NCBI RefSeq assembly: GCF_001006325.2
Contig: NZ_LBIA02000001.1
Coordinates: 3,225,501 to 3,289,500 of the forward strand
Reading direction: 5' to 3'
Length of the DNA stretch: 64,000 nt
From: Afipia massiliensis
GTDB lineage: Bacteria; Pseudomonadota; Alphaproteobacteria; Rhizobiales; Xanthobacteraceae
Numbering within the stretch: the stretch's first letter is position 1; the number at the start of each line of letters is the position of its first letter. Under the pieces are notes generated by a model. The model saw only the letters and a list, made by a program, of their open reading frames with translations. It had not been told where the DNA came from and did not search any database. Positions 1 to 64,000 of this stretch are shown here, piece after piece. Both the position numbers and the translations under genes were made by a program.

Positions 1-1
1 T

Positions 2-484
2 CGTGTTGCGAAGGTCGTCAAGGGCGGCAAGCGCTTCGGTTTCGCAGCTCTGGTCGTCATCGGCGATCAGAAGGGCCGGGTCGGGTTCGGTCACGGCAAG
101 GCGCGCGAAGTGCCTGAAGCGATCCGCAAGGCGACCGAGTCGGCCAAGCGCAACCTGACGCGCGTTGCTCTGCGCGAAGGCCGCACGCTGCATCACGACA
201 TCGCTGGCCGTCATGGCGCCGGCCGCGTCTATCTGCGCGCCGCGCCTGCCGGTACCGGCATCATCGCGGGTGGCCCGATGCGCGCTGTGTTCGAGACGCT
301 CGGCATTCAGGACGTGGTGGCGAAGTCGATCGGTTCGTCGAACCCCTACAACATGGTTCGCGCGACGTTCGACGCGCTGAAGCATCAGGATTCGCCGCGT
401 TCGGTTGCGAACCGCCGTAACATCAAGGTTTCCACGTTGCAGTCCCGCCGCGTCGGCGGCGACGCGGAAGCTGTCGCGGAATAA
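2..484 (+). CDS. rpsE: 30S ribosomal protein S5, 5'-truncated by the window edge
   Basis: S5 is a 30S protein that helps maintain decoding accuracy. The reading frame is open from base 2, before any start codon, so the N-terminus lies outside the window. The visible part includes [32 protein letters not shown] and [17 protein letters not shown], which are hallmark S5 segments. It is followed by rpmD, rplO and secY in the usual spc-operon order. An internal GTG at 110 could be mistaken for the start, but the protein is clearly S5-like upstream of it. Confidence 0.97.
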
Positions 485-511
485 TTCACGCGCCGTTTTG
501 GAGTTTAGACA

Positions 512-709
512 ATGGCCAAGGCCGCAACGAAAACCATCAAGGTCGAGCAGACCGGTAGCCCGATCCGCCGTCAGGCTGCGCAGCGTGCGACGCTGATCGG
601 TCTGCGTCTCAACAAGATCGGCCGTGTCTCCGAGTTGCAGGATTCGCCTGCCATTCGTGGCATGATCGACAAGGTCAAGCACCTCGTCCGCGTCGTCGAC
701 GAGAAGTAA
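512..709 (+). CDS. rpmD: 50S ribosomal protein L30
   Basis: L30 is a small 50S protein, here 65 residues, which is normal length. The motif [21 protein letters not shown] and the ending [11 protein letters not shown] are typical of alphaproteobacterial L30. It starts 27 bases after rpsE stops, with a GGAG-type ribosome-binding site, and ends 11 bases before rplO, so the three genes are read as one transcript. Confidence 0.97.
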
Positions 710-720
710 GGAAGCAAGCG

Positions 721-1239
721 ATGAAGCTCAATGAGATCGCCGACAACAGCGGCTCGCGCAAGAAGCGCATGCGCGTTGGCCGTGGCATTGGCTCCGGCAA
801 GGGCAAGCAGGCAGGTCGCGGCGGCAAGGGCCAGACCGCGCGTTCGGGCGTCCGCATCAAGGGCTTTGAAGGCGGCCAGATGCCGCTGCATCGCCGTCTG
901 CCGAAGCGCGGCTTCAACAACATCTTCCGGCTCGACCTGACGGAGGTCAATCTCGACCGTCTTCAGGAAGCCATCGATGCCAAGAAGCTGGACGCCAAGG
1001 CGACCGTTAACGCGGAGACGCTGGTGAAGTCCGGTCTGCTGCGCCGTTCGAAGGACGGCGTGCGTCTGCTGGGCCGCGGCGAACTCAAGGCCAAGCTGAA
1101 CATCGAAGTGCACGGCGCGACCAAGTCCGCGATCGAGGCAGTCGAGAAGGCCGGCGGAACGGTGAAGATCTTGGCACCGGCGAAGGACGCAGCCGCGCAG
1201 AAGGCTGCTGCCAAGAAGCCGAACAGGAAGGCCTCGTAA
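721..1239 (+). CDS. rplO: 50S ribosomal protein L15
   Basis: L15 is a 50S assembly protein that binds 23S rRNA. The N-terminus has the glycine/arginine-rich L15 pattern ([19 protein letters not shown]) and the conserved [18 protein letters not shown]. The protein is 172 residues, slightly long because of an Ala/Lys-rich C-terminal tail (about residues 155-172), a milder version of the tail on Adk downstream. The gap to secY is 122 bases and carries a palindromic repeat. Confidence 0.97.
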
Positions 1240-1245
1240 AATTCG

Positions 1246-1337
1246 GTCATGCCCGGCCTTGTGCCGGGCATCCACGTCTTTACTTCTTTGATGGCCCAAA
1301 GGAAGGCGTGGATGGCCGGGACAAGCCCGGCCATGAC
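1246..1337. repeat. Palindromic intergenic repeat, family A, copy 1
   Basis: This imperfect inverted repeat opens with GTCATGCCCGGCCTTGTG and closes with GGGACAAGCCCGGCCATGAC. The inner arms are CATCCACGTCTT and AAGGCGTGGATG. Relatives with the same arms occur at 18188, 23558, 26775 and 59444. This copy fills the rplO-secY gap inside the ribosomal operon, where it would be transcribed as a long hairpin. Confidence 0.9.
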
Positions 1338-1361
1338 GAGTTGAAAGAACCGGGATCAAAA

Positions 1362-2693
1362 ATGGCCTCTGCAGCAGAACAACTGGCAGCAAACCTCAAC
1401 TTCTCGGCATTCGCGAAGGCTGACGAGCTCAAGAAGCGCATCTGGTTTACACTGGGTGCGCTGCTTGTTTATCGGCTGGGCACCTATGTGCCGCTGCCGG
1501 GCATCGATCCGAACATCTGGAGCCAGATCTTCAAGTCGCAGGCCGGCGGTATTCTCGGTATGTTCAATATGTTCGCCGGCGGCGGTATCAACCGCATGGC
1601 GATCTTCGCGTTGAACATTATGCCGTACATTTCGGCATCGATCATTCTCCAGTTGCTGACGACAGTGTCGCCGCAGCTCGAAGCTCTCAAGAAAGAGGGC
1701 GAGTCGGGCCGCAAGGTCATCAATCAGTACACGCGCTATCTGACCGTCGTGCTTGCGACGTTCCAGGCCTACGGCATCGCTGTCGGCCTTGAGGGCGCGG
1801 GTAACGTCGTTTCCGATCCCGGCATGTTCTTCCGTCTGTCGACCACGATCACGCTGGTCGGCGGCACCATGTTCCTGATGTGGCTCGGCGAGCAGATCAC
1901 CTCGCGCGGCATCGGCAACGGCATTTCGCTGATCATCATGGCCGGCATCGTCGCCGAGCTGCCGTCGGCAATCGCCGGCACGCTCGAACTCGGCCGCCAG
2001 GGCGCGCTGTCGACGGTCCTGATTCTCGCGATCATCCTGATGGCCGTTGCGGTCATCGCACTGATCGTGTTTGTCGAGCGCGCGCAGCGCCGCCTGCTGA
2101 TCCAGTATCCGAAGCGCCAGGTCGGCAACAAGATGTTCGAGGGCCAGTCCTCGCATCTGCCGCTCAAGCTCAACACCGCGGGCGTGATTCCGCCGATCTT
2201 CGCGTCGTCGCTGCTGCTGCTGCCGACCACCATCGCCCAGTTCAACGCAGGCAAGGGACCGGAGTGGTTCCAGTGGCTGACGACGCAGCTCAGCCACGGC
2301 CGTCCGCTGTTTCTCTTCCTGTATCTCGGGATGATCGTGTTCTTCGCGTTCTTCTACACCGCGATCGTGTTCAACCCGACCGAGACCGCAGACAACCTCA
2401 AGAAGCATGGCGGCTTCATTCCGGGCATCCGTCCGGGCGAGCGCACCGCCGAGTACATCGACTACGTGCTGTCGCGTATCACCGTGGTCGGTGCGATTTA
2501 TCTCGCGATCGTCTGTCTGGTGCCTGAAATCCTGATCTCTTACGCGTCGGTGCCTTTCTATCTCGGAGGCACGTCGCTGCTGATCGTCGTCAGCGTGACG
2601 ATGGATACGGTCGCCCAGGTGCAGGGCTATTTGCTGGCGCACCAGTATGAAGGGCTGATTCGTAAATCGAAATTGAGGGGCCGTCGTAAATGA
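1362..2693 (+). CDS. secY: Preprotein translocase subunit SecY
   Basis: SecY is the channel-forming subunit of the SecYEG translocon in the inner membrane. The ATG at 1362 gives 443 residues, the normal length, beginning [17 protein letters not shown]. An in-frame ATG at 1308 lies inside the palindromic repeat and is unlikely to be used. About ten hydrophobic segments, the [14 protein letters not shown] segment, the [15 protein letters not shown] loop and [23 protein letters not shown] are diagnostic. It overlaps adk by four bases (ATGA), so the two are translationally coupled. Confidence 0.97.
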
Positions 2694-3601
2694 GGTTGAT
2701 TCTTCTCGGGCCGCCGGGGGCGGGCAAGGGAACGCAGGCGCAACGACTGATTCACAAGCACGGTATCGTTCAGCTCTCCACCGGAGAGATGTTGCGTGCC
2801 GCGGTTGCAGCCGGAACGCCCGTCGGCCTCAAGGCGAAGGACATTATGGCCAGCGGCGCGCTGGTGCCGGATGAAGTCGTGGTCGGAATCATCGCCGATC
2901 GCATCGAAGAACCGGACGCGAAGAAGGGTTTTATCCTCGACGGTTTTCCGCGCACCGTGCCGCAGGCGCAGGCGCTGGACGATCTGCTCAAGAGGAAGCA
3001 CCTCAAGCTCGACGCCGTGGTCGAACTGCGTGTGAACGAGAGTGCGCTGCTCGAGCGTGTCGAAACCCGTGTCGCGCAGATGCGCGAGCGCGGCGAAGAA
3101 GTTCGCATCGACGATACGCCGGAGGTGCTGTCGAAGCGCCTGGCCAACTACCGCGCCCAGACCGAGCCGCTGGTTCACTACTATTCGGAGAAGCGCAAGC
3201 TCATCACCGTCGACGGCATGATGACCATCGAGCAGGTGACGGTGGCCATCAACCGGGTTCTGTCCGCGCTGGAAGCGGCTGATTCGGCGGCCAAGGCCGC
3301 GAAGAAAACCGCCCGGAAGACCGCCAAGCCGGGCAAGGCTGCTGGCAAGACTCCGGCAAAGGAGGCCAAGAACGCGGCTAAGAAGGCCGCCAGGAAGGCT
3401 GCCAAGGCACCCGCCAAGAAGGTCAAGAAGACCAAAAAGGCCGCGAAACCGGCCAGTAAGACTGTTAAGGGCGGTAAAAAGACCGCTGCGAAGGCCAAAA
3501 GCCGGACCTCCGGAACCAAGGCCGCGAAGACCCGAAAAGTGGCCAAAAAGGCCACTAAAAAGCGCGCTAAAGCGGTCAAACGGTTGACGAAACGCCGCTG
3601 A
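2690..3601 (+). CDS. adk: Adenylate kinase with a long Lys/Ala-rich C-terminal tail
   Basis: Adk converts ATP and AMP to two ADP in the cytoplasm. Residues 1-198 are a normal short-LID adenylate kinase: P-loop [10 protein letters not shown] (7-16), [10 protein letters not shown] (80-89) and the short LID near residues 125-165. Residues about 200-303 are an added tail made almost only of Lys, Ala, Arg, Thr and Pro, with repeated KKAA and AKKA units, resembling histone H1 C-termini. Family members are usually about 190-220 residues, so roughly 100 residues are extra. The tail is in frame with unchanged base composition and ends at a clean stop, so it is probably real. It may bind nucleic acid or ribosomes, which is an inference. 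Confidence 0.95.
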
Positions 3602-3760
3602 ATACATTAATAAGCCCGCATCCAGTCGGATAGTTTCAGACGATGCCGGGCCCCGAAAGAAAATGGGGAGGGCGTCGTGTTCGCGTTTGTGGACACCCGC
3701 CCGACACAGAGACCAACAAGACAAGCCAGTCCGTGACGGACGGCGACAGGAGCGAAGACC

Positions 3761-4129
3761 GTGGCCCGTATTGCAGGCGTCAACATTCCGACCAACAAGC
3801 GCGTCCTGATCGCGCTTCAGTACATTCATGGCATCGGCCAGAAGAACGCTGCCGAGATCATGGAGCAGGTCAAGATCCCGCTCGATCGCCGCGTGTCGCA
3901 GCTGAGCGACGCGGAAGTCTTGCAGATCCGCGAAATGATCGACCGCGACTATCTGGTCGAGGGCGACCTCCGCCGCGAAGTCGGCATGAACATCAAGCGC
4001 CTGATGGACCTCGGCTGCTATCGCGGCCTGCGTCATCGCCGCGGCCTTCCGGTGCGCGGTCAGCGGACCCACACCAACGCGCGCACGCGCAAGGGTCCTG
4101 CCAAGGCCATCGCCGGCAAGAAGAAGTAA
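3761..4129 (+). CDS. rpsM: 30S ribosomal protein S13
   Basis: S13 sits in the head of the 30S subunit and contacts the P-site tRNA. The GTG start at 3761 gives [15 protein letters not shown] and a normal 122-residue protein. The C-terminal [20 protein letters not shown] signature is intact. A GACAGGAG ribosome-binding site lies just upstream. A GC hairpin without a T-tract (4150-4170) lies in the 97-base gap to rpsK. Confidence 0.97.
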
Positions 4130-4226
4130 TTTTCGTTTCTACCAAACCGACCCGGCCGTCATGGCCGGGTGATCACCTGAAATTCCCCAGCGTCTGGCAC
4201 CACGGACGCGCTTGAAGGAAATGACT

Positions 4227-4616
<390 letters not shown>

Positions 4617-4720
4617 TTGTTTGGACTGCCGCGGGCAATATGTGCCCGCGTTGCTTTTGAGATGCGATGACGCGGATCGCTCCGCGCCGCAAAACCTCCA
4701 ACGCCAAGAATTTGAGTGGC

Positions 4721-5752
4721 ATGGGTGAACAAGTGACGATCCAGAAAAATTGGCAAGAACTCATTCGTCCGAACAAGCTCAACGTAACGCCTGGTTCGGA
4801 TCCGACCCGTTTCGCAACCGTCATCGCTGAACCGCTTGAGCGTGGCTTCGGCCAGACGCTCGGCAACGCGCTTCGCCGCGTGCTGCTGTCGTCGCTGCAG
4901 GGCGCTGCCGTGCAGTCGGTTCACATCGACGGCGTGCTGCACGAGTTCTCCTCGATCGCCGGTGTGCGCGAGGACGTGACCGACATCGTGCTCAACGTGA
5001 AGGACATCTCGATCAAGATGCAGGGCGAAGGCCCGAAGCGCATGGTCGTGAAGAAGTCGGGCCCCGGCGTCGTCACCGCGGGCGACATCCAGACCGTCGG
5101 CGATGTTGTCGTGCTGAACCCCGATCTGCAGATCTGCACCCTCGACGAGGGCGCTGAAATCCGCATGGAGTTCACCGTGAACTCCGGCAAGGGCTACGTC
5201 GCCGCCGAGCGCAACCGTCCAGAGGACGCGCCGATCGGTCTCATTCCGGTGGACAGCCTGTTCTCGCCGGTTCGCAAGGTGTCCTACAAGGTCGAGAACA
5301 CCCGCGAAGGCCAGATCCTGGACTACGACAAGCTGACGCTGACGATTGAAACCAACGGCGCGATCTCGCCGGACGACGCGCTCGCTTACTCGGCGCGCAT
5401 CCTGCAGGATCAGCTCAACGTGTTCGTGAACTTCGAGGAGCCCCGCAAGGAGGTTGCCGCCGAGATCATTCCGGATCTCGCGTTCAACCCCGCGTTCCTC
5501 AAGAAGGTCGACGAGCTCGAACTGTCGGTTCGTTCGGCAAACTGCCTGAAGAACGACAACATCGTCTACATCGGCGATCTCGTGCAGAAGTCGGAAGCGG
5601 AAATGCTCCGTACACCGAACTTCGGCCGCAAGTCGCTGAACGAAATCAAGGAAGTGCTCGCCCAGATGGGTCTGCACCTCGGCATGGAAGTGCCCGGTTG
5701 GCCGCCGGAGAATATCGACGAGCTGGCCAAGCGCTTCGAGGATCATTATTGA
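4721..5752 (+). CDS. rpoA: DNA-directed RNA polymerase subunit alpha
   Basis: The alpha subunit dimerises to start RNA polymerase assembly and its C-terminal domain contacts UP elements and activators. The N-terminal domain includes [20 protein letters not shown]. The C-terminal domain carries [16 protein letters not shown] and [17 protein letters not shown]. Start choice is open: ATG at 4721 ([11 protein letters not shown], 343 residues) fits related proteins, GTG at 4733 gives 339, and ATG at 4667 would add 18 atypical residues. I prefer 4721. Confidence 0.96.
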
Positions 5753-5843
5753 GCGAATAGGGAGTAGCGAATAGCGAATAGAAAGAAACGAGCCGCGGGT
5801 AGAGCCTTTTACTATTCGCTACTCACTATTCGCCATTCGCTCT
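5753..5843. repeat. Inverted repeat built from CGAATAG units
   Basis: In the rpoA-rplQ gap the left arm contains GCGAATAGGGAGTAGCGAAT followed by further GCGAATAG units. The right arm has the complements (CTATTCGCTACTCACTATTC, then GCCATTCGC), around a spacer of about 30 bases. The arms would fold into a long AT-richer hairpin. No second copy of this family is seen in the window. It is distinct in sequence from the GC-rich repeat between rplO and secY. Confidence 0.85.
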
Positions 5844-5921
5844 CCTGGGCGAACGCAGGCAGCCCACCTGAGCAACATGTCCGACGAACCGTCGCGGCAA
5901 GTCATCATTGAGGAATAGATT

Positions 5922-6338
5922 ATGCGTCACGGCAAGGTTCATCGGAAACTCAACCGCACTGCGGAACACCGCAAGGCCATGTTCGCCAACATGTGCGCCG
6001 CGCTGATCAAGCACGAGCAGATCGTCACCACCTTGCCGAAGGCGAAGGAGCTTCGTCCGATCGTCGAGAAGCTGGTCACGCTCGGCAAGAAGGGCGGCCT
6101 CGCGCTGCGCCGTCAGGCGATTAGCGAAATGCGCGACCGCGATCAGGTCAAGAAGCTGTTCGACGTTCTGGCGCCCCGTTACAAGGATCGTCAGGGCGGC
6201 TACACCCGCATCATCAAGGCTGGTTTCCGCTACGGCGACAACGCGCCGATGGCTGTGATCGAGTTCGTCGACCGCGACGTCGATGCCAAGGGCCAGGATT
6301 CGGGCCCGGTGCAGGAGACGTCGTCGGAAGCAGCTTGA
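5922..6338 (+). CDS. rplQ: 50S ribosomal protein L17
   Basis: L17 is a 50S protein near the exit tunnel. The N-terminal [20 protein letters not shown] and the [21 protein letters not shown] segment are diagnostic, and 138 residues is normal for this group. It closes the alpha operon as in most bacteria. Its TGA stop overlaps the TTG start of the ankyrin gene, so that gene is probably co-translated with it. Confidence 0.97.
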
Positions 6339-7045
6339 TCTCTCAAGTAGCTGCAAGAATTTCACGGGCGGCGCATTGCGCCGCTCGTTTTGTTTTGGCC
6401 GGTTGCATCGTTGCGGTCATGATCGGAGGGACCATCGCCGTGTCCGTTGCCGATACCAGTTCGGATATTCTGATGGCCTCGGCGCGCGGAGACGCGGCGC
6501 GGGTGACAGCCTTGCTGTCATCGGGGGCGAATGTCGAGGCGCGTGATCGCGACGGCCGCACGCCGTTGCTGCTTGCTACTCATGGCAATCACGTCGAGGT
6601 GGCGCGGCTTCTGATTGCCGCCGGCACCGACGTCAACGCCAAGGATTCGATGTCCGATACGCCGTTTCTCTATGCCGGCGCGGAAGGCCGTAACGAGATT
6701 CTGAAGATGACGATTCAGGCCGGCGCAGATATCGCCAGCACCAATCGCTATGGCGGTACGGCGCTGATTCCAGCCGCGCATCACGGACATCCGGAGACGG
6801 TGAAGATCCTTCTTGGGACCGGGATCAAGATCGATCACATCAATCGGCTCGGCTGGACTGCGCTGATCGAGGCCGTGATCCTCAGTGACGGTGGCCGGAT
6901 TCACACCGACATCGTGCGGTTGCTGGTGGAGGCCGGTGCCGACGTCAACATCGCGGATCGCGACGGTGTGACACCGCTCGTTCACGCTCGCCGCCGCGGT
7001 TACACCGAAATGGCGACGATCCTGGAGCGGGCAGGCGGCAGGTAG
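6335..7045 (+). CDS. Exported ankyrin-repeat protein
   Basis: The predicted 236-residue protein starts at TTG 6335, overlapping the rplQ stop. Residues 1-40 form a signal sequence or membrane anchor (basic start, then hydrophobic [19 protein letters not shown]). From about residue 45 there are at least five ankyrin repeats, recognisable by units such as [20 protein letters not shown] and [10 protein letters not shown]. Ankyrin repeats mediate protein contacts, and the partner is unknown. The position behind rplQ suggests a ride-along on the ribosomal transcript. The terminator at 7082 follows it. An alternative ATG at 6419 would cut into the signal sequence. Confidence 0.85.
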
Positions 7046-7081
7046 CGCCGTGATGCGGTGATCTGGATTCATACGGCGAGG

Positions 7082-7109
7082 AGGCGGCGCTAATGCGCCG
7101 CCTTTTTTG
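7082..7109 (+). terminator. Rho-independent terminator of the ribosomal operon
   Basis: A perfect stem AGGCGGCGC / GCGCCGCCT with a TAAT loop is followed by a run of T. It lies 37 bases past the ankyrin-gene stop and would end the long ribosomal-protein transcript. Confidence 0.9.
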
Positions 7110-7228
7110 TTGCCGAGATATGAATGTTTCCTGTGGGGCCACAAATGCCATGAACTGCAGGACACGATCCTGCGGTGGCATTCGCGGCTTCGGGCGCCAT
7201 ATGGGGCTCCATAGCAAAGGAGCTCTCC

Positions 7229-7450
7229 ATGAAAATTGATCTTTCAGGTACAACCGCCGTCATCACCGGATCGACCGGGGCATCGGCCTCCCAGTTCGTC
7301 AGGCAACATCGCGGCACCTCGCTGATCCAGCGCTTCGCCACCGTCGATGAGATCGCCAACATGGTGGTTTATGTCAGTTCACGCGAAGCCGCGGTCACCA
7401 ACGGCGCAGCGCTGCGGGCCGAAGGCGGAATCATCCAGACGATTGCGTAA
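7229..7450 (+). pseudogene. Remnant of a short-chain dehydrogenase with the centre deleted
   Basis: A 73-codon frame begins MKIDLSGTTAVITGSTG, the Rossmann start of an SDR. It then jumps within a few residues to RFATVDEIANMVVYVSS and GAALRAEGGIIQTIA, the C-terminal end of the same family. A full SDR is about 250-265 residues, so roughly 180 residues including the Ser-Tyr-Lys active site are missing. The deletion is in frame, with an intact start, a ribosome-binding site (AAAGGAG) and a stop. I read it as a pseudogene. Confidence 0.85.
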
Positions 7451-7696
7451 GTAGAATAGCCACTCCGATTTTCCCGGTCGTCCGAAAGAATTTTCTCCGG
7501 ACGAGCGCCGAGGCGTCGTGTCGCACGCGAAAATCGGGGGAAGGAGTGCGCTGTCATACGGATGTAACACCCCTGTCGCATTCATACGGTCATGCTCATG
7601 GCTGCATTGCAACATGCTTGCTCGTCTTGTTCGCGACAGCTCTCTTTCTAGATCAAGCGGACTCGCCGCCGCTCTCATTCACTGGCTGATTTCATC

Positions 7697-8869
7697 GTGT
7701 GGACTGCCCTTTTGAACGACAGACCCGCCCACCTCTCGCCGCCGCGCTTTGAGCCGGGCGGCTGGATGCACTGGCCCGACAATGAGGATTACAGCCTTCA
7801 GTTCATGCGCGTGCTGGGGTCGGCGCAGGAGGGCGGCAGCACAATCTCGGAATGCTTCCTGACGGCGAGCCGGATCGCGGCCGGTGACGACGAGAGCTGG
7901 TATCGCGCCTGGAAGGCCATTGCCGATACCAGCAAGGTGCGCGGCGACCACGCTCGCGCCGCCGGCAATATCCATTCGGCGCTCAGCAACTGGCTGCGGG
8001 CCTCCAACTATTACCGGACCTCGGAAGTCTTTCTGAAGCTTGACGATCGTCGCCGCGCCGATGTGCTCGCGCTGATGCGGGCCTGTTCGTATCTTGTCGT
8101 CACGCATCAGCCGTCGGGCGGCGAACTGGTCCGGATTCCATGCTTCGAGGGCGGCTTCGTCGAAGCTTATTTCCTGCGCGCGCCCGGAGCGGACGCACGG
8201 GCGCCCGTCGTTGTCTGCGTCGGCGGATCGGATCACTTCAAGGATGAGCATTTGCACACGCTGCTCCGGCAGGCCCATTCGCGCGGTCTGTCGCTGTTGC
8301 TGGCTGATCTGCCGGGGCAGGGCAGCGCACCCAGGATCAAGGGAATGGTGCGATACGAGATCGAGACGGCGATCAGCTGCTGCGTGGACTATCTGATTGC
8401 GCGCGGTGATATCGACGAACAACGGATCGCTATTTTCGGCGGCGGGCTGGGCGCGGCCTATGCCTCACGCGCGGCCGGTCTCGACGACCGGTTTGCCGCG
8501 GCTGTGTGCGATGCCGGAATCTGGGACATGCACCAGCGCGTGACGGCGTCGCAATGGATGCCCGGTGACGGCGGTCAGGACACCATCGGCGACGAAATTC
8601 GCAGGCTGAAGCGACATGGCGGCATCACCAGCATCAAATGTCCGATCCTGATGACCTTCGGCGAGCATGACTGGCTGGATACTCGCCATGCCGTCGCTCT
8701 GTGCGCCGCGCTGAAGGACGAAGGCGCTGATGTGACGCTGAAGGTGTTCGCATCCGCCGAGACGGCCTCGGCGCATGGCCAGTCCGATAATCCGACCATC
8801 GGCAACGAGTTTGTCTTCGACTGGATAGCGGCCCGTCTGGCACGGGCGCTTGTGCCCGCGGACGCCTGA
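7697..8869 (+). CDS. FrsA-like alpha/beta-hydrolase family protein lacking the nucleophile serine
   Basis: The 390-residue protein has a helical N-terminal half (about 1-140) and a C-terminal alpha/beta-hydrolase fold, the layout of the FrsA / 2,6-dihydroxypseudooxynicotine hydrolase group. Core strands include APVVVCVGGSDH (169-180) and LLLADLPGQGSAP (200-212). A candidate acid is D325 (FGEHDWLD) and a candidate base is H360. The nucleophile elbow, normally GxSxG, reads GGGLG (248-252), so Gly replaces the catalytic Ser. The protein may have lost hydrolase activity or work in another way. Start at GTG 7697 is weakly supported; ATG 7765 is possible. A MarR regulator lies convergently downstream. 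Confidence 0.8.
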   Translation: MWTALLNDRPAHLSPPRFEPGGWMHWPDNEDYSLQFMRVLGSAQEGGSTISECFLTASRIAAGDDESWYRAWKAIADTSKVRGDHARAAGNIHSALSNWLRASNYYRTSEVFLKLDDRRRADVLALMRACSYLVVTHQPSGGELVRIPCFEGGFVEAYFLRAPGADARAPVVVCVGGSDHFKDEHLHTLLRQAHSRGLSLLLADLPGQGSAPRIKGMVRYEIETAISCCVDYLIARGDIDEQRIAIFGGGLGAAYASRAAGLDDRFAAAVCDAGIWDMHQRVTASQWMPGDGGQDTIGDEIRRLKRHGGITSIKCPILMTFGEHDWLDTRHAVALCAALKDEGADVTLKVFASAETASAHGQSDNPTIGNEFVFDWIAARLARALVPADA

Positions 8870-8872
8870 CGG

Positions 8873-9427
8873 TCAGTTCTCCGCGGCGATCATTTGCGCG
8901 GCCTTCGCGAGGCGGCTCTTGAGCGTTGAAAGCTTGTCGGTGAGGTCGCGGAACGTCTGTGTGGAAAAATCCGAGAACACGAGATTGTCGGCGACCACCT
9001 GCTGCGAATAGAGATTCGCGATCTGCTTGTGCGCCTTGTCGGTCAGCGACATCAGCACGACGCGGGCATCTTCCTTGGATGCAACGCGGCGCATGAAGCC
9101 GTGCTTTTCAAGGCTTTTCGTTTGAGTCGTGACGAAGGAAGGATCGACGTGAAGTTTTGTCGAGACCTCCCTGACTGAAATTCCCTTGCCCTGATCGAGA
9201 TCGTTGACCGCCATCAGGATCAGCCATTGCGGACAGGTGATGTCCAGCATTCGCGCCCAGTTGGAACGGATTTCCTCGAGATGGGTGTTGATCGAAATAA
9301 CATCCCAGATGAACTGACGGACCAGAGCATCGTCTGGTCCCATCGGAGTCGCGTCGTGCGCCGTGCTGCGCGGGCTCGCAATATGACGTTGAGATGAAAT
9401 TTTCTTGGCGGGGAGTCTGCCAGCCAT
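8873..9427 (-). CDS. MarR-family transcriptional regulator
   Basis: The 184-residue protein has a winged-helix core: LDITCPQWLILMAVNDLD, then KGISVREVSTKLHVDPSFVT as recognition helix region, then LEKHGFMRRVASKEDARVVL as the wing. MarR proteins are dimeric repressors or activators, often relieved by phenolic or aromatic ligands. The first 29 residues are basic and unlike the family, so translation could begin at the internal ATG near 9343. It is transcribed toward the hydrolase gene (3 bases between stops) and away from the porin. Control of either neighbour is an inference. Confidence 0.85.
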   Translation of the reverse strand: MAGRLPAKKISSQRHIASPRSTAHDATPMGPDDALVRQFIWDVISINTHLEEIRSNWARMLDITCPQWLILMAVNDLDQGKGISVREVSTKLHVDPSFVTTQTKSLEKHGFMRRVASKEDARVVLMSLTDKAHKQIANLYSQQVVADNLVFSDFSTQTFRDLTDKLSTLKSRLAKAAQMIAAEN

Positions 9428-9749
9428 TTATTTTCTGCCTTGTCGAGGGAATGCAGGAAAATATGCCAGCCGTTCACTCATTGCAATCGCCGGATCTGTC
9501 ATCCCACTGACATGATGTTGCGAGGAAAGCACATGATCGCGGCCAAATAAAAGCATGATTAAATCAATTATTGTAATCAACTGATGCTTGCAGGCATTGT
9601 CGCCCCGTCAGCCGGAGACGTCGGGTGACTCGCTGGTGATCTCGCCCGGAAGGCGAAGCAACCGGCGGTAAGCGGGGATCAAGGGGCTGTGGGGTGGCTA
9701 ACGCCACGGGAAGCGGACCTTTCCTCAATTGAACAATTTTGGAGGTTTT
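9428..9749. promoter_or_regulatory. Divergent intergenic region between the MarR gene and the porin
   Basis: These 322 bases contain no gene. The stretch around 9530-9590 is AT-rich (TAAATCAATTATTGTAATCA) and is the likely promoter zone. A GTGGCTAACGCCAC hairpin (about 9694-9707) lies in the porin leader. A strong GGAGG ribosome-binding site (from 9741) precedes the porin ATG at 9750 and decides that start over an in-frame TTG at 9729. Confidence 0.55.
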
Positions 9750-11219
9750 ATGAGCAAGATTAAGAGCCTTATCCTGGGTTCGGCGGCCATGTTGGCTGCT
9801 GCCTCGGGTGCACAGGCGGCTGATCTTCCCGTCAAGGCGAAAGCGGTCCAGTACGTGAAGATCTGCTCCCTGTATGGAGCTGGTTTCTACTACATTCCCG
9901 GCACCGACACCTGCATCAAGCTGGGCGGCTACGTTCAGCTCGACGTGACGGTCAACGGCACTGCGCATCATCAGCCGGCCTGGAACAACAGCGGCAACAC
10001 CGGCCTGCAGAACCGCGCGTCGGACTACTTCGTCACCCGCGCGCGTACCAGCCTGAACATCGACACCCGCACCGGGACCGAGTACGGCGTGGTCCGCACC
10101 TACTGGTCGAGCAACTTCCAGCACACCTCCGGCGACGGCCCGTCTTCCGGTGTCCTCACCATGGACTTCGGCTTCATCCAGTTCGCCGGATTCACCCTCG
10201 GTAAGGCGATCTCCGCCTTCCAGACGCCTTGGGGCGGTTCGCCTGTCGGCCTCAACACCTCCAACCTGATCGGCGGCTACGACAACGCCACCGGCATCAA
10301 CCAGATTGCCTACACCTGGCAGTTCGGCAACGGCATTTCGGCTCAGGTCGGCATCGAAGACAATCGCGTCATCAACCGCGCTCCGATCTTCAACGGCGCT
10401 ATTGCCTCGACTGCGACCAACTTCTTCACCGGTGCCTACACCAACGCGTCCGGTGGAAACGTTTCGCCTGATTTCGTCGGTAACGTCCGCATCGACCAGG
10501 CGGCCTTCACGGCCCAGCTCTCCGGCGGTCTCCACAACATCCACGCCAACTACTACGGCACCACCGAGCCAACCGGCCATCCGAGCGATGAATGGGGCTT
10601 CGCGATCGCGGGCGGCCTTCAGTTGAAGAGCCTGCCAACCGGTCCCGGCGACAAGCTTTCGCTGGAAGCCACTTACTCGGACGGCGCTCCGAAGTACGTG
10701 ATCGGCGGCACCACGGGCAACAACTTCGACGCGTTCAACAACTCTGGCACGTCGAGCCCGGCGTTCTACCAGTCGTTCGCGTCGCTTGCGTTGTTCGACG
10801 GCGTCTACACCACCAACGGCTCGATCGAGAAGACCAAGGTGTGGGGCTTCCGCGGTGGTTACGAGCATAACTGGTCGCCAAACTGGCAGACCACCGTGTT
10901 CGGCAGCTACACGCATGTCGACTACAACAGCAACGCCACCACGATCTTCTGCACCAACACGGCTGCGTTCTACGCCGCGGGCAGCACCTGCAACCCGGAC
11001 TTCAACATCTGGCAGGTCGGTTCGCGTACGGCCTGGACTCCGGTCCGCAACCTGACGTTCTCCGGCGAAGTGATGTACACGACGCTCGACCAGAGCAACA
11101 CGGGTGGCACCACTGCCGTGGCAGCGGGTGCAGCTGGTCTCTTCAAGCCAGCCGGCGCTTACGAGTTCAAGGATCAGGGCATCCTGTCCGGCAACTTCCG
11201 CGTCCGCCGCACCTGGTAA
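9750..11219 (+). CDS. Major outer-membrane porin, Porin_2 family
   Basis: The 489-residue product has a clean signal peptide (MSKIKSLILGSAAMLAAASG, cleavage after AQA about residue 24). The mature start ADLPVKAKAVQYVKICSLYG and GFYYIPGTDTCIKLGGYVQL are the Rhizobiales porin signature. Alternating amphipathic strands and a C-terminal aromatic residue (RVRRTW) fit a trimeric 16-strand beta-barrel for small solutes. Two cysteines near the N-terminus are conserved in this family. It is monocistronic: strong ribosome-binding site before and terminator 31 bases after. High expression is likely. Confidence 0.95.
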   Translation: MSKIKSLILGSAAMLAAASGAQAADLPVKAKAVQYVKICSLYGAGFYYIPGTDTCIKLGGYVQLDVTVNGTAHHQPAWNNSGNTGLQNRASDYFVTRARTSLNIDTRTGTEYGVVRTYWSSNFQHTSGDGPSSGVLTMDFGFIQFAGFTLGKAISAFQTPWGGSPVGLNTSNLIGGYDNATGINQIAYTWQFGNGISAQVGIEDNRVINRAPIFNGAIASTATNFFTGAYTNASGGNVSPDFVGNVRIDQAAFTAQLSGGLHNIHANYYGTTEPTGHPSDEWGFAIAGGLQLKSLPTGPGDKLSLEATYSDGAPKYVIGGTTGNNFDAFNNSGTSSPAFYQSFASLALFDGVYTTNGSIEKTKVWGFRGGYEHNWSPNWQTTVFGSYTHVDYNSNATTIFCTNTAAFYAAGSTCNPDFNIWQVGSRTAWTPVRNLTFSGEVMYTTLDQSNTGGTTAVAAGAAGLFKPAGAYEFKDQGILSGNFRVRRTW

Positions 11220-11249
11220 TCACCTAACGGTGCTCACCATCTGAACAAA

Positions 11250-11282
11250 GAACCCCGGCAGGCAACTGCCGGGGTTTTTCTT
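11250..11282 (+). terminator. Rho-independent terminator of the porin gene
   Basis: Stem AACCCCGGCAG / CTGCCGGGGTT with a GCAA loop, followed by TTTTTC, 31 bases after the porin stop. Confidence 0.92.
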
Positions 11283-11526
11283 CGGCCTCACCACGAAAGT
11301 AGAAAGCAGCTTTCCGAGACAATCATGCCCGGACAAGAAACGGGCGAGGGGATCGGCGATATCGAACAAACAGATCCCGCACCGCACACGCAAACGTGAG
11401 GGGAGATATGCGCGGGGATTGTTTGACTAAATAAGGTAATTAAGGCATGGTCCGCTCATAGCGTGGCGGCGCTGACCGCCGTTCCCGATTGCGGATACCG
11501 ACACAGTTTCTCAGAAAATCTCCCTA
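11283..11526 (+). ncRNA. Gene-free stretch ending in its own terminator; possible small RNA
   Basis: No convincing reading frame is seen between the porin terminator and a second strong plus-strand terminator at 11527. The nearest gene on the right is on the opposite strand, so that terminator has no visible upstream gene. A TTGACT followed by an AT-rich stretch near 11422-11445 could be a promoter, giving a transcript of roughly 110 bases. This is inference from the orphan terminator only; the exact 5' end is not known. Confidence 0.35.
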
Positions 11527-11560
11527 CCTCCGGCAATGCCCTGCCGGAGGTTTTTATTTG
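11527..11560 (+). terminator. Orphan Rho-independent terminator
   Basis: Stem CCTCCGGCA / TGCCGGAGG followed by TTTTTATTT. On the minus strand there is no T-tract, so it works for rightward transcripts, yet no plus-strand gene lies between it and the porin terminator. Confidence 0.85.
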
Positions 11561-11585
11561 GCGGCGCCTGCGCGTGAGAACGGCT

Positions 11586-12602
11586 TTACCAGCCTTCAAG
11601 CACCAGCTTGCCGGTGGAGCGTCCGCCTTCCAGCAATGTGTGCGCCTGCCTGAGGTTGGCCGCATTGATTTTGCCGAGCACCTTGTCGAGCGTGGTGCGC
11701 AGCACGCCGTTGTCGATCAGGCTGGCGACATCGTCGAGCAGCTTGTGTTGCGCGATCATGTCGTCGGTCTGGAACGATGAGCGCGTGAACATCGATTCCC
11801 AATGCAGCGATACGGCCTTGCCCTTCAGCAGCATCACGTTCGGCGGCGTTGCCGGGTCGTCGATCAGCCCGATCTTGCCCTGAGGGGCGACGATGTCGGC
11901 GAGTGCCGCGAAGTGCTGCTCGGTGTTGGTCAGCGCCGCGATCAATGCGACCGGCGGCACCTTGAGCGCTTCGATCTGATCTTTCATCGATTTGGAGTGG
12001 TCGATGACGTGATGCGCACCAAGGTCGAGACACCATTTGCGGGATTCGGGACGCGACGCCGTGGCGACCACGGTGAGGCCGGTGAGCCGCCGCGCGAGCT
12101 GGATCAGGATCGAGCCGACGCCGCCGGCGCCGCCGATGATCAGCAACGTGCGCGGATCGACGCTTTTGCCCGGTGCAACGCCGAGCCGATCGAACAGCAA
12201 CTCCCACGCGGTGATCGATGTCAGGGGCAGGGCGGCGGATTGCGCGAAGGGCAGTGTCTTCGGCTTGTGGCCGACGATCCGTTCGTCCACGAGATGAAAT
12301 TCCGAGTTGGTGCCCTGGCGCTGGATCGAGCCGGCGTACCAGACTTCATCGCCCGGCTTGAACAGCGACACGTCGGGCCCGACGGCATCGACCACGCCCG
12401 CGGCGTCGAAACCCAGAATCTTGGTGTCGCCTGCCTTGGGTTCCGCGCGCTTGCGGACCTTGTAGTCGACGGGATTGGCGGAAATCGCCTTCACCGCGAC
12501 GCGGATGTCGCGCCCGCGCGGCTCCGGCTTGTCGGTTTCGAAATCGATCAGCGCATCCGGCGCATCGATCGGCAGCGATTTCCTGTAACCCACGGCTTTC
12601 AT
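11586..12602 (-). CDS. Zinc-type alcohol dehydrogenase-like NADPH:quinone oxidoreductase
   Basis: The 338-residue protein is a medium-chain dehydrogenase/reductase. It has the GroES-like N-terminal half (AISANPVDYKVR) and a Rossmann half with the nucleotide motif IIGGAGGVGSILIQLARRL. It lacks the Zn-binding cysteines of true alcohol dehydrogenases, as expected for the quinone-oxidoreductase group, which reduces quinones or enals with NADPH. It is divergent from an HxlR regulator whose relatives control such genes, so induction by quinone or electrophile stress is plausible. Confidence 0.88.
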   Translation of the reverse strand: MKAVGYRKSLPIDAPDALIDFETDKPEPRGRDIRVAVKAISANPVDYKVRKRAEPKAGDTKILGFDAAGVVDAVGPDVSLFKPGDEVWYAGSIQRQGTNSEFHLVDERIVGHKPKTLPFAQSAALPLTSITAWELLFDRLGVAPGKSVDPRTLLIIGGAGGVGSILIQLARRLTGLTVVATASRPESRKWCLDLGAHHVIDHSKSMKDQIEALKVPPVALIAALTNTEQHFAALADIVAPQGKIGLIDDPATPPNVMLLKGKAVSLHWESMFTRSSFQTDDMIAQHKLLDDVASLIDNGVLRTTLDKVLGKINAANLRQAHTLLEGGRSTGKLVLEGW

Positions 12603-12723
12603 TGGTCTTGCTCCATCTGGGACCTGGTGGTCGGCAGACCTAGGTGTCTCGATTGCTGCATATTTGCAAGTACTGTCATTTCGGGGATATAGTCACCGTT
12701 CGGATACCAATGGAAAATCCCTT
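12603..12723. promoter_or_regulatory. Shared promoter region of the oxidoreductase and HxlR regulator
   Basis: A 121-base gap between two divergent genes with no other feature. The HxlR protein probably binds here. An AT-rich core (CTGCATATTTGCAAGTACTG) near 12656-12675 is a candidate operator and promoter. No exact operator consensus was derived. Confidence 0.5.
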
Positions 12724-13128
12724 ATGAAACGACAGGATTTCGGCTGTGCGCCGGGCTGTTCGGTGGAGGTCACGCTCGATCTCATCGACGGCAAGTGGAA
12801 GGGGGTCATCCTCTATCACCTGCAGGAGGGGCGGCTGCGCTTCGGCGAACTGCGCAAGCGGCTCCCGAACGTGACCCAACGGATGCTGACAAAGCAGCTT
12901 CGCGCCCTTGAGGAGGATGACCTGATCATCCGCAAGGTGTATGCCGAGGTTCCGCCGCGGGTGGATTATGAGCTGTCCGAGACGGGACAACGGCTGCGGC
13001 CGGTGATCGATGCGCTCAAGCAGTGGGGTGATGAGAATCGCGCCCGGATTGACGCCGCATCGGCAGGCAAGAAAGGCAACGCGCAATCAGCCGCGACGCG
13101 TCCGTCGAGGCAGCCGCAACCCGCGTAA
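12724..13128 (+). CDS. HxlR-family transcriptional regulator, QorR/YodB-like
   Basis: The 134-residue protein has the HxlR winged helix: LDLIDGKWKGVILYHLQEG, RFGELRKRLPNVTQRMLTKQ, then the wing VYAEVPPRVDYELSETGQRL. An N-terminal Cys8 (and Cys12) precedes the domain, as in the redox-sensing members QorR, YodB and HypR. The ATG at 12724 is chosen over an upstream TTG because it begins at the family start and avoids the divergent promoter. The C-terminal 25 residues are low-complexity. It probably represses the divergent quinone oxidoreductase, with release by thiol oxidation or alkylation; this is inferred from context. Confidence 0.87.
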   Translation: MKRQDFGCAPGCSVEVTLDLIDGKWKGVILYHLQEGRLRFGELRKRLPNVTQRMLTKQLRALEEDDLIIRKVYAEVPPRVDYELSETGQRLRPVIDALKQWGDENRARIDAASAGKKGNAQSAATRPSRQPQPA

Positions 13129-13191
13129 TCGAGACTTCTTTCGCCAAATTGGCGCGATTTTATCTTTGGCATCAGGTTCAGGATTGTTTTC

Positions 13192-14583
13192 ATGATCGTC
13201 GTCCGCGCGCTCATTGCGCTCTTCGTTTCCTCGCTTCTCGCCGCACCTGCCGCCGCGCAGGATCGTCTTGTTCCGCAGTCTCCGACGCAGCTTCGCTTGT
13301 CGTATGCGCCGATCGTTCAGCGCGTGCAGCCGGCGGTGGTGAACGTCTATGCCGCCAAGGCGGCGCCGCGCAATCCGATGCTGGACGATCCGATGTTTCG
13401 CCGCTTCTTCGGCGTACCGGGCAAGCAGCCGGAGCAGATGCTGCGTTCGCTCGGTTCCGGTGTGATGGTCGATGCATCAGGTCTCGTGGTCACCAACAAT
13501 CACGTCATCGAAGGCGCGGATCAGGTGAAGGTCTCGCTCTCCGACAAGCGTGAGTTCGAGGCCGAGATCGTGCTGAAGGACAGCCGCACCGATCTGGCGA
13601 TCCTGCGCCTGAAGGACGTGAAGGAGAAATTCACGACCCTCGATTTCGCGAATTCCGACGACGCGCTGGTCGGTGACGTGGTGATCGCCATCGGCAATCC
13701 GTTCGGTGTTGGACAGACCGTCACTCACGGCATCATCTCTGCGCTGGCGCGCACGCAGGTCGGCATCACCGATTATCAGTTCTTCATCCAGACCGATGCG
13801 GCGATCAATCCCGGCAACTCGGGCGGCGCGCTGGTGGATATGAACGGCAAGCTGGTCGGCGTGAATACCGCGATCTTCTCGCGCTCCGGCGGCTCGCAAG
13901 GCATCGGCTTTGCGATTCCAGCCAACATGGTGCGCGTGGTCGTCGCCTCCGCCAAGGGCGGTGGCAGCGCCGTAAAGCGCCCATGGCTCGGCGCGCGGCT
14001 GCAGGCGGTGACGCCAGAGATCGCCGAGACGCTCGGGCTGAAGCGGCCGAGCGGCGCGCTGGTGGCCAATGTCACCACGGGAAGTCCGTCGGCGAAGGCG
14101 GGCCTGAAACTCTCGGATCTGATCGTATCCATCGACGGTCAGGTGATCGACGATCCGAACGCGTTCGACTATCGCTTCGCGACGCGTCCGCTCGGCGGCA
14201 CAGCGCAAGTCGAGGTGCTGCGCGGCGGCAAGCCGCTCAAGCTTGCGATCGCGCTGGAAACCGCGCCGGACACCGGCCGCGACGAGATCGTCATCAAGGC
14301 GCGCTCGCCGTTCCAGGGGGCGAAGGTCGCCAACATCTCGCCGGCGCTGGCCGACGAATTGAAGCTCGATTCAAGCATCGAGGGCATCGTCGTGACCGAC
14401 TTGCCCGACAATGCGCTGGCGGCGAACGTCGGGTTCAAGAAAGGCGACGTGATCGTAGCCGTCAACGGTCAGAAAATTGGTCGCACCGCTGATCTGGACA
14501 AGCTCGCAACCGAAGGCTCGCGCCTCTGGCGCATCACGGTGATTCGTGGCGGCCAGCAATTGTCGGTCGTGCTGGGGGGATGA
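13192..14583 (+). CDS. Do/HtrA-type periplasmic serine protease
   Basis: A 463-residue trypsin-like protease with two PDZ domains. Residues 1-22 are a signal peptide ending AAQ. The catalytic triad is visible: H104 in TNNHVIEG, D134 in SRTDLAIL and S210 in GNSGGALVD. PDZ1 spans about 265-360 and PDZ2 about 370-460. Family members degrade or hold misfolded periplasmic proteins under stress. No sigma-E-type or CpxR-type site is obvious in the 63-base gap upstream. The gene stands alone before a repeat and rarA. Confidence 0.93.
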   Translation: MIVVRALIALFVSSLLAAPAAAQDRLVPQSPTQLRLSYAPIVQRVQPAVVNVYAAKAAPRNPMLDDPMFRRFFGVPGKQPEQMLRSLGSGVMVDASGLVVTNNHVIEGADQVKVSLSDKREFEAEIVLKDSRTDLAILRLKDVKEKFTTLDFANSDDALVGDVVIAIGNPFGVGQTVTHGIISALARTQVGITDYQFFIQTDAAINPGNSGGALVDMNGKLVGVNTAIFSRSGGSQGIGFAIPANMVRVVVASAKGGGSAVKRPWLGARLQAVTPEIAETLGLKRPSGALVANVTTGSPSAKAGLKLSDLIVSIDGQVIDDPNAFDYRFATRPLGGTAQVEVLRGGKPLKLAIALETAPDTGRDEIVIKARSPFQGAKVANISPALADELKLDSSIEGIVVTDLPDNALAANVGFKKGDVIVAVNGQKIGRTADLDKLATEGSRLWRITVIRGGQQLSVVLGG

Positions 14584-14610
14584 AGATAGTTTCCGACGCT
14601 CCTCTTTCTT

Positions 14611-14720
14611 ACCTCGCCCCGCTTGCGGGGAGAGGTCGGCGCGTAGCGCCGGGTGAGGGGCTCTTTTTTCTTTTCGAATTGCCCCTCACCCCAACCCTCT
14701 CCCCGTAAACGGGGAGAGGG
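14611..14720. repeat. Palindromic repeat, family C, copy 1
   Basis: The left arm reads ACCTCGCCCCGCTTGCGGGG followed by AGAGGTCGGCGCGTAGCGCC and GGGTGAGGGGC. The right arm is GCCCCTCACCCCAACCCTCT followed by a CCCCGTAAACGGGG hairpin. A shorter relative is at 23477. Its last bases (GGGGAGAGGG) sit 15 bases before the rarA ATG, so it forms the 5' leader of that gene and may serve as its ribosome-binding site. Confidence 0.88.
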
Positions 14721-14734
14721 AGCAAAAAGGCGTC

Positions 14735-16066
14735 ATGAACCCGAAGCGACCACAGCCCTCCGCGAATCTCTTCGCCGCAGCCGGCATGGAGCAGGACGCA
14801 CCGCGTCCGTTGCCTGACAAGCTGCGACCGCGGACGCTTGCCGATGTTGTCGGGCAGGATCACATCCTCGGCCCCGATGGCGCGCTGACGCGCATGCTGG
14901 AAACGCGTACGCTCGGCTCGCTGGTGTTCTGGGGGCCGCCCGGCACCGGCAAGACCACGGTGGCGCGGCTGCTGGCGGATGCGACCGAGCTTGAGTTCGA
15001 GCAGATTTCCGCGGTGTTCTCCGGCGTCGCCGATCTGAAGAAGGTGTTCGATGCCGCACGCGCCCGCCGGGAAATGGGCAAGGGCACGCTGCTGTTCGTG
15101 GACGAGGTGCATCGCTTCAACCGCGCGCAGCAGGATTCGTTTCTGCCGGTGATGGAAGACGGCACGGTGGTGCTGGTCGGGGCTACCACCGAGAACCCGT
15201 CGTTCGAGCTCAACGCGGCGCTTCTGTCGCGGGCGCGGGTGCTGGTGTTTCAGTCGCTCGATACGGAGGCGGTCGAGAAGCTCTACGCGCGTGCGGAAGA
15301 GGTCGAGGGCAGGAAATTGCCGCTCGACGCCGAAGCCCGCGCCGTGCTGGTGCGAATGGCCGATGGCGACGGACGCGCCGCGCTGACGCTGGCGGAAGAA
15401 GTCTGGCGTGCCGCGCGCGCTGATGAGGTCTTCAACGCCGCGCAGTTACAGGAAATCCTGCAGCGCCGTGCGCCGATCTACGACAAGTCCGCCGATGGCC
15501 ACTACAACCTGATCTCGGCGCTGCATAAATCCGTGCGCGGCTCCGATCCGGACGCGGCGCTCTACTATCTCGCGCGCATGCTGGATGCCGGTGAAGATCC
15601 GCTCTTTCTGGCGCGGCGTGTGGTGCGGATGGCGGTGGAGGACATCGGCCTTGCCGATCCGCAGGCGCTGGTGATCTGCAACGCCGCCAAGGATGCCTAT
15701 GATTTCCTCGGCAGCCCCGAGGGCGAACTCGCGATTGCGCAGGCGGTGATCTATATCGCCACCGCTCCGAAATCGAACGCTGGATACGTTGCGTACAAGG
15801 CCGCGATGCGCACGGCGAAGGAGGGCGGTTCGCTGCTGCCGCCGAAGCACATTCTCAATTCGCCGACCAAGCTGATGAAGTCCGAAGGCTATGGCGGCGG
15901 CTACGAATACGATCACGACACGCCGGAAGCGTTTTCGGGGCAGGACTACTTTCCGGAAGCGCTCGGACGCCAGACCTTCTACGATCCGCCGGACCGCGGC
16001 TTCGAGCGCGAGATTCGCAAGCGGCTCGACTACTGGGCGAAGCTGAGAAGGGAACGCAACGCTTGA
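14735..16066 (+). CDS. rarA: Replication-associated recombination protein A, AAA+ ATPase
   Basis: RarA (MgsA) is a clamp-loader-like ATPase acting at stalled replication forks. The 443-residue protein has Walker A GPPGTGKTTVARLL, Walker B LLFVDEVHRFNRAQQD, sensor region ATTENPSFELNAALLSRARV and the C-terminal tetramerisation domain with GSDPDAALYYLARMLDAGEDP. The start at ATG 14735 lies just after a palindromic repeat. The stop overlaps the next gene by four bases. Confidence 0.95.
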   Translation: MNPKRPQPSANLFAAAGMEQDAPRPLPDKLRPRTLADVVGQDHILGPDGALTRMLETRTLGSLVFWGPPGTGKTTVARLLADATELEFEQISAVFSGVADLKKVFDAARARREMGKGTLLFVDEVHRFNRAQQDSFLPVMEDGTVVLVGATTENPSFELNAALLSRARVLVFQSLDTEAVEKLYARAEEVEGRKLPLDAEARAVLVRMADGDGRAALTLAEEVWRAARADEVFNAAQLQEILQRRAPIYDKSADGHYNLISALHKSVRGSDPDAALYYLARMLDAGEDPLFLARRVVRMAVEDIGLADPQALVICNAAKDAYDFLGSPEGELAIAQAVIYIATAPKSNAGYVAYKAAMRTAKEGGSLLPPKHILNSPTKLMKSEGYGGGYEYDHDTPEAFSGQDYFPEALGRQTFYDPPDRGFEREIRKRLDYWAKLRRERNA

Positions 16067-16896
16067 CCGAGTTTAAGGTCGATCTCGACGCCTATTTTGC
16101 GCGCATCGGTTTCGATGGACCGCGCACGCCGACGCTTGACGTTTTGAAACGCATTATCTTGCTGCATCAGAAAGCGATCACGTTTGAAAACCTGAATTCG
16201 TTCGCCGGTTTGCCGGTGGTGATCGATCCCCGCACAATCGAGAACAAGATCATTCACGATGGACGCGGCGGCTACTGCCACGAACAGAACCAATATCTGC
16301 GTCTTGTGCTCAAGGCGCTGGGATTCGACGCGCGTCTGAGAATGGCGCGGGTCCGCTGGATGCAGCCGCCGGAAGCCATGCCGCAGCGTGGTCACATGAC
16401 GCTGAACGTGGCCGTCGAAGGGACATGGTATCTGAGCGATGTCGCGTTCGGGGCGATGACGCCGACAGCGCCGCTTCGGCTCGATACGCCCGAAGAGCAG
16501 GCGACGCCGCACCAGACCTACCGTGTGGTCCCAATCGGCGACTCGCTTCATCTCGAAGTGAAACTCGGCGAGCATTGGCGGCCGGTCTACAGCTTCGACA
16601 GCGTGGACTATCATCCGGTTGATTTCGAAGCGGCCAACTGGCAGGTCTCGACCTATCCCGCCTCGGAGTTTGTCAGAAATCTCGTCGTCGCGCGTCCGAC
16701 CGCCGACCGCCGCCAGATTCTCAACAACACCCAGCTGTCGATCCGTCATCCCGATGGCGCTGTCGAAAAGAAGATGTTGTCCAATGCCGGTGAGTTGCGT
16801 TCGACGCTGACAACGATGTTCGGCATCAAGCTGCCAGCAGATACAAAAATCGATCATGCCCTTGAAGGGCTGTTTCAAACCGAGGGCCGATCATGA
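16063..16896 (+). CDS. Arylamine N-acetyltransferase
   Basis: NATs move an acetyl group from acetyl-CoA to arylamines, hydrazines or N-hydroxyarylamines. The 277-residue length is typical. The triad is intact: C72 in RGGYCHEQN, H111 in GHMTLNV and D126 in LSDVAFG. The start is TTG at 16063, overlapping the rarA stop (TTGA); the next gene overlaps by four more bases, so rarA, this gene and the pseudouridine synthase are coupled. No shared function is evident. Confidence 0.93.
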   Translation: MTEFKVDLDAYFARIGFDGPRTPTLDVLKRIILLHQKAITFENLNSFAGLPVVIDPRTIENKIIHDGRGGYCHEQNQYLRLVLKALGFDARLRMARVRWMQPPEAMPQRGHMTLNVAVEGTWYLSDVAFGAMTPTAPLRLDTPEEQATPHQTYRVVPIGDSLHLEVKLGEHWRPVYSFDSVDYHPVDFEAANWQVSTYPASEFVRNLVVARPTADRRQILNNTQLSIRHPDGAVEKKMLSNAGELRSTLTTMFGIKLPADTKIDHALEGLFQTEGRS

Positions 16897-18125
16897 GCCG
16901 CCGCGTCAAAAAACCCCTCGCCAAGAAATCGGAGCGCGGCGACAAGCGTGGAGCGAAGCGCTCCACCGACAAACGGTCATCCGACAAACGCGGTTCGGGC
17001 AAGCCATCGTTCGGTGATCGCGGAACGGACAAGCGTCCTGCCGCCGGATTCTCACCGCGCCGTCCGGCTGCGCCGATGCGCGAGCCTCGTCCCGAACCCG
17101 TGAGAGAAGAGAAGCCCGCGCCGCCGCCGTTGCCAACGAAGGTGCAGACCGTCGTCGTCACCGCCGACGAGAACAACATGCGCGTGGACCGTTTTCTCGA
17201 GCATCGCTTTCCCGGCCTGTCGTTCTCCCATATCCAGCGCATCGTCCGCAAAGGCGAGCTGCGCATCAACGGCAAGCGCGCCGACAGTAAGGACCGGCTA
17301 GAGGAAGGCCAGAGCGTTCGCATTCCGCCGCTGAAGCTCGACGCGCCGAAGGTCGGCGGCGAACTGTCCGAGGCCGCGACCAAGACGCTCGACGAATTGC
17401 GCAAGATGATCCTGTTCGAGGATGCCGACGTCATGGTGCTGAACAAGCCCGCCGGTCTCGCGGTGCAGGGCGGTTCCGGCATGACCAAGCATGTCGACCT
17501 GATGCTGGAAGCGATGCGCGACGCCAAGGGCCAGAAGCCGCGTCTGGTCCATCGTCTCGACCGCGAAACCTCCGGCTGTCTCCTGATCGCCAAGACGCGG
17601 TTTGCCGCGACAGCCCTCACAGGTTCGTTCCGTCATCGCTCCGCGCGCAAGATCTACTGGGCGCTGGTGGCCGGTGTGCCGAAGCCGAAGCAGGGCCGCA
17701 TCTCGACCTACCTCGCGAAAGACGAGAGTGAGGAGGATTCGATCATGCGCGTCGCGGCGCATGGCGACGAGGGCGCGGCGCATGCCGTCACTTATTATGC
17801 CGTGGTGGAAGCCTCCGCGCAGAAGTTGTGCTGGGTATCGCTAAAGCCGGTGACCGGGCGTACCCATCAGTTGCGCGCACACATGGCGCATATCGATCAC
17901 GCCATTGTGGGCGATCCGAAATACTTCAACAAGGAAAACTGGGAACTGCCCGGCGGCATGCAGAAGCGGCTGCATCTGCTGGCGCGGCGGATTGTGATAC
18001 CGCATCCGCGCGGCGGATTTATCGACGTCACCGCGCCGCTGCCGCCGCACATGCTCCAGTCGTGGAACCTGCTCGGCCTCGAGGCAGATCGCTTCGATCC
18101 AATCGAGAACGCGCCGGAGGAATGA
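16893..18125 (+). CDS. RluA-family 23S rRNA pseudouridine synthase with a basic N-terminal extension
   Basis: The enzyme isomerises uridine in large-subunit rRNA. Residues 1-85 are a low-complexity, Lys/Arg/Ser/Pro-rich extension. An S4 RNA-binding domain follows (MRVDRFLEHRFPGLSFSHI at about 100), then the catalytic domain with RLVHRLDRETSGCLLIAKTR, in which the Asp of RLDRETSG is catalytic, and PVTGRTHQLRAHMAHI. The layout fits RluC or RluD; RluC seems more likely because of the long basic extension, but this is not settled. ATG overlaps the previous stop by four bases. Confidence 0.9.
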   Translation: MSRRVKKPLAKKSERGDKRGAKRSTDKRSSDKRGSGKPSFGDRGTDKRPAAGFSPRRPAAPMREPRPEPVREEKPAPPPLPTKVQTVVVTADENNMRVDRFLEHRFPGLSFSHIQRIVRKGELRINGKRADSKDRLEEGQSVRIPPLKLDAPKVGGELSEAATKTLDELRKMILFEDADVMVLNKPAGLAVQGGSGMTKHVDLMLEAMRDAKGQKPRLVHRLDRETSGCLLIAKTRFAATALTGSFRHRSARKIYWALVAGVPKPKQGRISTYLAKDESEEDSIMRVAAHGDEGAAHAVTYYAVVEASAQKLCWVSLKPVTGRTHQLRAHMAHIDHAIVGDPKYFNKENWELPGGMQKRLHLLARRIVIPHPRGGFIDVTAPLPPHMLQSWNLLGLEADRFDPIENAPEE

Positions 18126-18187
18126 TCACTCAAGGGTGATCCTCTTGCCGTCGCTACATTGGTGCATGATATATCGGACTTGAGCGC

Positions 18188-18272
18188 GTCATGGCCGGGC
18201 TTGTCCCAGCCATCCACGTCTTGAAGATTGGTCAAGGAAGACGTGGATGCCCGGAATAAATCCGGGCATGAC
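18188..18272. repeat. Palindromic intergenic repeat, family A, copy 2
   Basis: The arms are GTCATGGCCGGGCTTGTCCC and GGAATAAATCCGGGCATGAC, with inner CCATCCACGTCTTG / AAGACGTGGATGC. It is the same family as the copy between rplO and secY. It lies in the leader of the proline-rich protein gene. Confidence 0.88.
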
Positions 18273-18303
18273 GAACGAAAGGTCGGATACGATTGGAAAC
18301 GCG

Positions 18304-18687
18304 ATGAAGGCGAGCACAATTATCGCAGCCACGTTAGGTCTGGCGATGGCGATCATTTCGGTCGCTGACTTGTCGCACGCGCAACTCTTTCCGCCGGGTG
18401 GCGTGAACAATCAGCCGGTGATTCCGTTTCCGGTCGCGCCGCCGGCACCGCCGCCGCCAAGGATCGAAGTGCCGGTGGTGCCGCAGATGAATTCGCCGCC
18501 GCCGTTCGCGTTGCAGAATACCACACCGGGCCTTGTGACGCAGGACACGCCGCCGAAGCGGGTTCTGAAGCGCGAGCGCCGTCCGTCGTTCGGCGAACGT
18601 GTCGCGCGCTGTCTTGACGACGGCGCGGCATGGGGGCTTAACCCCAACCAACGAGCGGCGTATTCACGCCAGTGTGCTAATCAGTAG
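18304..18687 (+). CDS. Small exported proline-rich protein, function unknown
   Basis: The 127-residue protein has a signal peptide (MKASTIIAATLGLAMAIISV, cleavage near SHA-Q). A Pro/Val-rich stretch (VAPPAPPPPRIEVPVVPQ) follows, then a basic segment KRVLKRERRPSFGERVARCL and a C-terminal region with two Cys. The start is set at ATG 18304; an in-frame ATG at 18247 lies inside a palindromic repeat. I do not recognise a domain. A periplasmic or envelope role is inferred from the signal peptide. Confidence 0.7.
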   Translation: MKASTIIAATLGLAMAIISVADLSHAQLFPPGGVNNQPVIPFPVAPPAPPPPRIEVPVVPQMNSPPPFALQNTTPGLVTQDTPPKRVLKRERRPSFGERVARCLDDGAAWGLNPNQRAAYSRQCANQ

Positions 18688-18688
18688 G

Positions 18689-18746
18689 GCATGACCCCGA
18701 AAAGCATGCCCTTGGGTGAAGACCGGTTTTCGGACAAGGTCATGCC
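18689..18746. repeat. Palindromic repeat with ACCGGTTTTCGGACAAGGTC arm
   Basis: The sequence from GCATGACCCCGAAAAGCATG to GGTTTTCGGACAAGGTCATG forms imperfect arms (GCATGACC..CCGAAAA against TTTTCGG..GGTCATGC). I associate this type with Rhizobiales intergenic regions. It is the only copy seen here and lies between the proline-rich protein gene and the ATP12 gene. Confidence 0.75.
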
Positions 18747-18772
18747 CAGAAAATTAAAAGGCTAGCGAGCGT

Positions 18773-19546
18773 ATGCGCGAACTGTTCGATGAAGTTGCCG
18801 GCAAGTCGCCGCTCGATCCGCGCGAGGCTTCGCGCAAGTCGTCGCGCACGCCGCTGCGTAAGCGCTTCTATACCAGCGCGGGCGTTGCCGAAGGGCCGGA
18901 CGGTTTCGCGGTGACGCTCGACGGCAAGCCGGTTCGCACCCCTGGTCGAAATCCGTTGGCTGCGCCGACGCGCGATCTCGCCGAGGCGATGGCGGCGGAG
19001 TGGGAGGCTCAGAAGGAAAATATCGATCCGATGGCGATGCCGCTGACGCGGCTGGCCAACAGCGTGATCGATGGCGTCGCGAAGGATGTTCAGGCCGTCG
19101 CCGACGATGCCGCGAAGTATTTCGAGACGGATCTGTTGTTCTATCGCGCGGGTTTTCCCGAAGCCCTGATCGCGCGGCAGGCCGAGCACTGGGACCCGGT
19201 GTTGCGATGGGCTGCTGAATCGCTCGGCGCACATTTCATCCTGACCGAAGGCGTGATCCATGTGCGCCAGCCGGAAACCGCCGTTGCCGCCGCGCGCGGC
19301 GCTTTACCAACGGATGCATGGCCGGTCGGGGCCTTTCATGTGGTCACCACCATCACCGGCTCAGCGATGCTGGCGCTGGCGCTCAAGCACGGTGTGCTGG
19401 ACGGCGCGCAGGTCTGGGCGGCAGCGCATGTGGACGAGGACTGGAATAGCGAGAAATGGGGCGCGGACGATGAGGTCGAGGCCCGGCGCGCCACGCGGCT
19501 GAGGGATTTCGAGGCCGCCGCGAGGGTGCTGAAGGCGTTCTCATAA
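18773..19546 (+). CDS. ATP12 family F1-ATPase assembly chaperone
   Basis: ATP12 proteins help assemble the F1 alpha subunit; they occur in mitochondria and alphaproteobacteria. The 257-residue protein shows family segments RKRFYTSAGVAEGPDGFAVT, LDGKPVRTPGRNPLAAPTRD, AAEWEAQKENIDPMAMPLTR and the C-terminal VDEDWNSEKWGADDEVEARR. It is isolated from ATP synthase genes, which is usual. A palindromic repeat lies in the 5' leader. Confidence 0.92.
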   Translation: MRELFDEVAGKSPLDPREASRKSSRTPLRKRFYTSAGVAEGPDGFAVTLDGKPVRTPGRNPLAAPTRDLAEAMAAEWEAQKENIDPMAMPLTRLANSVIDGVAKDVQAVADDAAKYFETDLLFYRAGFPEALIARQAEHWDPVLRWAAESLGAHFILTEGVIHVRQPETAVAAARGALPTDAWPVGAFHVVTTITGSAMLALALKHGVLDGAQVWAAAHVDEDWNSEKWGADDEVEARRATRLRDFEAAARVLKAFS

Positions 19547-19561
19547 CGGGGATCTCTAACC

Positions 19562-19714
19562 CGTCATCCCGGCGAACGCCGGGATCCATCACCCCTGTCG
19601 TGCTTGTTAAAAAGAGTCGATCAACCATCGTGCCTCATTGGGAAGCCGGTGGTTATGGGTCCCGGCCGGAGCCTGTCATCGGGCCGGCGAAGCCGGGCCC
19701 GTTGGCCGGGACGA
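19562..19714. repeat. Palindromic repeat, family B, copy 1, degenerate
   Basis: The left part CGTCATCCCGGCGAACGCCG, GGATCCAT and the right part GGTGGTTATGGGTCCCGGCC ... GGCCGGGACGACAT belong to the same family as the copies at 26941, 30114, 59568 and 60414. The right side has an extra GGGCCGGCGAAGCCGGGCCC hairpin. It fills most of the gap before the FliK-like gene. Confidence 0.8.
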
Positions 19715-19806
19715 CATCCTTAATTTGTACTTGGCCCAGTGTGCCATTCGGTTAACAAGACGTTTACGACGCTGGGCTAGCTTGGCGGCCGAACAAGGCC
19801 CCCAGC

Positions 19807-21405
19807 ATGTCGATCGCCATCAATCCCGTCTTTCCGGTTGTCGCAGCGCAGAGCGTGGCGGCAGGCGTTGCCTTGCAGCCGGGCACCGTGATCGACGCGA
19901 CCGTGCTGAAGCAGCTCGATGCCAATCTGGTCCGCATCGCGATTGCGAACCTGACCATCCAGGTGCTGTCCGAAGTGCCGTTGCAGCCCGGCCAGATGTT
20001 GCAACTGGCGGTGTCGCAGACGCCGCAGGGCGTGCGGCTCCAGATCGTGCCGGGCGAGGGCGATGCGCCGTCGTCCGCATCTGCCGCATCCACGGGTGCC
20101 GCGAAGGCTGATACCGTCAGCGTGCCGAAGGCCGATGTACCGGTGCAAACCGCCGCCGCAGGCCGCGTGCTGACCAATCTCGAAGCGCTTGCCGTCTCGG
20201 CCGCGGTGCAGACCGCTGCCGCGCGTCAGGGCAGCCTGTCGCCGCTGTTCGCAAATCTCGGTGTGGTGGCGTCCTCGCAGACATTGCCGCAGACCCTGCA
20301 GCAGGCGGCCGCGCAATTGCTGGCGCAGCGCACGCCGCTCAGTGAGAATTTGACCGGCGACACGCTGAAAACGGCGTTCCGCAATTCCGGTCTGTTCATG
20401 GAGCAAAGTCTCGCGTCGTCGCAGACGGGCAACGGTCCGGATCTCAAGGCCGCGCTGATCGTGTTTCGCCAGACCGTCGCCTCATGGCTCGGCAACGCGC
20501 CTGCGGCGAGCGCTTCGCCGCAGCCATCGAATGTGCCGCTATCCGCCGCGCCACCGTTGGCACCGGACGGCGGCGACATTCTCTTGCCGCAGGCGCCGGT
20601 GCGCGTCGCGGAGGACGCCGCCGAACGCGACGGAAAAATTCGCATCTACGCGCCGAACGAGCCGTTGCCGACGGCGGCGAACCGCGTCGCGGCGGCAAGC
20701 GCGGGATTGACCGCGCTTCAGGAGGTGTTGCAGGGATTTCCGAAGGGCGTGCAGGACGCGGTTGCAGACATGCTCGATGCGGAAGCGCGCGCGGGCGCTG
20801 CGCACGTGACCGATGGCGAGGCGATCACGCGCACCAATGTGCCGCCGCCGCCGTTTCGCGGCTCGGACACGAGCGCGCAGTCCGTTGCACTTCCATCGCT
20901 CGCACCGGACGATGCGCCGGCAACCATGGCGCATCGCCTGATCGAGGACACCGACGCAGCACTTGCGCGGCAGACGCTGCTGCAGGCGGCGTCATTGCCG
21001 GTTGACGTGCCCGGTGCACGGATCGACCCGACCGCGCCGCGCTGGAATTTCGAGATTCCGTTTGTCACGCCGCAGGGCACCGCTGTGGCGCAATTCGAGA
21101 TTTCGCGCGATGGTGCGGGCAGCGAGGCTGAAGCGGCAAGCCGCGTCTGGCGTGCGCGATTTTCTCTGAATGTCGAGCCGAGCGGGCCGGTGCATGCGCT
21201 GGTGTCGCTGAGCCATGGGCGAACATCGGTGCGGATGTGGGCCGAGCGTTCCGCGACGGCGGCGCAGTTGCGGATCAACGCGCCGCAATTGTCGCATGCT
21301 CTGCGCGAAGCAGCACTCGAGCCTGGCGACATCGTGATCGGCGAGGGCGCGCCGCCAAAGGCCGCGTCGCCGCCCGCCGGCCATTTTCTGGATCGCGCGC
21401 TGTGA
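19807..21405 (+). CDS. FliK-like hook-length-control domain protein
   Basis: The 532-residue protein is Ala/Gln/Pro-rich and low in Cys. The N-terminal part (1-85) has a compact beta-rich region (QPGTVIDATVLKQLDANLVR) and the centre is disordered. The C-terminal 130 residues contain the Flg_hook-type pattern (WNFEIPFVTPQGTAVAQFEI ... GPVHALVSLSHGRTSVRMWA). FliK measures hook length and switches export by contacting FlhB. The next gene, overlapping by four bases, encodes a FlhB C-terminal-like protein, which supports the call. There are no other flagellar genes nearby, so the pair may serve another role. Confidence 0.75.
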   Translation: MSIAINPVFPVVAAQSVAAGVALQPGTVIDATVLKQLDANLVRIAIANLTIQVLSEVPLQPGQMLQLAVSQTPQGVRLQIVPGEGDAPSSASAASTGAAKADTVSVPKADVPVQTAAAGRVLTNLEALAVSAAVQTAAARQGSLSPLFANLGVVASSQTLPQTLQQAAAQLLAQRTPLSENLTGDTLKTAFRNSGLFMEQSLASSQTGNGPDLKAALIVFRQTVASWLGNAPAASASPQPSNVPLSAAPPLAPDGGDILLPQAPVRVAEDAAERDGKIRIYAPNEPLPTAANRVAAASAGLTALQEVLQGFPKGVQDAVADMLDAEARAGAAHVTDGEAITRTNVPPPPFRGSDTSAQSVALPSLAPDDAPATMAHRLIEDTDAALARQTLLQAASLPVDVPGARIDPTAPRWNFEIPFVTPQGTAVAQFEISRDGAGSEAEAASRVWRARFSLNVEPSGPVHALVSLSHGRTSVRMWAERSATAAQLRINAPQLSHALREAALEPGDIVIGEGAPPKAASPPAGHFLDRAL

Positions 21406-21668
21406 ACATCGACACCAAAAACCGAGTCGCGGTCGCGCTGCACTATGACAAGAAGGGTGCGCCGCGCGTTGTCGCCAAGGGCAAAGGCACGATTGGCGAG
21501 AAGATCATCGAGATTGCCAACGAGAACGACATTCCCATTGAGGAGAATGAAGTGCTGGCGGGCGCGCTCTCCAATGTCGAGCTTGGCGAGGAGATTCCGG
21601 CCGAGCTTTACAAGGGCGTGGCCGAAGTCCTGATCTTCGTCATGCGGCTGACGGGACGGCTGCGTTAA
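21402..21668 (+). CDS. Stand-alone FlhB C-terminal-like protein
   Basis: GTG at 21402 overlaps the previous stop (GTGA) and gives 88 residues. The sequence RVAVALHYDKKGAPRVVAKG then IEIANENDIPIEENEVLAGA and LSNVELGEEIPAELYKGVAE matches the cytoplasmic domain of FlhB/YscU export-switch proteins. The NPTH autocleavage motif is absent; the aligned position reads NIDTKNRVAVAL. There are no membrane segments. It resembles Bacillus YlqH, which also lies beside a FliK-like gene. A longer upstream frame exists but would overlap the FliK gene by 165 bases. Confidence 0.85.
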   Translation: MNIDTKNRVAVALHYDKKGAPRVVAKGKGTIGEKIIEIANENDIPIEENEVLAGALSNVELGEEIPAELYKGVAEVLIFVMRLTGRLR

Positions 21669-22036
21669 AGCTCCGGCGCCGGTCCGAAGAAGCCGATGAT
21701 TTTCACCAGCCGTCCGTCGGGTCCGATCTCGCCGAAATCGATCGACGTGTCGCCGGCGGTACCGTCGGCCTGCACCAGCCGCCACAGGAAACGCACCACG
21801 TTGTGGTGGATATCGATGCCGCTCATGAATTCGAGCCGCGCGCCGGGCCGCCCGGCCTGAATCTTCGCGATGTGAGTGTTCAACTCATCGCGTCCGCTGA
21901 GGTCGGCTCGGGGGTCGACATAGACGCCGCCGTCGGCCCAGCACTGCGCCAGCAGCTTCCGGCGGGCCGCTGCATCGGTCTCGTTCCATGCCGCCAGATA
22001 TTGCCTCACGACGGTTGCGATGCTGCCGGTGTCCAT
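21665..22036 (-). CDS. NTF2-like (SnoaL-type) protein
   Basis: The 123-residue protein begins MDTGSIATVVRQYLAAWNET and contains the cone-shaped NTF2-like pattern (LLAQCWADGGVYVDPRADLS, GRDELNTHIAKIQAGRPGAR). Such proteins range from isomerases to binding proteins; the substrate is unknown. The ATG at 22036 has an AAAGGG site upstream; an upstream TTG is less likely. It converges with the FlhB-like gene, the two stops overlapping by four bases. Confidence 0.8.
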   Translation of the reverse strand: MDTGSIATVVRQYLAAWNETDAAARRKLLAQCWADGGVYVDPRADLSGRDELNTHIAKIQAGRPGARLEFMSGIDIHHNVVRFLWRLVQADGTAGDTSIDFGEIGPDGRLVKIIGFFGPAPEL

Positions 22037-22104
22037 GCGTTGCCCTTTCGATTGCGTCAAGTCTATCGGGTCATGCAGGCCTGGAGCAACGTCATGATTT
22101 GAAC

Positions 22105-22986
22105 ATGAAGCGCGTCAATTTGACTGCGGTCCAATGTTTACAGGTGCCTTCCGTGATTCACCGTCGCCATGCGCTTTCACTCGTTGCCGCCGCCGCTGTC
22201 ATCCCGGTGCGCGCGTTCGCGGATGTCGTGCCTCGATATGAGGTCCGCAAGAATCTGCAAAAGTATTTCACAGACGAGGGCGCCGTGGGCGCCTTCGCGG
22301 CGTTCCGGACCGACGATCAGCAGGTGATCGCCAGCGACCATTCCCGCGCGCGCGACCCGGTTCTCCCGGCGTCCACCTTCAAAATTCCGAACTCGATCAT
22401 CGCGCTGGAAACCGGCGTCGTCTCCGATCCGGACAAGGATATTTTCAAGTGGGACGGCATCAAGCGCAGCATCCCCGACTGGAACAAGGATCATACCCTG
22501 CGCACCGCCATCGCGGCCTCCGCAGTGCCGGTCTATCAGGACATCGCGCGGCGGATCGGCAAGGAACGGATGCAGAAGTATGTCGACATGTTTGAGTACG
22601 GCAATCGCAATATTGGCGGCGGCATCGATCGTTTCTGGCTGACGGGCGACCTGCGCATCTCGCCGCTGGAGCAGATCGCATTCGTCGACAGGTTGCGGCG
22701 GCGTGCGCTGCCTGTGTCGAAGCGCGCGCAGGATTTGACGACGGACATTTTGCCGGTGACCAAAGTGGGCGACAGCGTCATCCGCGCCAAAACCGGGCTT
22801 ACCGGCGTCACCGACAGAAGCATGACCGATGGCATAGGTGTTGCGGTAGGCTGGCTGGTCGGCTGGGTTGAGAGGGGCAGTGCGCAGACGGTATTTGCGC
22901 TCAATCTCGATGTGCGTGAGCCGAAACATTCCGCCAGCCGGATGAAGATTGCGCAGCAATGCCTCTCCGACATGGGAGCCATCTGA
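22105..22986 (+). CDS. Class D (OXA-type) beta-lactamase
   Basis: The 293-residue protein has all class D motifs: S90-T-F-K93 (acylated Ser and carboxylated Lys), S139-A-V141, Y165-G-N167 and K229-T-G231, followed by GWLVGWVE. It hydrolyses beta-lactams by a serine acyl-enzyme route in the periplasm. The signal sequence HRRHALSLVAAAAVIPVRAF suggests the real start could be GTG at 22153, 16 codons in; the ATG at 22105 is kept as the longest plausible form. Close relatives are widespread in environmental alphaproteobacteria. No mobile element adjoins it, so it looks resident. Confidence 0.92.
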   Translation: MKRVNLTAVQCLQVPSVIHRRHALSLVAAAAVIPVRAFADVVPRYEVRKNLQKYFTDEGAVGAFAAFRTDDQQVIASDHSRARDPVLPASTFKIPNSIIALETGVVSDPDKDIFKWDGIKRSIPDWNKDHTLRTAIAASAVPVYQDIARRIGKERMQKYVDMFEYGNRNIGGGIDRFWLTGDLRISPLEQIAFVDRLRRRALPVSKRAQDLTTDILPVTKVGDSVIRAKTGLTGVTDRSMTDGIGVAVGWLVGWVERGSAQTVFALNLDVREPKHSASRMKIAQQCLSDMGAI

Positions 22987-23060
22987 CACTTTGTCCGGTT
23001 TCGCGCAGGCGTGAAACCGGCTAGGCTCAAGCCCAAGAACATAAAATCAGGGAGCCAAGC

Positions 23061-23462
23061 ATGTCGTCTTCAGCAGCCGCGAAAATCGCACCGGCCTCGT
23101 CGTGGAAAGACTTCGCCACCCGTTACAACGCCGCGTGGAATGCGCACGACGTTCCGGGGATCATGGCGATGCATGTCGACGACACCAGCTATCAGCGCCA
23201 TGGCAGCCCGAAGGTCTACAAGGGCAAGGATGCGGTGGCCGAACAGTTCGGCAAGGACATCTCCGGATTGCCCGGAATCAAGTTCGAGCCGGTCGCGCTC
23301 TACGGCAGCGACGATCATTTCGTGTCGGAATCGATCCTCACCGCGACCGCGCCGGACGGCAAGCCGGTGACTATGGAGCTGGTCGACGTCATCACGCTGC
23401 GCGACGGCAAGGTGGTGCACAAGTCGAGCTACTTCGTGCAGAGCCGCCCGCCGAAAACATAA
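23061..23462 (+). CDS. NTF2-like (SnoaL-type) protein
   Basis: The 133-residue protein has an NTF2-like fold: SSWKDFATRYNAAWNAHDVP, HVDDTSYQRHGSPKVYKGKD and VTMELVDVITLRDGKVVHKS. It has a clear ribosome-binding site (AGGGAG) before ATG 23061. It is a second NTF2-like protein close to the one at 21665 but the two are not close paralogs by eye. Substrate unknown. Confidence 0.82.
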   Translation: MSSSAAAKIAPASSWKDFATRYNAAWNAHDVPGIMAMHVDDTSYQRHGSPKVYKGKDAVAEQFGKDISGLPGIKFEPVALYGSDDHFVSESILTATAPDGKPVTMELVDVITLRDGKVVHKSSYFVQSRPPKT

Positions 23463-23476
23463 GGCGCGACTTTCTT

Positions 23477-23528
23477 CACCTCTCCCCATTTACGGGGAGA
23501 GGTTGGCGCGCAGCGCCGGGTGAGGGGC
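23477..23528. repeat. Palindromic repeat, family C, copy 2
   Basis: CACCTCTCCCCATTTACGGG, GAGAGGTTGGCGCGCAGCGC and CGGGTGAGGGGC form nested hairpins. This is a half-length relative of the repeat at 14611. Confidence 0.85.
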
Positions 23529-23557
23529 GTTTCCCGATTGTCCGCGATCTCTCCATC

Positions 23558-23681
23558 GTCATCACCGGGCTTGTCCCGGTGATCCACGTCTTGCTTTAGA
23601 TACTACAGAAAAACGTGGATGGCCGGGACATAGGCGAGCGGAAGCGACGCCGTTCTTCGAACGGCTATGCCCGGCCATGAC
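23558..23681. repeat. Palindromic repeat, family A, copy 3, with an added hairpin
   Basis: The left arm is GTCATCACCGGGCTTGTCCC and the right end is GGCTATGCCCGGCCATGAC. An extra block (GACATAGGCGAGCGGAAGCG, ACGCCGTTCTTCGAACGGC) sits in the right arm. The last 65 bases are the same as in the copy at 26775. It ends two bases from the stop of the DUF4260 gene. Confidence 0.88.
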
Positions 23682-23683
23682 AA

Positions 23684-24094
23684 CTACTTGCCCGCATCCC
23701 TGCCGATCCGCCCGAGATGCGTGAACGTGAATCCGGCGTCGTATTTCAGTCCGTAGCCGAGCGCGCGGTCGAACCCGATATGCGCGCACCAGATCAGCGA
23801 CAGGTGCATCGCCAGCGCCGAGGGTATGATCATGGCGACCATGCCGAGCAGCATCGGCAGGATGGCGGCGTGGGTGACATTGTAGCTTGCGGCTCCCGCG
23901 CGCGGGCCTGCGAGGTATCCCAGAAAGCTCAGGTCCGGCGCCAGCAGCAGGATCGCGAACATCCACCATGAGCCTTCGAAATAGCTGTAGAACACCATGC
24001 AGGCGACGGCGAGCGCCGCGCCTTCCAGCCGCAGCAGGGTGCGGACCCCGCCGGTAACCGCGCCGGCTGCCGGTGTCGTGGTGGTGTCGGTCAT
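23684..24094 (-). CDS. DUF4260-type membrane protein
   Basis: The 136-residue protein has four hydrophobic segments (GAALAVACMVFYSYFEGSWW, FAILLLAPDLSFLGYLAG, AAILPMLLGMVAMIIPSALA and HLSLIWCAHIGFDRALGYGL), the pattern of DUF4260, with the conserved end GLKYDAGFTFTHLGRIGRDA. Function is unknown. The ATG at 24094 is chosen because upstream codons code for an atypical polar stretch. The stop lies beside a palindromic repeat. Confidence 0.82.
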   Translation of the reverse strand: MTDTTTTPAAGAVTGGVRTLLRLEGAALAVACMVFYSYFEGSWWMFAILLLAPDLSFLGYLAGPRAGAASYNVTHAAILPMLLGMVAMIIPSALAMHLSLIWCAHIGFDRALGYGLKYDAGFTFTHLGRIGRDAGK

Positions 24095-24217
24095 GGCTGC
24101 GAATCCCCTGCAAAGGGCGCTTTTACCACGCGGCGCAGGCCGCCCGGACCCGTCATTTTCGGGGAGATCGGACCATTTTCCCCCGCCCAAATCGCGTGCT
24201 AGAAAGCTGCCCACACC

Positions 24218-24383
24218 CTAGTGGAGCGGATTTGACATTCGCCCGATTTTGCCGCGAGCAGCGTCAGCGAATGTCAAATCCAAAGCTCCACTAGAAACCT
24301 AAAAATGCTAGTGGTCCTTTGATTTTAACATTTGCAAAAGTGCCCGCCCAAACGGGATGCAAATGTTAGAATCGGACCACTAG
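24218..24383. repeat. Composite two-hairpin element, copy 1
   Basis: Hairpin 1 (24218-24294) has arms CTAGTGGAGCGGATTTGACA..TTCGC and GCGAATGTCAAATCC..GCTCCACTAG. Hairpin 2 (24308-24383) has arms CTAGTGGTCCTTTGATTTTA..CATTTGCA and TGCAAATGTTAGAATC..GGACCACTAG. The two are 13 bases apart and each is bounded by CTAG. The same pair with the same spacing is at 57748-57906. It lies between the divergent DUF4260 and pccB genes. Confidence 0.93.
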
Positions 24384-24425
24384 GCGGCGCTCGCCGCTGA
24401 CAATCAAGATTCTGGGGCGAAATCC

Positions 24426-25958
24426 ATGAAGCATATCCTCGAAGCACTCGATCAACGTCGCGCAGGCGCCAAAAAGGGCGGCGGAGACAAGCGCATCGAG
24501 GCGCAGCACGCGCGCGGCAAGCTGACCGCCCGCGAGCGCATCGAGCTGCTGCTGGATAAAGGCTCGTTCGAGGAATTCGACATGTTCGTCGAGCACCGCT
24601 CGGTCGAATTCGGCATGGAGAAGAACAAGATCCCGGGCGACGGCGTCGTCACCGGCTGGGGCACGGTCAACGGCCGCACCACCTTCGTGTTCGCCAAGGA
24701 CTTCACCGTGTTCGGCGGCTCGCTGTCCGAGACCCACGCGCTGAAGATCACCAAGCTGCAGGACATGGCGCTGAAGGCGCGTGCGCCGATCATCGGGCTG
24801 TACGACGCGGGCGGCGCACGCATTCAGGAAGGCGTCGCGGCGCTGGCGGGTTACTCCTACGTGTTCCGCCGCAACGTGATCGCCTCGGGCGTCATTCCGC
24901 AGATCAGCGTCATCATGGGCCCGTGCGCGGGCGGCGACGTCTACTCGCCGGCGATGACCGACTTCATCTTCATGGTGAAGAACACCAGCTACATGTTCGT
25001 CACTGGTCCCGACGTGGTGAAGACCGTCACGAATGAAGTGGTGACGGCGGAAGAACTCGGCGGCGCGTCGGTGCACGCCACGAAATCATCCATCGCCGAC
25101 GGCGCGTTCAAGGACGACGTCGAGACGCTGCTGCAGATGCGCCGGCTGATCGACTTCCTGCCGAGCAACAACACCGATGGCGTTCCGGAGTGGCCGAGTT
25201 TCGACGACATCGAACGCGTCGATGAATCCCTCGATACGCTGGTCCCGGCCAATCCGAACCAGCCCTACGACATCAAGGAACTGATCCTGAAGGTGGTGGA
25301 CGAGGGGGATTTCTTCGAACTCGCCGATACGTTCGCCAAGAACATCGTCACCGGCTTCGGCCGTATCGCGGGCAAGACGGTGGGCTTCGTCGCCAACCAG
25401 CCGATGGTGCTGGCGGGCGTGCTCGACTCTGACGCCTCACGCAAGGCCGCGCGCTTCGTCCGCTTCTGCGACGCGTTCAATATTCCGATCGTCACCTTCG
25501 TGGACGTGCCGGGCTTCCTGCCGGGCACCGCGCAGGAATACGGCGGGCTGATCAAGCACGGCGCGAAGCTGTTGTTCGCCTACAGCCAGTGCACAGTGCC
25601 GCTGGTGACCGTCATCACGCGGAAAGCCTACGGCGGCGCGTTCGACGTGATGGCCTCGAAGGAAATCGGCGCGGACATGAACTACGCCTGGCCGACGGCG
25701 CAGATCGCGGTGATGGGCGCGAAGGGCGCGGTGGAGATCATCTTCCGGCAGGACATCGGCGACGCGGAGAAGATCGCCGCGCGCACCAAGGAATACGAGG
25801 ACCGTTTCCTGTCGCCGTTCGTCGCCGCCGAGCGCGGCTATATCGACGACGTCATCATGCCGCACTCGACCCGCAAGCGCATCGCCCGCGCGCTGGCGAT
25901 GCTAAAGGATAAGCACGTCGACGTGCCGATGAAGAAGCACGACAACATTCCGTTGTGA
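24426..25958 (+). CDS. pccB: Propionyl-CoA carboxylase beta chain
   Basis: The beta (carboxyltransferase) subunit moves CO2 from biotin to propionyl-CoA, giving methylmalonyl-CoA. The 510 residues match the family length. Landmarks are the opening [80 protein letters not shown] and the ending HDNIPL. The biotin-carrying alpha subunit is not in the window. The GGGGCGAAATCC leader gives a weak ribosome-binding site. Confidence 0.96.
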
Positions 25959-26068
25959 GGATTGGAAGTTTGAGCGCGCCAAGCTCTCATCGGTTACCTC
26001 CAGTATTAGCTCGATGATTTGCAGTAGGTTCGGAGGAGAATTTTGCGAGAATTGGCGCGATCGCCTTG

Positions 26069-26386
26069 ATGCTGGTTGTCATTGGGCTTGAGATTGGCTC
26101 GTGGCCCTTTTTTAGTTTTCTACTTGGGAGTTTTTTAGGCGCGCCAAATATGAAGGTTGGTTTTTGGATAAAGACCCTAATGCTTGTTTCGCCTGGTATT
26201 TTGATTTCCTTCCTAGCCTTCTTGTTTCTATGGCTGGAACGCAACCGCAGATTCTGTCCTTTGGCCTTGTTGTTACTAGTTGCGTTTGTCGCGGTGTTTC
26301 TCGTAATTCAGAAGCCATCCTTGCTTCACATAGCATTGGATTACGCACAGTTTCGTGCTCAGCTTTTCTTGCGGCTGTTCAACTGA
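26069..26386 (+). CDS. Possible small three-helix membrane protein, AT-rich
   Basis: A 105-residue frame codes for three hydrophobic segments (MLVVIGLEIGSWPFFSFLLG, TLMLVSPGILISFLAFLFLW, LALLLLVAFVAVFLVIQ) separated by charged loops. Base composition is clearly less GC-rich than its neighbours, which suggests recent acquisition or weak constraint. A GGAGGAG site lies about 30 bases before ATG 26069, too far for a normal spacing; TTG 26066 is an alternative. No family is recognised. It may be real but is not certain. Confidence 0.4.
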   Translation: MLVVIGLEIGSWPFFSFLLGSFLGAPNMKVGFWIKTLMLVSPGILISFLAFLFLWLERNRRFCPLALLLLVAFVAVFLVIQKPSLLHIALDYAQFRAQLFLRLFN

Positions 26387-26394
26387 TCGGTCCC

Positions 26395-26706
26395 ATGCCC
26401 CACATCCTCGTCGTCCGTGCCACTGTCCCCGATGAATCGAAACGCGCTGCGTTCGATGCGTGGTATTCGCGCGAGCATCTGCCCGATGCGGTGAAGTCAT
26501 TCGGCTCCAAGCGCGCGTGGCGCTACTGGATCGCCAACGATCCCGCCGTGCATCTGGCGATGTACGAATTTCCCGACCGCGCGTCGCTGGATGCGGCCGC
26601 AGGCGGCGAGGAGATGAAGCGGCTGATCCGCGACTTCGACCGCGACTGGCCCGAGGTGAAGCGCACGCGGGACATTCTGGTGCAGGCGGAGAGCTGGCCG
26701 GGTTGA
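26395..26706 (+). CDS. Small dimeric alpha+beta-barrel-like protein (ABM/EthD type), unknown function
   Basis: The 103-residue protein begins MPHILVVRATVPDESKRAAF, then AWYSREHLPDAVKSFGSKRA and AMYEFPDRASLDAAAGGEEM. The pattern of an N-terminal strand, WYxxEHLPD helix and central strands fits the ferredoxin-like dimeric barrel of antibiotic-biosynthesis monooxygenase or EthD relatives. The ATG at 26395 is chosen because the frame upstream is unlike protein-coding sequence. No neighbour suggests a substrate. Confidence 0.75.
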   Translation: MPHILVVRATVPDESKRAAFDAWYSREHLPDAVKSFGSKRAWRYWIANDPAVHLAMYEFPDRASLDAAAGGEEMKRLIRDFDRDWPEVKRTRDILVQAESWPG

Positions 26707-26774
26707 CGCGAGCTGGCGTCTTTCGCTGTCCCTGAAAAGTGCGCTTGTTTAATGGACCAACAATCACCCTCAAT

Positions 26775-26898
26775 GTCATCACCGGGCTTGTCCCGGTGAT
26801 CCCGACTGAGTGGCCACAGTGCTCACCTCATCGAGATGGCCGGGACATAGGCGAGCGGAAGCGACGCCGTTCTTCGAACGGCTATGCCCGGCCATGAC
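26775..26898. repeat. Palindromic repeat, family A, copy 4
   Basis: The left arm GTCATCACCGGGCTTGTCCC and the right arm ending GGCTATGCCCGGCCATGAC are the same as in the copy at 23558. The centre (CCCGACTGAGTGGCCACAGT) differs, so this copy has lost the CCACGTCTT/AAGACGTGG inner stem. Confidence 0.88.
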
Positions 26899-26940
26899 AG
26901 CCATAGCGCCCGCTTCGTCGCCTCGCATCTATCAGCCGTT

Positions 26941-27010
26941 CGTCCCCGCGAAAGCGGGGACCCAGTCTTTGTTTTTGAACATGCTGGATCCCCGCTTTCG
27001 CGGGGATGAC
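26941..27010. repeat. Palindromic repeat, family B, copy 2
   Basis: CGTCCCCGCGAAAGCGGGGA + CCCAGTC and GGATCCCCGCTTTCGCGGGG + ATGAC form paired hairpins. With the family A copy just upstream it fills the 388-base gap before the TRIC channel gene; no gene is seen there. Confidence 0.88.
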
Positions 27011-27094
27011 CGGAAAACGACAGCACAAGACAGAGGCCATCTCGCACGCATCTCCCACCCTGCGGCGGCAGTGGAACTGTGCTAGGGCTTGCCC

Positions 27095-27730
27095 ATGCAG
27101 CCCGCCGAATCGGTTCTTTTCTTTTTCGGATTGTTCGCCATGGTCGCCGAGGCCATGACGGCGGCGCTCGCGGCCGGGCGGCGCAAGATGGACTGGTTCG
27201 GCGTCGCGATGCTGGGATGCGTGACCGCACTTGGCGGCGGCTCGTTGCGCGACATGCTGCTCGGGCATTATCCGCTGCTCTGGGTGAAACATCCCACACT
27301 GCTGCTGCTGACCGGCGGCGCGGCGCTGCTCACCATCGCGCTGGCGCGGGTGGTGCATCGCTTTCACTATCTCTTTCTTGTGCTCGATGCCATCGGCCTC
27401 GTGGTCTTCACCATCATCGGCTGCAATGTGGCCATGAGCATGGGCCATCCGCTGACCATCGTGGTGGTTGCGGGGATGATCACCGGATGCGCCGGGGGCG
27501 TGCTGCGCGATATTCTTTGCACCGAGGTGCCGCTGCTGTTCCGCAGCGAGCTTTACGCCAGCGTGTCGCTGGTGACGGGCGCGCTCTATGTCGCGGGCAA
27601 CCATTTCGGGGTCGAGCATGTCGCGGTGGTGATCGGCTCGGTGGCGTTCGGTTTGACGTTCCGCCTGCTGGCGATCCGCTACAAGTGGGAAATGCCGAAG
27701 TTCATCTATGAGCGCGAAGGGCCGCACTGA
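27095..27730 (+). CDS. TRIC-family cation channel (UPF0126, YicG-like)
   Basis: The 211-residue protein has about seven membrane segments in two homologous halves. Each half carries the hallmark glycine motif followed by RD: GGGSLRDMLLG in the first half and AGGVLRDILC in the second. Bacterial TRIC homologues form trimeric K+/Na+ channels. The ATG at 27095 gives MQPAESVLFFFGLFAMVAEA; a TTG two codons earlier is possible. It is monocistronic between repeats and the convergent VOC gene. Confidence 0.92.
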   Translation: MQPAESVLFFFGLFAMVAEAMTAALAAGRRKMDWFGVAMLGCVTALGGGSLRDMLLGHYPLLWVKHPTLLLLTGGAALLTIALARVVHRFHYLFLVLDAIGLVVFTIIGCNVAMSMGHPLTIVVVAGMITGCAGGVLRDILCTEVPLLFRSELYASVSLVTGALYVAGNHFGVEHVAVVIGSVAFGLTFRLLAIRYKWEMPKFIYEREGPH

Positions 27731-27762
27731 GGGTGCGGCCCAGTTGCTCGCCGAGGCGTGGC

Positions 27763-28224
27763 TTACGCCGCCTTGCCGCGCTTCTTCAGTTCTTCTTCCG
27801 CGCGTTTCTTCAGGTCGGCTGCGCTGACGTCCTCGACATGGGTGCCGACAAACCAGCTGTTGCCTGCGGGGTCCTTCACGCCGCCGGAGCGGTCACCGTA
27901 GAACTGGTTCGACGGCTCCATGATGGAGGTGCCGCCGGCCTTGATGGCCTTCTGGTAGGCAGCGTCCGCGTCAGGCACGTACAGATAGAGCATGGCCGGC
28001 GAGGCCTTCACGAACTCCGAGGAGTCCGCGATCATGATCATCGAGTTTCCGATTTTCAGCGCGGCATGCATCACCTTGTCGTCGGGCCGCTTGGTCATTT
28101 CGTTGAACAGTTCGGCGTCGAACGCCTTTTGAAGAAAGTCGATGACGTTCTCCGCGTCGTCGACAATGAGATAGGGCGTGACGGTGTGATATCCATCAGG
28201 AACGGGTTTGACCTTGGAAGCCAT
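27763..28224 (-). CDS. VOC-family (PhnB/glyoxalase-like) protein
   Basis: The 153-residue protein starts MASKVKPVPDGYHTVTPYLI and has the two beta-alpha-beta-beta-beta modules of the vicinal-oxygen-chelate fold, with VMHAALKIGNSMIMIADSSE, AMLYLYVPDADAAYQKAIKA and QFYGDRSGGVKDPAGNSWFV, as in PhnB-like proteins. The C-terminus is a Lys/Glu-rich helix. A strong GAGGAG site precedes ATG 28224 at 9 bases. The frame stays open upstream to 28572, but that part has a different character (see next entry). Confidence 0.88.
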   Translation of the reverse strand: MASKVKPVPDGYHTVTPYLIVDDAENVIDFLQKAFDAELFNEMTKRPDDKVMHAALKIGNSMIMIADSSEFVKASPAMLYLYVPDADAAYQKAIKAGGTSIMEPSNQFYGDRSGGVKDPAGNSWFVGTHVEDVSAADLKKRAEEELKKRGKAA

Positions 28225-28572
28225 GAGCAAACTCCTCATTTCGATAAGAGCGACGAGAAACAATTCGCGCCCGGATAAATAGATTCGGTCCCGCCTGACC
28301 GTCACGGGTTGCTCCGCCGGAGCTTCGTCCGCGATTGCGACAGGACCGTGAACCAGCCGCACCATGCACGCCTCCGTCGGGCGCAGCGGGCCGCTGCCCC
28401 GCGCGGCCATCTCCACGGCGTCGGCGATCTCCTGCGTGATGGCTGATTGTTCCGACGGGGGAAGGGCGCTGATGTAATCCAGCGCATCTTTCGTGGCGAT
28501 CGGGCGGCCCTTCGCTGGAACGATCGGCTTGATGAAACGGCTATTCCACGGCACGGACGACTCCTGCGTCAC
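28225..28572 (-). other. In-frame upstream open region, possible separate small protein or lost stop
   Basis: Reading leftward from ATG 28572, 116 codons run without a stop straight into the VOC gene. The first part (FIKPIVPAKGRPIATKDALD, YISALPPSEQSAITQEIADA) looks like a small Bradyrhizobium-type conserved protein of about 80-100 residues. The last 30 codons look non-coding. Either the small gene lost its stop or the two form a 269-residue fusion. The VOC gene has its own ribosome-binding site, so I favour a degraded or read-through upstream gene. Confidence 0.4.
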
Positions 28573-28876
28573 ATGGCCGGATTAAGTGCGCTGCCTGCGA
28601 TTCGTTCCGAACCATTCGGCGTGTTGCGCGTTGTTCCGCATGCCGAAGAAAGCGTCACATCCCAAGAAAATGCCGGTGAAGCTGGCGATGACGATGCAAC
28701 CACCCGATAACGGTCGCGGTGTTCCTCAGCCAATGACATCGCGGACGAATGTGGTCGGGCCGAGGGAACCGATGCGCAGCGACAAGGCGCAATGCGCGAA
28801 AGCGCGTGCAAGCGCGCTCGCAAGGCAGCGCGATGAACTGCGCAGAGGGCATCCCACGCCGCGCGTGTGAGGCGTC

Positions 28877-28948
28877 ATGAAGAAATTTCTCGAATGGCTG
28901 GAAATGATCTGGAAGGGCGAGCAGTCTGTGGAACCGCAGGATCGTTAG
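28877..28948 (+). CDS. Possible 23-residue small protein
   Basis: ATG 28877 to TAG 28948 encodes MKKFLEWLEMIWKGEQSVEP followed by QDR: an amphipathic, Trp-containing helix with a charged tail. It sits in the 376-base gap between the minus-strand VOC and membrane-protein genes, where no larger gene is convincing. The ribosome-binding site is weak (GTGAGGCG). Support is only the amphipathic pattern and the clean frame. Confidence 0.25.
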   Translation: MKKFLEWLEMIWKGEQSVEPQDR

Positions 28949-29560
28949 CTAGCCCGTGCGCCGGACGCGCGCCGTGGTGCCCGCGACGATCTGCATGGTC
29001 ACGCCAAGTAGCCAGCCGCATGCCAGCGCCACTGTGATCGCCGCCGTCGGGTCGGAATCGGTGACGATGGAATAGACCGAAATGAAGGCTGCGGTTGCGG
29101 CGAGGAATGTTCCGGCCGCGCTCAGCAGTTCGACGGGGTCCATCGGCTGCATATCTTCGCCGGTGAGGCGCGCCTGCGGCAGCCGGCCAGTGCGATGCGG
29201 TGGGACATCGATGCCGAGATAGAAGCCGATGGCGCCAAGGACCATCAGGGTGAGACTCATGGTCACGGAACCCAGGAGTTCGACCCGCGCGCTCGAGACA
29301 TGGGCCGCGACGAACAGGCCGCATGACGCGCCCGCCATGGACAGGCCGAGCCGTTCGATCACATGGGCGCATCTGCTGGTGCGGGAACGGTAGGCACGAT
29401 GGGCGATGATGCTGTCTGCCATCTTTGTCCACTCACGGAACAGTAAATCGTTCCCGTCATCGCCAAGGAAATCGTCGAGGAAATCGTCAAGGAAATCGCC
29501 GTTGATGTAGGCGCGGCGCTGCCGGTTCGAAAGATACTCCTTCGATACCTTCCCCGTCAC
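28949..29560 (-). CDS. Four-helix membrane protein with an acidic N-terminal repeat, unknown function
   Basis: The 203-residue frame has four hydrophobic segments from residue 70 on (GLSMAGASCGLFVAAHV, LLGSVTMSLTLMVLGAIGFY, LLSAAGTFLAATAAFISVYS, AAITVALACGWLLGVTMQIV). Residues 21-37 contain DFLDDFLDDFLGDD, encoded by three 12-base tandem units (29464-29499). Translation could instead start at the internal ATG 29422 (MADSIIAHRAYRSRTSRCAH), which would leave out the repeat. No family is recognised. Confidence 0.65.
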   Translation of the reverse strand: MTGKVSKEYLSNRQRRAYINGDFLDDFLDDFLGDDGNDLLFREWTKMADSIIAHRAYRSRTSRCAHVIERLGLSMAGASCGLFVAAHVSSARVELLGSVTMSLTLMVLGAIGFYLGIDVPPHRTGRLPQARLTGEDMQPMDPVELLSAAGTFLAATAAFISVYSIVTDSDPTAAITVALACGWLLGVTMQIVAGTTARVRRTG

Positions 29561-29574
29561 GCTTGACTTATCTC

Positions 29575-30056
29575 GTCACTAGGATTATATTCCCTTTTGT
29601 CTCGCCCCGTCATGAGGGGCGTTTCGCGATCGTCACGATACGCGGGGCGGGATGCGGTGGCCGCGTGCGGCGCTCGGTTTGCGGCTGTGAAAAGCACCGC
29701 GAACGACGACGGCGCAGCAGCGGACGGCCAAAGTCGTGTGGTCCCGGCGTCGCGGTGCTGACGTCGAAAGGAGCGAGAGGGTCTGTCGCCCCAGTGGCGG
29801 TGGAACACACTCACGATCCAGAACGGTGGCGAAAGAGCCGTCCACCGGGGAGAGCGCGAACCAGGCCGTTCCAACCATTGCGTGCGGAACGCCGGATGTG
29901 TCCGGCGCAACCGTGGTGACGACACTCGTGTGCTTTCTACCTTTGCACACGGGGCTGCGGATGCGTCGAGCATCCGGCGTTCCGCGCGCCCTCAATTGGG
30001 CGAAGCGATGTAAGACTTCGGGCGCCCCCGCGCCGTCACAACAACAGGGGTGATGA
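29575..30056. repeat. Long non-coding segment resembling a multicopy family element
   Basis: About 480 bases without a credible gene. It begins with TCTCGCCCCGTCATGAGGGG + CGTTTCGCGATCGTCACGAT, contains GTGTGGTCCCGGCGTCGCGG and matching inverted pieces (CGGAACGCCGGATG / CATCCGGCGTTCCG near 29889-29980), and ends near CACAACAACAGGGGTGATGA. I recall near-identical gene-free segments recurring in Bradyrhizobium-type genomes, so I read it as a repeated element, not as genes; this is not verified here. Frames on either strand give Arg/Pro-rich nonsense. Confidence 0.6.
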
Positions 30057-30113
30057 TGGCTGTTTGAAATTTGAATCGGGAGACGTGAAGCGCGATCACG
30101 CAACACTTCAGAT

Positions 30114-30239
30114 GTCGTCCCCGCGCAGGCGGGGACCCATAACCACCGAACATTATGATGACGAAGGAAAGAGTTGCCCCGCTATCGCGGTAACATGATG
30201 GCTTTGGGAGTATGGGTCCCCGCCTTCGCGGGGACGACG
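30114..30239. repeat. Palindromic repeat, family B, copy 3
   Basis: GTCGTCCCCGCGCAGGCGGG + GACCCATAACCACCGAAC and TATGGGTCCCCGCCTTCGCG + GGGACGAC form the outer arms, with a GCCCCGCTATCGCGGTAAC insert. It is related to the copies at 59568 and 60414. Confidence 0.88.
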
Positions 30240-30243
30240 ACAA

Positions 30244-30270
30244 GAAAAACCCCGCCGAAGCGGGGTTTGC
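30244..30270 (-). terminator. Rho-independent terminator for the small Cys-rich protein gene
   Basis: On the minus strand: AAACCCCGC, TTCG loop, GCGGGGTTTTTC. It lies 18 bases after the stop of the gene at 30288. Confidence 0.85.
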
Positions 30271-30287
30271 AGTGTGAGGCTATGCGC

Positions 30288-30545
30288 TCACCACCAGGTA
30301 CGGCAGACGCGGCCAGGACCCCAGTAACGGCACTTGCGCACCACCGGCAGGCGAACCACGACCACGCGGCCACGGTTGACGACACAGCGGCCATACGGGC
30401 CACGATGGAAGCCGCGGCCGCAACCGCCGGCGACCTGGATGACATCGGCGCTGATGCCGGGCGCGGGAGCTGCAGGCATGGCGTTGGCGGCGCTGAAACC
30501 GGCCGCGGAGGCTGCGAGAAGTGCTGCTGCGAACAACGTTTTCAT
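30288..30545 (-). CDS. Small exported GCG-type four-Cys protein
   Basis: The 85-residue protein has a signal peptide (MKTLFAAALLAASAAGFSAA, cleavage near NAM). Its mature part reads QVAGGCGRGFHRGPYGRC, then a basic Val-rich segment and a second Cys pair in RKCRYWGPGRVC. The GCGxGFHRxxxGxC opening is the motif of the GCG_CRPN-type small proteins. The gene at 31722 encodes a relative with the same four-Cys spacing style. ATG 30545 has a GAGGAAAG site upstream. Function unknown; secretion and disulfides are inferred. Confidence 0.8.
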   Translation of the reverse strand: MKTLFAAALLAASAAGFSAANAMPAAPAPGISADVIQVAGGCGRGFHRGPYGRCVVNRGRVVVVRLPVVRKCRYWGPGRVCRTWW

Positions 30546-30834
30546 GGGTGTCTTTCCTCGGATCATCATGTTGCAAATTTATGTTGCGACGGCCCGGCCG
30601 GGGCCGGCCAGGAAGCCGGAATCAGATCGCCGGCATCGGCCGGCGCGGGACATTATTCTTCCGAAGATTGACACAAGATGAACCGATTGTGATCGCCGAC
30701 GCAGGTCAGTGGCCGCATTGGCTGCAGAGGAAAGCAGCTTGGCCACGGAGACGAATCCGGAATCCCGTCGGTTCAGTTTCCATTCATGCGCGCTGCGGAA
30801 TTCTTGATGCGAACAGAACATCGGAGGACGCATC
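30546..30834. promoter_or_regulatory. Divergent intergenic region between a Cys-rich gene and the first Tat-type gene
   Basis: These 289 bases hold no gene and include a GGCCCGGCCGGGGCCGGCC + AGGAAGCCGG palindromic patch (30592-30618) and AT-rich patches on each side. The likely promoters of both flanking genes lie here. A CGGAGGA site precedes ATG 30835. Confidence 0.5.
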
Positions 30835-31188
30835 ATGGATCGCCGCGGTTTTCTCAAGTTCGCGTTTGGTGTCGCCGCCGCCGGTGCGGCAACTGTTACC
30901 GCCGCGCGCGCCGCGCCGCTTGCGCCGCAAGTGCTCACCGACAAACCGCTCGAGCCGGATCAACTTCCGCAGAACGCCGTCGCCAACGACGACGATCTGA
31001 ACGAGGCACAGGTCGAGCAGGTCCGGTGGGGACGCCGCCGCGGCTGGGGCCGTCGTCGCTGGGGATGGCGCCGCCGCCGCTACTGGGGCTTTCGCCGCCG
31101 AAGGTACTGGCGCCGCCGCAGGTACTGGGGATGGCGTCGCCGCCGCCGCTACTATCGTCGTCGGTATTGGCGTCGCCGTTACTGGTGA
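30835..31188 (+). CDS. Twin-arginine-signal protein with an Arg/Trp/Tyr-rich polycationic tail
   Basis: The 117-residue protein starts MDRRGFLKFAFGVAAAGAAT, a twin-arginine-like signal with RRGFLK. After a short acidic linker ending DDDLNEAQVEQVRW, residues about 66-117 consist almost only of Arg, Trp, Tyr and Gly in units like RRRRYW and GWRRRR. The linker is shared with the next gene (DDLAGAELEQVHW), which carries a His/Arg tail instead. Charge and aromaticity suggest binding to nucleic acid, LPS or polysaccharide, or an antimicrobial or metal role. All of these are inferences. Confidence 0.8.
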   Translation: MDRRGFLKFAFGVAAAGAATVTAARAAPLAPQVLTDKPLEPDQLPQNAVANDDDLNEAQVEQVRWGRRRGWGRRRWGWRRRRYWGFRRRRYWRRRRYWGWRRRRRYYRRRYWRRRYW

Positions 31189-31352
31189 TGAGCTACCGCA
31201 TCATTTGTTGAGGGAATGATCGCGCTGTCATTCGTGCGTAGAGAGGCAACGGGTCGCATGCAGGAAACGGAACAATTTGGTTTCACACCGCGTTCGTTGA
31301 TCTTGCGGGACAGTCGTGCCGTGAAACGTTCGCTTCACAAGGAGAAGAATTG

Positions 31353-31649
31353 ATGGAACGTCGTGATTTTCTGAAGTTTGCGTTCGGCTTCGCCGCCGGC
31401 GCAGGTGCAATTGTCGCCGCGGCATCAGCGGCGAGTGCTGCGCCGATGCTGTCCCCGCATCATGATTTGATGAACGGCCCGAAGCCGGAGCCTGACGTGA
31501 CGGCCAAGCCCGCGGTTGCGGATCAGGACGATCTTGCGGGTGCCGAACTTGAGCAGGTGCATTGGCGCCATCGCCATCACCGCCGCCATCATCGCCGCTA
31601 TCACCGGCATCACCGCCGCCACTACCGTCGGCATTACCGCCGCTGGTAA
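31353..31649 (+). CDS. Twin-arginine-signal protein with a His/Arg-rich tail
   Basis: The 98-residue protein starts MERRDFLKFAFGFAAGAGAI, a twin-arginine-like signal very close to that of the gene 164 bases upstream. The linker DQDDLAGAELEQVHW matches its neighbour, but the tail from about residue 72 is His/Arg/Tyr-rich (RHRHHRRHHRRYHRHHRRHY). Such a tail could bind Ni, Zn or Cu or polyanions. ATG 31353 is preferred to the adjacent TTG 31350 because of an AAGGAGAAG site upstream. A terminator follows. Confidence 0.8.
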   Translation: MERRDFLKFAFGFAAGAGAIVAAASAASAAPMLSPHHDLMNGPKPEPDVTAKPAVADQDDLAGAELEQVHWRHRHHRRHHRRYHRHHRRHYRRHYRRW

Positions 31650-31666
31650 GCGGCGGCTGAACGAAC

Positions 31667-31700
31667 AAACCCCGGCTGCGATCGAGCCGGGGTTTTGTTT
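31667..31700 (+). terminator. Rho-independent terminator after the second Tat-type gene
   Basis: Stem AAACCCCGGCT / AGCCGGGGTTT with loop GCGATCG, then TTGTTT. Confidence 0.88.
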
Positions 31701-31721
31701 TACGGGTATAGTTTTTTGTGC

Positions 31722-31985
31722 TTACTCGCGCCGGCACTTGCCGGCGAGGTTGCGCCGGTATCCGACCTGACATTTGCGGGCGAACAGCCGCATCAGTCTC
31801 GGTCCTTCCGGCTGCGGGCGGCAGACTCCGCTTGAGAGGCGATGAAATCCGACGCCGCATCCGTCCTTCACCGCCACCACATCGCCGCGCGCGGCGGCGG
31901 CCAGCGAGGCGATCGGCATGGCCTGCGCGGCTCCCGCGCCGAGCATCGCACCTGCGAGGACGACTGCCGCACAAAACGCCTTCAT
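31722..31985 (-). CDS. Small exported GCG-type four-Cys protein, relative of the gene at 30288
   Basis: The 87-residue protein has a signal peptide (MKAFCAAVVLAGAMLGAGAA, cleavage near AQAM). The mature part contains VKDGCGVGFHRLSSGVCRPQ, the GCG_CRPN-type motif, followed by a basic stretch with two more Cys (RKCQVGYRRNLAGKC). It lies just past the convergent Tat-type gene and its terminator, so the two Cys-rich genes bracket the two polycationic genes. It ends in KCRRE. Function unknown. Confidence 0.8.
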   Translation of the reverse strand: MKAFCAAVVLAGAMLGAGAAQAMPIASLAAAARGDVVAVKDGCGVGFHRLSSGVCRPQPEGPRLMRLFARKCQVGYRRNLAGKCRRE

Positions 31986-32003
31986 CGTCGTCTCTCTCAG
32001 CGA

Positions 32004-32870
32004 TCAGAGCTTCGGCGCGTTGCCGAGCGGGGTCTTGTTCAGGGCTTCGTTCTTCTCGGCAGCGAAAGCGTCCGCGTCGATCTTCGCCGAGCTGATGATT
32101 TGCTTGAAGTCAATCAGCGTGAACTCAGTCTTGCTGACCCGGTTCGGCGTGATGCCCGGCGAGATCTCGACTGAGACGAGCGCGTCGCAATTGGCAGCCT
32201 TGGCCTCAATGACAAGCTTGTCGAGCGTCTTCTCCAGCGCTTGCGCACGTTTTAGTTCCGCGACGCAGCTACCGCGTCCGTTAGCATCATTGAGCGCGAC
32301 AGCGACCTTCGGATTAATCGGCCCGTTGAGCGCTTCGAGCGCGGTGGCAGGGGTATACTTCTGCTTGACCGACATCAGCTTGCCGCCCTTGTAGAAATAG
32401 TACATGCGGCCGTCGCCGATCGCCGTGGGCGCACCATACTTCGTGGTCACGCGCTCGATCATCTCGGCCTTCGATGGCTGCTTGTCGGCAGAAAAGCCGA
32501 GCAGGCGCGAGATGTAATAGGCGCGGTTGGCGCTCGCGGGCGAGGAGAAAACCGCCAGCATCGATTCACCAGGATGGGTGCTGGTCGGGGCGAGGGTAAA
32601 CTTCATCGCGGTGACATAAGTCACGTTGGTGCCGCCGAACTTCTGCTGCGCGGTTTCCGGCTTCACGCCCGGCAGATCTTTCAGGTAGGCCTCGAAGATC
32701 GGCGCGGCCTTGCTGCCTTCGATGTTGCTCGACAGGCCGACAATGTCAGGCTGCAGCTTCGCGGAAAATGCTGTTTCGGGTGACTTGGGCCTGATTTCGT
32801 AAGCCCAGCCGGTGGCCGGAGCCGTGACCGAAAAAAGCGCGACAAATGCGACTAACCCACTGCGAAACAT
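32004..32870 (-). CDS. Exported protein of unknown function
   Basis: The 288-residue protein has a signal peptide (MFRSGLVAFVALFSVTAPAT, cleavage near GWA-Y). The body is mixed alpha/beta with TKYGAPTAIGDGRMYYFYKG, which resembles periplasmic proteins that read out a short substrate, but no known domain is recognised. There are two Cys in the C-terminal half (GRGSCVAEL and AANCDAL). Its 3' end lies 18 bases before the small Cys-rich gene on the same strand, so the two may be co-transcribed. Confidence 0.75.
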   Translation of the reverse strand: MFRSGLVAFVALFSVTAPATGWAYEIRPKSPETAFSAKLQPDIVGLSSNIEGSKAAPIFEAYLKDLPGVKPETAQQKFGGTNVTYVTAMKFTLAPTSTHPGESMLAVFSSPASANRAYYISRLLGFSADKQPSKAEMIERVTTKYGAPTAIGDGRMYYFYKGGKLMSVKQKYTPATALEALNGPINPKVAVALNDANGRGSCVAELKRAQALEKTLDKLVIEAKAANCDALVSVEISPGITPNRVSKTEFTLIDFKQIISSAKIDADAFAAEKNEALNKTPLGNAPKL

Positions 32871-32966
32871 GGAACACCCTGTCAGAAAATCGGGACATCA
32901 AAAGCGCGAAAAGCGCAGCGAATTACGCCAATTTTTGCTCGGCGCTGTCAACTGCGGATTGTTGCA

Positions 32967-33656
32967 TTAATCGCCCGGCGCGCCGAACAATGCGTTAAAG
33001 CGCGCGGTACCTTTCGGCGAAAACGTCACGACGCGGCTGCCTTTTTCGCGCTTGGCCCAGTTCAACTCGTAGAATCGCGACAAGATCGCCGCGCCGAGCG
33101 ATCCCGCGAGATGGCTGCGCCGCACACTCCAGTCGAGACAGGTCTTGCACAGCGGACGGCGCGATCCGCCGAGGGCCGGCAGGTCGATGCCGAAATCAGC
33201 GACGAACCGCTCACCCTGGGGCGTGAGCGCGACGTTGTCCTTCTGCGTGCGCAGGAGCTTCTTCTCCGTCATGGAATCGAGCATCCGGACGCCCAGATCG
33301 CCGGCAAGGTGATCGTAGCAGACGCGGGCGCGCCGCAGCCCGGGGTCGGCAGGTCCGGTGCGGACACGCAGGTGGCCGGCGCGGGCGGCGAGCCCCATCA
33401 GTCCTTCCAGCACAGCGGCTACGTCCGGCCCGGAGAGCCGGAAATAGCGGTGGCGGCCCTGCTTCTCGGGGACGACGAGATGTCCGGCCTCAAGCTTGGC
33501 GAGATGCGAACTCGTGGTCTGCGGAGTGATACCGGCTTCCTGCGCGAGTTCGGTTGCGGTGAGGGCGCGTCCGCTCATCAGTGCGGTCAGCATGTTGGAG
33601 CGCGCGGGATCGCCGACTAGCGAGGCGATCATGGCCATGTCCGGTCCGGCTTTCAT
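32967..33656 (-). CDS. ArsR-type winged-helix transcriptional regulator
   Basis: The 229-residue protein has an ArsR helix-turn-helix at 10-85 ([40 protein letters not shown], then [11 protein letters not shown]). The C-terminal half includes a Cys pair ([20 protein letters not shown]), common in the larger ArsR relatives. It is divergent from the NIPSNAP gene, with 71 bases between starts, so that gene is a likely target. The ligand is unknown. Confidence 0.85.
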
Positions 33657-33727
33657 ACTTCGATCCTAGTCGAAGCGTTGAGAGCAGGCAACGGTCTAGG
33701 CTCTGCCTCCGACAATGGGAGCATCGC

Positions 33728-34036
33728 ATGACCATTACCGTTTTTATTCGCTACCAGCTCGATCCGTTCAAACGACATTTGTTTGAAGCCTATGCGCAGC
33801 GATGGCTTACTATCATTCCGAAATGCGGAGGTGATCTGCTCGGCTACTGGATGCCGCACGAGGGTACCGACAACATCGCGTTCGGGCTGATCTCGTTTCC
33901 GAGTCTGGCGGAGTATGAATCCTACCGTGCACGGTTGAAGTCAGACGGTGAGGGTGTTTCAAACTTCAATTTCGCGCAGGAGCACCGGTTTATCCTCTCG
34001 GAGGAGCGAACCTTTCTGCGGCAGGTGCAGGGCTGA
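33728..34036 (+). CDS. NIPSNAP-family protein
   Basis: The 102-residue protein begins [20 protein letters not shown] and contains [20 protein letters not shown] and [20 protein letters not shown], the NIPSNAP ferredoxin-like fold. Its role in bacteria is not settled. The ATG at 33728 is supported by GGGAG upstream and by the family start; the longer frame upstream runs through the ArsR gene. It is probably controlled by the divergent ArsR protein. Confidence 0.88.
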
Positions 34037-34130
34037 CACTCACGTCATGCCAATTGATTCCACATGGCATCAGCGGCATCGTCGGCCGCGGCGCCAAAGA
34101 CATCGAAACATATCGCCGGGAGGACAGGGA

Positions 34131-34967
34131 ATGCCGGTTTCAATAGCCCAGAAGCGCGCGGATTTCAGAAAACTACACGAGAGCGGATGCTTCGTGCTGC
34201 CCAACCCATGGGACGTGGGCAGCGCCCAACTTTTGCAGGGAATGGGATTCAAGGCGCTCGCCTCAACCAGTTCGGGTTTTGCTTGGTCGATCGGGCATCC
34301 CGACAACAAGGTGACGTGCGACGACGTCCTGGCGCATCTGAAAACGCTGAACGATGCCACCGATCTGCCGGTGAATGCCGATTTCGAGGCGGGTTTTGCG
34401 CATGATCCGGCGGGTGTGGCAGCCAACGTGGCGCGTGGCGTTGCGACCGGCGTGGCCGGACTGTCGATCGAGGACTCGACCGGCGATGCGTCGGCCCCGC
34501 TCTATGAGATGACCCTTGCGGTGGAGCGCATGCGTGCGGCCCGTTCCGCGATTGATGCGGCGGGCGGCGATGTCGTGCTGGTGGGGCGGTGTGAGAGTTT
34601 TCTCATCGGTCAACCCGATCTCAAGGCGACCATCGCACGGCTAATCGCCTACGCCGAGGCCGGCGCGGATTGCCTGTATGCACCGGGCATCAGGACCAAG
34701 GAGCAGATCGCGGCGGTTGTGAAAGAACTGGCGCCGAAACCGATCAACGTCTTGTGGGGTGGCCCCGGTATGACGCAGGCAGAACTCGCCGATCTCGGGG
34801 TGAGACGCATCAGTGTTGGTGGCGCTCTCGCACGCACGGCGTGGGGCGCATTCCTGAAGGCTGCGCGTGAAATTGCCGAAAGTGGATCGTTCGCCGGAAT
34901 GGCGCAGGCTGTGCCGCACGGGGAGATCAATGGCTTCTTTGCGAAAGCCGCCAAGGAGCGGAAATAG
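34131..34967 (+). CDS. Isocitrate lyase / PEP mutase superfamily enzyme
   Basis: The 278-residue protein has the superfamily layout: CFVLPNPWDVGSAQLLQGMG, ALASTSSGFAWSIGHPDNKV, NADFEAGFAHDPAGVAANVA with the metal-binding acidic cluster, GLSIEDSTGDAS and VGRCESFLIG. Members cleave or form C-C or C-P bonds next to a carboxylate; the KKCGH loop of true isocitrate lyases is not present, so the reaction is unknown (oxaloacetate hydrolase or a lyase are options). ATG 34131 has an AGGACAGGGA leader. Confidence 0.85.
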   Translation: MPVSIAQKRADFRKLHESGCFVLPNPWDVGSAQLLQGMGFKALASTSSGFAWSIGHPDNKVTCDDVLAHLKTLNDATDLPVNADFEAGFAHDPAGVAANVARGVATGVAGLSIEDSTGDASAPLYEMTLAVERMRAARSAIDAAGGDVVLVGRCESFLIGQPDLKATIARLIAYAEAGADCLYAPGIRTKEQIAAVVKELAPKPINVLWGGPGMTQAELADLGVRRISVGGALARTAWGAFLKAAREIAESGSFAGMAQAVPHGEINGFFAKAAKERK

Positions 34968-34983
34968 CAGACGGTCAATGACC

Positions 34984-35017
34984 TAAAAAAGAGCGGGCAC
35001 CCGTTGGATGCCCGCTC
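34984..35017 (-). terminator. Rho-independent terminator for the single-helix protein gene at 35039
   Basis: On the minus strand: GAGCGGGCA, loop, TGCCCGCTC, then TTTTTTAGG. It lies just before the stop of the PEP-mutase gene on the plus strand. Confidence 0.85.
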
Positions 35018-35038
35018 TGATGTTCTGGTTCGTTGCCG

Positions 35039-35452
35039 TTATTTATTCGACGAATCCGCCGGAGCGCTGTTGTTCTGCGGAACTGCCGGAGCGGGGTTAG
35101 CTGTTGGCGGAGAGGTCGGCTGTGCAGGGCGCATTGCCGAGCCGGTGGTCTGGCCAGCCGGAGCGCGAGGCGCCTGTGCTGTGCCGCTTGTCGACGGCGA
35201 AGCCGGTGTCGTTTGCGCGGTCGGCGTTGCATCGGGCGATGTGCTGGACGTGTTCAGCCCGTAGAACACCACGCCGAGAATTGCCACAAGCGCGATCGCG
35301 AACACCGCGATACGTCCTCCGCTGGCCGGACCTTCGGCCAGTTCTGGATCCGCCTGAAGTTCGTTATCGAACTGTTCCGCCCGTCGGCGAAGCAATTCAT
35401 CGTTGGTCGGAGCTGCGCTATATGGATCGTTAGGGTTGCGCTCGATTGCCAT
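35039..35452 (-). CDS. Single-helix membrane protein with Pro/Thr/Ser-rich exported tail
   Basis: The 137-residue protein has a cytoplasmic N-terminus (MAIERNPNDPYSAAPTNDEL), one membrane segment (RIAVFAIALVAILGVVFYGL) and a low-complexity tail of Thr, Pro, Ser and Ala. The tail includes GQTTGSAMRPAQP, echoing GQTTGSANR at the end of the protein at 35563. It has a strong GGAGG site. Function unknown; a cell-envelope anchor is an inference. Confidence 0.75.
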   Translation of the reverse strand: MAIERNPNDPYSAAPTNDELLRRRAEQFDNELQADPELAEGPASGGRIAVFAIALVAILGVVFYGLNTSSTSPDATPTAQTTPASPSTSGTAQAPRAPAGQTTGSAMRPAQPTSPPTANPAPAVPQNNSAPADSSNK

Positions 35453-35562
35453 GAATCAGTCCTCCAGTCGTTGCATCTCAGAGACAATTGCCGGATGCCG
35501 GAGACGTTCCGTACCTCCGGCGGTCATTCGTTGCGGATTTTGGGAACTTTTCAGGTCAGGCC

Positions 35563-35802
35563 TCACCGGTTAGCCGAACCCGTCGTCTGCCCCGTCGTGA
35601 TTGCAGGGGTGCTGGCTGTTTCATGCGGGGCTGGATTCATGCGCGAGAGGACAAGTGCGAGAACCACAAGCAGTGCGATGCCGATAAGGGCCTTGATGGG
35701 TTTGCCCTGCTGATACTCGAATTCTTCGCTTGTCTGGATCTGTTCGTCGTAGCCGCCTTTTTTACCGTCCGACGACCAATCGTTTCCTGACATCAGGGCC
35801 AT
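35563..35802 (-). CDS. Small single-helix membrane protein, partial paralog of its neighbour
   Basis: The 79-residue protein begins MALMSGNDWSSDGKKGGYDE, has one hydrophobic segment (IKALIGIALLVVLALVLSRM) and ends STPAITTGQTTGSANR. The last residues repeat the motif GQTTGSA(M/N)R found in the tail of the protein at 35039, and the orientation is the same. A GGAGG site precedes ATG 35802. Function unknown. Confidence 0.7.
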   Translation of the reverse strand: MALMSGNDWSSDGKKGGYDEQIQTSEEFEYQQGKPIKALIGIALLVVLALVLSRMNPAPHETASTPAITTGQTTGSANR

Positions 35803-36176
35803 GATTCAAATCCTCCGCTTGTGTCGCAACCCGTTGAGACCGGGTTTGCGTTGGCAGAGGTCAACGGCTCACCCTCTGGGACCGTTCCGGCGGAGCCTTG
35901 CATCGGGGGCAGGGCAGCGTTGCGACAGGTAATCGCACTGCAGCGAACGGCCTTGCTCCAGGAAGCGGTAAACGACCCGCAATCTCCTTTCGACGTCAGG
36001 CATAAAAGCGACACAACAGGTCGGGTTGGGCTGAAAAGCGAACCGAAAATTGCGTTTGGAAACAAAGGTCTGATGATTGCGATTTATGATGTGCTGAAAA
36101 CAAAAAGCGACATAGACTGGTTCTAAGTAGACTCGTGACGTTGCAAACAAGAGCCCGGCAAAGAGGCAGTCGAATT
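35803..36176. promoter_or_regulatory. Divergent gap between the small membrane protein and the oxidoreductase operon
   Basis: These 374 bases contain no convincing gene; a 101-codon plus-strand frame (35821-36126) lacks protein character. The right end (36000-36110) is AT-rich with TTGCGATTTATGATGTGCTG and is a likely promoter zone for the operon starting at 36177. Confidence 0.4.
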
Positions 36177-39100
36177 ATGGGAATCAATCAAGGGCCGATC
36201 AGTCTCGATCAGAAGTATACGCAGGCATCGGGGCACGTTTTTCTGACCGGCATTCAGGCTTTGGTCAGGCTGCCGATGGCGCAGGTCAGGCGCGATCGGG
36301 CTGCGGGTCTGAATACCGCAGGGTTCGTTACCGGCTATCGCGGATCACCGCTCGGCGGCTACGACCAGCAACTTCACGCCGCGCGCAAACATCTTGCGCA
36401 ATACGATGTGAAATTTCAGCCGGGCGTCAACGAAGACCTCGCGGCCACCGCGATCTGGGGTTCGCAGCAGCTCAATCTGTCGCCGGGCGCGAAATTCGAT
36501 GGCATCACTGGCATCTGGTACGGCAAGGGCCCCGGCGTCGACCGCTGCGGCGACGTGTTCCGCCACGGCAATGCGGCAGGTTCGGCCAAGAATGGCGGCG
36601 TACTCTGTCTGGCAGGCGACGACCACGGCGCCAAGTCCTCGACTGTGCCGCATCAGTCGGACCACGCCTTCATATCTGCGTTGATGCCGTATCTCTACCC
36701 GTCGAGCATCCATGAGATGATCGAGATGGGCCTGCTCGGCATCGCGATGTCTCGCTACTCCGGCTGCTGGGTCGGCATGAAGGTCATCACCGAGACGGTG
36801 GAGACCACTGCGGAGATCGATCTCACCGACGAGATGACCCCTTTCATCATTCCGACCGACTTCGAGATGCCGCCGGGCGGTCTCAATCTCCGCTGGCCGG
36901 ACGACCGCTACGCGCAGGATAAGCGCCTGCAGGATTATAAAGGCTTCGCTGCCGTCGCCTTTGCGCGTGCCAACAAGATTAATCGCGTCACGATGGATTC
37001 GCCGAACGCCCGGTTCGGCATCATGGCGTCCGGCAAGAGCTACGAAGACATCCGGCAGGCGCTACGCGAACTCGGCATCACGCCGGAGGTCGCCGCCAAG
37101 ATCGGCCTGCGTCTTTACAAGATCGGCATGCCGTGGCCGCTGGAGCCGCAGGGCGTGCGCGAATTCGCCGTCGGCCTTGAGGAAATTCTCATCGTCGAAG
37201 AGCGCCGCGAAATTGTCGAGAACCAGGTCAAGCAGGAGTTGTTCAATTGGCGCGACGATGTGCGTCCGCGCATCATCGGCAAGATGGACCATCACGACAA
37301 GCGCTTCCTGCCGTTCGCCGAAGAACTCAGCGTCGCGTCGCTGGCAAGTTCGCTGACTGAGCGGTTGCTGCAGCTCGACCTCAATCCTGAAATCGTGGCG
37401 ATGCTGCGTGCCAAGGCCGACTGGTTCAACGGCCGGCAGGCGACACAGGTGCAGGCCATCGCGCCGGTGACCCGCACGCCGTATTTCTGTTCGGGCTGTC
37501 CGCACAATTCATCGACCAAGGTGCCGGAAGGCAGCCGCGCGATGGCCGGCATCGGCTGTCACTTCATGGCGCTGTGGATGGACCGCAACACCGAGACCTT
37601 CACGCACATGGGCGGCGAGGGCGTGCCGTGGGTCGGTATCGCGCCATTCACCAACGAGAAGCACGTCTTCGTCAACCTTGGCGACGGCACGTACTTCCAC
37701 TCGGGCAGCCTCGCGATCCGGCAGGCGGTCGCGTCCAAGGCGAACATCACCTACAAAATTCTCTACAACGACGCGACGGCGATGACCGGCGGTCAGCATG
37801 TCGACGGCGAACTCTCACCGCAGCAGGTGACGTTCCAGCTTCACAGCGAGGGCATCCGCGACATCTACCTCGTGTCGGAGAATCCTGAAGCCTATCCGGC
37901 ATCCGACATTGCGCCGGGCACCAAGGTCGCGCACCGCGACCAGCTCGATCAAGTCCAGCGCACGCTGCGCGAAGTGCCGGGCTGCTCGGCCATCGTCTTC
38001 GTGCAGACCTGCGCGGCCGAGAAACGCCGCCGCCGCAAGCGTGGCCTGATGGAAGATCCGTCAAAGCGCATTTTCATCAATTCGTCGGTCTGCGAAGGCT
38101 GCGGCGATTGCTCGGTGCAGTCGAACTGCATCTCGGTCGAACCCCTGGAGACCGAACTGGGGCGCAAGCGCACCATCAACCAGTCGAGTTGCAACAAGGA
38201 TTATTCCTGCGTGAAGGGCTTCTGCCCGTCCTTCGTCACTGTTGAGGGCGCCACGTTGCGTAAGCGTGCGCCGGTCGCCCTTGATGATTTCGGCGAACTG
38301 CCTGCGCCATCCAGCGTTCCGTCGCTCGACAGGCCGTACAACATTGCCGTTGGCGGCGTGGGCGGCACCGGCGTGCTGACCATCGGTGCGCTGCTCGGGA
38401 TGGCTGCTCATATCGAAGGCAAGGCAAGCATGATCCTCGACATGTCGGGGCTTGCGCAGAAGGGCGGCGCGGTGCTGAGCCATGTGCGGTTGTCGAAGAA
38501 CACCGCGGACGTGACCTGCTCGCGAATCGTCACCGGGACTGCAGACTTGCTGATTGCGGCCGATGAAGTGGTCGCCGTCGCCAAGGAGACGATTACGCTG
38601 GCCGAGTCGTCGCGTACCTACGGTGTCATCAACACACATCTCATTCCGATTGCAGATTTCATCCAGAACCGCGATTTCGATTTCCAGCGCGGCAAGGTCA
38701 ACCGGGTGCTGGAAAATGCGCTGCGCAAGGACTCCGCGTTCCTCGATTTCACCAAGCCGGCCGAAGCGCTGCTGGGTGACTCGATCGCGACCAACATGAT
38801 GATGATGGGCTACGCCTATCAGAAGGGCCTGTTGCCGGTCGGGGCAGAAGCCATCGAGCAGGCGATCGAGCTGAATGCCGTTTCGATCAAGATGAATACG
38901 CAGGCGTTCCGTCTGGGCCGCCTCGCTGCGCATGATCCCGCGCGGCTTGCGGCCATGATGAAGGGTGACGAACCCGAGGCGCCGAAGACACTCGATCAGA
39001 TGTCGCTCGACGAAGTCATCGCGCACCGCACGCAACTGTTGACCGATTATCAGAATGCTGCCTACGCGGCGCGCTACCGCAGCCTTGTCGACCAGGTGCG

Positions 39101-39668
39101 GAAGGTTGCATTCGATGGCGGCTACGGCGAGGCATTGCCGCGCGCGGTCGCGATCAACTACGCCAAGCTGCTCGCCTACAAGGATGAGTACGAGGTTGCG
39201 CGGCTTTATACCGATGGAAAGTTCGCGGAAAATCTCGGCAAGCAGTTCGAGGGCAATTTCAAGATCAGCTTCAACCTCGCGCCGCCGATCCTGCACAGTG
39301 GTGTCGATGCATTGGGCCGTCCGCGCAAGCGCGAGTTCGGCGCATGGATGTTGCCGGTATTCCGGACGATGGCGAAATTCCGCTTCCTGCGCGGCACAGC
39401 GTTCGATCCGTTCAGCTACGGCGAGGACCGCAAGCTCGAACGAAATCTGATCAAGGGATACGAGCAGGACGTGGTGACGGCAGTGAAGCTGCTTTCGCCG
39501 AAGACCCACGATATCGCGGTCGAGTTGCTGTCGCTGCCCGACCAGATCCGCGGTTATGGCCCGGTGAAGGAAGCCTCGGTCGCAAAAGCGAAGGCGCGAT
39601 ACGAACGGCTTGCCAAGGACCTTGTCAATCCGCCGCCGATGATCGTGCCGCAGATCGCAGCGGAATAG
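36177..39668 (+). CDS. Indolepyruvate:ferredoxin oxidoreductase, fused alpha and beta subunits
   Basis: This large enzyme oxidatively decarboxylates aryl-2-oxoacids to aryl-CoA with ferredoxin. The 1163-residue protein holds an N-terminal pyrimidine-binding half (GLNTAGFVTGYRGSPLGGYD), a TPP-binding part (FVNLGDGTYFHSGSLAIRQA and TMTGGQHVDGELSP-type segment), a cluster-binding stretch near residues 638-675 (CEGCGDCSVQSNC and CNKDYSCVKGFC) and a gamma-type domain from about 715 (GGVGGTGVLTIGALLGMAAH). It leads a gene set for CoA-thioester metabolism. ATG 36177 (MGINQGPISLDQKY) is preferred to the GTG at 36135. Confidence 0.93.
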   Translation: MGINQGPISLDQKYTQASGHVFLTGIQALVRLPMAQVRRDRAAGLNTAGFVTGYRGSPLGGYDQQLHAARKHLAQYDVKFQPGVNEDLAATAIWGSQQLNLSPGAKFDGITGIWYGKGPGVDRCGDVFRHGNAAGSAKNGGVLCLAGDDHGAKSSTVPHQSDHAFISALMPYLYPSSIHEMIEMGLLGIAMSRYSGCWVGMKVITETVETTAEIDLTDEMTPFIIPTDFEMPPGGLNLRWPDDRYAQDKRLQDYKGFAAVAFARANKINRVTMDSPNARFGIMASGKSYEDIRQALRELGITPEVAAKIGLRLYKIGMPWPLEPQGVREFAVGLEEILIVEERREIVENQVKQELFNWRDDVRPRIIGKMDHHDKRFLPFAEELSVASLASSLTERLLQLDLNPEIVAMLRAKADWFNGRQATQVQAIAPVTRTPYFCSGCPHNSSTKVPEGSRAMAGIGCHFMALWMDRNTETFTHMGGEGVPWVGIAPFTNEKHVFVNLGDGTYFHSGSLAIRQAVASKANITYKILYNDATAMTGGQHVDGELSPQQVTFQLHSEGIRDIYLVSENPEAYPASDIAPGTKVAHRDQLDQVQRTLREVPGCSAIVFVQTCAAEKRRRRKRGLMEDPSKRIFINSSVCEGCGDCSVQSNCISVEPLETELGRKRTINQSSCNKDYSCVKGFCPSFVTVEGATLRKRAPVALDDFGELPAPSSVPSLDRPYNIAVGGVGGTGVLTIGALLGMAAHIEGKASMILDMSGLAQKGGAVLSHVRLSKNTADVTCSRIVTGTADLLIAADEVVAVAKETITLAESSRTYGVINTHLIPIADFIQNRDFDFQRGKVNRVLENALRKDSAFLDFTKPAEALLGDSIATNMMMMGYAYQKGLLPVGAEAIEQAIELNAVSIKMNTQAFRLGRLAAHDPARLAAMMKGDEPEAPKTLDQMSLDEVIAHRTQLLTDYQNAAYAARYRSLVDQVRKVAFDGGYGEALPRAVAINYAKLLAYKDEYEVARLYTDGKFAENLGKQFEGNFKISFNLAPPILHSGVDALGRPRKREFGAWMLPVFRTMAKFRFLRGTAFDPFSYGEDRKLERNLIKGYEQDVVTAVKLLSPKTHDIAVELLSLPDQIRGYGPVKEASVAKAKARYERLAKDLVNPPPMIVPQIAAE

Positions 39669-39773
39669 AACGCAGCAAACGCGTTTGTTCGCCCTGCGGA
39701 ATTCAAGATGCTTGCCAAGCCTGCATAAGCGGGCGAGATAATCCGCTGGAAGAGACGCCAGCGGAGACATCTT

Positions 39774-40922
39774 TTGACCATTAAGAACAAAGCCTACATC
39801 GCGGGGATCTATGAACATCCCACCCGGCACGCGCCGGACAAGTCGACCGCGCAACTGCACGCTGAATGCGCCAAGGGAGCGTTGGAAGACGCAGGCCTGA
39901 CCAAGGCGGACGTCGACGGCTACTTCTGCGCCGGAGACGCGCCGGGCGGCGTCATGCCGATGGCCGATTATCTCGGCCTCAAGCTGCGGCATCTCGATTC
40001 CACCGAGACGGGCGGATGTTCCTACATCATCGCCCTTGGGCACGCGGCCGAGGCGATCGCTGCCGGCAAATGTTCCGTGGCGCTGATCACGCTCGCTGGA
40101 AAGCCACGCACCGGCCCAATGCCGCCGCGGGCGTTCGGCCCTGAAGTCGATTTCGAAGCCGCGTATGGCGCAACGACCCACAACGCATATGGCATGTGCG
40201 CCATGCGTCATATGCATGAGTTCGGCACCACCAGCGAGCAACTCGCATGGGTCAAGGTCGCAGCCTCGCATCACGCGCAATACAATCCGCATGCGATGCT
40301 GCGTGATGTTGTCACCGTCGAGGACGTTATCAACTCGCCGATGATTTCTGATCCGCTGCATCGCCTTGACTGCTGCGTCGTCTCGGACGGCGGCGGCGCG
40401 CTGGTCGTGACCACGCCGGAGATCGCGAAGTCGCTGAAGCGACCGCTGGTGCGGATGACCGGTCACGGTGAATCGCTGAAAGGTCCGAACGGCGGCCGCA
40501 AGCTCGACCTGACCTATTCGGCGGGCGTGTGGAGCGGTCCTCCGGCCTTCGCGGAAGCCGGCGTCACGCCAAAGGACATCAAGTATGCGTCGATCTACGA
40601 CAGCTTCACCATCACCGTGGTGGTTCAGCTCGAGGATCTTGGTTTCTGCGCGAAGGGCGACGGCGGAAAGTTCGTCGCCGACGGCAATCTGATTTCCGGC
40701 GTCGGCAAATTGCCGTGGAATACCGACGGCGGCGGGCTGTGTAACAACCATCCGATCAACCGTGGCGGCATTACCAAGATCATCGAGGCGGTGCGGCAGT
40801 TGCGCGGTGAAGCGCATCCGAAGGTTCAGGTTCCGAATTGCGATCTCGCGCTGGTGCACGGCACCGGCGGATTGCTCGGTGTGCGGCATGCGGCTTCGAC
40901 CGCCATTCTGGAGCGCGTGTGA
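39774..40922 (+). CDS. Thiolase-family protein (SCP2-thiolase / acetyl-CoA acetyltransferase type)
   Basis: The 382-residue protein belongs to the thiolase superfamily, in the lipid-transfer-protein-like branch: AYIAGIYEHPTRHAPDKSTA, FCAGDAPGGVMPMADYLGLK, TGGCSYIIALGHAAEAIAAG and the C-terminal NCDLALVHGTGGLLGVRHAA. It likely cleaves or forms 3-ketoacyl-CoA. The start is TTG 39774 with a GCGGAGAC leader. The stop overlaps the next ATG by one base (TGATG), and DUF35 partners typically stabilise this thiolase type. Confidence 0.88.
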   Translation: MTIKNKAYIAGIYEHPTRHAPDKSTAQLHAECAKGALEDAGLTKADVDGYFCAGDAPGGVMPMADYLGLKLRHLDSTETGGCSYIIALGHAAEAIAAGKCSVALITLAGKPRTGPMPPRAFGPEVDFEAAYGATTHNAYGMCAMRHMHEFGTTSEQLAWVKVAASHHAQYNPHAMLRDVVTVEDVINSPMISDPLHRLDCCVVSDGGGALVVTTPEIAKSLKRPLVRMTGHGESLKGPNGGRKLDLTYSAGVWSGPPAFAEAGVTPKDIKYASIYDSFTITVVVQLEDLGFCAKGDGGKFVADGNLISGVGKLPWNTDGGGLCNNHPINRGGITKIIEAVRQLRGEAHPKVQVPNCDLALVHGTGGLLGVRHAASTAILERV

Positions 40923-41314
40923 TGACCGACAAACCAAAATATCCAGCGCCGGTCGGCAACCCCGAAACCGCGCACTTCTGGGACGCAGCCAAGCAGGGCA
41001 AGTTCCTGATCAAGCGTTGCACCGCGTGCCGCGAGCCGCATTATTTTCCACGCTCGATCTGCCCGGTGTGCTTCTCGGATCAGACCGTGTGGGAAGAAAG
41101 CAAGGGCGAGGGCGTCATCTACAGCTACAGCCTGATGCGAAAGTCGCCGACCGGGCCTTACGCCATCGGATATGTCACGCTGGATGAAGGTCCGTCGCTG
41201 CTGACGAATTTCGTGGACTGCGATCTGACAGCGCTGAAAATCGGTCAGCGCGTGAAGGTCGTGTTCAAGCCGACGGACGGCGCGCCGCTGCCGTTCTTCA
41301 CCCCCGTCGGATAA
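40922..41314 (+). CDS. DUF35 OB-fold Zn-ribbon protein, thiolase partner
   Basis: The 130-residue protein has a Zn ribbon with CTAC and CPVC pairs (about residues 34-52: IKRCTACREPHYFPRSICPV, then CF) and an OB-fold from about residue 55 (WEESKGEGVIYSYSLMRKSP). It belongs to the family fused or paired with SCP2-type thiolases. ATG 40922 is fixed by one-base overlap with the thiolase stop. It probably forms a complex with the preceding enzyme. Confidence 0.9.
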   Translation: MTDKPKYPAPVGNPETAHFWDAAKQGKFLIKRCTACREPHYFPRSICPVCFSDQTVWEESKGEGVIYSYSLMRKSPTGPYAIGYVTLDEGPSLLTNFVDCDLTALKIGQRVKVVFKPTDGAPLPFFTPVG

Positions 41315-41335
41315 CAATAACAACAGTGAGGAAAC

Positions 41336-42196
41336 ATGCCGATCAAGTACGATGAGGTGATGGCGCTCAGGAATGTCGGCCAGAAGTATTCATGGACCGA
41401 CCGCGAAGTGATGCTTTACGCCTATGGCATCGGCATGGGTGCCGATCCGATGGACGAGAAGGAATTGTCCTTCGTCAACGAGGGATACTTCACGCCACGT
41501 GACCTCAAGGTCGTACCGACCTACGCGTCGGTGGCGGCCTGGGGCGCGAGCGCAGGTCCCATCGACGTCAACCGCGTGATGGTGGTGGACGGCGAGCGTG
41601 ACATTACTTTCCACAAGCCATTGCCTGTCACGGCGAACATCACGGCGGACTCCAGCATCCTTGGCGTGTTCGACAAGGGCAAGGACAAGGGCGCGGTGAT
41701 CCTGCGCAAGACCGTGCTCAAGAACGAGAAGGGCGAGGATCTCGCGACGCTGATCGCGTCGCAGTTCGCGCGCGGGGACGGCGGTTTTGGTGGTCCGTCC
41801 GACGGTCAGCCCGAGCCGCATGCGATCCCGAAGCGCGCCCCTGACATAACGGTCGATATTTCGACGCGGCCGGATCAGGCGCTGATCTACCGGCTTTGCG
41901 GCGATCGCAACCCGCTGCACAGCGATCCGGAATTTGCCAAGCGCGCTGGCTTCGATCGTCCGATCCTGCACGGCATGTGCACCTACGGCCTGAGTTGCCG
42001 CGCGGTGCTGCAGACCTACGCGGATTATGATCCCGCCGCGTTCAAACAGCATGTCGTCCGCTTTTCCTCGCCGGTGTTCCCGGGAGAAACCGTCAGCTTC
42101 GACATGTGGAAAGACGGCAACGTGATCTCGCTCGAAGGGCGCGTGAAGAGCCGCGGCGTCACCGTCATCAAGAACGGCAAGACCGTTCTCGCCTAA
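41336..42196 (+). CDS. MaoC-type enoyl-CoA hydratase (hydratase 2)
   Basis: The 286-residue protein contains two hot-dog domains. The second carries the R-hydratase signature with catalytic Asp/His in LCGDRNPLHSDPEFAKRAGF and the RPILHGMCTYGL segment. It adds water to trans-2-enoyl-CoA to give (R)-3-hydroxyacyl-CoA, the same chemistry as the hydratase part of peroxisomal MFE-2. It sits 21 bases after DUF35 and 23 bases before the dehydrogenase. Confidence 0.92.
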   Translation: MPIKYDEVMALRNVGQKYSWTDREVMLYAYGIGMGADPMDEKELSFVNEGYFTPRDLKVVPTYASVAAWGASAGPIDVNRVMVVDGERDITFHKPLPVTANITADSSILGVFDKGKDKGAVILRKTVLKNEKGEDLATLIASQFARGDGGFGGPSDGQPEPHAIPKRAPDITVDISTRPDQALIYRLCGDRNPLHSDPEFAKRAGFDRPILHGMCTYGLSCRAVLQTYADYDPAAFKQHVVRFSSPVFPGETVSFDMWKDGNVISLEGRVKSRGVTVIKNGKTVLA

Positions 42197-42219
42197 ACAA
42201 GAAGAAACGGGAGGACTCG

Positions 42220-43092
42220 ATGGGTTTGCTCGACGGCAAGGTTGCGATCATCACCGGAGCGGGTGGTGGCCTCGGCGAGGCCTACGCCAGATTGTTCGCC
42301 CGCGAGGGAGCGGCGGTTATCGTCAACGACCTCGGTGGGCCGCGCGACGGCACCGGCGCCGACAAGTCGATGGCGCAGAAGGTGGTCGATGCGATCAAGG
42401 CGGAGGGCGGGAAGGCCGTCGCCAACGGATCGGATATCTCGACCATGGCGGGTGGCCAGTCGGTGTTCGACGATGCGATCAAGAATTTTGGCCGTGCCGA
42501 CATTCTGGTCAACAATGCCGGCATTCTGCTCGACGGTACCTTCGCGAAGATGAGCGAAGAGAACTGGGACCGGGTCATGAAGGTGCATCTGAAAGGGACC
42601 TTCTGCGTCACCATGCCGGTCTTCAAATGGATGAAGGACAATGGCGGCGGCGTCATCGTCAATACGTCGTCGACGTCGGGGCTGCTCGGCAACTTCGGCC
42701 AGAGCAACTACGGCGCAGCCAAGGGTGGCATCTGGGGGCTGAGCAACGTGCTCGCCATCGAGGGCCGTAAATACAACATCCGGCTCTGGACGCTGGCGCC
42801 CGGCGCGCTGACCCGCATGACGGCGGATCTGCCGCGCTATATCGAGAATCCGGGTGCGGCCATGGGGCCGGACGAGATTGCGCCCGCAGTGCTCTATATG
42901 GTGAGCTCGCTGTCCGGCGAACAAACCGGCAAGGTGCTTGGCGTTTCCGGGCCGCGCGGTGTGCGCGAGATGAAAATGCTGGAAATGGAAGGCTGGAAAC
43001 CCGGCGGCTCCTGGAAGGCGCAAGATATCGTGAGCCATGCCAAGGAGATTTTCTTCGACGAGCAGGATAAGCTGGTGGCTCGCAGATTCTAA
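42220..43092 (+). CDS. SDR-family (R)-3-hydroxyacyl-CoA dehydrogenase-like protein
   Basis: The 290-residue SDR resembles the dehydrogenase part of 17beta-HSD4/MFE-2: GAGGGLGEAYARLFAREGAA and VIVNDLGGPRDGTGADKSMA, NNAGIL, catalytic Ser in NTSSTSG and YGAAKGG for Tyr and Lys. It would oxidise the (R)-3-hydroxyacyl-CoA made by the preceding hydratase. ATG 42220 has a GGGAGGACTCG site. With the thiolase the cluster encodes hydration, oxidation and thiolysis. Confidence 0.9.
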   Translation: MGLLDGKVAIITGAGGGLGEAYARLFAREGAAVIVNDLGGPRDGTGADKSMAQKVVDAIKAEGGKAVANGSDISTMAGGQSVFDDAIKNFGRADILVNNAGILLDGTFAKMSEENWDRVMKVHLKGTFCVTMPVFKWMKDNGGGVIVNTSSTSGLLGNFGQSNYGAAKGGIWGLSNVLAIEGRKYNIRLWTLAPGALTRMTADLPRYIENPGAAMGPDEIAPAVLYMVSSLSGEQTGKVLGVSGPRGVREMKMLEMEGWKPGGSWKAQDIVSHAKEIFFDEQDKLVARRF

Positions 43093-43111
43093 TCCCAGAA
43101 AGTAACGGCAT

Positions 43112-44044
43112 ATGAAGCTGACCCATGAGGCGAGCGGCACGTTCGCCATTGCACCGACCCCGTTTTTCGAAGACGGCCGTATCGACTATGACTCGATCGA
43201 CCGGCTGACGGATTTCTATGCCGAGGTCGGCTGCAATGGCGTGACCGTGCTTGGCATTCTCGGCGAAGCGCCGAAGATGGAAGCCGATGAATCGCTTCAG
43301 GTTGCGACCCGTTTTATCAAGCGCGCAAAGGACAAGCAGATCATCGTCGGCGTGTCTGCGCCGGGCTTCGCCCAGATGCGTACGCTGGCACAGGCATCGA
43401 TGGATGCCGGCGCCGCCGCCGTGATGATCGCGCCGCCGCCGCATCTGCGGACGGACGAGCAGATTCTTGGATATTTCCGGCAGGCGTCCGAGGCGATCGG
43501 CAGCGATGTGCCGTGGGTGCTGCAGGACTATCCGTTGACGCTGACTGTCGTCATGACGCCATCGGTGATCCGCAAGATCGTGATGGACAGCCCGTCCTGC
43601 GTGATGCTGAAGCATGAAGACTGGCCGGGACTGGAGAAGATTTCGACGCTGCGCGGTTTCCAGAAGGATGGCTCGCTGCGGCCGCTGTCGATTCTGGTGG
43701 GCAACGGCGGACTGTTTCTCGATTTCGAGATGGAGCGGGGCGTCGATGGCGCCATGACCGGCTATGCATTCCCCGACCTGCTGGTGGATGTCGTCAATCT
43801 CTCGAAGGCAGGCAAGCGCGATGCCGCCCACGATCTGTTCGACGCGCATCTGCCGCTGATCCGTTACGAGCAGCAGCCGGGCGTTGGCCTAGCGGTGCGC
43901 AAGTATGTGCTGAAGAAGCGTGGCAAGATCGCCTCGGACGCGCAGCGCAAGCCGGGTTCGGCCATGAGTGCGCTCGCGCGCAGCGAAGTGGATTATCTTC
44001 TGTCGCGCGTCGGGCGCGTCGATAAGCGGGCCAACATTTCATGA
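43112..44044 (+). CDS. DapA-like (dihydrodipicolinate synthase family) aldolase or lyase
   Basis: The 310-residue protein has the DHDPS/NAL barrel: GTFAIAPTPFFEDGRIDYDS, VLGILGEAPKMEADESLQVA, the Tyr of LQDYPLT and the Schiff-base Lys in CVMLKHEDWPGL. The family makes or breaks pyruvate-linked C-C bonds, but lysine synthesis is unlikely here. It begins 19 bases after the SDR gene and overlaps the Nudix gene by four bases. Confidence 0.88.
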   Translation: MKLTHEASGTFAIAPTPFFEDGRIDYDSIDRLTDFYAEVGCNGVTVLGILGEAPKMEADESLQVATRFIKRAKDKQIIVGVSAPGFAQMRTLAQASMDAGAAAVMIAPPPHLRTDEQILGYFRQASEAIGSDVPWVLQDYPLTLTVVMTPSVIRKIVMDSPSCVMLKHEDWPGLEKISTLRGFQKDGSLRPLSILVGNGGLFLDFEMERGVDGAMTGYAFPDLLVDVVNLSKAGKRDAAHDLFDAHLPLIRYEQQPGVGLAVRKYVLKKRGKIASDAQRKPGSAMSALARSEVDYLLSRVGRVDKRANIS

Positions 44045-44856
44045 GCAGCGACACCAAGAGCGTGCCGGACAAGTCGAAGGCCTTGCGGATAGCTTCGACG
44101 GTATTGTTGCTGCGTGAAGCCGCCGGCGGCATGGAAATCTTCATGGTGCAGCGTAACCGCCAGATCGAATTCAGTTCCGGCGCGCTGGTGTTTCCGGGTG
44201 GCAGCATGGACCCGAACGATTATCAGATCGCAGCCGATCCGGCGCTCGTTGCCGATCGCGGCGGCCTCGATGTCGAGACAGCAGCCATCCGCATTGGCGG
44301 CATTCGTGAGACATTCGAAGAAAGTGGAATCCTGCTGGCGCGTCCGCGAGGATCGTCCTCGTTGGCTTCTGCGGAAAAGGCCGCCGCGCTGGGTTCGCAA
44401 CGTGAAGCACTCGATGAAGGCAAGGTCAGCTTTGCGGACATTCTGCGCCAGAACGATTTGACGCCTGCGATCGATCTGCTTGCGCTTTTTGCGCACTGGA
44501 TCACGCCGGTGAATTTGCCGAAGCGCTTCGATACGCATTTCCTGCTGGCCTTGGCGCCACCTGACCAGATCGGCAAACACGACGGCAAGGAATCCGTGGA
44601 CTCCATCTGGCTGTCGCCAAAGGCGGCGCTCGATGCTGCGGCTTCGGGACGCTACAATCTTCCATTCCCAACCATTCGTAACCTGATCAAGCTCGACACG
44701 CTTGGAACTGCGCAGGCAGCGATGGATTTCGCGCGCGCGACGCCGGTAGTGACGGTGGTGCCCGAGATGAGCAGGAACGAGAACGGAACCACGCGCCTGC
44801 GCATTCCCATGGAGGCGGGTTACGATGGGGATGTGTTCGACGTCGCCCGACCATGA
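44041..44856 (+). CDS. Nudix hydrolase, NUDT19-like
   Basis: The 271-residue protein has the Nudix start AVLVFPGGSMDPND-like (SGALVFPGGSMDPNDYQIAA), an insertion, and the Nudix helix RETFEESGI at 89-97. The long insertion between Gly-rich strand and helix fits the NUDT19/NUDT7 kind, known to hydrolyse CoA and acyl-CoA pyrophosphates. That fits the acyl-CoA genes before it and could recycle CoA, but this is an inference. It overlaps the previous gene by four bases and ends the operon. Confidence 0.85.
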   Translation: MSSDTKSVPDKSKALRIASTVLLLREAAGGMEIFMVQRNRQIEFSSGALVFPGGSMDPNDYQIAADPALVADRGGLDVETAAIRIGGIRETFEESGILLARPRGSSSLASAEKAAALGSQREALDEGKVSFADILRQNDLTPAIDLLALFAHWITPVNLPKRFDTHFLLALAPPDQIGKHDGKESVDSIWLSPKAALDAAASGRYNLPFPTIRNLIKLDTLGTAQAAMDFARATPVVTVVPEMSRNENGTTRLRIPMEAGYDGDVFDVARP

Positions 44857-44937
44857 CCGGTTAGATACTCACCATTGAATCCATCGGCGACCGTCACCAT
44901 TCTCATGGAACGCGAAGCGCGTCCGTGACGGGGTCCG

Positions 44938-45693
44938 ATGAGATTTTGGAAGATGATTCTGACGGCTTTTCTAGTGCTTATATTCGCCCCCATCGGCGTC
45001 TCCGCGGCATCCTATTTTCTGAGCGACCGGGCATCGGCGAACTGGTACGCCGCCGATCGCTCCAGTGCGGGCGTTCTGCCGCAAGCCTCGGGCCATGCTG
45101 ACGCGCTGGTTCGCATTTATGCGGCGCGCACCGTGCGCTGGCGCGGCATCGTCGCCGTGCATTCCTGGATCGTGTTCAAGGACAAAGGCGCGTCGCGTTA
45201 CAGCCGTTACGACTACACCGCGTGGGGCGAGCCGATCCGCGTCAATGGCTTCGTCGCTGACGGGCGCTGGTTTGGGCAGGTTCCTGATGAAGTGTTCCGC
45301 GCCGACGGCGAACAGGCAGCACAACTGATTCCGAAAATCCAGGCAGCTATCGAGAGCTACAAGTATCGCAACCTCGGCGACTACCGCGCGTGGCCCGGTC
45401 CGAACTCGAATACGTTCGTTGCAGCAATCATTGATGCCGTTCCCGAAATGCAAGCGGTGCTGCCGCCGACTGCGATCGGCAAGGACTTTCCCTATGACGG
45501 GGAATGGTTCGGCTGGACGCCTTCGGGCACGGGCTTGCGTGCTACATTGGGCGGCTATCTCGGTCTTACGGTCGGGTGGCTCGAAGGCGTCGAGTTGAAT
45601 GTGTTGGGCGCGGTTCTCGGTGTCGACATTCGCCGTCCCGCAATCAAGATTCCAGGCATCGGGCGCATTGGCATGAGCGCGGTGCCGGCGTAG
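44938..45693 (+). CDS. DUF3750 protein, membrane-anchored or exported
   Basis: The 251-residue protein has an N-terminal hydrophobic segment (MILTAFLVLIFAPIGVSAA) and then the DUF3750 pattern: YAARTVRWRGIVAVHSWIVF, YRAWPGPNSNTFVAAIIDAV and GKDFPYDGEWFGWTPSGTGL. The YKYRNLGDYRAWPGPNSN part resembles papain-like or transglutaminase-like motifs, but the catalytic role is not established. It lies 40 bases before the BtuF-like gene. Confidence 0.85.
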   Translation: MRFWKMILTAFLVLIFAPIGVSAASYFLSDRASANWYAADRSSAGVLPQASGHADALVRIYAARTVRWRGIVAVHSWIVFKDKGASRYSRYDYTAWGEPIRVNGFVADGRWFGQVPDEVFRADGEQAAQLIPKIQAAIESYKYRNLGDYRAWPGPNSNTFVAAIIDAVPEMQAVLPPTAIGKDFPYDGEWFGWTPSGTGLRATLGGYLGLTVGWLEGVELNVLGAVLGVDIRRPAIKIPGIGRIGMSAVPA

Positions 45694-45733
45694 CAGAGCG
45701 TAAGCCGCGCACTGGCTGGCTAGAGATTCGCTG

Positions 45734-46515
45734 ATGACTTTCCCTCCACGACGGATCGTGTGTCTCACCGAAGAGACGGTCGAGACGCTGTACCTGCTCG
45801 GCGAGCAGGATCGCATCGTCGGCGTGTCAGGATACGCGGTGCGACCGCCGCAGGTGCGGCGCGAGAAGCCGCGCGTGTCGGCGTTTATTTCGGCCGACGT
45901 CCCGAAGATCCTCGCGCTGGATCCCGATCTCGTGCTGGCGTTCTCGGATTTGCAGGCCGACATCGTCGCCGATCTGGTGCGGGCAGGGGTGGCGGTCCAC
46001 GTCTTCAATCAGCGCGATATCTCCGGCATTCTGGCGATGATCCGCACGCTCGGCGGATTGATCGGTGAGGCGGGGAAGGCGGATGCACTCGCATCGCAGT
46101 TTGAGCAGTGGCTTGCTGATGTTGCTGCGATTGGACGCGCCAGACCGATGCGTCCCAAGGTCTATTTCGAGGAATGGGACAACCCGTTGATCAGCGGCAT
46201 CGGCTGGGTCTCGGAACTGATTGCAGTTGCAGGCGGTGACGATGTATTTCCGCAGCTCGCAAAGGCAAAGGCTGCGAAAGATCGCATCGTTGCGCCCGAG
46301 GCCGTGGTCGCAGCCAATCCCGACGTGATCTTCGCCTCGTGGTGCGGCAAGAAAGTCGTTCCGGATAAAATCCGCAAGCGGCCGGGCTGGGACGCAATCG
46401 CCGCCGTGCGTGATAATCGCATCGTCGAAATCAATCGCCGCTGATCTTGCAGCCGGGGCCGGCGGCGCTGACCGACGGTCTCGATGCGATCATGGCGGCG
46501 CTGCGAACGCCTTGA
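45734..46515 (+). pseudogene. BtuF-like cobalamin-binding protein with a 3' frameshift
   Basis: The frame beginning ATG 45734 encodes a periplasmic-binding-protein-2 fold (PPRRIVCLTEETVETLYLLG, ADVPKILALDPDLVLAFSDL, VYFEEWDNPLISGIGWVSEL, VVAANPDVIFASWCGKK). No signal peptide is present, as in cytoplasmic cobalamin-binding homologues. It stops at 46444 after IVEINRR. In the next frame the bases after about 46432 read SPLILQPGPAALTDGLDAIM then AALRTP and a stop at 46513-46515, the expected family C-terminus. One missing A in the run at 46431-46434 would restore it. It could be a sequencing error or a recent frameshift. Confidence 0.85.
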
Positions 46516-46621
46516 CGCTTAGGCGTGAGTGCCAGCTGCCTCTTTTGCCAAGCGCTAAAGCACCTTTTCAATCAGGCCAAATCGTAATAAAAATGGATTT
46601 ATATAAGAAAATCTGATCGCT

Positions 46622-47527
46622 ATGGTATCGCTCAAACAGCTCAGGTATTTCGACGCCGTCGCCCGGTCCCGCCATTTCGGCAAGGCTGCGGAACACTGCG
46701 CCGTGACCCAGCCTGCGCTGTCGATGCAGATTCAGGAACTGGAGAAGTCCCTCGGCATCCAGCTTCTGGAACGCAGCCGTAATGGCGTGATGCTGACCGA
46801 GGGCGGCAAGGAAATCGCGCAGCGGGCCGCGCGGGTTCTTGCCGACGTGCGCGACATCGTCGATTTCGCGCGGCGGCAAGGCAACGTCCTGTCCGGGCCA
46901 CTTGGTTTCGGTGTCATTCCGTCGGTGGCGCCGTACATTCTCCCGCAATTGTTGCCGATGTTTCGTGACTCGTTTCCGGACCTTGATCTGCACATTCGCG
47001 AAAGCCAGACCCAGTCGCTTGTCAGCGAGCTTGTCGACGGTCAGCTCGATGTGTTGCTGCTGGCGCTGCCGGTCGAGCACCCTGACATCGAGACGATCCG
47101 GCTGTTCGACGACCGTTTCCTGTTGGCGATGGCGGCCTCGCATCGCATGTCGGATCGCGTCAAGGCGACGCCCGATCTGCTGGAGGAGGACAGGCTGCTC
47201 CTTCTGGAAGAGGGGCACTGCATGCGGGATCAGGCGCTGGCTTTCTGCAGCCTGCGGCGGATCGAGAACATCAACACCTTCGGCGCATCGAGCCTGTCGA
47301 CACTGGTGCAGATGGTGGCGAACGGTCTCGGCATGACGCTGCTGCCTGAGCTGGCCGTGCCGCTCGAAATCCGGCGGGGCGATATCCACCTGATGCGATT
47401 CGCCGATCCTGAGCCGCAGCGCGTGATTGGCCTTGCCTGGCGCAGGAGTTCGCCGCGGAAAAGCCATTTCATCGAACTGGGACAGATGATTACGGCTGCG
47501 ACGGCCCGGTCGCATCCAAAGGCCTGA
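46622..47527 (+). CDS. oxyR: Hydrogen-peroxide sensor OxyR, LysR family
   Basis: OxyR activates antioxidant genes when peroxide forms an internal disulfide. The 301-residue protein has the LysR helix-turn-helix (YFDAVARSRHFGKAAEHCAV, TQPALSMQIQELEKSLGIQL) and a ligand domain. The redox Cys pair is visible as C200 and C209 in GHCMRDQALAFCS, the spacing of E. coli C199 and C208. It is monocistronic, with a 106-base AT-rich leader. No katG or ahpC is adjacent. A tRNA-Arg gene follows. Confidence 0.94.
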   Translation: MVSLKQLRYFDAVARSRHFGKAAEHCAVTQPALSMQIQELEKSLGIQLLERSRNGVMLTEGGKEIAQRAARVLADVRDIVDFARRQGNVLSGPLGFGVIPSVAPYILPQLLPMFRDSFPDLDLHIRESQTQSLVSELVDGQLDVLLLALPVEHPDIETIRLFDDRFLLAMAASHRMSDRVKATPDLLEEDRLLLLEEGHCMRDQALAFCSLRRIENINTFGASSLSTLVQMVANGLGMTLLPELAVPLEIRRGDIHLMRFADPEPQRVIGLAWRRSSPRKSHFIELGQMITAATARSHPKA

Positions 47528-47594
47528 AAAAGTGACGACCGGCGGTCTTCGGGGGGTAGCTTTCACGTCCTGCTTGGCTATGGTGCGCGCCTCA

Positions 47595-47671
47595 GCGCTC
47601 GTAGCTCAGCTGGATAGAGCATCGGATTTCGATTCCGAGGGTCGGGAGTTCGAATCTCTCCGAGCGCGCCA
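47595..47671 (+). tRNA. tRNA-Arg (anticodon UCG)
   Basis: The 77-base cloverleaf includes acceptor GCGCTCG/CGAGCGC, D-stem GCTC/GAGC, anticodon stem TCGGA/TCCGA with loop TTTCGAT (anticodon TCG, reads CGA), T-arm GGGAG TTCGAAT CTCTC, and encoded GCCA. All conserved positions (T8, A14, GG18-19, TTC) are normal. Confidence 0.96.
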
Positions 47672-47740
47672 TTCTTGACCCCTGCTCAATATGGCCTTTG
47701 TCCCGACGGCAGTATCTGGCGCGTGCGCCGCCGGGCCCCC

Positions 47741-48055
47741 TTATTGCTGGGACAGAATCCACTTCACCAGAGCTTCGGCCTCCTCCGGCGAAACGCTCGG
47801 TTGAGGAGGCATCGGTAGCTGACCCCAACTGCCGCCGCCGCCCTTCACGATCTTTTCGCTCAAGACCTTGATCGCGGATTCATCCTTGCCATAGCGCTCG
47901 GCCATGGCCTTGTAGGGCGGACCGATCATCTTCCGTTCGACAGAATGGCAGGCTACGCAGTTCTTGCTCTTGGCCAATTCGGCGCTTGCGAAAGCAGCCG
48001 ACGATGTCAGAAGCGCGGCGAAAGAGGCTGCAGCGAGTTGGCGAAGGTCAACCAT
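47741..48055 (-). CDS. Small class I cytochrome c
   Basis: The 104-residue protein has a signal peptide (LAAASFAALLTSSAAFASA) and one haem site C33-V-A-C-H37, with a likely axial Met82 in QLPMPPQ. The size and KSKNCVACHSVERKMIGPPY pattern fit the c5/c551-type cytochromes. It may carry electrons from the PQQ dehydrogenases of this region, which is an inference from proximity. Confidence 0.9.
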   Translation of the reverse strand: MVDLRQLAAASFAALLTSSAAFASAELAKSKNCVACHSVERKMIGPPYKAMAERYGKDESAIKVLSEKIVKGGGGSWGQLPMPPQPSVSPEEAEALVKWILSQQ

Positions 48056-48296
48056 GGAGCGGGATTCCCATCATGCGCGATCCGCGTCGGACGGTATCGC
48101 AGAACAGTGGTCGAAACAAAGCGAACAGCAACACGCACGATCATCATCGGCTCTCCGGTTAAATGGCCAAGCACGCGATGATCTGCGGGCAGCTGCGAAT
48201 GCTGATCGCGCAATGTCGACGGACGCGGTCAGGCCGCGCCCGCAGACGAAGGTCAGCCGCATCGCCGCAGCGGCAGGCGCGGGGCGCTGATCGAGC

Positions 48297-49574
48297 TCAA
48301 ATGGGCTTGAGCTGGTAGATGTCGCCCTGGTCGGTGGCCACATACATGCTGCCGTCCGGGGCCTGCACGACGGAGCGGAAGCGCCCGGCCGGCATCGGCA
48401 GCGACACGGTCGTGCGCGTGGCGGACGAGCCGTCGGGCTTGATGTCGAGCACGTCGAGGCGGTTGCCGACCGGCGTTCCGTGGATGCCGATCCCCATAAA
48501 GGTCACGACCATCCGGCCGTTCCACTCTTTCCACTGCGGGCCGTTCAGGAACACGCATGACGACATGCCCTGCGAAAGCATGTCGTTGTTCCAGGCCGGC
48601 TTCATGGCGTTGGGATAGGTCTTGGTGTCGGTCATCGGCATGAACGCCGACCGCTCCTTCGGCTCCATCGCGCCCATCTGGTTCGGCGAGTATCCGCAAT
48701 AGTTGTCGGGGCAGTCGCCGCGCCCGCCGATATTCGGGCGGGGATCCCATCCGGCGTTGCCGCCGGCCGTGAGCGCCGTCACCTCGTCGCTATGCCAGGG
48801 GCCGTTCTCCGCCGTGTAGGGCTGGTTGGTGCCGGGGCGGAAGCAGATGCCTTGCGGGTTGCGATGTCCGTAGGTGAAGATGCGCGCATCGAAGCCCTGT
48901 GGCGGGTTGTTGCCGGGTGCGGCCTTGCCGTCCCGATCGATGCGGAGCACTTTTCCGCCGATGCGGGTCGGGCTTTGCGGCACCTCGCCGTTATGGGTGT
49001 CGCCCGTTGTCACGTACAGGAAGCCGTCCGCGGGACCGAAGCGGAGGCGTCCGCCGTTATGCGCGCCAGGATCGCCGAAAGGATGGTTGCTGGCCGCCGG
49101 CTTGTAGGCGATGTCGGTGACGATATCCTGCCGGTTCGAGACCTTGGTCAGATCTGGATTGACCGTCAGCCGCAGTACCCGATTGGTTCCTGGCGCGGTC
49201 ATGCTCGACGCCGAGGACACGTAGATGAAGCGGTTGGTGGCGAAGTCGGGATCGATCGCCACACCGTACATGCCGGCCTGACCGCCGCAGAAGAGGTCGG
49301 ATGCGGTGTCAGGGTAGTTCTTGGAATCCTTGATGCCGAGCAGGGCGTTGATCTTGCCGGACGGTAGCCGGACCGAGAGTCCACTGCACTTCTCGGTGAA
49401 GAACATCGCGCCGTCGGGCAGGAAGGCCATGTCCCACGTCAGGTCACGTCCGGACATCACGGGGGTGCTGGCGAGTCCGGGAGTTCCGCTTGGGCTTTGG
49501 GCCGCCGCCGAGCCGGACAGGACGAATGAGGACAGTAACGCACAGGGCAATACGAAGCAGATACGTCGAGTCAT
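48297..49574 (-). CDS. PQQ-dependent sugar (aldose/sorbosone-type) dehydrogenase
   Basis: The 425-residue protein is a GDH_B / sorbosone-dehydrogenase-type six-bladed propeller that oxidises sugars with PQQ. Signal peptide is residues 1-25. Landmarks are GRDLTWDMAFLPDGAMFFTE, GGQAGMYGVAIDPDFATNRF, HNGGRLRFGPADGFLYVTTG, YGHRNPQGICFRPG and GGNAGWDPRPN. It carries several cysteines not usual in the family, for example GRGDCPDNYCGYSP. ATG 49574 has a strong GGAGGAG site. A PQQ cofactor is required, but no pqq biosynthesis genes are in the window. Confidence 0.9.
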   Translation of the reverse strand: MTRRICFVLPCALLSSFVLSGSAAAQSPSGTPGLASTPVMSGRDLTWDMAFLPDGAMFFTEKCSGLSVRLPSGKINALLGIKDSKNYPDTASDLFCGGQAGMYGVAIDPDFATNRFIYVSSASSMTAPGTNRVLRLTVNPDLTKVSNRQDIVTDIAYKPAASNHPFGDPGAHNGGRLRFGPADGFLYVTTGDTHNGEVPQSPTRIGGKVLRIDRDGKAAPGNNPPQGFDARIFTYGHRNPQGICFRPGTNQPYTAENGPWHSDEVTALTAGGNAGWDPRPNIGGRGDCPDNYCGYSPNQMGAMEPKERSAFMPMTDTKTYPNAMKPAWNNDMLSQGMSSCVFLNGPQWKEWNGRMVVTFMGIGIHGTPVGNRLDVLDIKPDGSSATRTTVSLPMPAGRFRSVVQAPDGSMYVATDQGDIYQLKPI

Positions 49575-50026
49575 CGATGTCTCCTCCGATTTGGTAAGTT
49601 TCACTCCCTGAAAAGGCGAATCCGCCGGACCTGAGCCGAAAGCGTTGTTCGGCGGATCAATTGTTATGCGACGCCCAGCTTGTGCAGCATCGCTTCCCAC
49701 CGAATGGCAGGCACCAATTGCGCGAGCAGGAGGCCTGCGCCTCTGGGGCAACGGTGATCGGGTCAATATTGGCGATGACGAGAAGGCTTGGCAAGAGAAT
49801 AGGCAACGGTTGCAGCGCGAGATGCCGTTGCCGGAGCGCAGCCAAAAAGCATGCCGAGATACCCTTTGCTTCGCGGCTTCACCTCTTTGCGCGCAGCCTT
49901 GATATCCGCGAGGAATTCCGCATTGCTATGAAGCTTAGCTATCGTTGCAGCGCCCGTAATATGGGGCGGCGCTTCGCGGGGTGTGACGGTGAAACCCGGC
50001 CGCCTGCTTGAAAGAGGAATTGCGAA
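49575..50026. other. Gap of 452 bases with no recognised gene
   Basis: Frames on both strands (49661-50011 plus, 49763-50143 minus) exist but overlap each other and lack protein-like composition. The left part must hold the promoter of the minus-strand sugar dehydrogenase, whose GGAGGAG site is at about 49580. Confidence 0.4.
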
Positions 50027-50305
50027 ATGACGCGGGGGCCTTGGTTTATAGTGCTTTCTCTGCTGATCGCGATAGCGATCACGCAAGTGTCTCTTTGGAT
50101 GCGAAACATTAGACCGTCGAAAAGAATTAGCCTGTGGGAGCATCTAATATGGGAGATGCCTCCCAAGGATGAACAGACCAAAGCGTATTATAGCAAGGAT
50201 GAACAGACCAAAGCGTATTATAGGCAACGTCTTATGACGACGGCCATAGTGCTCCCGGCAACAGTGCTTGTGCTCTATGCAATTACCGAAATGTACCGAC
50301 GATAA
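50027..50305 (+). CDS. Small two-helix protein with an internal 10-residue duplication, unknown
   Basis: The 92-residue protein has membrane segments near 7-24 (FIVLSLLIAIAITQVSLWM) and 70-88 (TTAIVLPATVLVLYAITEM). Residues 47-66 contain KDEQTKAYYS followed by KDEQTKAYYR, from an exact 30-base direct repeat (50164-50193 and 50194-50223). Base composition is lower in GC than the surroundings. It has a GGAATTGCGA leader. No family recognised. Confidence 0.6.
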   Translation: MTRGPWFIVLSLLIAIAITQVSLWMRNIRPSKRISLWEHLIWEMPPKDEQTKAYYSKDEQTKAYYRQRLMTTAIVLPATVLVLYAITEMYRR

Positions 50306-50382
50306 AGCGAACTTATTCGCTGCCTCTCACTTCTGTATCCGTGGTCGACAGGTCAGTCGATCTGTTGACTGGAGACGTTGCG

Positions 50383-50796
50383 ATGACGGAGGATGAGCGT
50401 ACGAAGACGGATCGCGCATTGATCGTTTTGAGCTTGATGCAGCTTTTTTCCGTTATTGCAGGAGACATAAACTTCCCTCAAAGAGTTAATCCGATCCAGC
50501 TGGAAGAGATAGTGTGGAATGCGATCGAACTGAGCCCAATTCTCCTTTTATGGCTCGTTAGACGCGTCAGTCTCATTGCAATCATAGCTATCCCGATCTT
50601 CGTGATCTTCTGTGGGCGAATCTATTACGGGGCACTTTTTCTCGATTCGGGATATCAGTCCTCGCAAGGAGATTGGGCAATCTGGGTGAACCCATTGGTT
50701 GGTTTGATTTCAGCTGTCATCCTCGCCGCATGGATGATTTTTCGCATGACGCGTTTTACTGCGGACCTTATCGTTCGTGTGATTTTCAAAAGGTGA
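50383..50796 (+). CDS. Polytopic membrane protein, unknown function
   Basis: The 137-residue protein has about three hydrophobic segments (RALIVLSLMQLFSVIAGDI, VSLIAIIAIPIFVIFCGRI, NPLVGLISAVILAAWMIF). GGAGAC before ATG 50383 supports this start over an upstream in-frame GTG. GC content is lower than in the flanking genes, as for the gene just upstream. No family recognised. Confidence 0.6.
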   Translation: MTEDERTKTDRALIVLSLMQLFSVIAGDINFPQRVNPIQLEEIVWNAIELSPILLLWLVRRVSLIAIIAIPIFVIFCGRIYYGALFLDSGYQSSQGDWAIWVNPLVGLISAVILAAWMIFRMTRFTADLIVRVIFKR

Positions 50797-50894
50797 GGAA
50801 ATGGCATCGGTCACTTTTCTCCAGCCGTTACGGTGTTAGACTAGCGTGGGGGCTTCATCCCGGTTGTGCCGGGAACGTGGCCGGAGTGGCGCCT

Positions 50895-51269
50895 GTGATT
50901 ACTTGGCGCAGCATCATTGTCTTGATGTCCGCCGGACTTGTGTTCGGGGCCGTCGGCGCATCCGCGCAACATCGGCACCCGCCGCAGGACGAGCCAATCC
51001 ACGAGAAGTTTTATTCGACATGGATGAGGCCGGATAACCCCAATCTATCATGCTGCAGTCAACACGACTGCTACCCGACCGAAGCTCGCAACGAAGGTGG
51101 CGTCTGGTTTGCCAAACGCCGTGAAGACGGGAAGTGGCTTCGTGTCCCGCCTGAGAAAGTTGAAAAGAACCGAGACAACCCTGACGGGCGTAGCCATCTC
51201 TGCGCGCCCAGACCTGAGCGTGCGTATAGCGCGGACATCTTCTGCTTCACCGCCGGCAGCGGAATCTAG
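50895..51269 (+). CDS. Small exported Cys-containing protein, unknown
   Basis: The 124-residue protein has a signal peptide (ITWRSIIVLMSAGLVFGAVG, cleavage near ASA-Q) and a mature domain with five Cys (NLSCCSQHDCYPTEARNEGG, SHLCAPRP, DIFCF) and a WFAKRREDGKWLRVPPEKVE segment. GTG 50895 has GGAG 8 bases upstream; a GTG at 50886 and ATG 50925 are alternatives, the latter losing part of the signal. Homologues are, I believe, common in Bradyrhizobium but uncharacterised. Confidence 0.7.
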   Translation: MITWRSIIVLMSAGLVFGAVGASAQHRHPPQDEPIHEKFYSTWMRPDNPNLSCCSQHDCYPTEARNEGGVWFAKRREDGKWLRVPPEKVEKNRDNPDGRSHLCAPRPERAYSADIFCFTAGSGI

Positions 51270-51275
51270 TTCGTC

Positions 51276-53063
51276 CTAAGCGGTGCTGTCCGTAACAGCC
51301 TTCTCAATGACAGCGGAAAATACAGGAACGGGCTGATCGAAACCTTTCAGTGTTCGCGCATCCAGTTCAACGAGAGGCACGCGCGATCCGACCGCATGAG
51401 CTGCGACGCGGTCGATCAGGATTTCGGAATCCTGCGCGCTCGAACATAAACGCGATGCAAGGTTCACGACGTTGCCGATCGCGCTGTAGTGCAGGCGGCC
51501 CTCGGAGCCGATCTGGCCAACTGTAGCTGGCCCCATTGCGAGTCCGACGCCGAAGCCAAGTTGGTGATCCGGTGCGCGCCAACCGGCCAGAAGTTTCTGC
51601 ACGCTGATTTGCATATCGATCGCCATGGTGACGGCTTGCAGTGCGGGATCCGAACAGGCGACCGGCGCATTGACCAGCACCATCGCTCCATCGCCGGAGA
51701 AGTTGATCAGCGTTGCCTCATGGGCGCCCACGACCTTTTCGAGAGCGTCGTAGTATTCGCGCAGCACACCCATGACGGTTTCCGGTTCCACGCGTGCGGA
51801 GAAGGCAGTGAAGCCCCGCATATCGCAAAATATCACCACCACTTCGACGCGCCGTCCATCGAGAACGCGGTCGTCACCAGTCCGGTCAACCAGTTCGGCG
51901 ACCTGCGGCGCGAGGAAACGCTTGAGACGATTTATGCGTTCAGAGCGTTCCTGTGAAACCGCCAACTCCGCGGCCATCTCGTTGAATCGCGTCGCAAGCC
52001 GCTCGAATTCGTCACGTGTTGTCAGGCTGATGCGGTGGTCGAATTGTCCTGCGCCAATTCGGGCGACGCCGTCCTCCAACAGGCGTATCGGTCCAATCAT
52101 CCGCTGGGTCAGCCAGTAGGCGAGCACTGCTGCGAGAGCCGCACCGCCCACGAGCAGCGCCGCCGTACGCCAAAGGGCCGCGTAGATCGGCGCGAATGCC
52201 TCGGCGAGAGGCTGTTTGACGATGACGCTCCAGTCGACGCCGGGGATCTGCACCATCGCCCCCAACACTGACTTCCCCATAACATCCTGGCCAACCGCCG
52301 CCTGGCCGGGTCGGGCCAGGATGGCCGCGCGCAAGGCCTGGAGCGGTCGCTGTGCGGCTTCATCGGCCCGCAGCACAAGGCTGATGTCTGGATGAGCGAC
52401 GAGACGGCCCGGTCGGTCAAGCACGAACGCGTCGCCGGTGCGTCCGACCCGAATCCCCGAGATAACCTCCCAGATGAACTTGAGGTTGACCTCGGCGATA
52501 GCCACTCCATCCGCTGTCCGATTGCCGGCGATTGCGATGGCCATGAAGGGTTCCGAGCCACCATGGAACGTGACCGGCCCATACCAGATCCGATCGGAAC
52601 GGGCTCCCGTCACAGCGGGTTTTGCGGAAAGGTCGTCACCGCCTTCGATCCTGTTCAGGCCGATGCGTGACACGAAGAGGCGTTCTTTCCCGGTCGCATC
52701 GACCAGAGTGAGGTTCTCCACGGACGGGACCTGACGCAGCAGGCGCAAGGCGTCGAGCCTGCGCCTGTCGCCGCCGTCCTCCGACCATGGCAGTTGCACT
52801 GTCCAGCCAAGCTGATCTCGGATTCCTTCGATGAAGTCCTGGATATTGACGGCCGCAAATCGGGCTTCCGCGTTCAGCAAGTCGTTCAGCCTCGCGCGCT
52901 GGTCATGATAGCCGAACCACGCATCGCTTCCACCCGCGATCAGAAGCGGCACGACGGCCGCCGCAAAAAGTGCGCGGAAGTACTTCTTGAACAATGACGT
53001 GCGTGGGACAACGAGCGGATTGGACATCGTGTTCGCCAGTGCGATGTCCGGCCGGCCTCTCAT
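51276..53063 (-). CDS. Membrane-bound class III adenylate/guanylate cyclase with a Cache-type sensor
   Basis: The 595-residue protein has membrane segments at about 30-50 and 298-318, flanking a periplasmic dCache-like sensor domain with GDAFVLDRPGRLVAHPDISL. A HAMP (319-370) follows, then a class III cyclase domain with metal-binding D414 (VIFCDMRGFTAF) and D458 (NFSGDGAMVLVN) and the transition-state pair in YSAIGNVVNLASRL. It would make cAMP in response to a periplasmic signal. ATG 53063 overlaps the stop of the solute-binding protein gene by four bases, so the two are translated together; ATG 53027 is an alternative. Confidence 0.92.
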   Translation of the reverse strand: MRGRPDIALANTMSNPLVVPRTSLFKKYFRALFAAAVVPLLIAGGSDAWFGYHDQRARLNDLLNAEARFAAVNIQDFIEGIRDQLGWTVQLPWSEDGGDRRRLDALRLLRQVPSVENLTLVDATGKERLFVSRIGLNRIEGGDDLSAKPAVTGARSDRIWYGPVTFHGGSEPFMAIAIAGNRTADGVAIAEVNLKFIWEVISGIRVGRTGDAFVLDRPGRLVAHPDISLVLRADEAAQRPLQALRAAILARPGQAAVGQDVMGKSVLGAMVQIPGVDWSVIVKQPLAEAFAPIYAALWRTAALLVGGAALAAVLAYWLTQRMIGPIRLLEDGVARIGAGQFDHRISLTTRDEFERLATRFNEMAAELAVSQERSERINRLKRFLAPQVAELVDRTGDDRVLDGRRVEVVVIFCDMRGFTAFSARVEPETVMGVLREYYDALEKVVGAHEATLINFSGDGAMVLVNAPVACSDPALQAVTMAIDMQISVQKLLAGWRAPDHQLGFGVGLAMGPATVGQIGSEGRLHYSAIGNVVNLASRLCSSAQDSEILIDRVAAHAVGSRVPLVELDARTLKGFDQPVPVFSAVIEKAVTDSTA

Positions 53064-54034
53064 TCGATTACCCCATCGGCGCTACTCAGGATCGAGGACG
53101 GGAAGGATATGCCGAGGGCGCTGGCGGCCTTCAGATTGATGAACAGTTCGACTTTGGTGACCCTCTGCACGGGCAAATCCGAGGGCTTTTCGCCCTTGAG
53201 GATGCGGCCAGCGTACATTCCCGTGTGACGGTGCGACTGATTGAAGTCACCGCCGTAACTCATCAGGCCGCCAGCAAGTGGAAAATCGCGGGATTGGGTC
53301 ATCGCAGGCACGGCATGGCGGACGGCGAGCGCGGCAAGTTGCTGGCTGCGGTACGCGAAATAGGGATCGGAGCTGAAGACAAGTCCGCCTGCGCGCATGT
53401 CATGTACGGCGGTGAACATGCCGTCGAACTCTTGTTCGGTGCTGGTTTTCAGGACGACAAGCTCCAGTCCGAGGCTTGTTGCCGCGGTATGGAGGTTCTT
53501 CAATTGCGAGCTTGAGGTGGGGCTTGTCGGATTGACGGCAACAGCGAACACCTTGGTGCCCGGGCGCATTTCATGCATGAACTCCAGGCGCTTGCGCGAA
53601 ACCTCTACGCTCAGGCTCGATACGCCGGTGAGATTGCCTCCGGGCCGTGACAGGCTGTCCACCACGCCGAGCGCAATGGGGTCGCCACCCATCTCGAAGA
53701 CAATCGGGATCGTCGCAGTCGCCGATTTTGCCGCGAGTGCGACCTCGGCGCCGCCTGCCGCTACGATCACGTTCAATGGACGGCTGGCGAGATCTTTTGC
53801 GATCGCTGGAAGCCGGTTGTACTGACCTTCCGCCCATCGAAATTCGATTTCGACGTTGCGCCCCTCGATGTAACCAACTTCTGCAAGGCCTTCGCGGAAT
53901 GCTCTGAGACGGCTGCTGTAGCGTTCCGGGTTTTCGGAGCCCAGATACCCGATGACCGGCATGCTCTGAGCGCGGGCCGGGACCGTCCATGCAACAGCGC
54001 TACCAACAAGTGCAATGAAGTCGCGCCGCCGCAT
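53060..54034 (-). CDS. ABC-type solute-binding protein (ABC_sub_bind / TrpX family)
   Basis: The 324-residue protein begins MRRRDFIALVGSAVAWTVPA, a twin-arginine-like signal peptide. The mature part has the two-lobed family pattern: PVIGYLGSENPERYSSRLRA, GLAEVGYIEGRNVEIEFRWA, ADR/IVAAGG and PIVFEMGGDPIALGVVDSLS, RPGGNLTGVS. No permease or ATPase genes are adjacent. The next gene is a sensor cyclase coupled by a four-base overlap, suggesting a ligand-presenting role. An in-frame ATG at 54097 is unlikely. Confidence 0.9.
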   Translation of the reverse strand: MRRRDFIALVGSAVAWTVPARAQSMPVIGYLGSENPERYSSRLRAFREGLAEVGYIEGRNVEIEFRWAEGQYNRLPAIAKDLASRPLNVIVAAGGAEVALAAKSATATIPIVFEMGGDPIALGVVDSLSRPGGNLTGVSSLSVEVSRKRLEFMHEMRPGTKVFAVAVNPTSPTSSSQLKNLHTAATSLGLELVVLKTSTEQEFDGMFTAVHDMRAGGLVFSSDPYFAYRSQQLAALAVRHAVPAMTQSRDFPLAGGLMSYGGDFNQSHRHTGMYAGRILKGEKPSDLPVQRVTKVELFINLKAASALGISFPSSILSSADGVIE

Positions 54035-54409
54035 TCGATCGCCGGTTTGGGCAAGCGCTCGAGGCATGAAACGCACGGTTGTCCTCCTTCCAACCAACGT
54101 CGCCCAGTCACTTCACCACAGCATAGTCGCGTGGCCGAGGTTACGGAACCGGATATCTGACTGCTTAACGCGCCGATGACAGTAAAGGCAGCCGGATCAG
54201 ACCGGCCTGCAGCCCTGTTTGGCCAACGCCGGCGGCGCGACAGGATGTAGGCCGTCCCGGCCTTGGTTCAGGGTTCAGGAGAGCGACGTGCGCGTGCGCT
54301 GCAAGAGAAGAGGTGGGCCTTCGTTGCAATGCGCAACACCGTTTCGTTGACGCTTCCTCTTTTGCGTCTAACATTCAACCAGGCCCGTGAGAGGCCATGG
54401 GAGGAATGC
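54035..54409. promoter_or_regulatory. Divergent gap before the PQQ alcohol dehydrogenase
   Basis: 375 bases with no gene. It separates the minus-strand binding-protein gene from the plus-strand dehydrogenase and should contain promoters of both. GGGAGGAATGC just before ATG 54410 is the dehydrogenase ribosome-binding site. Confidence 0.45.
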
Positions 54410-56584
54410 ATGATGCGTCTTGCTAGCCCGTCTGCTCGCCGACAACTTTCAACAAATGCCGTAACCCAGCGCTCACCGCTGGGTTTTTTGATGATCGCGT
54501 CCGCCGTTGCGACCCTCGCCAGTTTCTCCGCAGCCTCGGCGCAATCGCCGGCGAAGGGATCGCCTGAACACATCAAGGCAGTCACTTCCGCGGTCGATCA
54601 AAACTCCATCAAGGCCAACACCGCCACGTCGAACGACTGGCCGGCGGTCGGCCTCGATTACGGAGAAACCCGCTTCAGCAAGCTGAAGCAGATCAACACC
54701 GACAACGTCAAAAATCTCGGCCTGATGTGGACGTACAACCTTGAATCGTCGCGCGGGGTCGAAGCCACGCCCGTTGTCGTTGACGGGATCATGTACGTGA
54801 CCGCGTCATGGAGCGTCGTGCATGCGATCGATGTCCGCACCGGCAAGAACATATGGACCTTCGATCCGGAGGTGTCGCGCAGCATCGGCTATAAAGGTTG
54901 CTGCGACGTCGTGAATCGCGGCGTTGCCCTTCACAAGGGCAAGATCTTCGTCGGCGCCTATGACGGGCGGCTGATTGCCCTCGATGCCGTAACCGGCAAG
55001 AAGGTCTGGGAGAAAGACACGCTCATCGACAAGGAGCACCTGTACACGATCACGGGCGCGCCTCGCGTCGTGAACGGGAAGGTCGTGATCGGTAACGGCG
55101 GTGCGGAGTACGGCGCGCGTGGCTATGTCACGGCCTATGACGCCGAAACCGGCAACCAGGCCTGGCGATGGTTCGTCGTTCCCGGAGATCCGGCCAAGCC
55201 TTACGAAGATGAATCGATGGAGAAGGCCGCTAAAACGTGGGATCCGGCGGGCAAATACTGGATCAACGGCGGCGGCGGAACCGCATGGGACACCATCACC
55301 TTCGATCCCGAGTTGAACCTCGTCTACATCGGGACAGGCAACGGCTCGCCCTGGAATCGTCATCTCCGCAGCCCTGCGGGCGGTGACAACCTGTACCTCG
55401 CGTCGATTGTCGCGCTGAACGCCGATACCGGAAAATACGTTTGGCACTATCAGGAAACGCCGGGCGATCACTGGGACTATACGTCGACCCAGCCGATGAT
55501 CCTTGCGGACATCAATATCGACGGCGCGCCGAGAAAAGTGATTCTTCACGCACCGAAGAACGGCTTCTTCTTCGTCATCGATCGCACCAACGGCAAGTTC
55601 ATCTCGGCGAAGAATTTCGTCGATGTGAACTGGGCCACGGGGTATGACGCCAACGGGCGGCCGATCGAGGTTGCAGCGGCGCGCGATCCGGAAAAGGGAA
55701 TGGACAGCATCCCGGGTCCGTACGGTGCTCACAATTGGCACCCGATGTCGTTCAATCCGATGACCGGTCTGGTCTATTTGCCGGCGCAGAACGTGCCGCT
55801 GCATCTGACCCCGCAGAAAGACTGGAAACATAACGCCAACAAGCCCGGCGACTTCGGCGGCAATGTCGGCTGGAACACCGGCTTCATCCTGAACGCGACG
55901 CCGCCCAAGAGTCTGCCGTTCGGCCGGCTCATCGCATGGGATCCGGTGAAGCAGAAAGAAGCCTGGAAGCAGGAATACGTTGCCCCGTGGAACGGCGGCA
56001 CTCTGACAACAGCAGGCAACCTTGTGTTCCAGGGGACGGCTGACGGCCGCTTCATCGCCTACAATGCAACGTCAGGCGAGAAACTCTGGGAAAGCCCGAC
56101 GGGAACGGGCGTCGTCGCGGCGGCTTCAACCTACATGCTCGATGGCGTGCAGTATGTGTCGGTTGCGGTCGGATGGGGCGGCGTGTTCGGAGTCGCCGCG
56201 CGTGCGACCGAGAACAACAACCCCGGCAGGGTTTATACCTTCGCCATCGGCGGCAAGGCGCCGTTGCCGGAGATGACAAAGTACCAGATGGAGAGCCTCG
56301 TCGCGGGCGTGAAGTACGATCCGGCAGATGTCGGGCCGGGGACGCTGCTCTACGTCAGCAGTTGCGTCACATGCCATGGCGTGCCGGGCGTCGATAAGGG
56401 CGGCAATGTCCGAAACCTCGGATATGTCGGCCCCGAGACGATCGCGAACCTGAAGAACTTTGTCTTCAAGGGTCCGCATGTCGACAAGGGCATGCCGGAC
56501 TTCACTGGCAAGCTGAGTGAAGACGATGTCGTCAAGATCATCGCGTTCATTCAGGGCACGGCGGACGCAATTCGTCCGAAGTGA
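54410..56584 (+). CDS. PQQ quinohaemoprotein alcohol dehydrogenase with a C-terminal cytochrome c domain
   Basis: The 724-residue enzyme is a type II (ethanol) dehydrogenase acting in the periplasm. A signal peptide (FLMIASAVATLASFSAASA) precedes an eight-bladed propeller with tryptophan docking repeats, the vicinal Cys pair C164-C165 (YKGCCDVVNRG) that clasps PQQ, and a catalytic-Asp segment GDHWDYTSTQPM. A C-terminal cytochrome c domain has C652-V-T-C-H656 with a Met ligand in KGMPDF. Electrons go from PQQ to haem to a soluble cytochrome c. ATG 54410 follows a strong ribosome-binding site. Confidence 0.95.
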   Translation: MMRLASPSARRQLSTNAVTQRSPLGFLMIASAVATLASFSAASAQSPAKGSPEHIKAVTSAVDQNSIKANTATSNDWPAVGLDYGETRFSKLKQINTDNVKNLGLMWTYNLESSRGVEATPVVVDGIMYVTASWSVVHAIDVRTGKNIWTFDPEVSRSIGYKGCCDVVNRGVALHKGKIFVGAYDGRLIALDAVTGKKVWEKDTLIDKEHLYTITGAPRVVNGKVVIGNGGAEYGARGYVTAYDAETGNQAWRWFVVPGDPAKPYEDESMEKAAKTWDPAGKYWINGGGGTAWDTITFDPELNLVYIGTGNGSPWNRHLRSPAGGDNLYLASIVALNADTGKYVWHYQETPGDHWDYTSTQPMILADINIDGAPRKVILHAPKNGFFFVIDRTNGKFISAKNFVDVNWATGYDANGRPIEVAAARDPEKGMDSIPGPYGAHNWHPMSFNPMTGLVYLPAQNVPLHLTPQKDWKHNANKPGDFGGNVGWNTGFILNATPPKSLPFGRLIAWDPVKQKEAWKQEYVAPWNGGTLTTAGNLVFQGTADGRFIAYNATSGEKLWESPTGTGVVAAASTYMLDGVQYVSVAVGWGGVFGVAARATENNNPGRVYTFAIGGKAPLPEMTKYQMESLVAGVKYDPADVGPGTLLYVSSCVTCHGVPGVDKGGNVRNLGYVGPETIANLKNFVFKGPHVDKGMPDFTGKLSEDDVVKIIAFIQGTADAIRPK

Positions 56585-56642
56585 GTCGCCGCCCATCCGG
56601 CACGTGGCGCGAGTCGTTTTGACTTTCGCTGCGTTCACCTAC

Positions 56643-56683
56643 CGTCATTCCGGGTCTGCGCCAGGACGCAGCCCGGAATGACG
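56643..56683. repeat. Palindrome with CATTCCGGG / CCCGGAATG arms
   Basis: CGTCATTCCGGGTCTGCGCC then AGGACGCAGCCCGGAATGAC + G gives a perfect GTCATTCCGGG stem. It is the same type as the arms at 60297-60406. Confidence 0.85.
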
Positions 56684-56802
56684 AGGTGGCAGGATGATTG
56701 ATAAATCTGCAACAAATCCAAAGACTTAAAACAAGTGTGCCCTGGCGCAGACTGTGCGAGCGGGTTGCGCGGTGACCCGGTCTAACCTATTGAAGCCGTC
56801 AT

Positions 56803-56879
56803 GCGCTCTTAGCCCGGCTGGATAGAGCATCGGATTTCGATTCCGAGGGTAGGGAGTTCGAACCTCTCGGAGCGCGCCA
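56803..56879 (+). pseudogene. Second tRNA-Arg (UCG)-like copy with a damaged D-arm
   Basis: The 77 bases match the tRNA-Arg gene at 47595 at 71 positions, including all of positions 15-48 and the TCG anticodon. Differences are at 7 (G to T), 12 (T to C), 14 (A to G), 49 (C to A), 61 (T to C) and 67 (C to G). The change at 12 breaks a D-stem pair, and 14 loses the conserved A that pairs with T8. Acceptor pairing is kept only as a T-G wobble. It is therefore probably a pseudo-tRNA or an attachment-site remnant. Confidence 0.8.
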
Positions 56880-56888
56880 GCGATCCTT

Positions 56889-57740
56889 ATGAAACAGATG
56901 TCAAAGAGCTCTTCTCCGGAACGAAACAGGCCACCCCCTCCCGCGCTCGCAAAGGCGATGCTGGCGTTGCAGATGCAGCAACTTGGGGAAGCAGAACAAC
57001 TCGCGTCGCAAGTCCTGAAATCCGATCGCAGCAACACGCTTGCCGCAGAAATCCTTGGGCGCGCCCTTCTGGCGCAGAATCGCCTCGACGAGGCCATCGT
57101 GCATCTGGCGAAATTCGCGCGCAGGACCGACGAGCCATCGATCGAAACGTTGCTTGCGGGCATGCTCGCCACTGTCGGCCGCCGAGACGAAGCGCTGGAT
57201 CATTTGCGGCGCGCCGTCGCCCGACGACCGCACTACATTCCGGCGTTTGTCGAACTCGCACTCCAGTTGCGCAAGAGCGGACAATTTGACGAGGCGATGA
57301 CTGTCACCGAGAGCGGGCTGACGTTCGAGCCGCAATCGGTCGATCTGCAACTTGCCTTGGGATATGTTCTGGCGGACTGCAACGAGCGTATCCGGGCGCA
57401 GGCGGTGTTTGCCAAAGTCCACGCGGCGGAGCCGACGCATCATGACGCTTTGCTGGCTCTTGCGGCAGCGGTGATATGGGACGGCGACTACGGACGGGCC
57501 GCGGACCTCTACCGCCGCGCGCTAGCCATTAAGCCCCTGGATGATACGCGGATCCGTCTCGGGAAATGCTTGCTTGAACTCCGGCAGCGGGAGGAAGCGG
57601 AAGCACTCTTTCGCACAGCCACCCACGGGTTGAGCAAATTAGCCGCCCATGCAGTTATCGCGATGGTGTCTGTATCGCACGGGCGAATCTTCCTGCAGCC
57701 AAGTGCGACGCTGGATTTTTTACGCGTCCGAAACAACTGA
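56889..57740 (+). CDS. Tetratricopeptide-repeat protein
   Basis: The 283-residue protein has about six TPR units, for example GEAEQLASQVLKSDRSNTLA, LDEAIVHLAKFARRTDEPSI, RDEALDHLRRAVARRPHYIP and YGRAADLYRRALAIKPLDDT, without signal peptide or catalytic domain. It begins 10 bases after the tRNA-Arg-like copy, so its promoter must lie within or upstream of that copy. The C-terminus reads HGRIFLQPSATLDFLRVRNN. It is a scaffold by family; the partner is unknown. Confidence 0.82.
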   Translation: MKQMSKSSSPERNRPPPPALAKAMLALQMQQLGEAEQLASQVLKSDRSNTLAAEILGRALLAQNRLDEAIVHLAKFARRTDEPSIETLLAGMLATVGRRDEALDHLRRAVARRPHYIPAFVELALQLRKSGQFDEAMTVTESGLTFEPQSVDLQLALGYVLADCNERIRAQAVFAKVHAAEPTHHDALLALAAAVIWDGDYGRAADLYRRALAIKPLDDTRIRLGKCLLELRQREEAEALFRTATHGLSKLAAHAVIAMVSVSHGRIFLQPSATLDFLRVRNN

Positions 57741-57747
57741 CCGTTAC

Positions 57748-57906
57748 GAGTGGAGGGGATTTGACATTCGCTACCCACGCTTCGGTGAAGCGAATGTCAA
57801 ATCCAAACCTCCACTCAAATCTGTATTTGCTAGTGGTCCTTTGATTCTAACATTCGCAAAAGAGTGCTGCTGCAACGGGATGCGAATGTTAGAATCGGAC
57901 CACTAG
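57748..57906. repeat. Composite two-hairpin element, copy 2
   Basis: Hairpin 1 (57748-57816) has GAGTGGAGGGGATTTGACAT..TCGCT and AGCGAATGTCAAATCC..CCTCCACTC. Hairpin 2 (57830-57906) has CTAGTGGTCCTTTGATTCTA..ACATTCGCA and TGCGAATGTTAGAATC..GGACCACTAG. The hairpins are again 13 bases apart. The last three bases before the final G give the minus-strand stop of the gene at 57903. Confidence 0.93.
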
Positions 57907-58679
57907 ACCCGAAACCGACGCCGGTAAACGCCGGTCTCGCGAGACATCAGGCCTATGAGATCGTGCGTACGCTGCGTCTCCTCTTCCGTGAAAACCGCGG
58001 TTCGCAAACTCCATTTTTCCCGCTTCACCGGAAAGCATTGAGCGACCGGCGTTCCTTTCGGCAGTACGCCGCTGAAATTGGTGTCGCGCCACCGCGCCGG
58101 AAAGTGAATCCAGCCATCGCGATAGTTGTCGCAATCGACCCATCCCGTCAGCGTCGTAAACGGCAAATCGAACCTGTTGACGGGATGCGTGAACAGCAGG
58201 GAGTAACCCTCCGGTGCTTCGATGGTCCAGAGATTGTGAAACTTGATCACGAAGCGGTCGGATTCGAAGAACGGCGTGCCCGTAAGTTGAGTACTGTCGT
58301 GCAGCCCCAGTGGAGAGCGCGGGAAATTGATCGTACCGCATGGCGGCAAATCATTATCCCAGGTAAACTCGCCGTTCTCGAACTTTATGTCGCAGATCAG
58401 CGGGATCAGAAAACCCGACGTCATCGCATCCACGAACGGCGGGCAACGCTTCACAGTGTCGTTCTGGCCCCCCATAATCTCGCTGGACACCTCTTGCGGC
58501 ATGGTTTTTAGCCAGTCCGGCAAGCCCTGCGCCGCGGGGATCGGCGGCGGCAACAGACCTTCGAGTTCTTTCGGGCAGCGAAACGTCAGCAATTGCGAGG
58601 TGTCAGGCGGGGGCATAACAGCAATAGTCTCAAAACCATAAGGTTGAAAGTAATCCAGCTTGATGTTCGATGCTATCAT
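57903..58679 (-). CDS. Conserved hypothetical protein, DUF6065-like
   Basis: The 258-residue protein is cytoplasmic and globular with many Pro, Trp and Phe: FRCPKELEGLLPPPIPAAQG, LPDWLKTMPQEVSSEI, FLIPLICDIKFENGEFTWDN, FHNLWTIEAPEGYSLLFTHP. It resembles, from memory, the DUF6065 group, with no known function. The stop codon is formed by the CTAG end of the adjoining repeat, so the C-terminus may have been trimmed by the insertion. An internal ATG at 58616 (MPPPDTSQLLTFRCP) is an alternative start. Confidence 0.7.
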   Translation of the reverse strand: MIASNIKLDYFQPYGFETIAVMPPPDTSQLLTFRCPKELEGLLPPPIPAAQGLPDWLKTMPQEVSSEIMGGQNDTVKRCPPFVDAMTSGFLIPLICDIKFENGEFTWDNDLPPCGTINFPRSPLGLHDSTQLTGTPFFESDRFVIKFHNLWTIEAPEGYSLLFTHPVNRFDLPFTTLTGWVDCDNYRDGWIHFPARWRDTNFSGVLPKGTPVAQCFPVKREKWSLRTAVFTEEETQRTHDLIGLMSRETGVYRRRFRV

Positions 58680-58881
58680 CTACATTGCTCGCTCGCTACT
58701 CCTATGCCGGCGCAATGCAGACCGGCAATGACGCGCCGCTTGAAATTTGACTGCGTTCGAACGAAATTCGAACGGCGGGCCATCCTCGCGCCACTCATCA
58801 CCCTTAACGAAATTCCAACACAACAAAGCCAAAGTTGGGCTTCATCTGTTTCGTCCCGTTTGACGCCAGGTCATTTCCGAC

Positions 58882-59325
58882 ATGCGATTTTGGGTTCCAG
58901 CTACGATTTTGATCGCGTTGAGCGGCCCCGCGCATGCGGACCTGCGCATCACCCGCGACCACGGCGGATATGTCGAAGAGTACAAGGCCAAGTACCAGCG
59001 CATCCGTGCGCGGGGTGAGCGCGTCATCATCGACGGTATCTGCAACTCGGCCTGTACGATGGTGTTCGGCATCGTGCCGATGAACAAGATCTGCGTGACG
59101 CCGCGCGCCAGCCTCGGCTTTCACCTGGCCTATTACGACAAGGCCTATACGTTCGGCCTCAAGGTCAACAGCAGCGCGGGGACGACGGATTTGATGTCGT
59201 ATTACCCTCCGACGGTGAAGTCGTGGATCAGCCGCAACGGCGGTCTCACCAACGAGATGAAGAAGATCAAGAACGGCAGGGATCTCTGGCAGATTGTTGA
59301 TCCGTGTCCGGAAGAGTTCTTCTGA
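58882..59325 (+). CDS. Exported ClpP/crotonase-fold-like small protein
   Basis: The 147-residue protein has a short signal peptide (MRFWVPATILIALSGPAHA). The mature part has VIIDGICNSACTMVFGIVPM then ICVTPRASLGFHLAYYDKAY. That pattern (a strand, a Ser-Ala turn, then VTPRAxLGFH) is seen in small periplasmic proteins with a ClpP-like or crotonase-like fold. A Ser is present at the turn (NSAC), but no complete triad can be read. ATG 58882 is chosen at the signal-peptide start. Confidence 0.7.
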   Translation: MRFWVPATILIALSGPAHADLRITRDHGGYVEEYKAKYQRIRARGERVIIDGICNSACTMVFGIVPMNKICVTPRASLGFHLAYYDKAYTFGLKVNSSAGTTDLMSYYPPTVKSWISRNGGLTNEMKKIKNGRDLWQIVDPCPEEFF

Positions 59326-59443
59326 AATTTCCATCGTGCTGGGGCGTTGGCTCTCAATAACGGTCATTGAGGCATGCGCGCGGTCTTTCAAATCGTGGGA
59401 CGATCATCGATGTGTGGCAAGTACTGCGCCTCATTTGCAGGTC

Positions 59444-59531
59444 GTCATGGCCGGGCTTGACCCGGCCATCCACGTCTTTCCATCGGCATCGCAAGCAAGA
59501 CGTGGATCACCGGGTCAAGCCCGGTGATGAC
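59444..59531. repeat. Palindromic repeat, family A, copy 5
   Basis: GTCATGGCCGGGCTTGACCC, GGCCATCCACGTCTTTCC and AAGACGTGGATCACCGGGTC, AAGCCCGGTGATGAC. It is the most symmetrical copy. Confidence 0.9.
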
Positions 59532-59567
59532 AACTGCGGAGGTTGCAGTCTCGCAATCTCTCTCCAT

Positions 59568-59692
59568 GTCGTCCCGGCGAAGGCCGGGACCCATACTCCC
59601 TGAACTTTCGATTTTGAGGTGATGCTGGAGCGATCGCCCGCCATCATCACAACGTTCGGTGGTTATGGGTCCCCGCCTTCGCGGGGACGACA
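59568..59692. repeat. Palindromic repeat, family B, copy 4
   Basis: GTCGTCCCGGCGAAGGCCGG then GACCCATACTCCCTGAAC and GGTGGTTATGGGTCCCCGCC then TTCGCGGGGACGAC. It shares the ACTCCCT and GGTGGTTATGGGT words with the copy at 60414. Confidence 0.88.
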
Positions 59693-59779
59693 TCGAATGT
59701 GTTGTGACGTCACGCCACAACTCAAACTCCCGATTCAATTTTCAAACAGCCATTTCCGTTCAGCCACGCGTCATTGCTC

Positions 59780-60210
59780 TCGCGCATCGCGCGAGGTGAG
59801 CTTTGGTCTCGCCCCTGAAACGAGGGGCATGGAGCGCCGCGAGGCGCACCTTGGTATCGTTTCGCTTCCGGCATCGCTTGCGAGGCGATGATGTTCCGGA
59901 AGCGCATCGCCTTGCGGCGCTCCGCAGACAAGTTTACGCAGTCTGCGCAAGCTTGACTGCTATTTGGCGGCGATTTTGGGCGAGGGGACCGTACTTCCGG
60001 GTGAGGACGGACGCTTTCACGTCCTGATCCGGTCGGCTTTCGCCGCCTTCATCCTCGCCGCGTCCAGCCGCGAACGGCAGAGCCACGTAGTTGGCCCGGA
60101 CGGTGACCCCAGCCTCCCGGACGACATGGCTGCGAACCGTGCGCGCGGGCGCCGCATCCTGCTCCGCTTCAAAAGCGCCCTCGAGAAGCGCCCCTCACGA
60201 ACAGGACAGG
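59780..60210. repeat. Long non-coding segment resembling a second multicopy family element
   Basis: About 430 bases without a believable gene. It contains GGTCTCGCCCCTGAAACGAG + GGGC, TTTGGCGGCGATTTTGGGCG, GACGGACGCTTTCACGTCCT + GATCCGGTCGGCTTTCGCCG, and ends AGAAGCGCCCCTCACGAACA + GGACAGG. Its sharp ends and lack of coding character match segments I recall as repeated in related genomes. Unlike a gene it shows no codon bias on either strand. Confidence 0.55.
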
Positions 60211-60296
60211 CCGAACATACGAGAGGTTCAGAGCGCGGGGATTGGTGTCCCCATCACGAAATGTTGCAGGGCTACGCTCATTCAACATTCTCCGCT

Positions 60297-60406
60297 GTCA
60301 TTCCGGGGCGCGCGTTTTTGCGCGAGCCCGGAATCCATCACCGGACTATTGATTCCCTCGCAGTATGGATTCCGGGCCTGCGCCAAGCGGCGCATCCCGG
60401 AATGAC
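60297..60406. repeat. Palindromic repeat with GTCATTCCGGG arms
   Basis: GTCATTCCGGGGCGCGCGTT + TTTGCGCGAGCCCGGAATCC and GGATTCCGGGCCTGCGCCAA + GCGGCGCATCCCGGAATGAC form two hairpins within a larger palindrome, related to the short copy at 56643. Confidence 0.85.
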
Positions 60407-60413
60407 GGATCGT

Positions 60414-60529
60414 CGTCCCCGCGAAAGCGGGGACCCATACTCCCTAGGCTCTTTATTGGTGCGAGCAATCTTCCTGCCATCACCACGACGTTCGGTGGTT
60501 ATGGGTCCCCGCTTTCGCGGGGACGACAT
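60414..60529. repeat. Palindromic repeat, family B, copy 5
   Basis: GTCCCCGCGAAAGCGGGGAC + CCATACTCCCTAGG and GTTCGGTGGTTATGGGTCCC + CGCTTTCGCGGGGACGAC form the outer arms. Confidence 0.9.
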
Positions 60530-60575
60530 CGCGTGTTGGGCGAGCGCTGCGCTTTATTACCGTTTCGAGCTTGAC

Positions 60576-61703
60576 CTAGAACGTCACCACGCCGCGGATC
60601 GATTGGCCGCTCTTCATCAGATCGAATCCCTTGTTGATGTCGTTCAGCGGCATCACATGCGTGATCATCGGATCGATCTGAATCTTTCCCTGCATGTACC
60701 AGTCGACGATCTTCGGCACGTCGGTCCGGCCGCGCGCGCCGCCGAAGGCTGTGCCCTTCCAGACCCGCCCGGTTACGAGCTGGAACGGCCGCGTCGCGAT
60801 CTCGGCGCCCGAGGGCGCGACGCCGATCACGATCGATTGTCCCCAGCCGCGATGGCAGGCTTCCAGCGCCTGACGCATCACGGTGACGTTGCCGGTGCAG
60901 TCGAACGTGTAGTCCGCGCCGCCGATCTGGTCTTCCTTGGTCTTGGTCATGTTGACGAGGTGCGCGACGAGATCCTTGCCGACCTCCGTCGGGTTGACGA
61001 AATGCGTCATGCCGAAGCGCTCGCCCCACGCCTTGCGGTCGTTGTTGATATCGACGCCGATGATCATGTCCGCGCCGGCGAGCCGCAGGCCTTGCAACAC
61101 GTTGAGGCCGATGCCGCCGAGGCCGAACACGATGGCCTTGGCGCCTTGTTCGACCTTGGCGGTGTTGATGACCGCACCGATGCCGGTGGTGACGCCGCAG
61201 CCGATGTAGCAGACTTTGTCGAACGGCGCGTCCTCGCGGATCTTCGCCACCGCGATTTCCGGCAGCACGGTGTAGTTCGCGAAGGTCGAGGTGCCCATGT
61301 AGTGGTGGATCGGCTTGCCGCCGAGGGAGAAGCGGGAGGTGCCGTCGGGCATCAGGCCTTGCCCTTGCGTGGCGCGGATCGCGGTGCAGAGATTGGTCTT
61401 GCGCGACAGGCAGGACGGGCACTGGCGGCATTCCGGCGTATACAGCGGAATGACGTGATCGCCTTTTTTGACGCTGGTGACGCCGCGTCCCACGTCGACC
61501 ACAACACCCGCGCCTTCGTGACCGAGGATCGCTGGAAAGAGGCCTTCGGGGTCCGCGCCGGACAGGGTGAATTCATCGGTGTGACATATGCCGGTCGCCT
61601 TGATCTCGACCAGCACCTCGCCCTCACGGGGGCCTTCGAGCTGAACGGTGGTGATCTCGAGCGGTTTACCGGCTGCGATGGCGACGGCGGCGCGAACATC
61701 CAT
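60576..61703 (-). CDS. adhC: S-(hydroxymethyl)glutathione dehydrogenase / class III alcohol dehydrogenase
   Basis: The enzyme oxidises S-hydroxymethylglutathione (formaldehyde plus glutathione) with NAD, and also reduces S-nitrosoglutathione. The 375-residue protein has catalytic-Zn ligands C40 (GICHTDEF) and H62 (GHEGAG), structural-Zn C92, C95, C98 and C106, and the NAD motif GLGGIGLNVLQGLRLAGAD. It fits the class III signature TATRFSLGGKPIHHYMGTS-type (DGTSRFSLGGKPIHHYMGTS). ATG 61703 (MDVRAAVAIAAGKPL) is the family start. No formyl-glutathione hydrolase gene is adjacent. Confidence 0.95.
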   Translation of the reverse strand: MDVRAAVAIAAGKPLEITTVQLEGPREGEVLVEIKATGICHTDEFTLSGADPEGLFPAILGHEGAGVVVDVGRGVTSVKKGDHVIPLYTPECRQCPSCLSRKTNLCTAIRATQGQGLMPDGTSRFSLGGKPIHHYMGTSTFANYTVLPEIAVAKIREDAPFDKVCYIGCGVTTGIGAVINTAKVEQGAKAIVFGLGGIGLNVLQGLRLAGADMIIGVDINNDRKAWGERFGMTHFVNPTEVGKDLVAHLVNMTKTKEDQIGGADYTFDCTGNVTVMRQALEACHRGWGQSIVIGVAPSGAEIATRPFQLVTGRVWKGTAFGGARGRTDVPKIVDWYMQGKIQIDPMITHVMPLNDINKGFDLMKSGQSIRGVVTF

Positions 61704-61811
61704 GAACTGAACCCTTGTGCGTGCTTGGCATGGATCTGCGTTTTTTGAACGCATGACCCAGCGTATTTGCTCATTGCCCGACACCATAGGATCGGGCAAG
61801 CAGTTGCGCAA

Positions 61812-62717
61812 ATGAGCCCGTCGCCGCCCGAGTCAACGTTCGAATCGATTGCCGCGCGGGCCGCGCCGGCAGTCTTCGTCGTGCTGTGGAGCACCGGATT
61901 CATCGGCACCAAGTACGTGCTGGCCGGAGCCGAACCGCTGACCTACCTCGCGGTGCGCATGGTCCTTGCGGTGCTGCTGATGGGTGTGATTGCGGCCATA
62001 TACCGGGCGAAATGGCCGAACCGCACCGATGTGATGCACAGCGCGATCTCCGGACTTCTGGTCCATGGCTTTTATCTCGGCGGGACGGCGGTTGCGATTT
62101 TCCATTCCGTGCCGGCGGGATTGTCTGCGCTGATCCCGGGCCTGCAGCCGATCCTGACATCGACGCTGGCGAACCGCTGGCTCGGCGAGCGCGTGACGCC
62201 GCTGCAATGGACGGGGCTGTTGATGGGCCTTGCAGGAACGCTGATCGTTCTGCACGGCCGTTCGCTGTCGGGAGACGCGGGCTGGGGCTGGCTCGCCACC
62301 TGCGTCGCCCTGATCAGCATCACGCTCGGCACGCTCTATCAGAAGCGCTACTGCAGCCACATCGACTGGCGCTCTGGAAATTTCATTCAGTTTGTCGCGG
62401 CGGGTTTGCTGTTTGCTCTCGGCGCCTGGCTGTTCGAGACGCGAGTGATCGTCTGGAATCGCGAGTTCGTATTCGGCCTCGCGTGGCTGGTCGTCGTGCT
62501 GTCGATCGGGTCGATCGGACTGCTGTACTGGCTGATCCGCCATTCAGCCGCGACACAGGTCGCGAGCCTGTTCTACCTTGTGCCCGGCGTCACCGCGATC
62601 ATGGCTTATGTGTTGTTCGACGAGCGGCTGGACATGCTCTCGATCGTGGGCATGGTGATCTGCGCGGCGGCCGTACTGCTCGTGAACAAGAGCACGACAC
62701 CCGCACGCAAGGCTTAG
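61812..62717 (+). CDS. EamA-type drug/metabolite transporter
   Basis: The 301-residue protein has about ten membrane segments in two EamA repeats: AAPAVFVVLWSTGFIGTKYV, LAVRMVLAVLLMGVIAAIYR, FYLGGTAVAIFHSVPAGLSA, LGERVTPLQWTGLLMGLAGT and VASLFYLVPGVTAIMAYVLF. The family exports metabolites or drugs; the substrate cannot be told. ATG 61812 is favoured over TTG/ATG further up. It is divergent from the formaldehyde dehydrogenase with 108 bases between. Confidence 0.9.
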   Translation: MSPSPPESTFESIAARAAPAVFVVLWSTGFIGTKYVLAGAEPLTYLAVRMVLAVLLMGVIAAIYRAKWPNRTDVMHSAISGLLVHGFYLGGTAVAIFHSVPAGLSALIPGLQPILTSTLANRWLGERVTPLQWTGLLMGLAGTLIVLHGRSLSGDAGWGWLATCVALISITLGTLYQKRYCSHIDWRSGNFIQFVAAGLLFALGAWLFETRVIVWNREFVFGLAWLVVVLSIGSIGLLYWLIRHSAATQVASLFYLVPGVTAIMAYVLFDERLDMLSIVGMVICAAAVLLVNKSTTPARKA

Positions 62718-62934
62718 ACGTTCTCCTCCGTCTCCTTTTTCGGAATCGTGCCGGCACTCCCGGCCTTGCGTTCCCCGTCTTGGCGTACGCCGCCAGAGCG
62801 CACGCGCGTTCGGCGTTGCGATCGGCGATCGGCCCCACTGCGCATGACCGCCCAGCGAACCGTTAATGGAAGGGTAAATGTATACTGTCAAAGTTGATCG
62901 ATTTTGGATCGGAATGCGTTTCGGAGAGGACACG

Positions 62935-64000
62935 ATGACAATCGGCTCGGGGAAGAATTCCTTCAGTTTCCTGAAATTCAAGCTCGGAACCAAGGCCACG
63001 ATCTTTGCGGCGCTGCTGATTGCAGCAACCACCTCGATGGTGGTCGGAGCGGCCTACTGGTCGCTGAGCACGGAGTTCGAAGCCCGGGGCAAATCCAACA
63101 TCGAAACCAGTCTTCGGACTTTGGCACTGGCCTTCGCGGAAAGCTACGGCGACGCCAAGGTCACCATCAAGGACGGGATCGTCACCCGGGCCGAAATTCC
63201 GGCAATGCCCGAGTTCAAGGATCACAAGACGGTCGATCGTGCGACGGCCTATGTCGGGGGGAACGCAACCCTTTTCGTTTATGACGATGCGACCAAGCAG
63301 TTCATCCGCCGGACCACCAACGTCAAGAAGGAGAACGGCGACCGCGCCGTCGGCACGCAACTGGCGCCGGATCATCCGGGCCAGCCGGTCATCCGAAGCG
63401 GTCAGGCCTACAAGGGGCCTGCGATGCTGTTCGGCAAGAGCTTCATGACGGCATACCATCCCGTGTTCGATACCGCCGGGAAGATCGTCGGAATTCTCTA
63501 CGTCGGAATTGCGACGGAACCGCTCGACGCCATGCTGCAGCAGACCATGAAGATGATGATCATCGCAGCGGTGATTGGAGCCTTGCTGGTTCTCGCCCTG
63601 ACGATGCTGATCGTGCGCAGCGTCACGCGGCCGCTCCGATCCGTTACGGACACGCTGACGTCGCTCGCCGAAGGCAAACCGGACGTCACCATCAACCACG
63701 TCGATCGCTACGACGAAATCGGCTCCATTGCCCGGACCATCGGTGTGTTCAAGGCGAACTCGCTTGAACGCCGCCGGTTAGAGGCCGAGCGCAAGACCGC
63801 AGAGGCGGAGTCCGTGCAGCGCCGCAAGGTGGAACTGCAAAGCTTCGTGGATGAATTCCAGTCCAACGTCGGCGGAATCATCGACAAGGTGCTGCATTCG
63901 TCCGGCGAATTCGAAAACGCGGCACGAAACCTGACTGAAACCGCGCGCAGCACGGCGCATCTGTCGAAGGCGTCCGCCGACGCATCGACGCAGGCATCGG
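62935..64000 (+). CDS. Methyl-accepting chemotaxis protein, N-terminal part, cut by the window end
   Basis: The open frame from ATG 62935 runs to the end without a stop (355 codons visible). It has a first membrane segment (ATIFAALLIAATTSMVVGAA, about 23-42), a periplasmic Cache domain (AYVGGNATLFVYDDATKQFI, GKSFMTAYHPVFDTAGKIVG, ILYVGIATEP), a second membrane segment at about 213-232 (MMIIAAVIGALLVLALTMLI) and a HAMP domain (VTRPLRSVTDTLTSLAEGKP). A coiled-coil signalling domain has started. A GGAGAGGACACG site precedes the ATG. Confidence 0.92.
   Translation, partial: MTIGSGKNSFSFLKFKLGTKATIFAALLIAATTSMVVGAAYWSLSTEFEARGKSNIETSLRTLALAFAESYGDAKVTIKDGIVTRAEIPAMPEFKDHKTVDRATAYVGGNATLFVYDDATKQFIRRTTNVKKENGDRAVGTQLAPDHPGQPVIRSGQAYKGPAMLFGKSFMTAYHPVFDTAGKIVGILYVGIATEPLDAMLQQTMKMMIIAAVIGALLVLALTMLIVRSVTRPLRSVTDTLTSLAEGKPDVTINHVDRYDEIGSIARTIGVFKANSLERRRLEAERKTAEAESVQRRKVELQSFVDEFQSNVGGIIDKVLHSSGEFENAARNLTETARSTAHLSKASADASTQAS

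Follow-up and report, generated by a model that had tools for sequence, protein, structure and literature searches.

A putative FeuP-box locus joining Tat-signal polycations and Cys-rich GCG proteins in Afipia massiliensis and related genera

In the stretch of Afipia massiliensis DNA analysed here (64 kb, hereafter the window), two genes for secreted four-Cys proteins of the GCG type bracket two genes for polycationic proteins with Tat signals (Table 1), and all four open reading frames lie where a first-pass annotation had put them. The opening motif GCG-x-G-F-H-R-x3-G-x-C and the second Cys pair which it ascribed to both GCG proteins are likewise present in both. It had also regarded the co-location of these two types of small protein as unexpected by chance, which is borne out: the whole 4.5-Mb genome holds two GCG genes and two Tat-polycation genes, and all four are found at this locus, so that their co-location is far above chance. 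Each pair (GCG-A/GCG-B and TatR/TatH) may have arisen by local duplication. The strands of the four genes (-,+,+,-) mean that the locus is not one operon or single transcription unit. The genes were considered real because dN/dS values of 0.06-0.30 in ten pairwise comparisons indicate purifying selection. For GCG-A, a start at 30545 is likelier than the one tabulated, orthologues favouring the former. The gene preceding GCG-B, whose product had no family match, possibly forms an operon with it. Just 3' of GCG-A, at 30110-30250, lie GC-rich stretches with inverted repeats (GTCCCCGC...GCGGGGAC) that resemble a dispersed repeat element.

Table 1. Features of the locus (positions counted within the window)
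Feature	Position	Strand	Basis or remark
GCG-A, secreted 4-Cys protein of GCG_CRPN type	30288..30569	-	NF047412, 44.1 bits; alignments
TTCA-N7-TTCA direct repeat (FeuP-type box) 5' of TatR	30772..30786	+	Intergenic, between TatR and divergent GCG-A
TatR: Tat signal, anionic linker, Arg/Trp/Tyr core	30835..31188	+	TIGR01409, 21.3 bits; protein family
EcfG-like promoter GGAAC-N17-CGTT 5' of TatH	31269..31294	+	Match to the EcfG consensus
Imperfect box TTCA-N7-TTCG 5' of TatH, overlapping the EcfG-like site	31282..31296	+	One mismatch
TatH: TatR paralogue, His/Arg core	31353..31649	+	TIGR01409, 16.3 bits
Terminator-like hairpin between convergent TatH and GCG-B	31667..31695	+	Two in the region, against a mean of 1.6 in shuffles
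GCG-B, secreted 4-Cys protein of GCG_CRPN type	31722..31985	-	NF047412, 39 bits
Conserved 288-aa protein, 18 bp upstream of GCG-B, same strand	32004..32870	-	No family match; no exact box upstream

TatR exceeds the cut-off of the TAT-signal model TIGR01409 (16.7 bits) and TatH falls 0.4 bits under it; apart from this signal, no Pfam or NCBIfam model scored over its cut-off on the polycation family. A literature search for small arginine-rich Tat proteins (match on four of five terms) found no paper, and structure prediction for the Tat protein was uninformative (mean pLDDT 56). Composition was counted on 104 Tat proteins from the seven genera with a block-type gene, the divergent matches of eight other genera being excluded. 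A junction E-x-V/I-x-W/Y was found in 96 of them, preceded by a linker whose median net charge is -4.5. The core sequences after the junction in these 96 proteins (3590 residues) contain 1592 Arg, 585 His and 994 Trp/Tyr/Phe, with 2 Asp/Glu and 0 Lys; the C-terminal residue is Trp in 82. As nine proteins encoded around the locus contain 187 Lys against 237 Arg, Lys is avoided in the Tat core. From this composition, the Tat polycation is predicted to be exported and probably binds anionic envelope polymers.

Two other functions may be read into the same architecture. The Arg/Trp-rich core, which we liken to Arg/Trp antimicrobial peptides, could together with the anionic linker and the conserved junction be that of an antimicrobial released against competitors, with the linker as its propeptide and GCG as an accessory. 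Unlike a variable weapon, however, the gene is found at one place in nearly every genome of genus g49, and no immunity gene, protease or exporter was recognised among the neighbours of Tat genes, so that this function appears quite improbable. A precursor of a modified peptide (RiPP), with the conserved part as leader, would agree with the conserved leader and junction, the repetitive variable core and the frequent terminal Trp; in our view the Tat proteins resemble GrrA, of the GRRM glycine-rich-repeat RiPPs, in combining a leader with a repetitive basic/aromatic core. Nevertheless, the radical-SAM maturase family of that system (TIGR04261) has no match in the A. massiliensis genome, which sets the locus apart from GRRM systems, and is over cut-off in only 1 of 41 genomes; no modifying enzyme was found among the neighbours scanned, and we give the RiPP explanation very little credence. 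A GRRM-type radical-SAM enzyme (427 bits, G002:C13:34860-35933) occurs in one genome of the same genus and is absent from the others searched.

Both GCG proteins of the window exceed the curated cut-off (24 bits) of NCBIfam NF047412 and are thus members of GCG_CRPN, a family whose description states no function and mentions no box in common with Tat polycations; literature searches with GCG_CRPN and NF047412 as names found no paper. All four Cys are invariant in an alignment of 19 GCG sequences, and a structure model of low confidence (mean pLDDT 56) shows two small hairpins. In a tree of 104 proteins of about 85 aa, the GCG proteins of the locus fall into at least four lineages; the proteins being short and the backbone weak, the tree serves only to show that they are not one orthologous pair.

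The distribution of both families was surveyed in 341 genomes from 47 genera of the bacterial family, using for Tat a profile of 25 proteins. The Tat profile matched 111 genomes (15 genera) and the GCG profile 216 genomes (31 genera). The first-pass annotation had proposed co-occurrence as a check, and a GCG gene was indeed found within 3 kb of the Tat gene in 81 of the 111 Tat genomes (19/27 in the genus of A. massiliensis, g1; 53/55 in g49; 8/9 in g50; 1/1 in g67; 0/19 in eleven others), linkage counts that are lower bounds since a few of the 111 loci, all of which were read, lie near a contig end. No GCG gene lies within 3 kb of Tat in the other 30, eight of them in g1, and the profile search gave no GCG match anywhere in five g1 Tat genomes (G007, G012, G015, G020 and G021). 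An obligate Tat-GCG pair is thus not supported, given these 30 genomes and the occurrence of GCG in 31 genera vs 15 for Tat. The locus is best described as having the Tat polycation as its constant member and GCG proteins as frequent, replaceable neighbours.

The same genes flank the locus in g1, g49, g50 and g67, where it is therefore a single inherited block, and adjacency alone is consequently no proof of function. Adjacency is partly the result of one inherited syntenic block, though one occupied by different GCG lineages in different orientations: the GCG gene is either divergent on the 5' side of Tat or located 3' of it, where it may be convergent or on the same strand. In some g49 and g67 genomes (loci L131, L140, L165, L181 and L186-L189), the GCG gene follows Tat by 57-102 bp on the same strand, and these are candidate two-gene operons with a GCG lineage of their own.

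Of the 123 Tat genes, 99 are preceded by a direct repeat, TTCA-N7-TTCA, whose distance to the start is mostly 60-85 bp; ten rounds of shuffling yielded 0-2 each. On the opposite strand it occurs in 1/123 Tat upstreams, and of the spacer lengths from 0 to 25 only 7 is enriched, the others occurring in at most 6. Conservation resides in the half-sites, since the 99 boxes contain 56 different spacer sequences. The box is found at Tat genes of all seven block-type genera, and in 0/14 cases in the eight genera with divergent Tat-like matches. It also precedes 60 of the 93 GCG genes of the locus (shuffles 0-1), namely 49/56 in g49, 8/8 in g50, 1/2 in g67 and 2/27 in g1; in g1, the spacer with the Tat box is also that of divergent GCG-A, and an antisense box was found in 13/27. 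Altogether, the 111 loci contain 179 boxes, of which 20 lie neither before Tat nor before GCG genes. Dispersed GCG genes (12 recognised in 23 loci examined) had the box in 0/12 cases. This presence of the box at Tat genes and at GCG genes of the locus, and not at dispersed GCG genes, is new here. In the window, the exact box of TatR is the only exact copy in 64 kb, TatH has the box with one mismatch, and no box was found upstream of GCG-B or of the gene at 32004-32870. Other genera (L143-L149, L191-L195 and L198) also encode exported proteins rich in His/Arg whose leader and acidic linker are similar, with neither box, synteny nor GCG neighbour.

Outside g1, 56 of the 62 genomes with Tat and GCG have the box at both genes (g49 47/53, g50 8/8, g67 1/1), compared with just 1 of 19 inside it; as the genomes are related, box and linkage counts are not independent events. 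As to coordinated expression, which the first-pass annotation proposed to check, the evidence is one of common DNA sites, weaker within g1 than outside it. Independent scattering of the two families, which that annotation held would leave no system, is refuted for four genera by the linkage and by the same box before both genes. Shared ancestry only, in which an old syntenic block was inherited and Tat and GCG have no common function, agrees with the common flanking genes and with the 8/27 Tat genomes of g1 that lack a GCG gene within 3 kb, but not with GCG genes of the locus that differ in lineage, side and strand, nor with a box that both genes share and dispersed GCG genes do not; we consider it rather unlikely.

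The box corresponds to the candidate FeuP binding site TTCA-N7-TTCA of a promoter study in Sinorhizobium meliloti (PMC3616915). Among the eight OmpR-type regulators of the A. massiliensis genome, one (G000:C1:4337883-4338557) has an exact box just upstream, and no exact box was found in the loci examined for the other seven. Of the eight, this regulator also matches the annotated FeuP of S. meliloti best (74% identity over 219 aa, against 42% for the next), and the kinase beside it is 37% identical to FeuQ. A close match to this FeuP orthologue was found in 32/32 genomes probed, with the box within 200 bp upstream in 26 of the 29 readable loci (a 30th had no recognised start). At the sequence level, the locus thus agrees with the S. 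meliloti FeuP/FeuQ regulon in having the same box, in the same orientation, on the sense strand 5' of its genes, and an orthologous regulator with a boxed promoter of its own; in S. meliloti itself, the box lies 68 bp upstream of the feuN start. The named target there is ndvA. FeuN had no match in the loci examined here, and TatR had none in a plasmid collection in which the pSymB record of S. meliloti, with feuNPQ, is present. Compared with PhoP/PhoQ of enteric bacteria, the catalytic part of the kinase is closest to PhoQ and the regulator to PmrA and PhoP, with scores far under the NCBIfam cut-offs (PhoP 209.5 of 336, PhoQ 137.9 of 497). The first-pass observation is real and beyond chance, its interpretation is partly supported, and the locus is best named a FeuP-box locus.

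A scan of the A. massiliensis genome found 36 TTCAK-N6-TTCAK sites vs 6 for the reversed pattern; 33 were inspected and 15 lie inside genes as defined by a crude gene caller, so that the excess, which may be codon bias, was not used as evidence of a regulon. With a longer pattern, 14 genomes yielded 8 sites, distributed over 6 of them and too few to define one. Two sites of A. massiliensis are recorded for themselves: a FeuP-type box (L235, G000:C1, 3152878-3152893) 82 bp before a 90-aa secreted protein with a His/Arg-rich stretch, and a box with Tat-like flanks (L200, G000:C1, 572749-572764) 149 bp 5' of the gene for a 320-aa protein, by appearance a YpfJ-type metallopeptidase.

Other regulators were weighed against FeuP. 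The motifs published for ChvI (GCC-N8-GCC and TTGC-N3-GCAA; PMC9731502) do not fit the box, and the EcfF motif (PMC3420878) differs from it. The CenKR envelope regulon of Rhodobacter sphaeroides also has a direct repeat with an 11-bp period, and TGA-N8-TGA reversed sits inside TTCA-N7-TTCA; however, CenR sites run mostly with the gene as TGA-N8-TGA (PMC9275681), whereas those of the locus run as TCA-N8-TCA. CenR was rejected on this opposite orientation, the antisense box occurring in 1/123 Tat upstreams; a CenR-type repeat in opposite orientation, or the overlapping EcfG-like site, is a possible alternative to FeuP. As a candidate for binding the box, the HTH protein encoded at 32967-33656 was dismissed, since Tat genes retain the box where no match to this protein was found (L066).

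GGAAC-N16-18-CGTT, which we take to be the EcfG promoter consensus, occurs exactly in 22/123 Tat upstreams, that of TatH included (shuffles 0-1), as it would if the Tat protein acted mainly in the EcfG general stress response. Such a role seems highly improbable, the motif being found in only 2/57 Tat upstreams in g49, 0/9 in g50 and 1/93 GCG upstreams, with its CGTT part overlapping the TTCA box. On account of this overlap, general stress control may be added to that by FeuP at some Tat genes, including TatH.

We judge it moderately likely that the locus serves FeuP/FeuQ as an envelope-stress output, its exported polycation binding anionic envelope polymers. FeuP is, from the sequence comparisons, the most likely regulator of the Tat gene, and of the GCG gene in most genera, although its binding to the box and the inducing signal are candidates, as is the FeuP site even in S. 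meliloti. Among PMC12486126, PMC5539429, PMC10592609 and PMC7769827, S. meliloti FeuPQ is described as controlling cyclic-glucan export and as responding to a cationic host peptide. FeuQ would sense periplasmic cationic peptides or a change of osmolarity, and FeuP would then bind TTCA-N7-TTCA and activate the Tat polycation gene, together with the neighbouring GCG gene in most genera. The polycation would be exported through the Tat pathway, with the anionic linker neutralising its Lys-free Arg/aromatic core up to the point of export; once outside, the core would bind polymers such as LPS core, peptidoglycan and glucans, bridging or buffering charge. The Cys-rich GCG protein would act in the same compartment, where the two proteins may be in contact. 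A bolder and unlikely variant is that polycation and GCG are a bacterial equivalent of those cationic Cys-rich peptides of plants by which FeuPQ is switched on, serving as periplasmic FeuQ ligand or feedback signal and as outer-membrane charge bridge, FeuPQ thus regulating its own ligands.

The FeuP-box locus joins a secreted GCG family known by name only, and a polycation family without a model over cut-off beyond the Tat signal, to FeuPQ, a regulator of known biology. If FeuP control holds, the FeuP regulon would come to include the Afipia-like genus together with related genera, and these nameless proteins would gain a first testable role, in envelope homeostasis or symbiosis.

Follow-up and report, generated by a model that had tools for sequence, protein, structure and literature searches.

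Two adjacent small genes in the 64,000-nucleotide stretch of DNA analysed here (the window) raise the question of why two proteins that begin alike, with a twin-arginine signal and a common linker, should end in basic tails of different composition. The initial annotation had described this arrangement from the sequence and proposed that the paired tails were a selected design; both open reading frames are present as it claimed, with their common signal and linker and their differing tails.

A family of Tat-signal proteins with arginine-rich tails

The first gene (30835-31188, plus strand, ATG start), recognized from its reading frame and its homologues and with orthologues elsewhere in the genus, encodes a Tat-signal protein of 117 amino acids with an Arg/Trp/Tyr tail. 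Its signal spans approximately residues 1-27 (MDRRGFLKFAFG) and is followed by an acidic linker (DDLNEAQVEQVRW), up to EQVRW (residue 65), and by a 52-residue tail of R, W, Y and G. The second gene (31353-31649, plus strand), recognized in the same way and from its position in the tree, encodes a paralogous Tat-signal protein of 98 amino acids with a His/Arg tail, comprising the signal MERRDFLKFAFG, a linker (DDLAGAELEQVHW) up to EQVHW (residue 71) and a 27-residue tail of R, H and Y. Its ATG, at 31353, is preceded by AAGGAG, and the listed reading frame begins one codon upstream, at a TTG. These are the only two copies of the tail family in the genome, the next-best matches being weak and corresponding to other reading frames. 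Judged from their sequences, the two proteins are paralogues of one undescribed family.

The Tat signal was the sole part of both proteins recognized in a scan of Pfam and NCBIfam; the product of 30835-31188 scored above the cut-off for TIGR01409 (Tat signal) and that of 31353-31649 scored 16.3 versus 16.7. Residues R3, R4 and F6 of the RRxFLK twin-arginine signal are invariant in all 23 divergent rows of the alignment and the genome encodes TatC (E 3.5e-69). The signal sequence and the presence of TatC predict that both proteins are exported by Tat. Likewise, the envelope location proposed initially gains support from the invariant RRxFLK, from an acidic linker that follows the hydrophobic stretch, from TatC and from the OmpR/PhoB-type repeat described below. 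The suggestion that the proteins would be exported folded or with a cofactor found no such backing: the AlphaFold model, derived from a shallow alignment of four rows, had a mean pLDDT of 56, a pTM of 0.17 and no usable fold, and therefore gives no indication that a folded domain or a cofactor is exported. A structure search found no related solved structures. Small unstructured hydrophilic proteins can be Tat cargo, and such export is unusual though known; the family bears on the movement by Tat of short, unstructured and extremely cationic chains.

Homologues were found in 26 of the 29 genomes of the genus Afipia and in 44 of the 201 related genomes that were searched, the weakest of these 44 being doubtful, and most genomes with the family contain a single copy. 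Profile searches extended it to a second genus (g25) of the same taxonomic family, with at least 14 genomes, and gave weaker matches in other families of the order, which correspond to Tat proteins with R/Y/W tails. Among 289 genomes drawn from the class, at E 1e-6, the only match was the genome under study, and a contig scan with peptide patterns matched only Afipia massiliensis. The host group comprises Bradyrhizobium-like bacteria, including soil bacteria and, probably, root-nodule symbionts.

Besides the signal residues, M1, G12, A24, A26, A48, E61 and V63 are invariant in the 23 divergent rows, and L7, A10, A15, P28 and W65 are nearly so. The linker has a negative net charge in 46 of 46 proteins (−1 to −7), and these 46 homologues retain the RR pair, the linker junction (E-Q-V-x-W) and the tail chemistry, a resemblance that exceeds chance. 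This search for the linker beside Arg- or His-rich tails in other genomes had been put forward as a check on the initial annotation, and the homologues do keep both the linker and the charge of the tail. A literature search on the tail family or on the GCG_CRPN proteins encoded next to it (see below) retrieved nothing. In all, the pair belongs to a new family, whose signal and chemistry are of known kinds and which is undescribed in Pfam, NCBIfam and the literature searched; it defines an unnamed, broadly conserved group of proteins with a strongly selected Arg/aromatic tail.

Selection and shifting chemistry of the tails

The tails of the 46 proteins (1644 residues; 15–53 residues per tail) consist of Arg (50%), Trp (15%), His (12.5%), Tyr (11%) and Gly (7%); Lys and Cys are absent and acidic residues practically so, and in some homologues His makes up as much as 50% of the tail. 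In codon comparisons of homologous pairs, the pooled pN/pS was 0.107 for the tails and 0.179 for the signal plus linker, and pS was close to 0.45 in each region; the pairs share at least 80% identity, a cut that lowers both ratios, and are not independent. The first tail showed eight synonymous and no non-synonymous differences in the comparison with Afipia massiliensis, and Arg is encoded in the tails by a mixture of synonymous codons. Such a low ratio at that pS indicates that the tails are selected as protein and that slippage alone is inadequate to explain them; the codon data thus point to purifying selection on the tails. Together with the retention of the linker and of positive charge across homologues, this agrees with the original description of a conserved module joined to a low-complexity tail whose charge stays fixed.

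We examined the history of the tails in a tree of the signal plus linker, which, with 70 columns, is poorly resolved. The product of 30835-31188 falls inside a well-supported clade of proteins with R/W/Y tails, and that of 31353-31649 in a different group, mostly His-rich with some R-rich members. Labels of H-type or R-type change at least seven times on this tree, three of them forced by well-supported branches, and the H-, W- and Y-rich tails merge into one another by degrees. Tree placement and label changes together suggest an old duplication plus repeated shifts in tail chemistry, with positive charge kept constant. The idea of paired tails as a selected design thus holds in part, because the tail is under selection and its charge is constant; nevertheless, the two chemistries do not form a fixed pair, since they switch repeatedly between clades and most genomes have a single copy.

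Neighbouring genes and candidate control sites

Two genes for GCG_CRPN prefix-to-repeats proteins (NF047412), both on the minus strand, flank the tail genes and are the only two matches to this family in the genome. The first (30288-30545; E 1.4e-11), whose start we set at a conserved MKTLF, encodes a protein with a Sec-type signal and four Cys; the second (31722-31985; E 5.5e-10) lies 19 bases downstream of a minus-strand gene (32004-32870) for a conserved 288-residue protein with a signal-like N-terminus, which lacks Pfam matches and is a syntenic neighbour in most relatives. Tail and GCG_CRPN genes are within 3 kb of each other in 20 of the 24 genomes holding both families and at all 14 loci of g25, and at least six genomes contain tail genes without a GCG gene. 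The locus is syntenic throughout the genus and into the taxonomic family, in a setting that includes a carboxylase-like gene and one for a membrane protein of glycine-transporter fold (PF03458), with conserved genes on the other side; it is vertically inherited. Its recurrent neighbours include no modification enzyme, protease, immunity gene or dedicated transporter.

Three other features of the window were observed: extragenic palindrome-like repeats at 30040-30260, in which spurious reading frames read SPRRRGPI or VPAFAGTT; a minus-strand reading frame at 28949-29560 with a triplication of DDFLDDFLDDFLG near its N-terminus and no Pfam match; and a plus-strand Lys/Ala-rich reading frame at 3170-3601, of the histone-H1-like C-terminal type. 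Elsewhere, distant Tat-signal homologues at loci L094, L096, L097 and L102 have Arg-rich tails with Cys pairs (for instance, ...EIEKVQYRRRYYGRRYYRRPAVRWRPARRRVCRVTRNRWGRTRRVCYFR in L096), which resemble the end of GCG_CRPN proteins, KCRYWGPGRRVCRTWW, and the two families may share a tail design.

Direct repeats in an 11-bp register are typical of regulators of the OmpR/PhoB family. Upstream of 30835-31188 there is a direct repeat of this register, TTCA-N7-TTCA (GTTCAGTTTCCATTCATG; 30771-30788, plus strand), a candidate OmpR/PhoB-type operator, and upstream of 31353-31649 another direct repeat (TTCACACCGCGTTCG; 31282-31296, plus strand) overlaps an EcfG-promoter-like element, GGAAC-N17-CGTT (31269-31294, plus strand). 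A copy of the TTCA-N7-TTCA repeat with one mismatch (ATCACAATCGGTTCA; 30679-30693, minus strand) precedes the GCG_CRPN gene at 30288-30545. Of 61 distinct regions upstream of tail genes, 55 contain the pattern TTCA-N7-TTC[AG], a count that overstates independence because many of the regions are related by descent, versus 0.7% of random stretches from the same loci. Nearly all the repeats lie 59–90 bases before the start codon, and their seven spacer bases are variable. Among 37 GCG_CRPN genes, 18 are also preceded by the repeat (background 1.1%) and around half lack it; GCG_CRPN and tail genes have separate promoters.

In the whole genome, TTCA-N7-TTCA occurs at only four places, near chance, and hence no regulon is inferred. 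One of the four lies between a parC-like gene and a divergent gene (L076 1064-1354, near genome position 3388012) for a secreted protein with ...TEEVRLVCTTRRVGHRWVKSCRDV and a His/Arg/Pro-rich tail. CenR, an envelope regulator of Rhodobacter sphaeroides, binds TGA-N8-TGA direct repeats, at sites such as TCACGCAATCTTTAT (PMC9275681). This kind of site, a direct repeat of 11-bp register before envelope genes (PMC9275681), resembles TCACACCGCGTTCGT, but the second half-site is TTCA here and mostly TGA for CenR. The tolQ gene, a known CenR target elsewhere, has no such repeat in the genome studied; with the match inexact and the tolQ control negative, the repeat is not assigned to CenR or to any other named regulator.

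EcfG-like elements (GGAAC-N15/18-[CG]GTT, compared with GGAAC-N16/17-CGTT for the general-stress promoter) were present in 15 of the 61 upstream regions (background 0.6%), clustered at −75 to −88. They mainly precede the His-tail paralogue and its kin, and most of them overlap the TTCA repeat. Over the whole genome, however, this pattern shows no enrichment and is rarer than its reversed control, and an EcfG regulon is not favoured as the main control.

Possible functions and comparison with known systems

The reading that we favour, tentatively and short of an even chance, is that of envelope-stress-controlled, Tat-exported polycationic-aromatic proteins that would bind anionic envelope material, a function we infer from sequence features. 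An OmpR-family response regulator would switch the genes on, perhaps with the general stress sigma factor EcfG also acting on the His-tail paralogue, and Tat would carry the short unstructured chain through the inner membrane. The acidic linker could favour a tail-out orientation and prevent the tail from sticking too early. Arg with Trp or Tyr binds phosphate- or carboxylate-bearing polymers and membranes. Having reached the periplasm or the cell surface, the tail might coat or cross-link anionic material, such as lipid A/core carboxylates or phosphates, phospholipid or surface polysaccharide, through multivalent electrostatic and cation-pi binding, which in His-rich tails would become pH- or metal-dependent. 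The Cys-containing GCG_CRPN protein would act in the same envelope response. A bolder proposal, which we regard as unlikely, is a Tat-dependent two-part envelope coat, in which the Arg/aromatic polycation and its Cys-containing GCG_CRPN partner would be co-induced and, outside the inner membrane, would build a layer with a protective or signalling role (or give off Arg/Trp peptides directed to a host or to competitors), with the His/Trp/Tyr chemistry of the tail tuned by lineage.

Alternatively, the proteins could be precursors of secreted cationic antimicrobial-like peptides: the acidic linker would be a neutralising pro-segment, a protease would cut near E-Q/N-V-x-W, and the freed Arg/Trp or His/Arg tail would attack competitors or meet a host. 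We consider this unlikely; an acidic pro-segment with an Arg/Trp-rich tail is indeed a usual layout of such precursors and the junction is sharply conserved, but the recurrent genes of the locus include no protease, exporter or immunity gene, no outer-membrane exit route was seen, and single copies inherited vertically over whole genera are unlike the patchy bacteriocins. A periplasmic protein that binds metal (or heme), for which the His-rich paralogue would serve as sink or chaperone, would fit the tails with up to 50% His and the metalloproteins that Tat often carries. Nevertheless, Arg is the constant residue, many homologues have few or no His and no Cys, and metal transporters are not among the recurrent genes of the locus; relatives of an ArsR-like HTH gene (32967) appear in 9 of 23 compared loci. 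We regard this function as unlikely. Also improbable is a role in binding extracellular or periplasmic nucleic acids, be it biofilm DNA, DNA uptake or DNA shielding: Arg/aromatic repeats readily bind nucleic acids, but the locus holds no pointers to DNA uptake or biofilm, and the export signal is kept without exception in the aligned set.

A RiPP precursor, with aromatic/Arg repeats that a radical SAM enzyme would crosslink, in the manner of GrrA-type systems, is very improbable and was rejected; the signal, the acidic leader-like part and the periodic aromatic repeats resemble some repeat-type precursors, but the genome's 17 matches to radical SAM proteins are all more than 400 kb from the pair and no recurring neighbour looks like a modification enzyme. 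Finally, it is scarcely credible that the tails are unselected products of repeat drift, a GC-rich expansion of CGC-like triplets read as a coding frame: their length varies and the codons for Arg, His, Tyr and Trp form a chain of single steps, but Leu, Ser, Cys and Gln hardly occur, although their codons too are a single step from CGN, and the tail pN/pS with pS at 0.46 and the mixed Arg codons contradict a frame or repeat artefact.

The pair can also be compared with known systems. TIGR02811 (formate dehydrogenase region TAT target) also comprises very short Tat-signal proteins and gives weak, signal-only matches to the pair (14.7 and 17.3 bits), but these are far under its 48.45-bit cut-off and no formate dehydrogenase genes were seen at the locus. 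Arg/Trp- or His-rich antimicrobial precursors, of the cathelicidin or histatin type, have an acidic part followed by a cationic aromatic tail. The pair is like them by analogy, in layout, with no sequence kinship seen; it is bacterial, has a Tat signal and lacks processing or immunity genes. The GCG_CRPN proteins are likewise small and secreted, occur in the same bacteria and consist of Arg/aromatic-rich sequence behind a short conserved part, and their genes are adjacent to the tail genes and share the upstream repeat. Unlike the tail family, however, they have a different signal (no RRxFLK), conserved Cys and no E-Q-V-x-W linker, and the proteins of the pair do not match NF047412 (cut-off 24 bits), which is matched only by the flanking genes. 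Position and a common control site tie the tail family to the orphan GCG_CRPN family, and provide a testable context for both.
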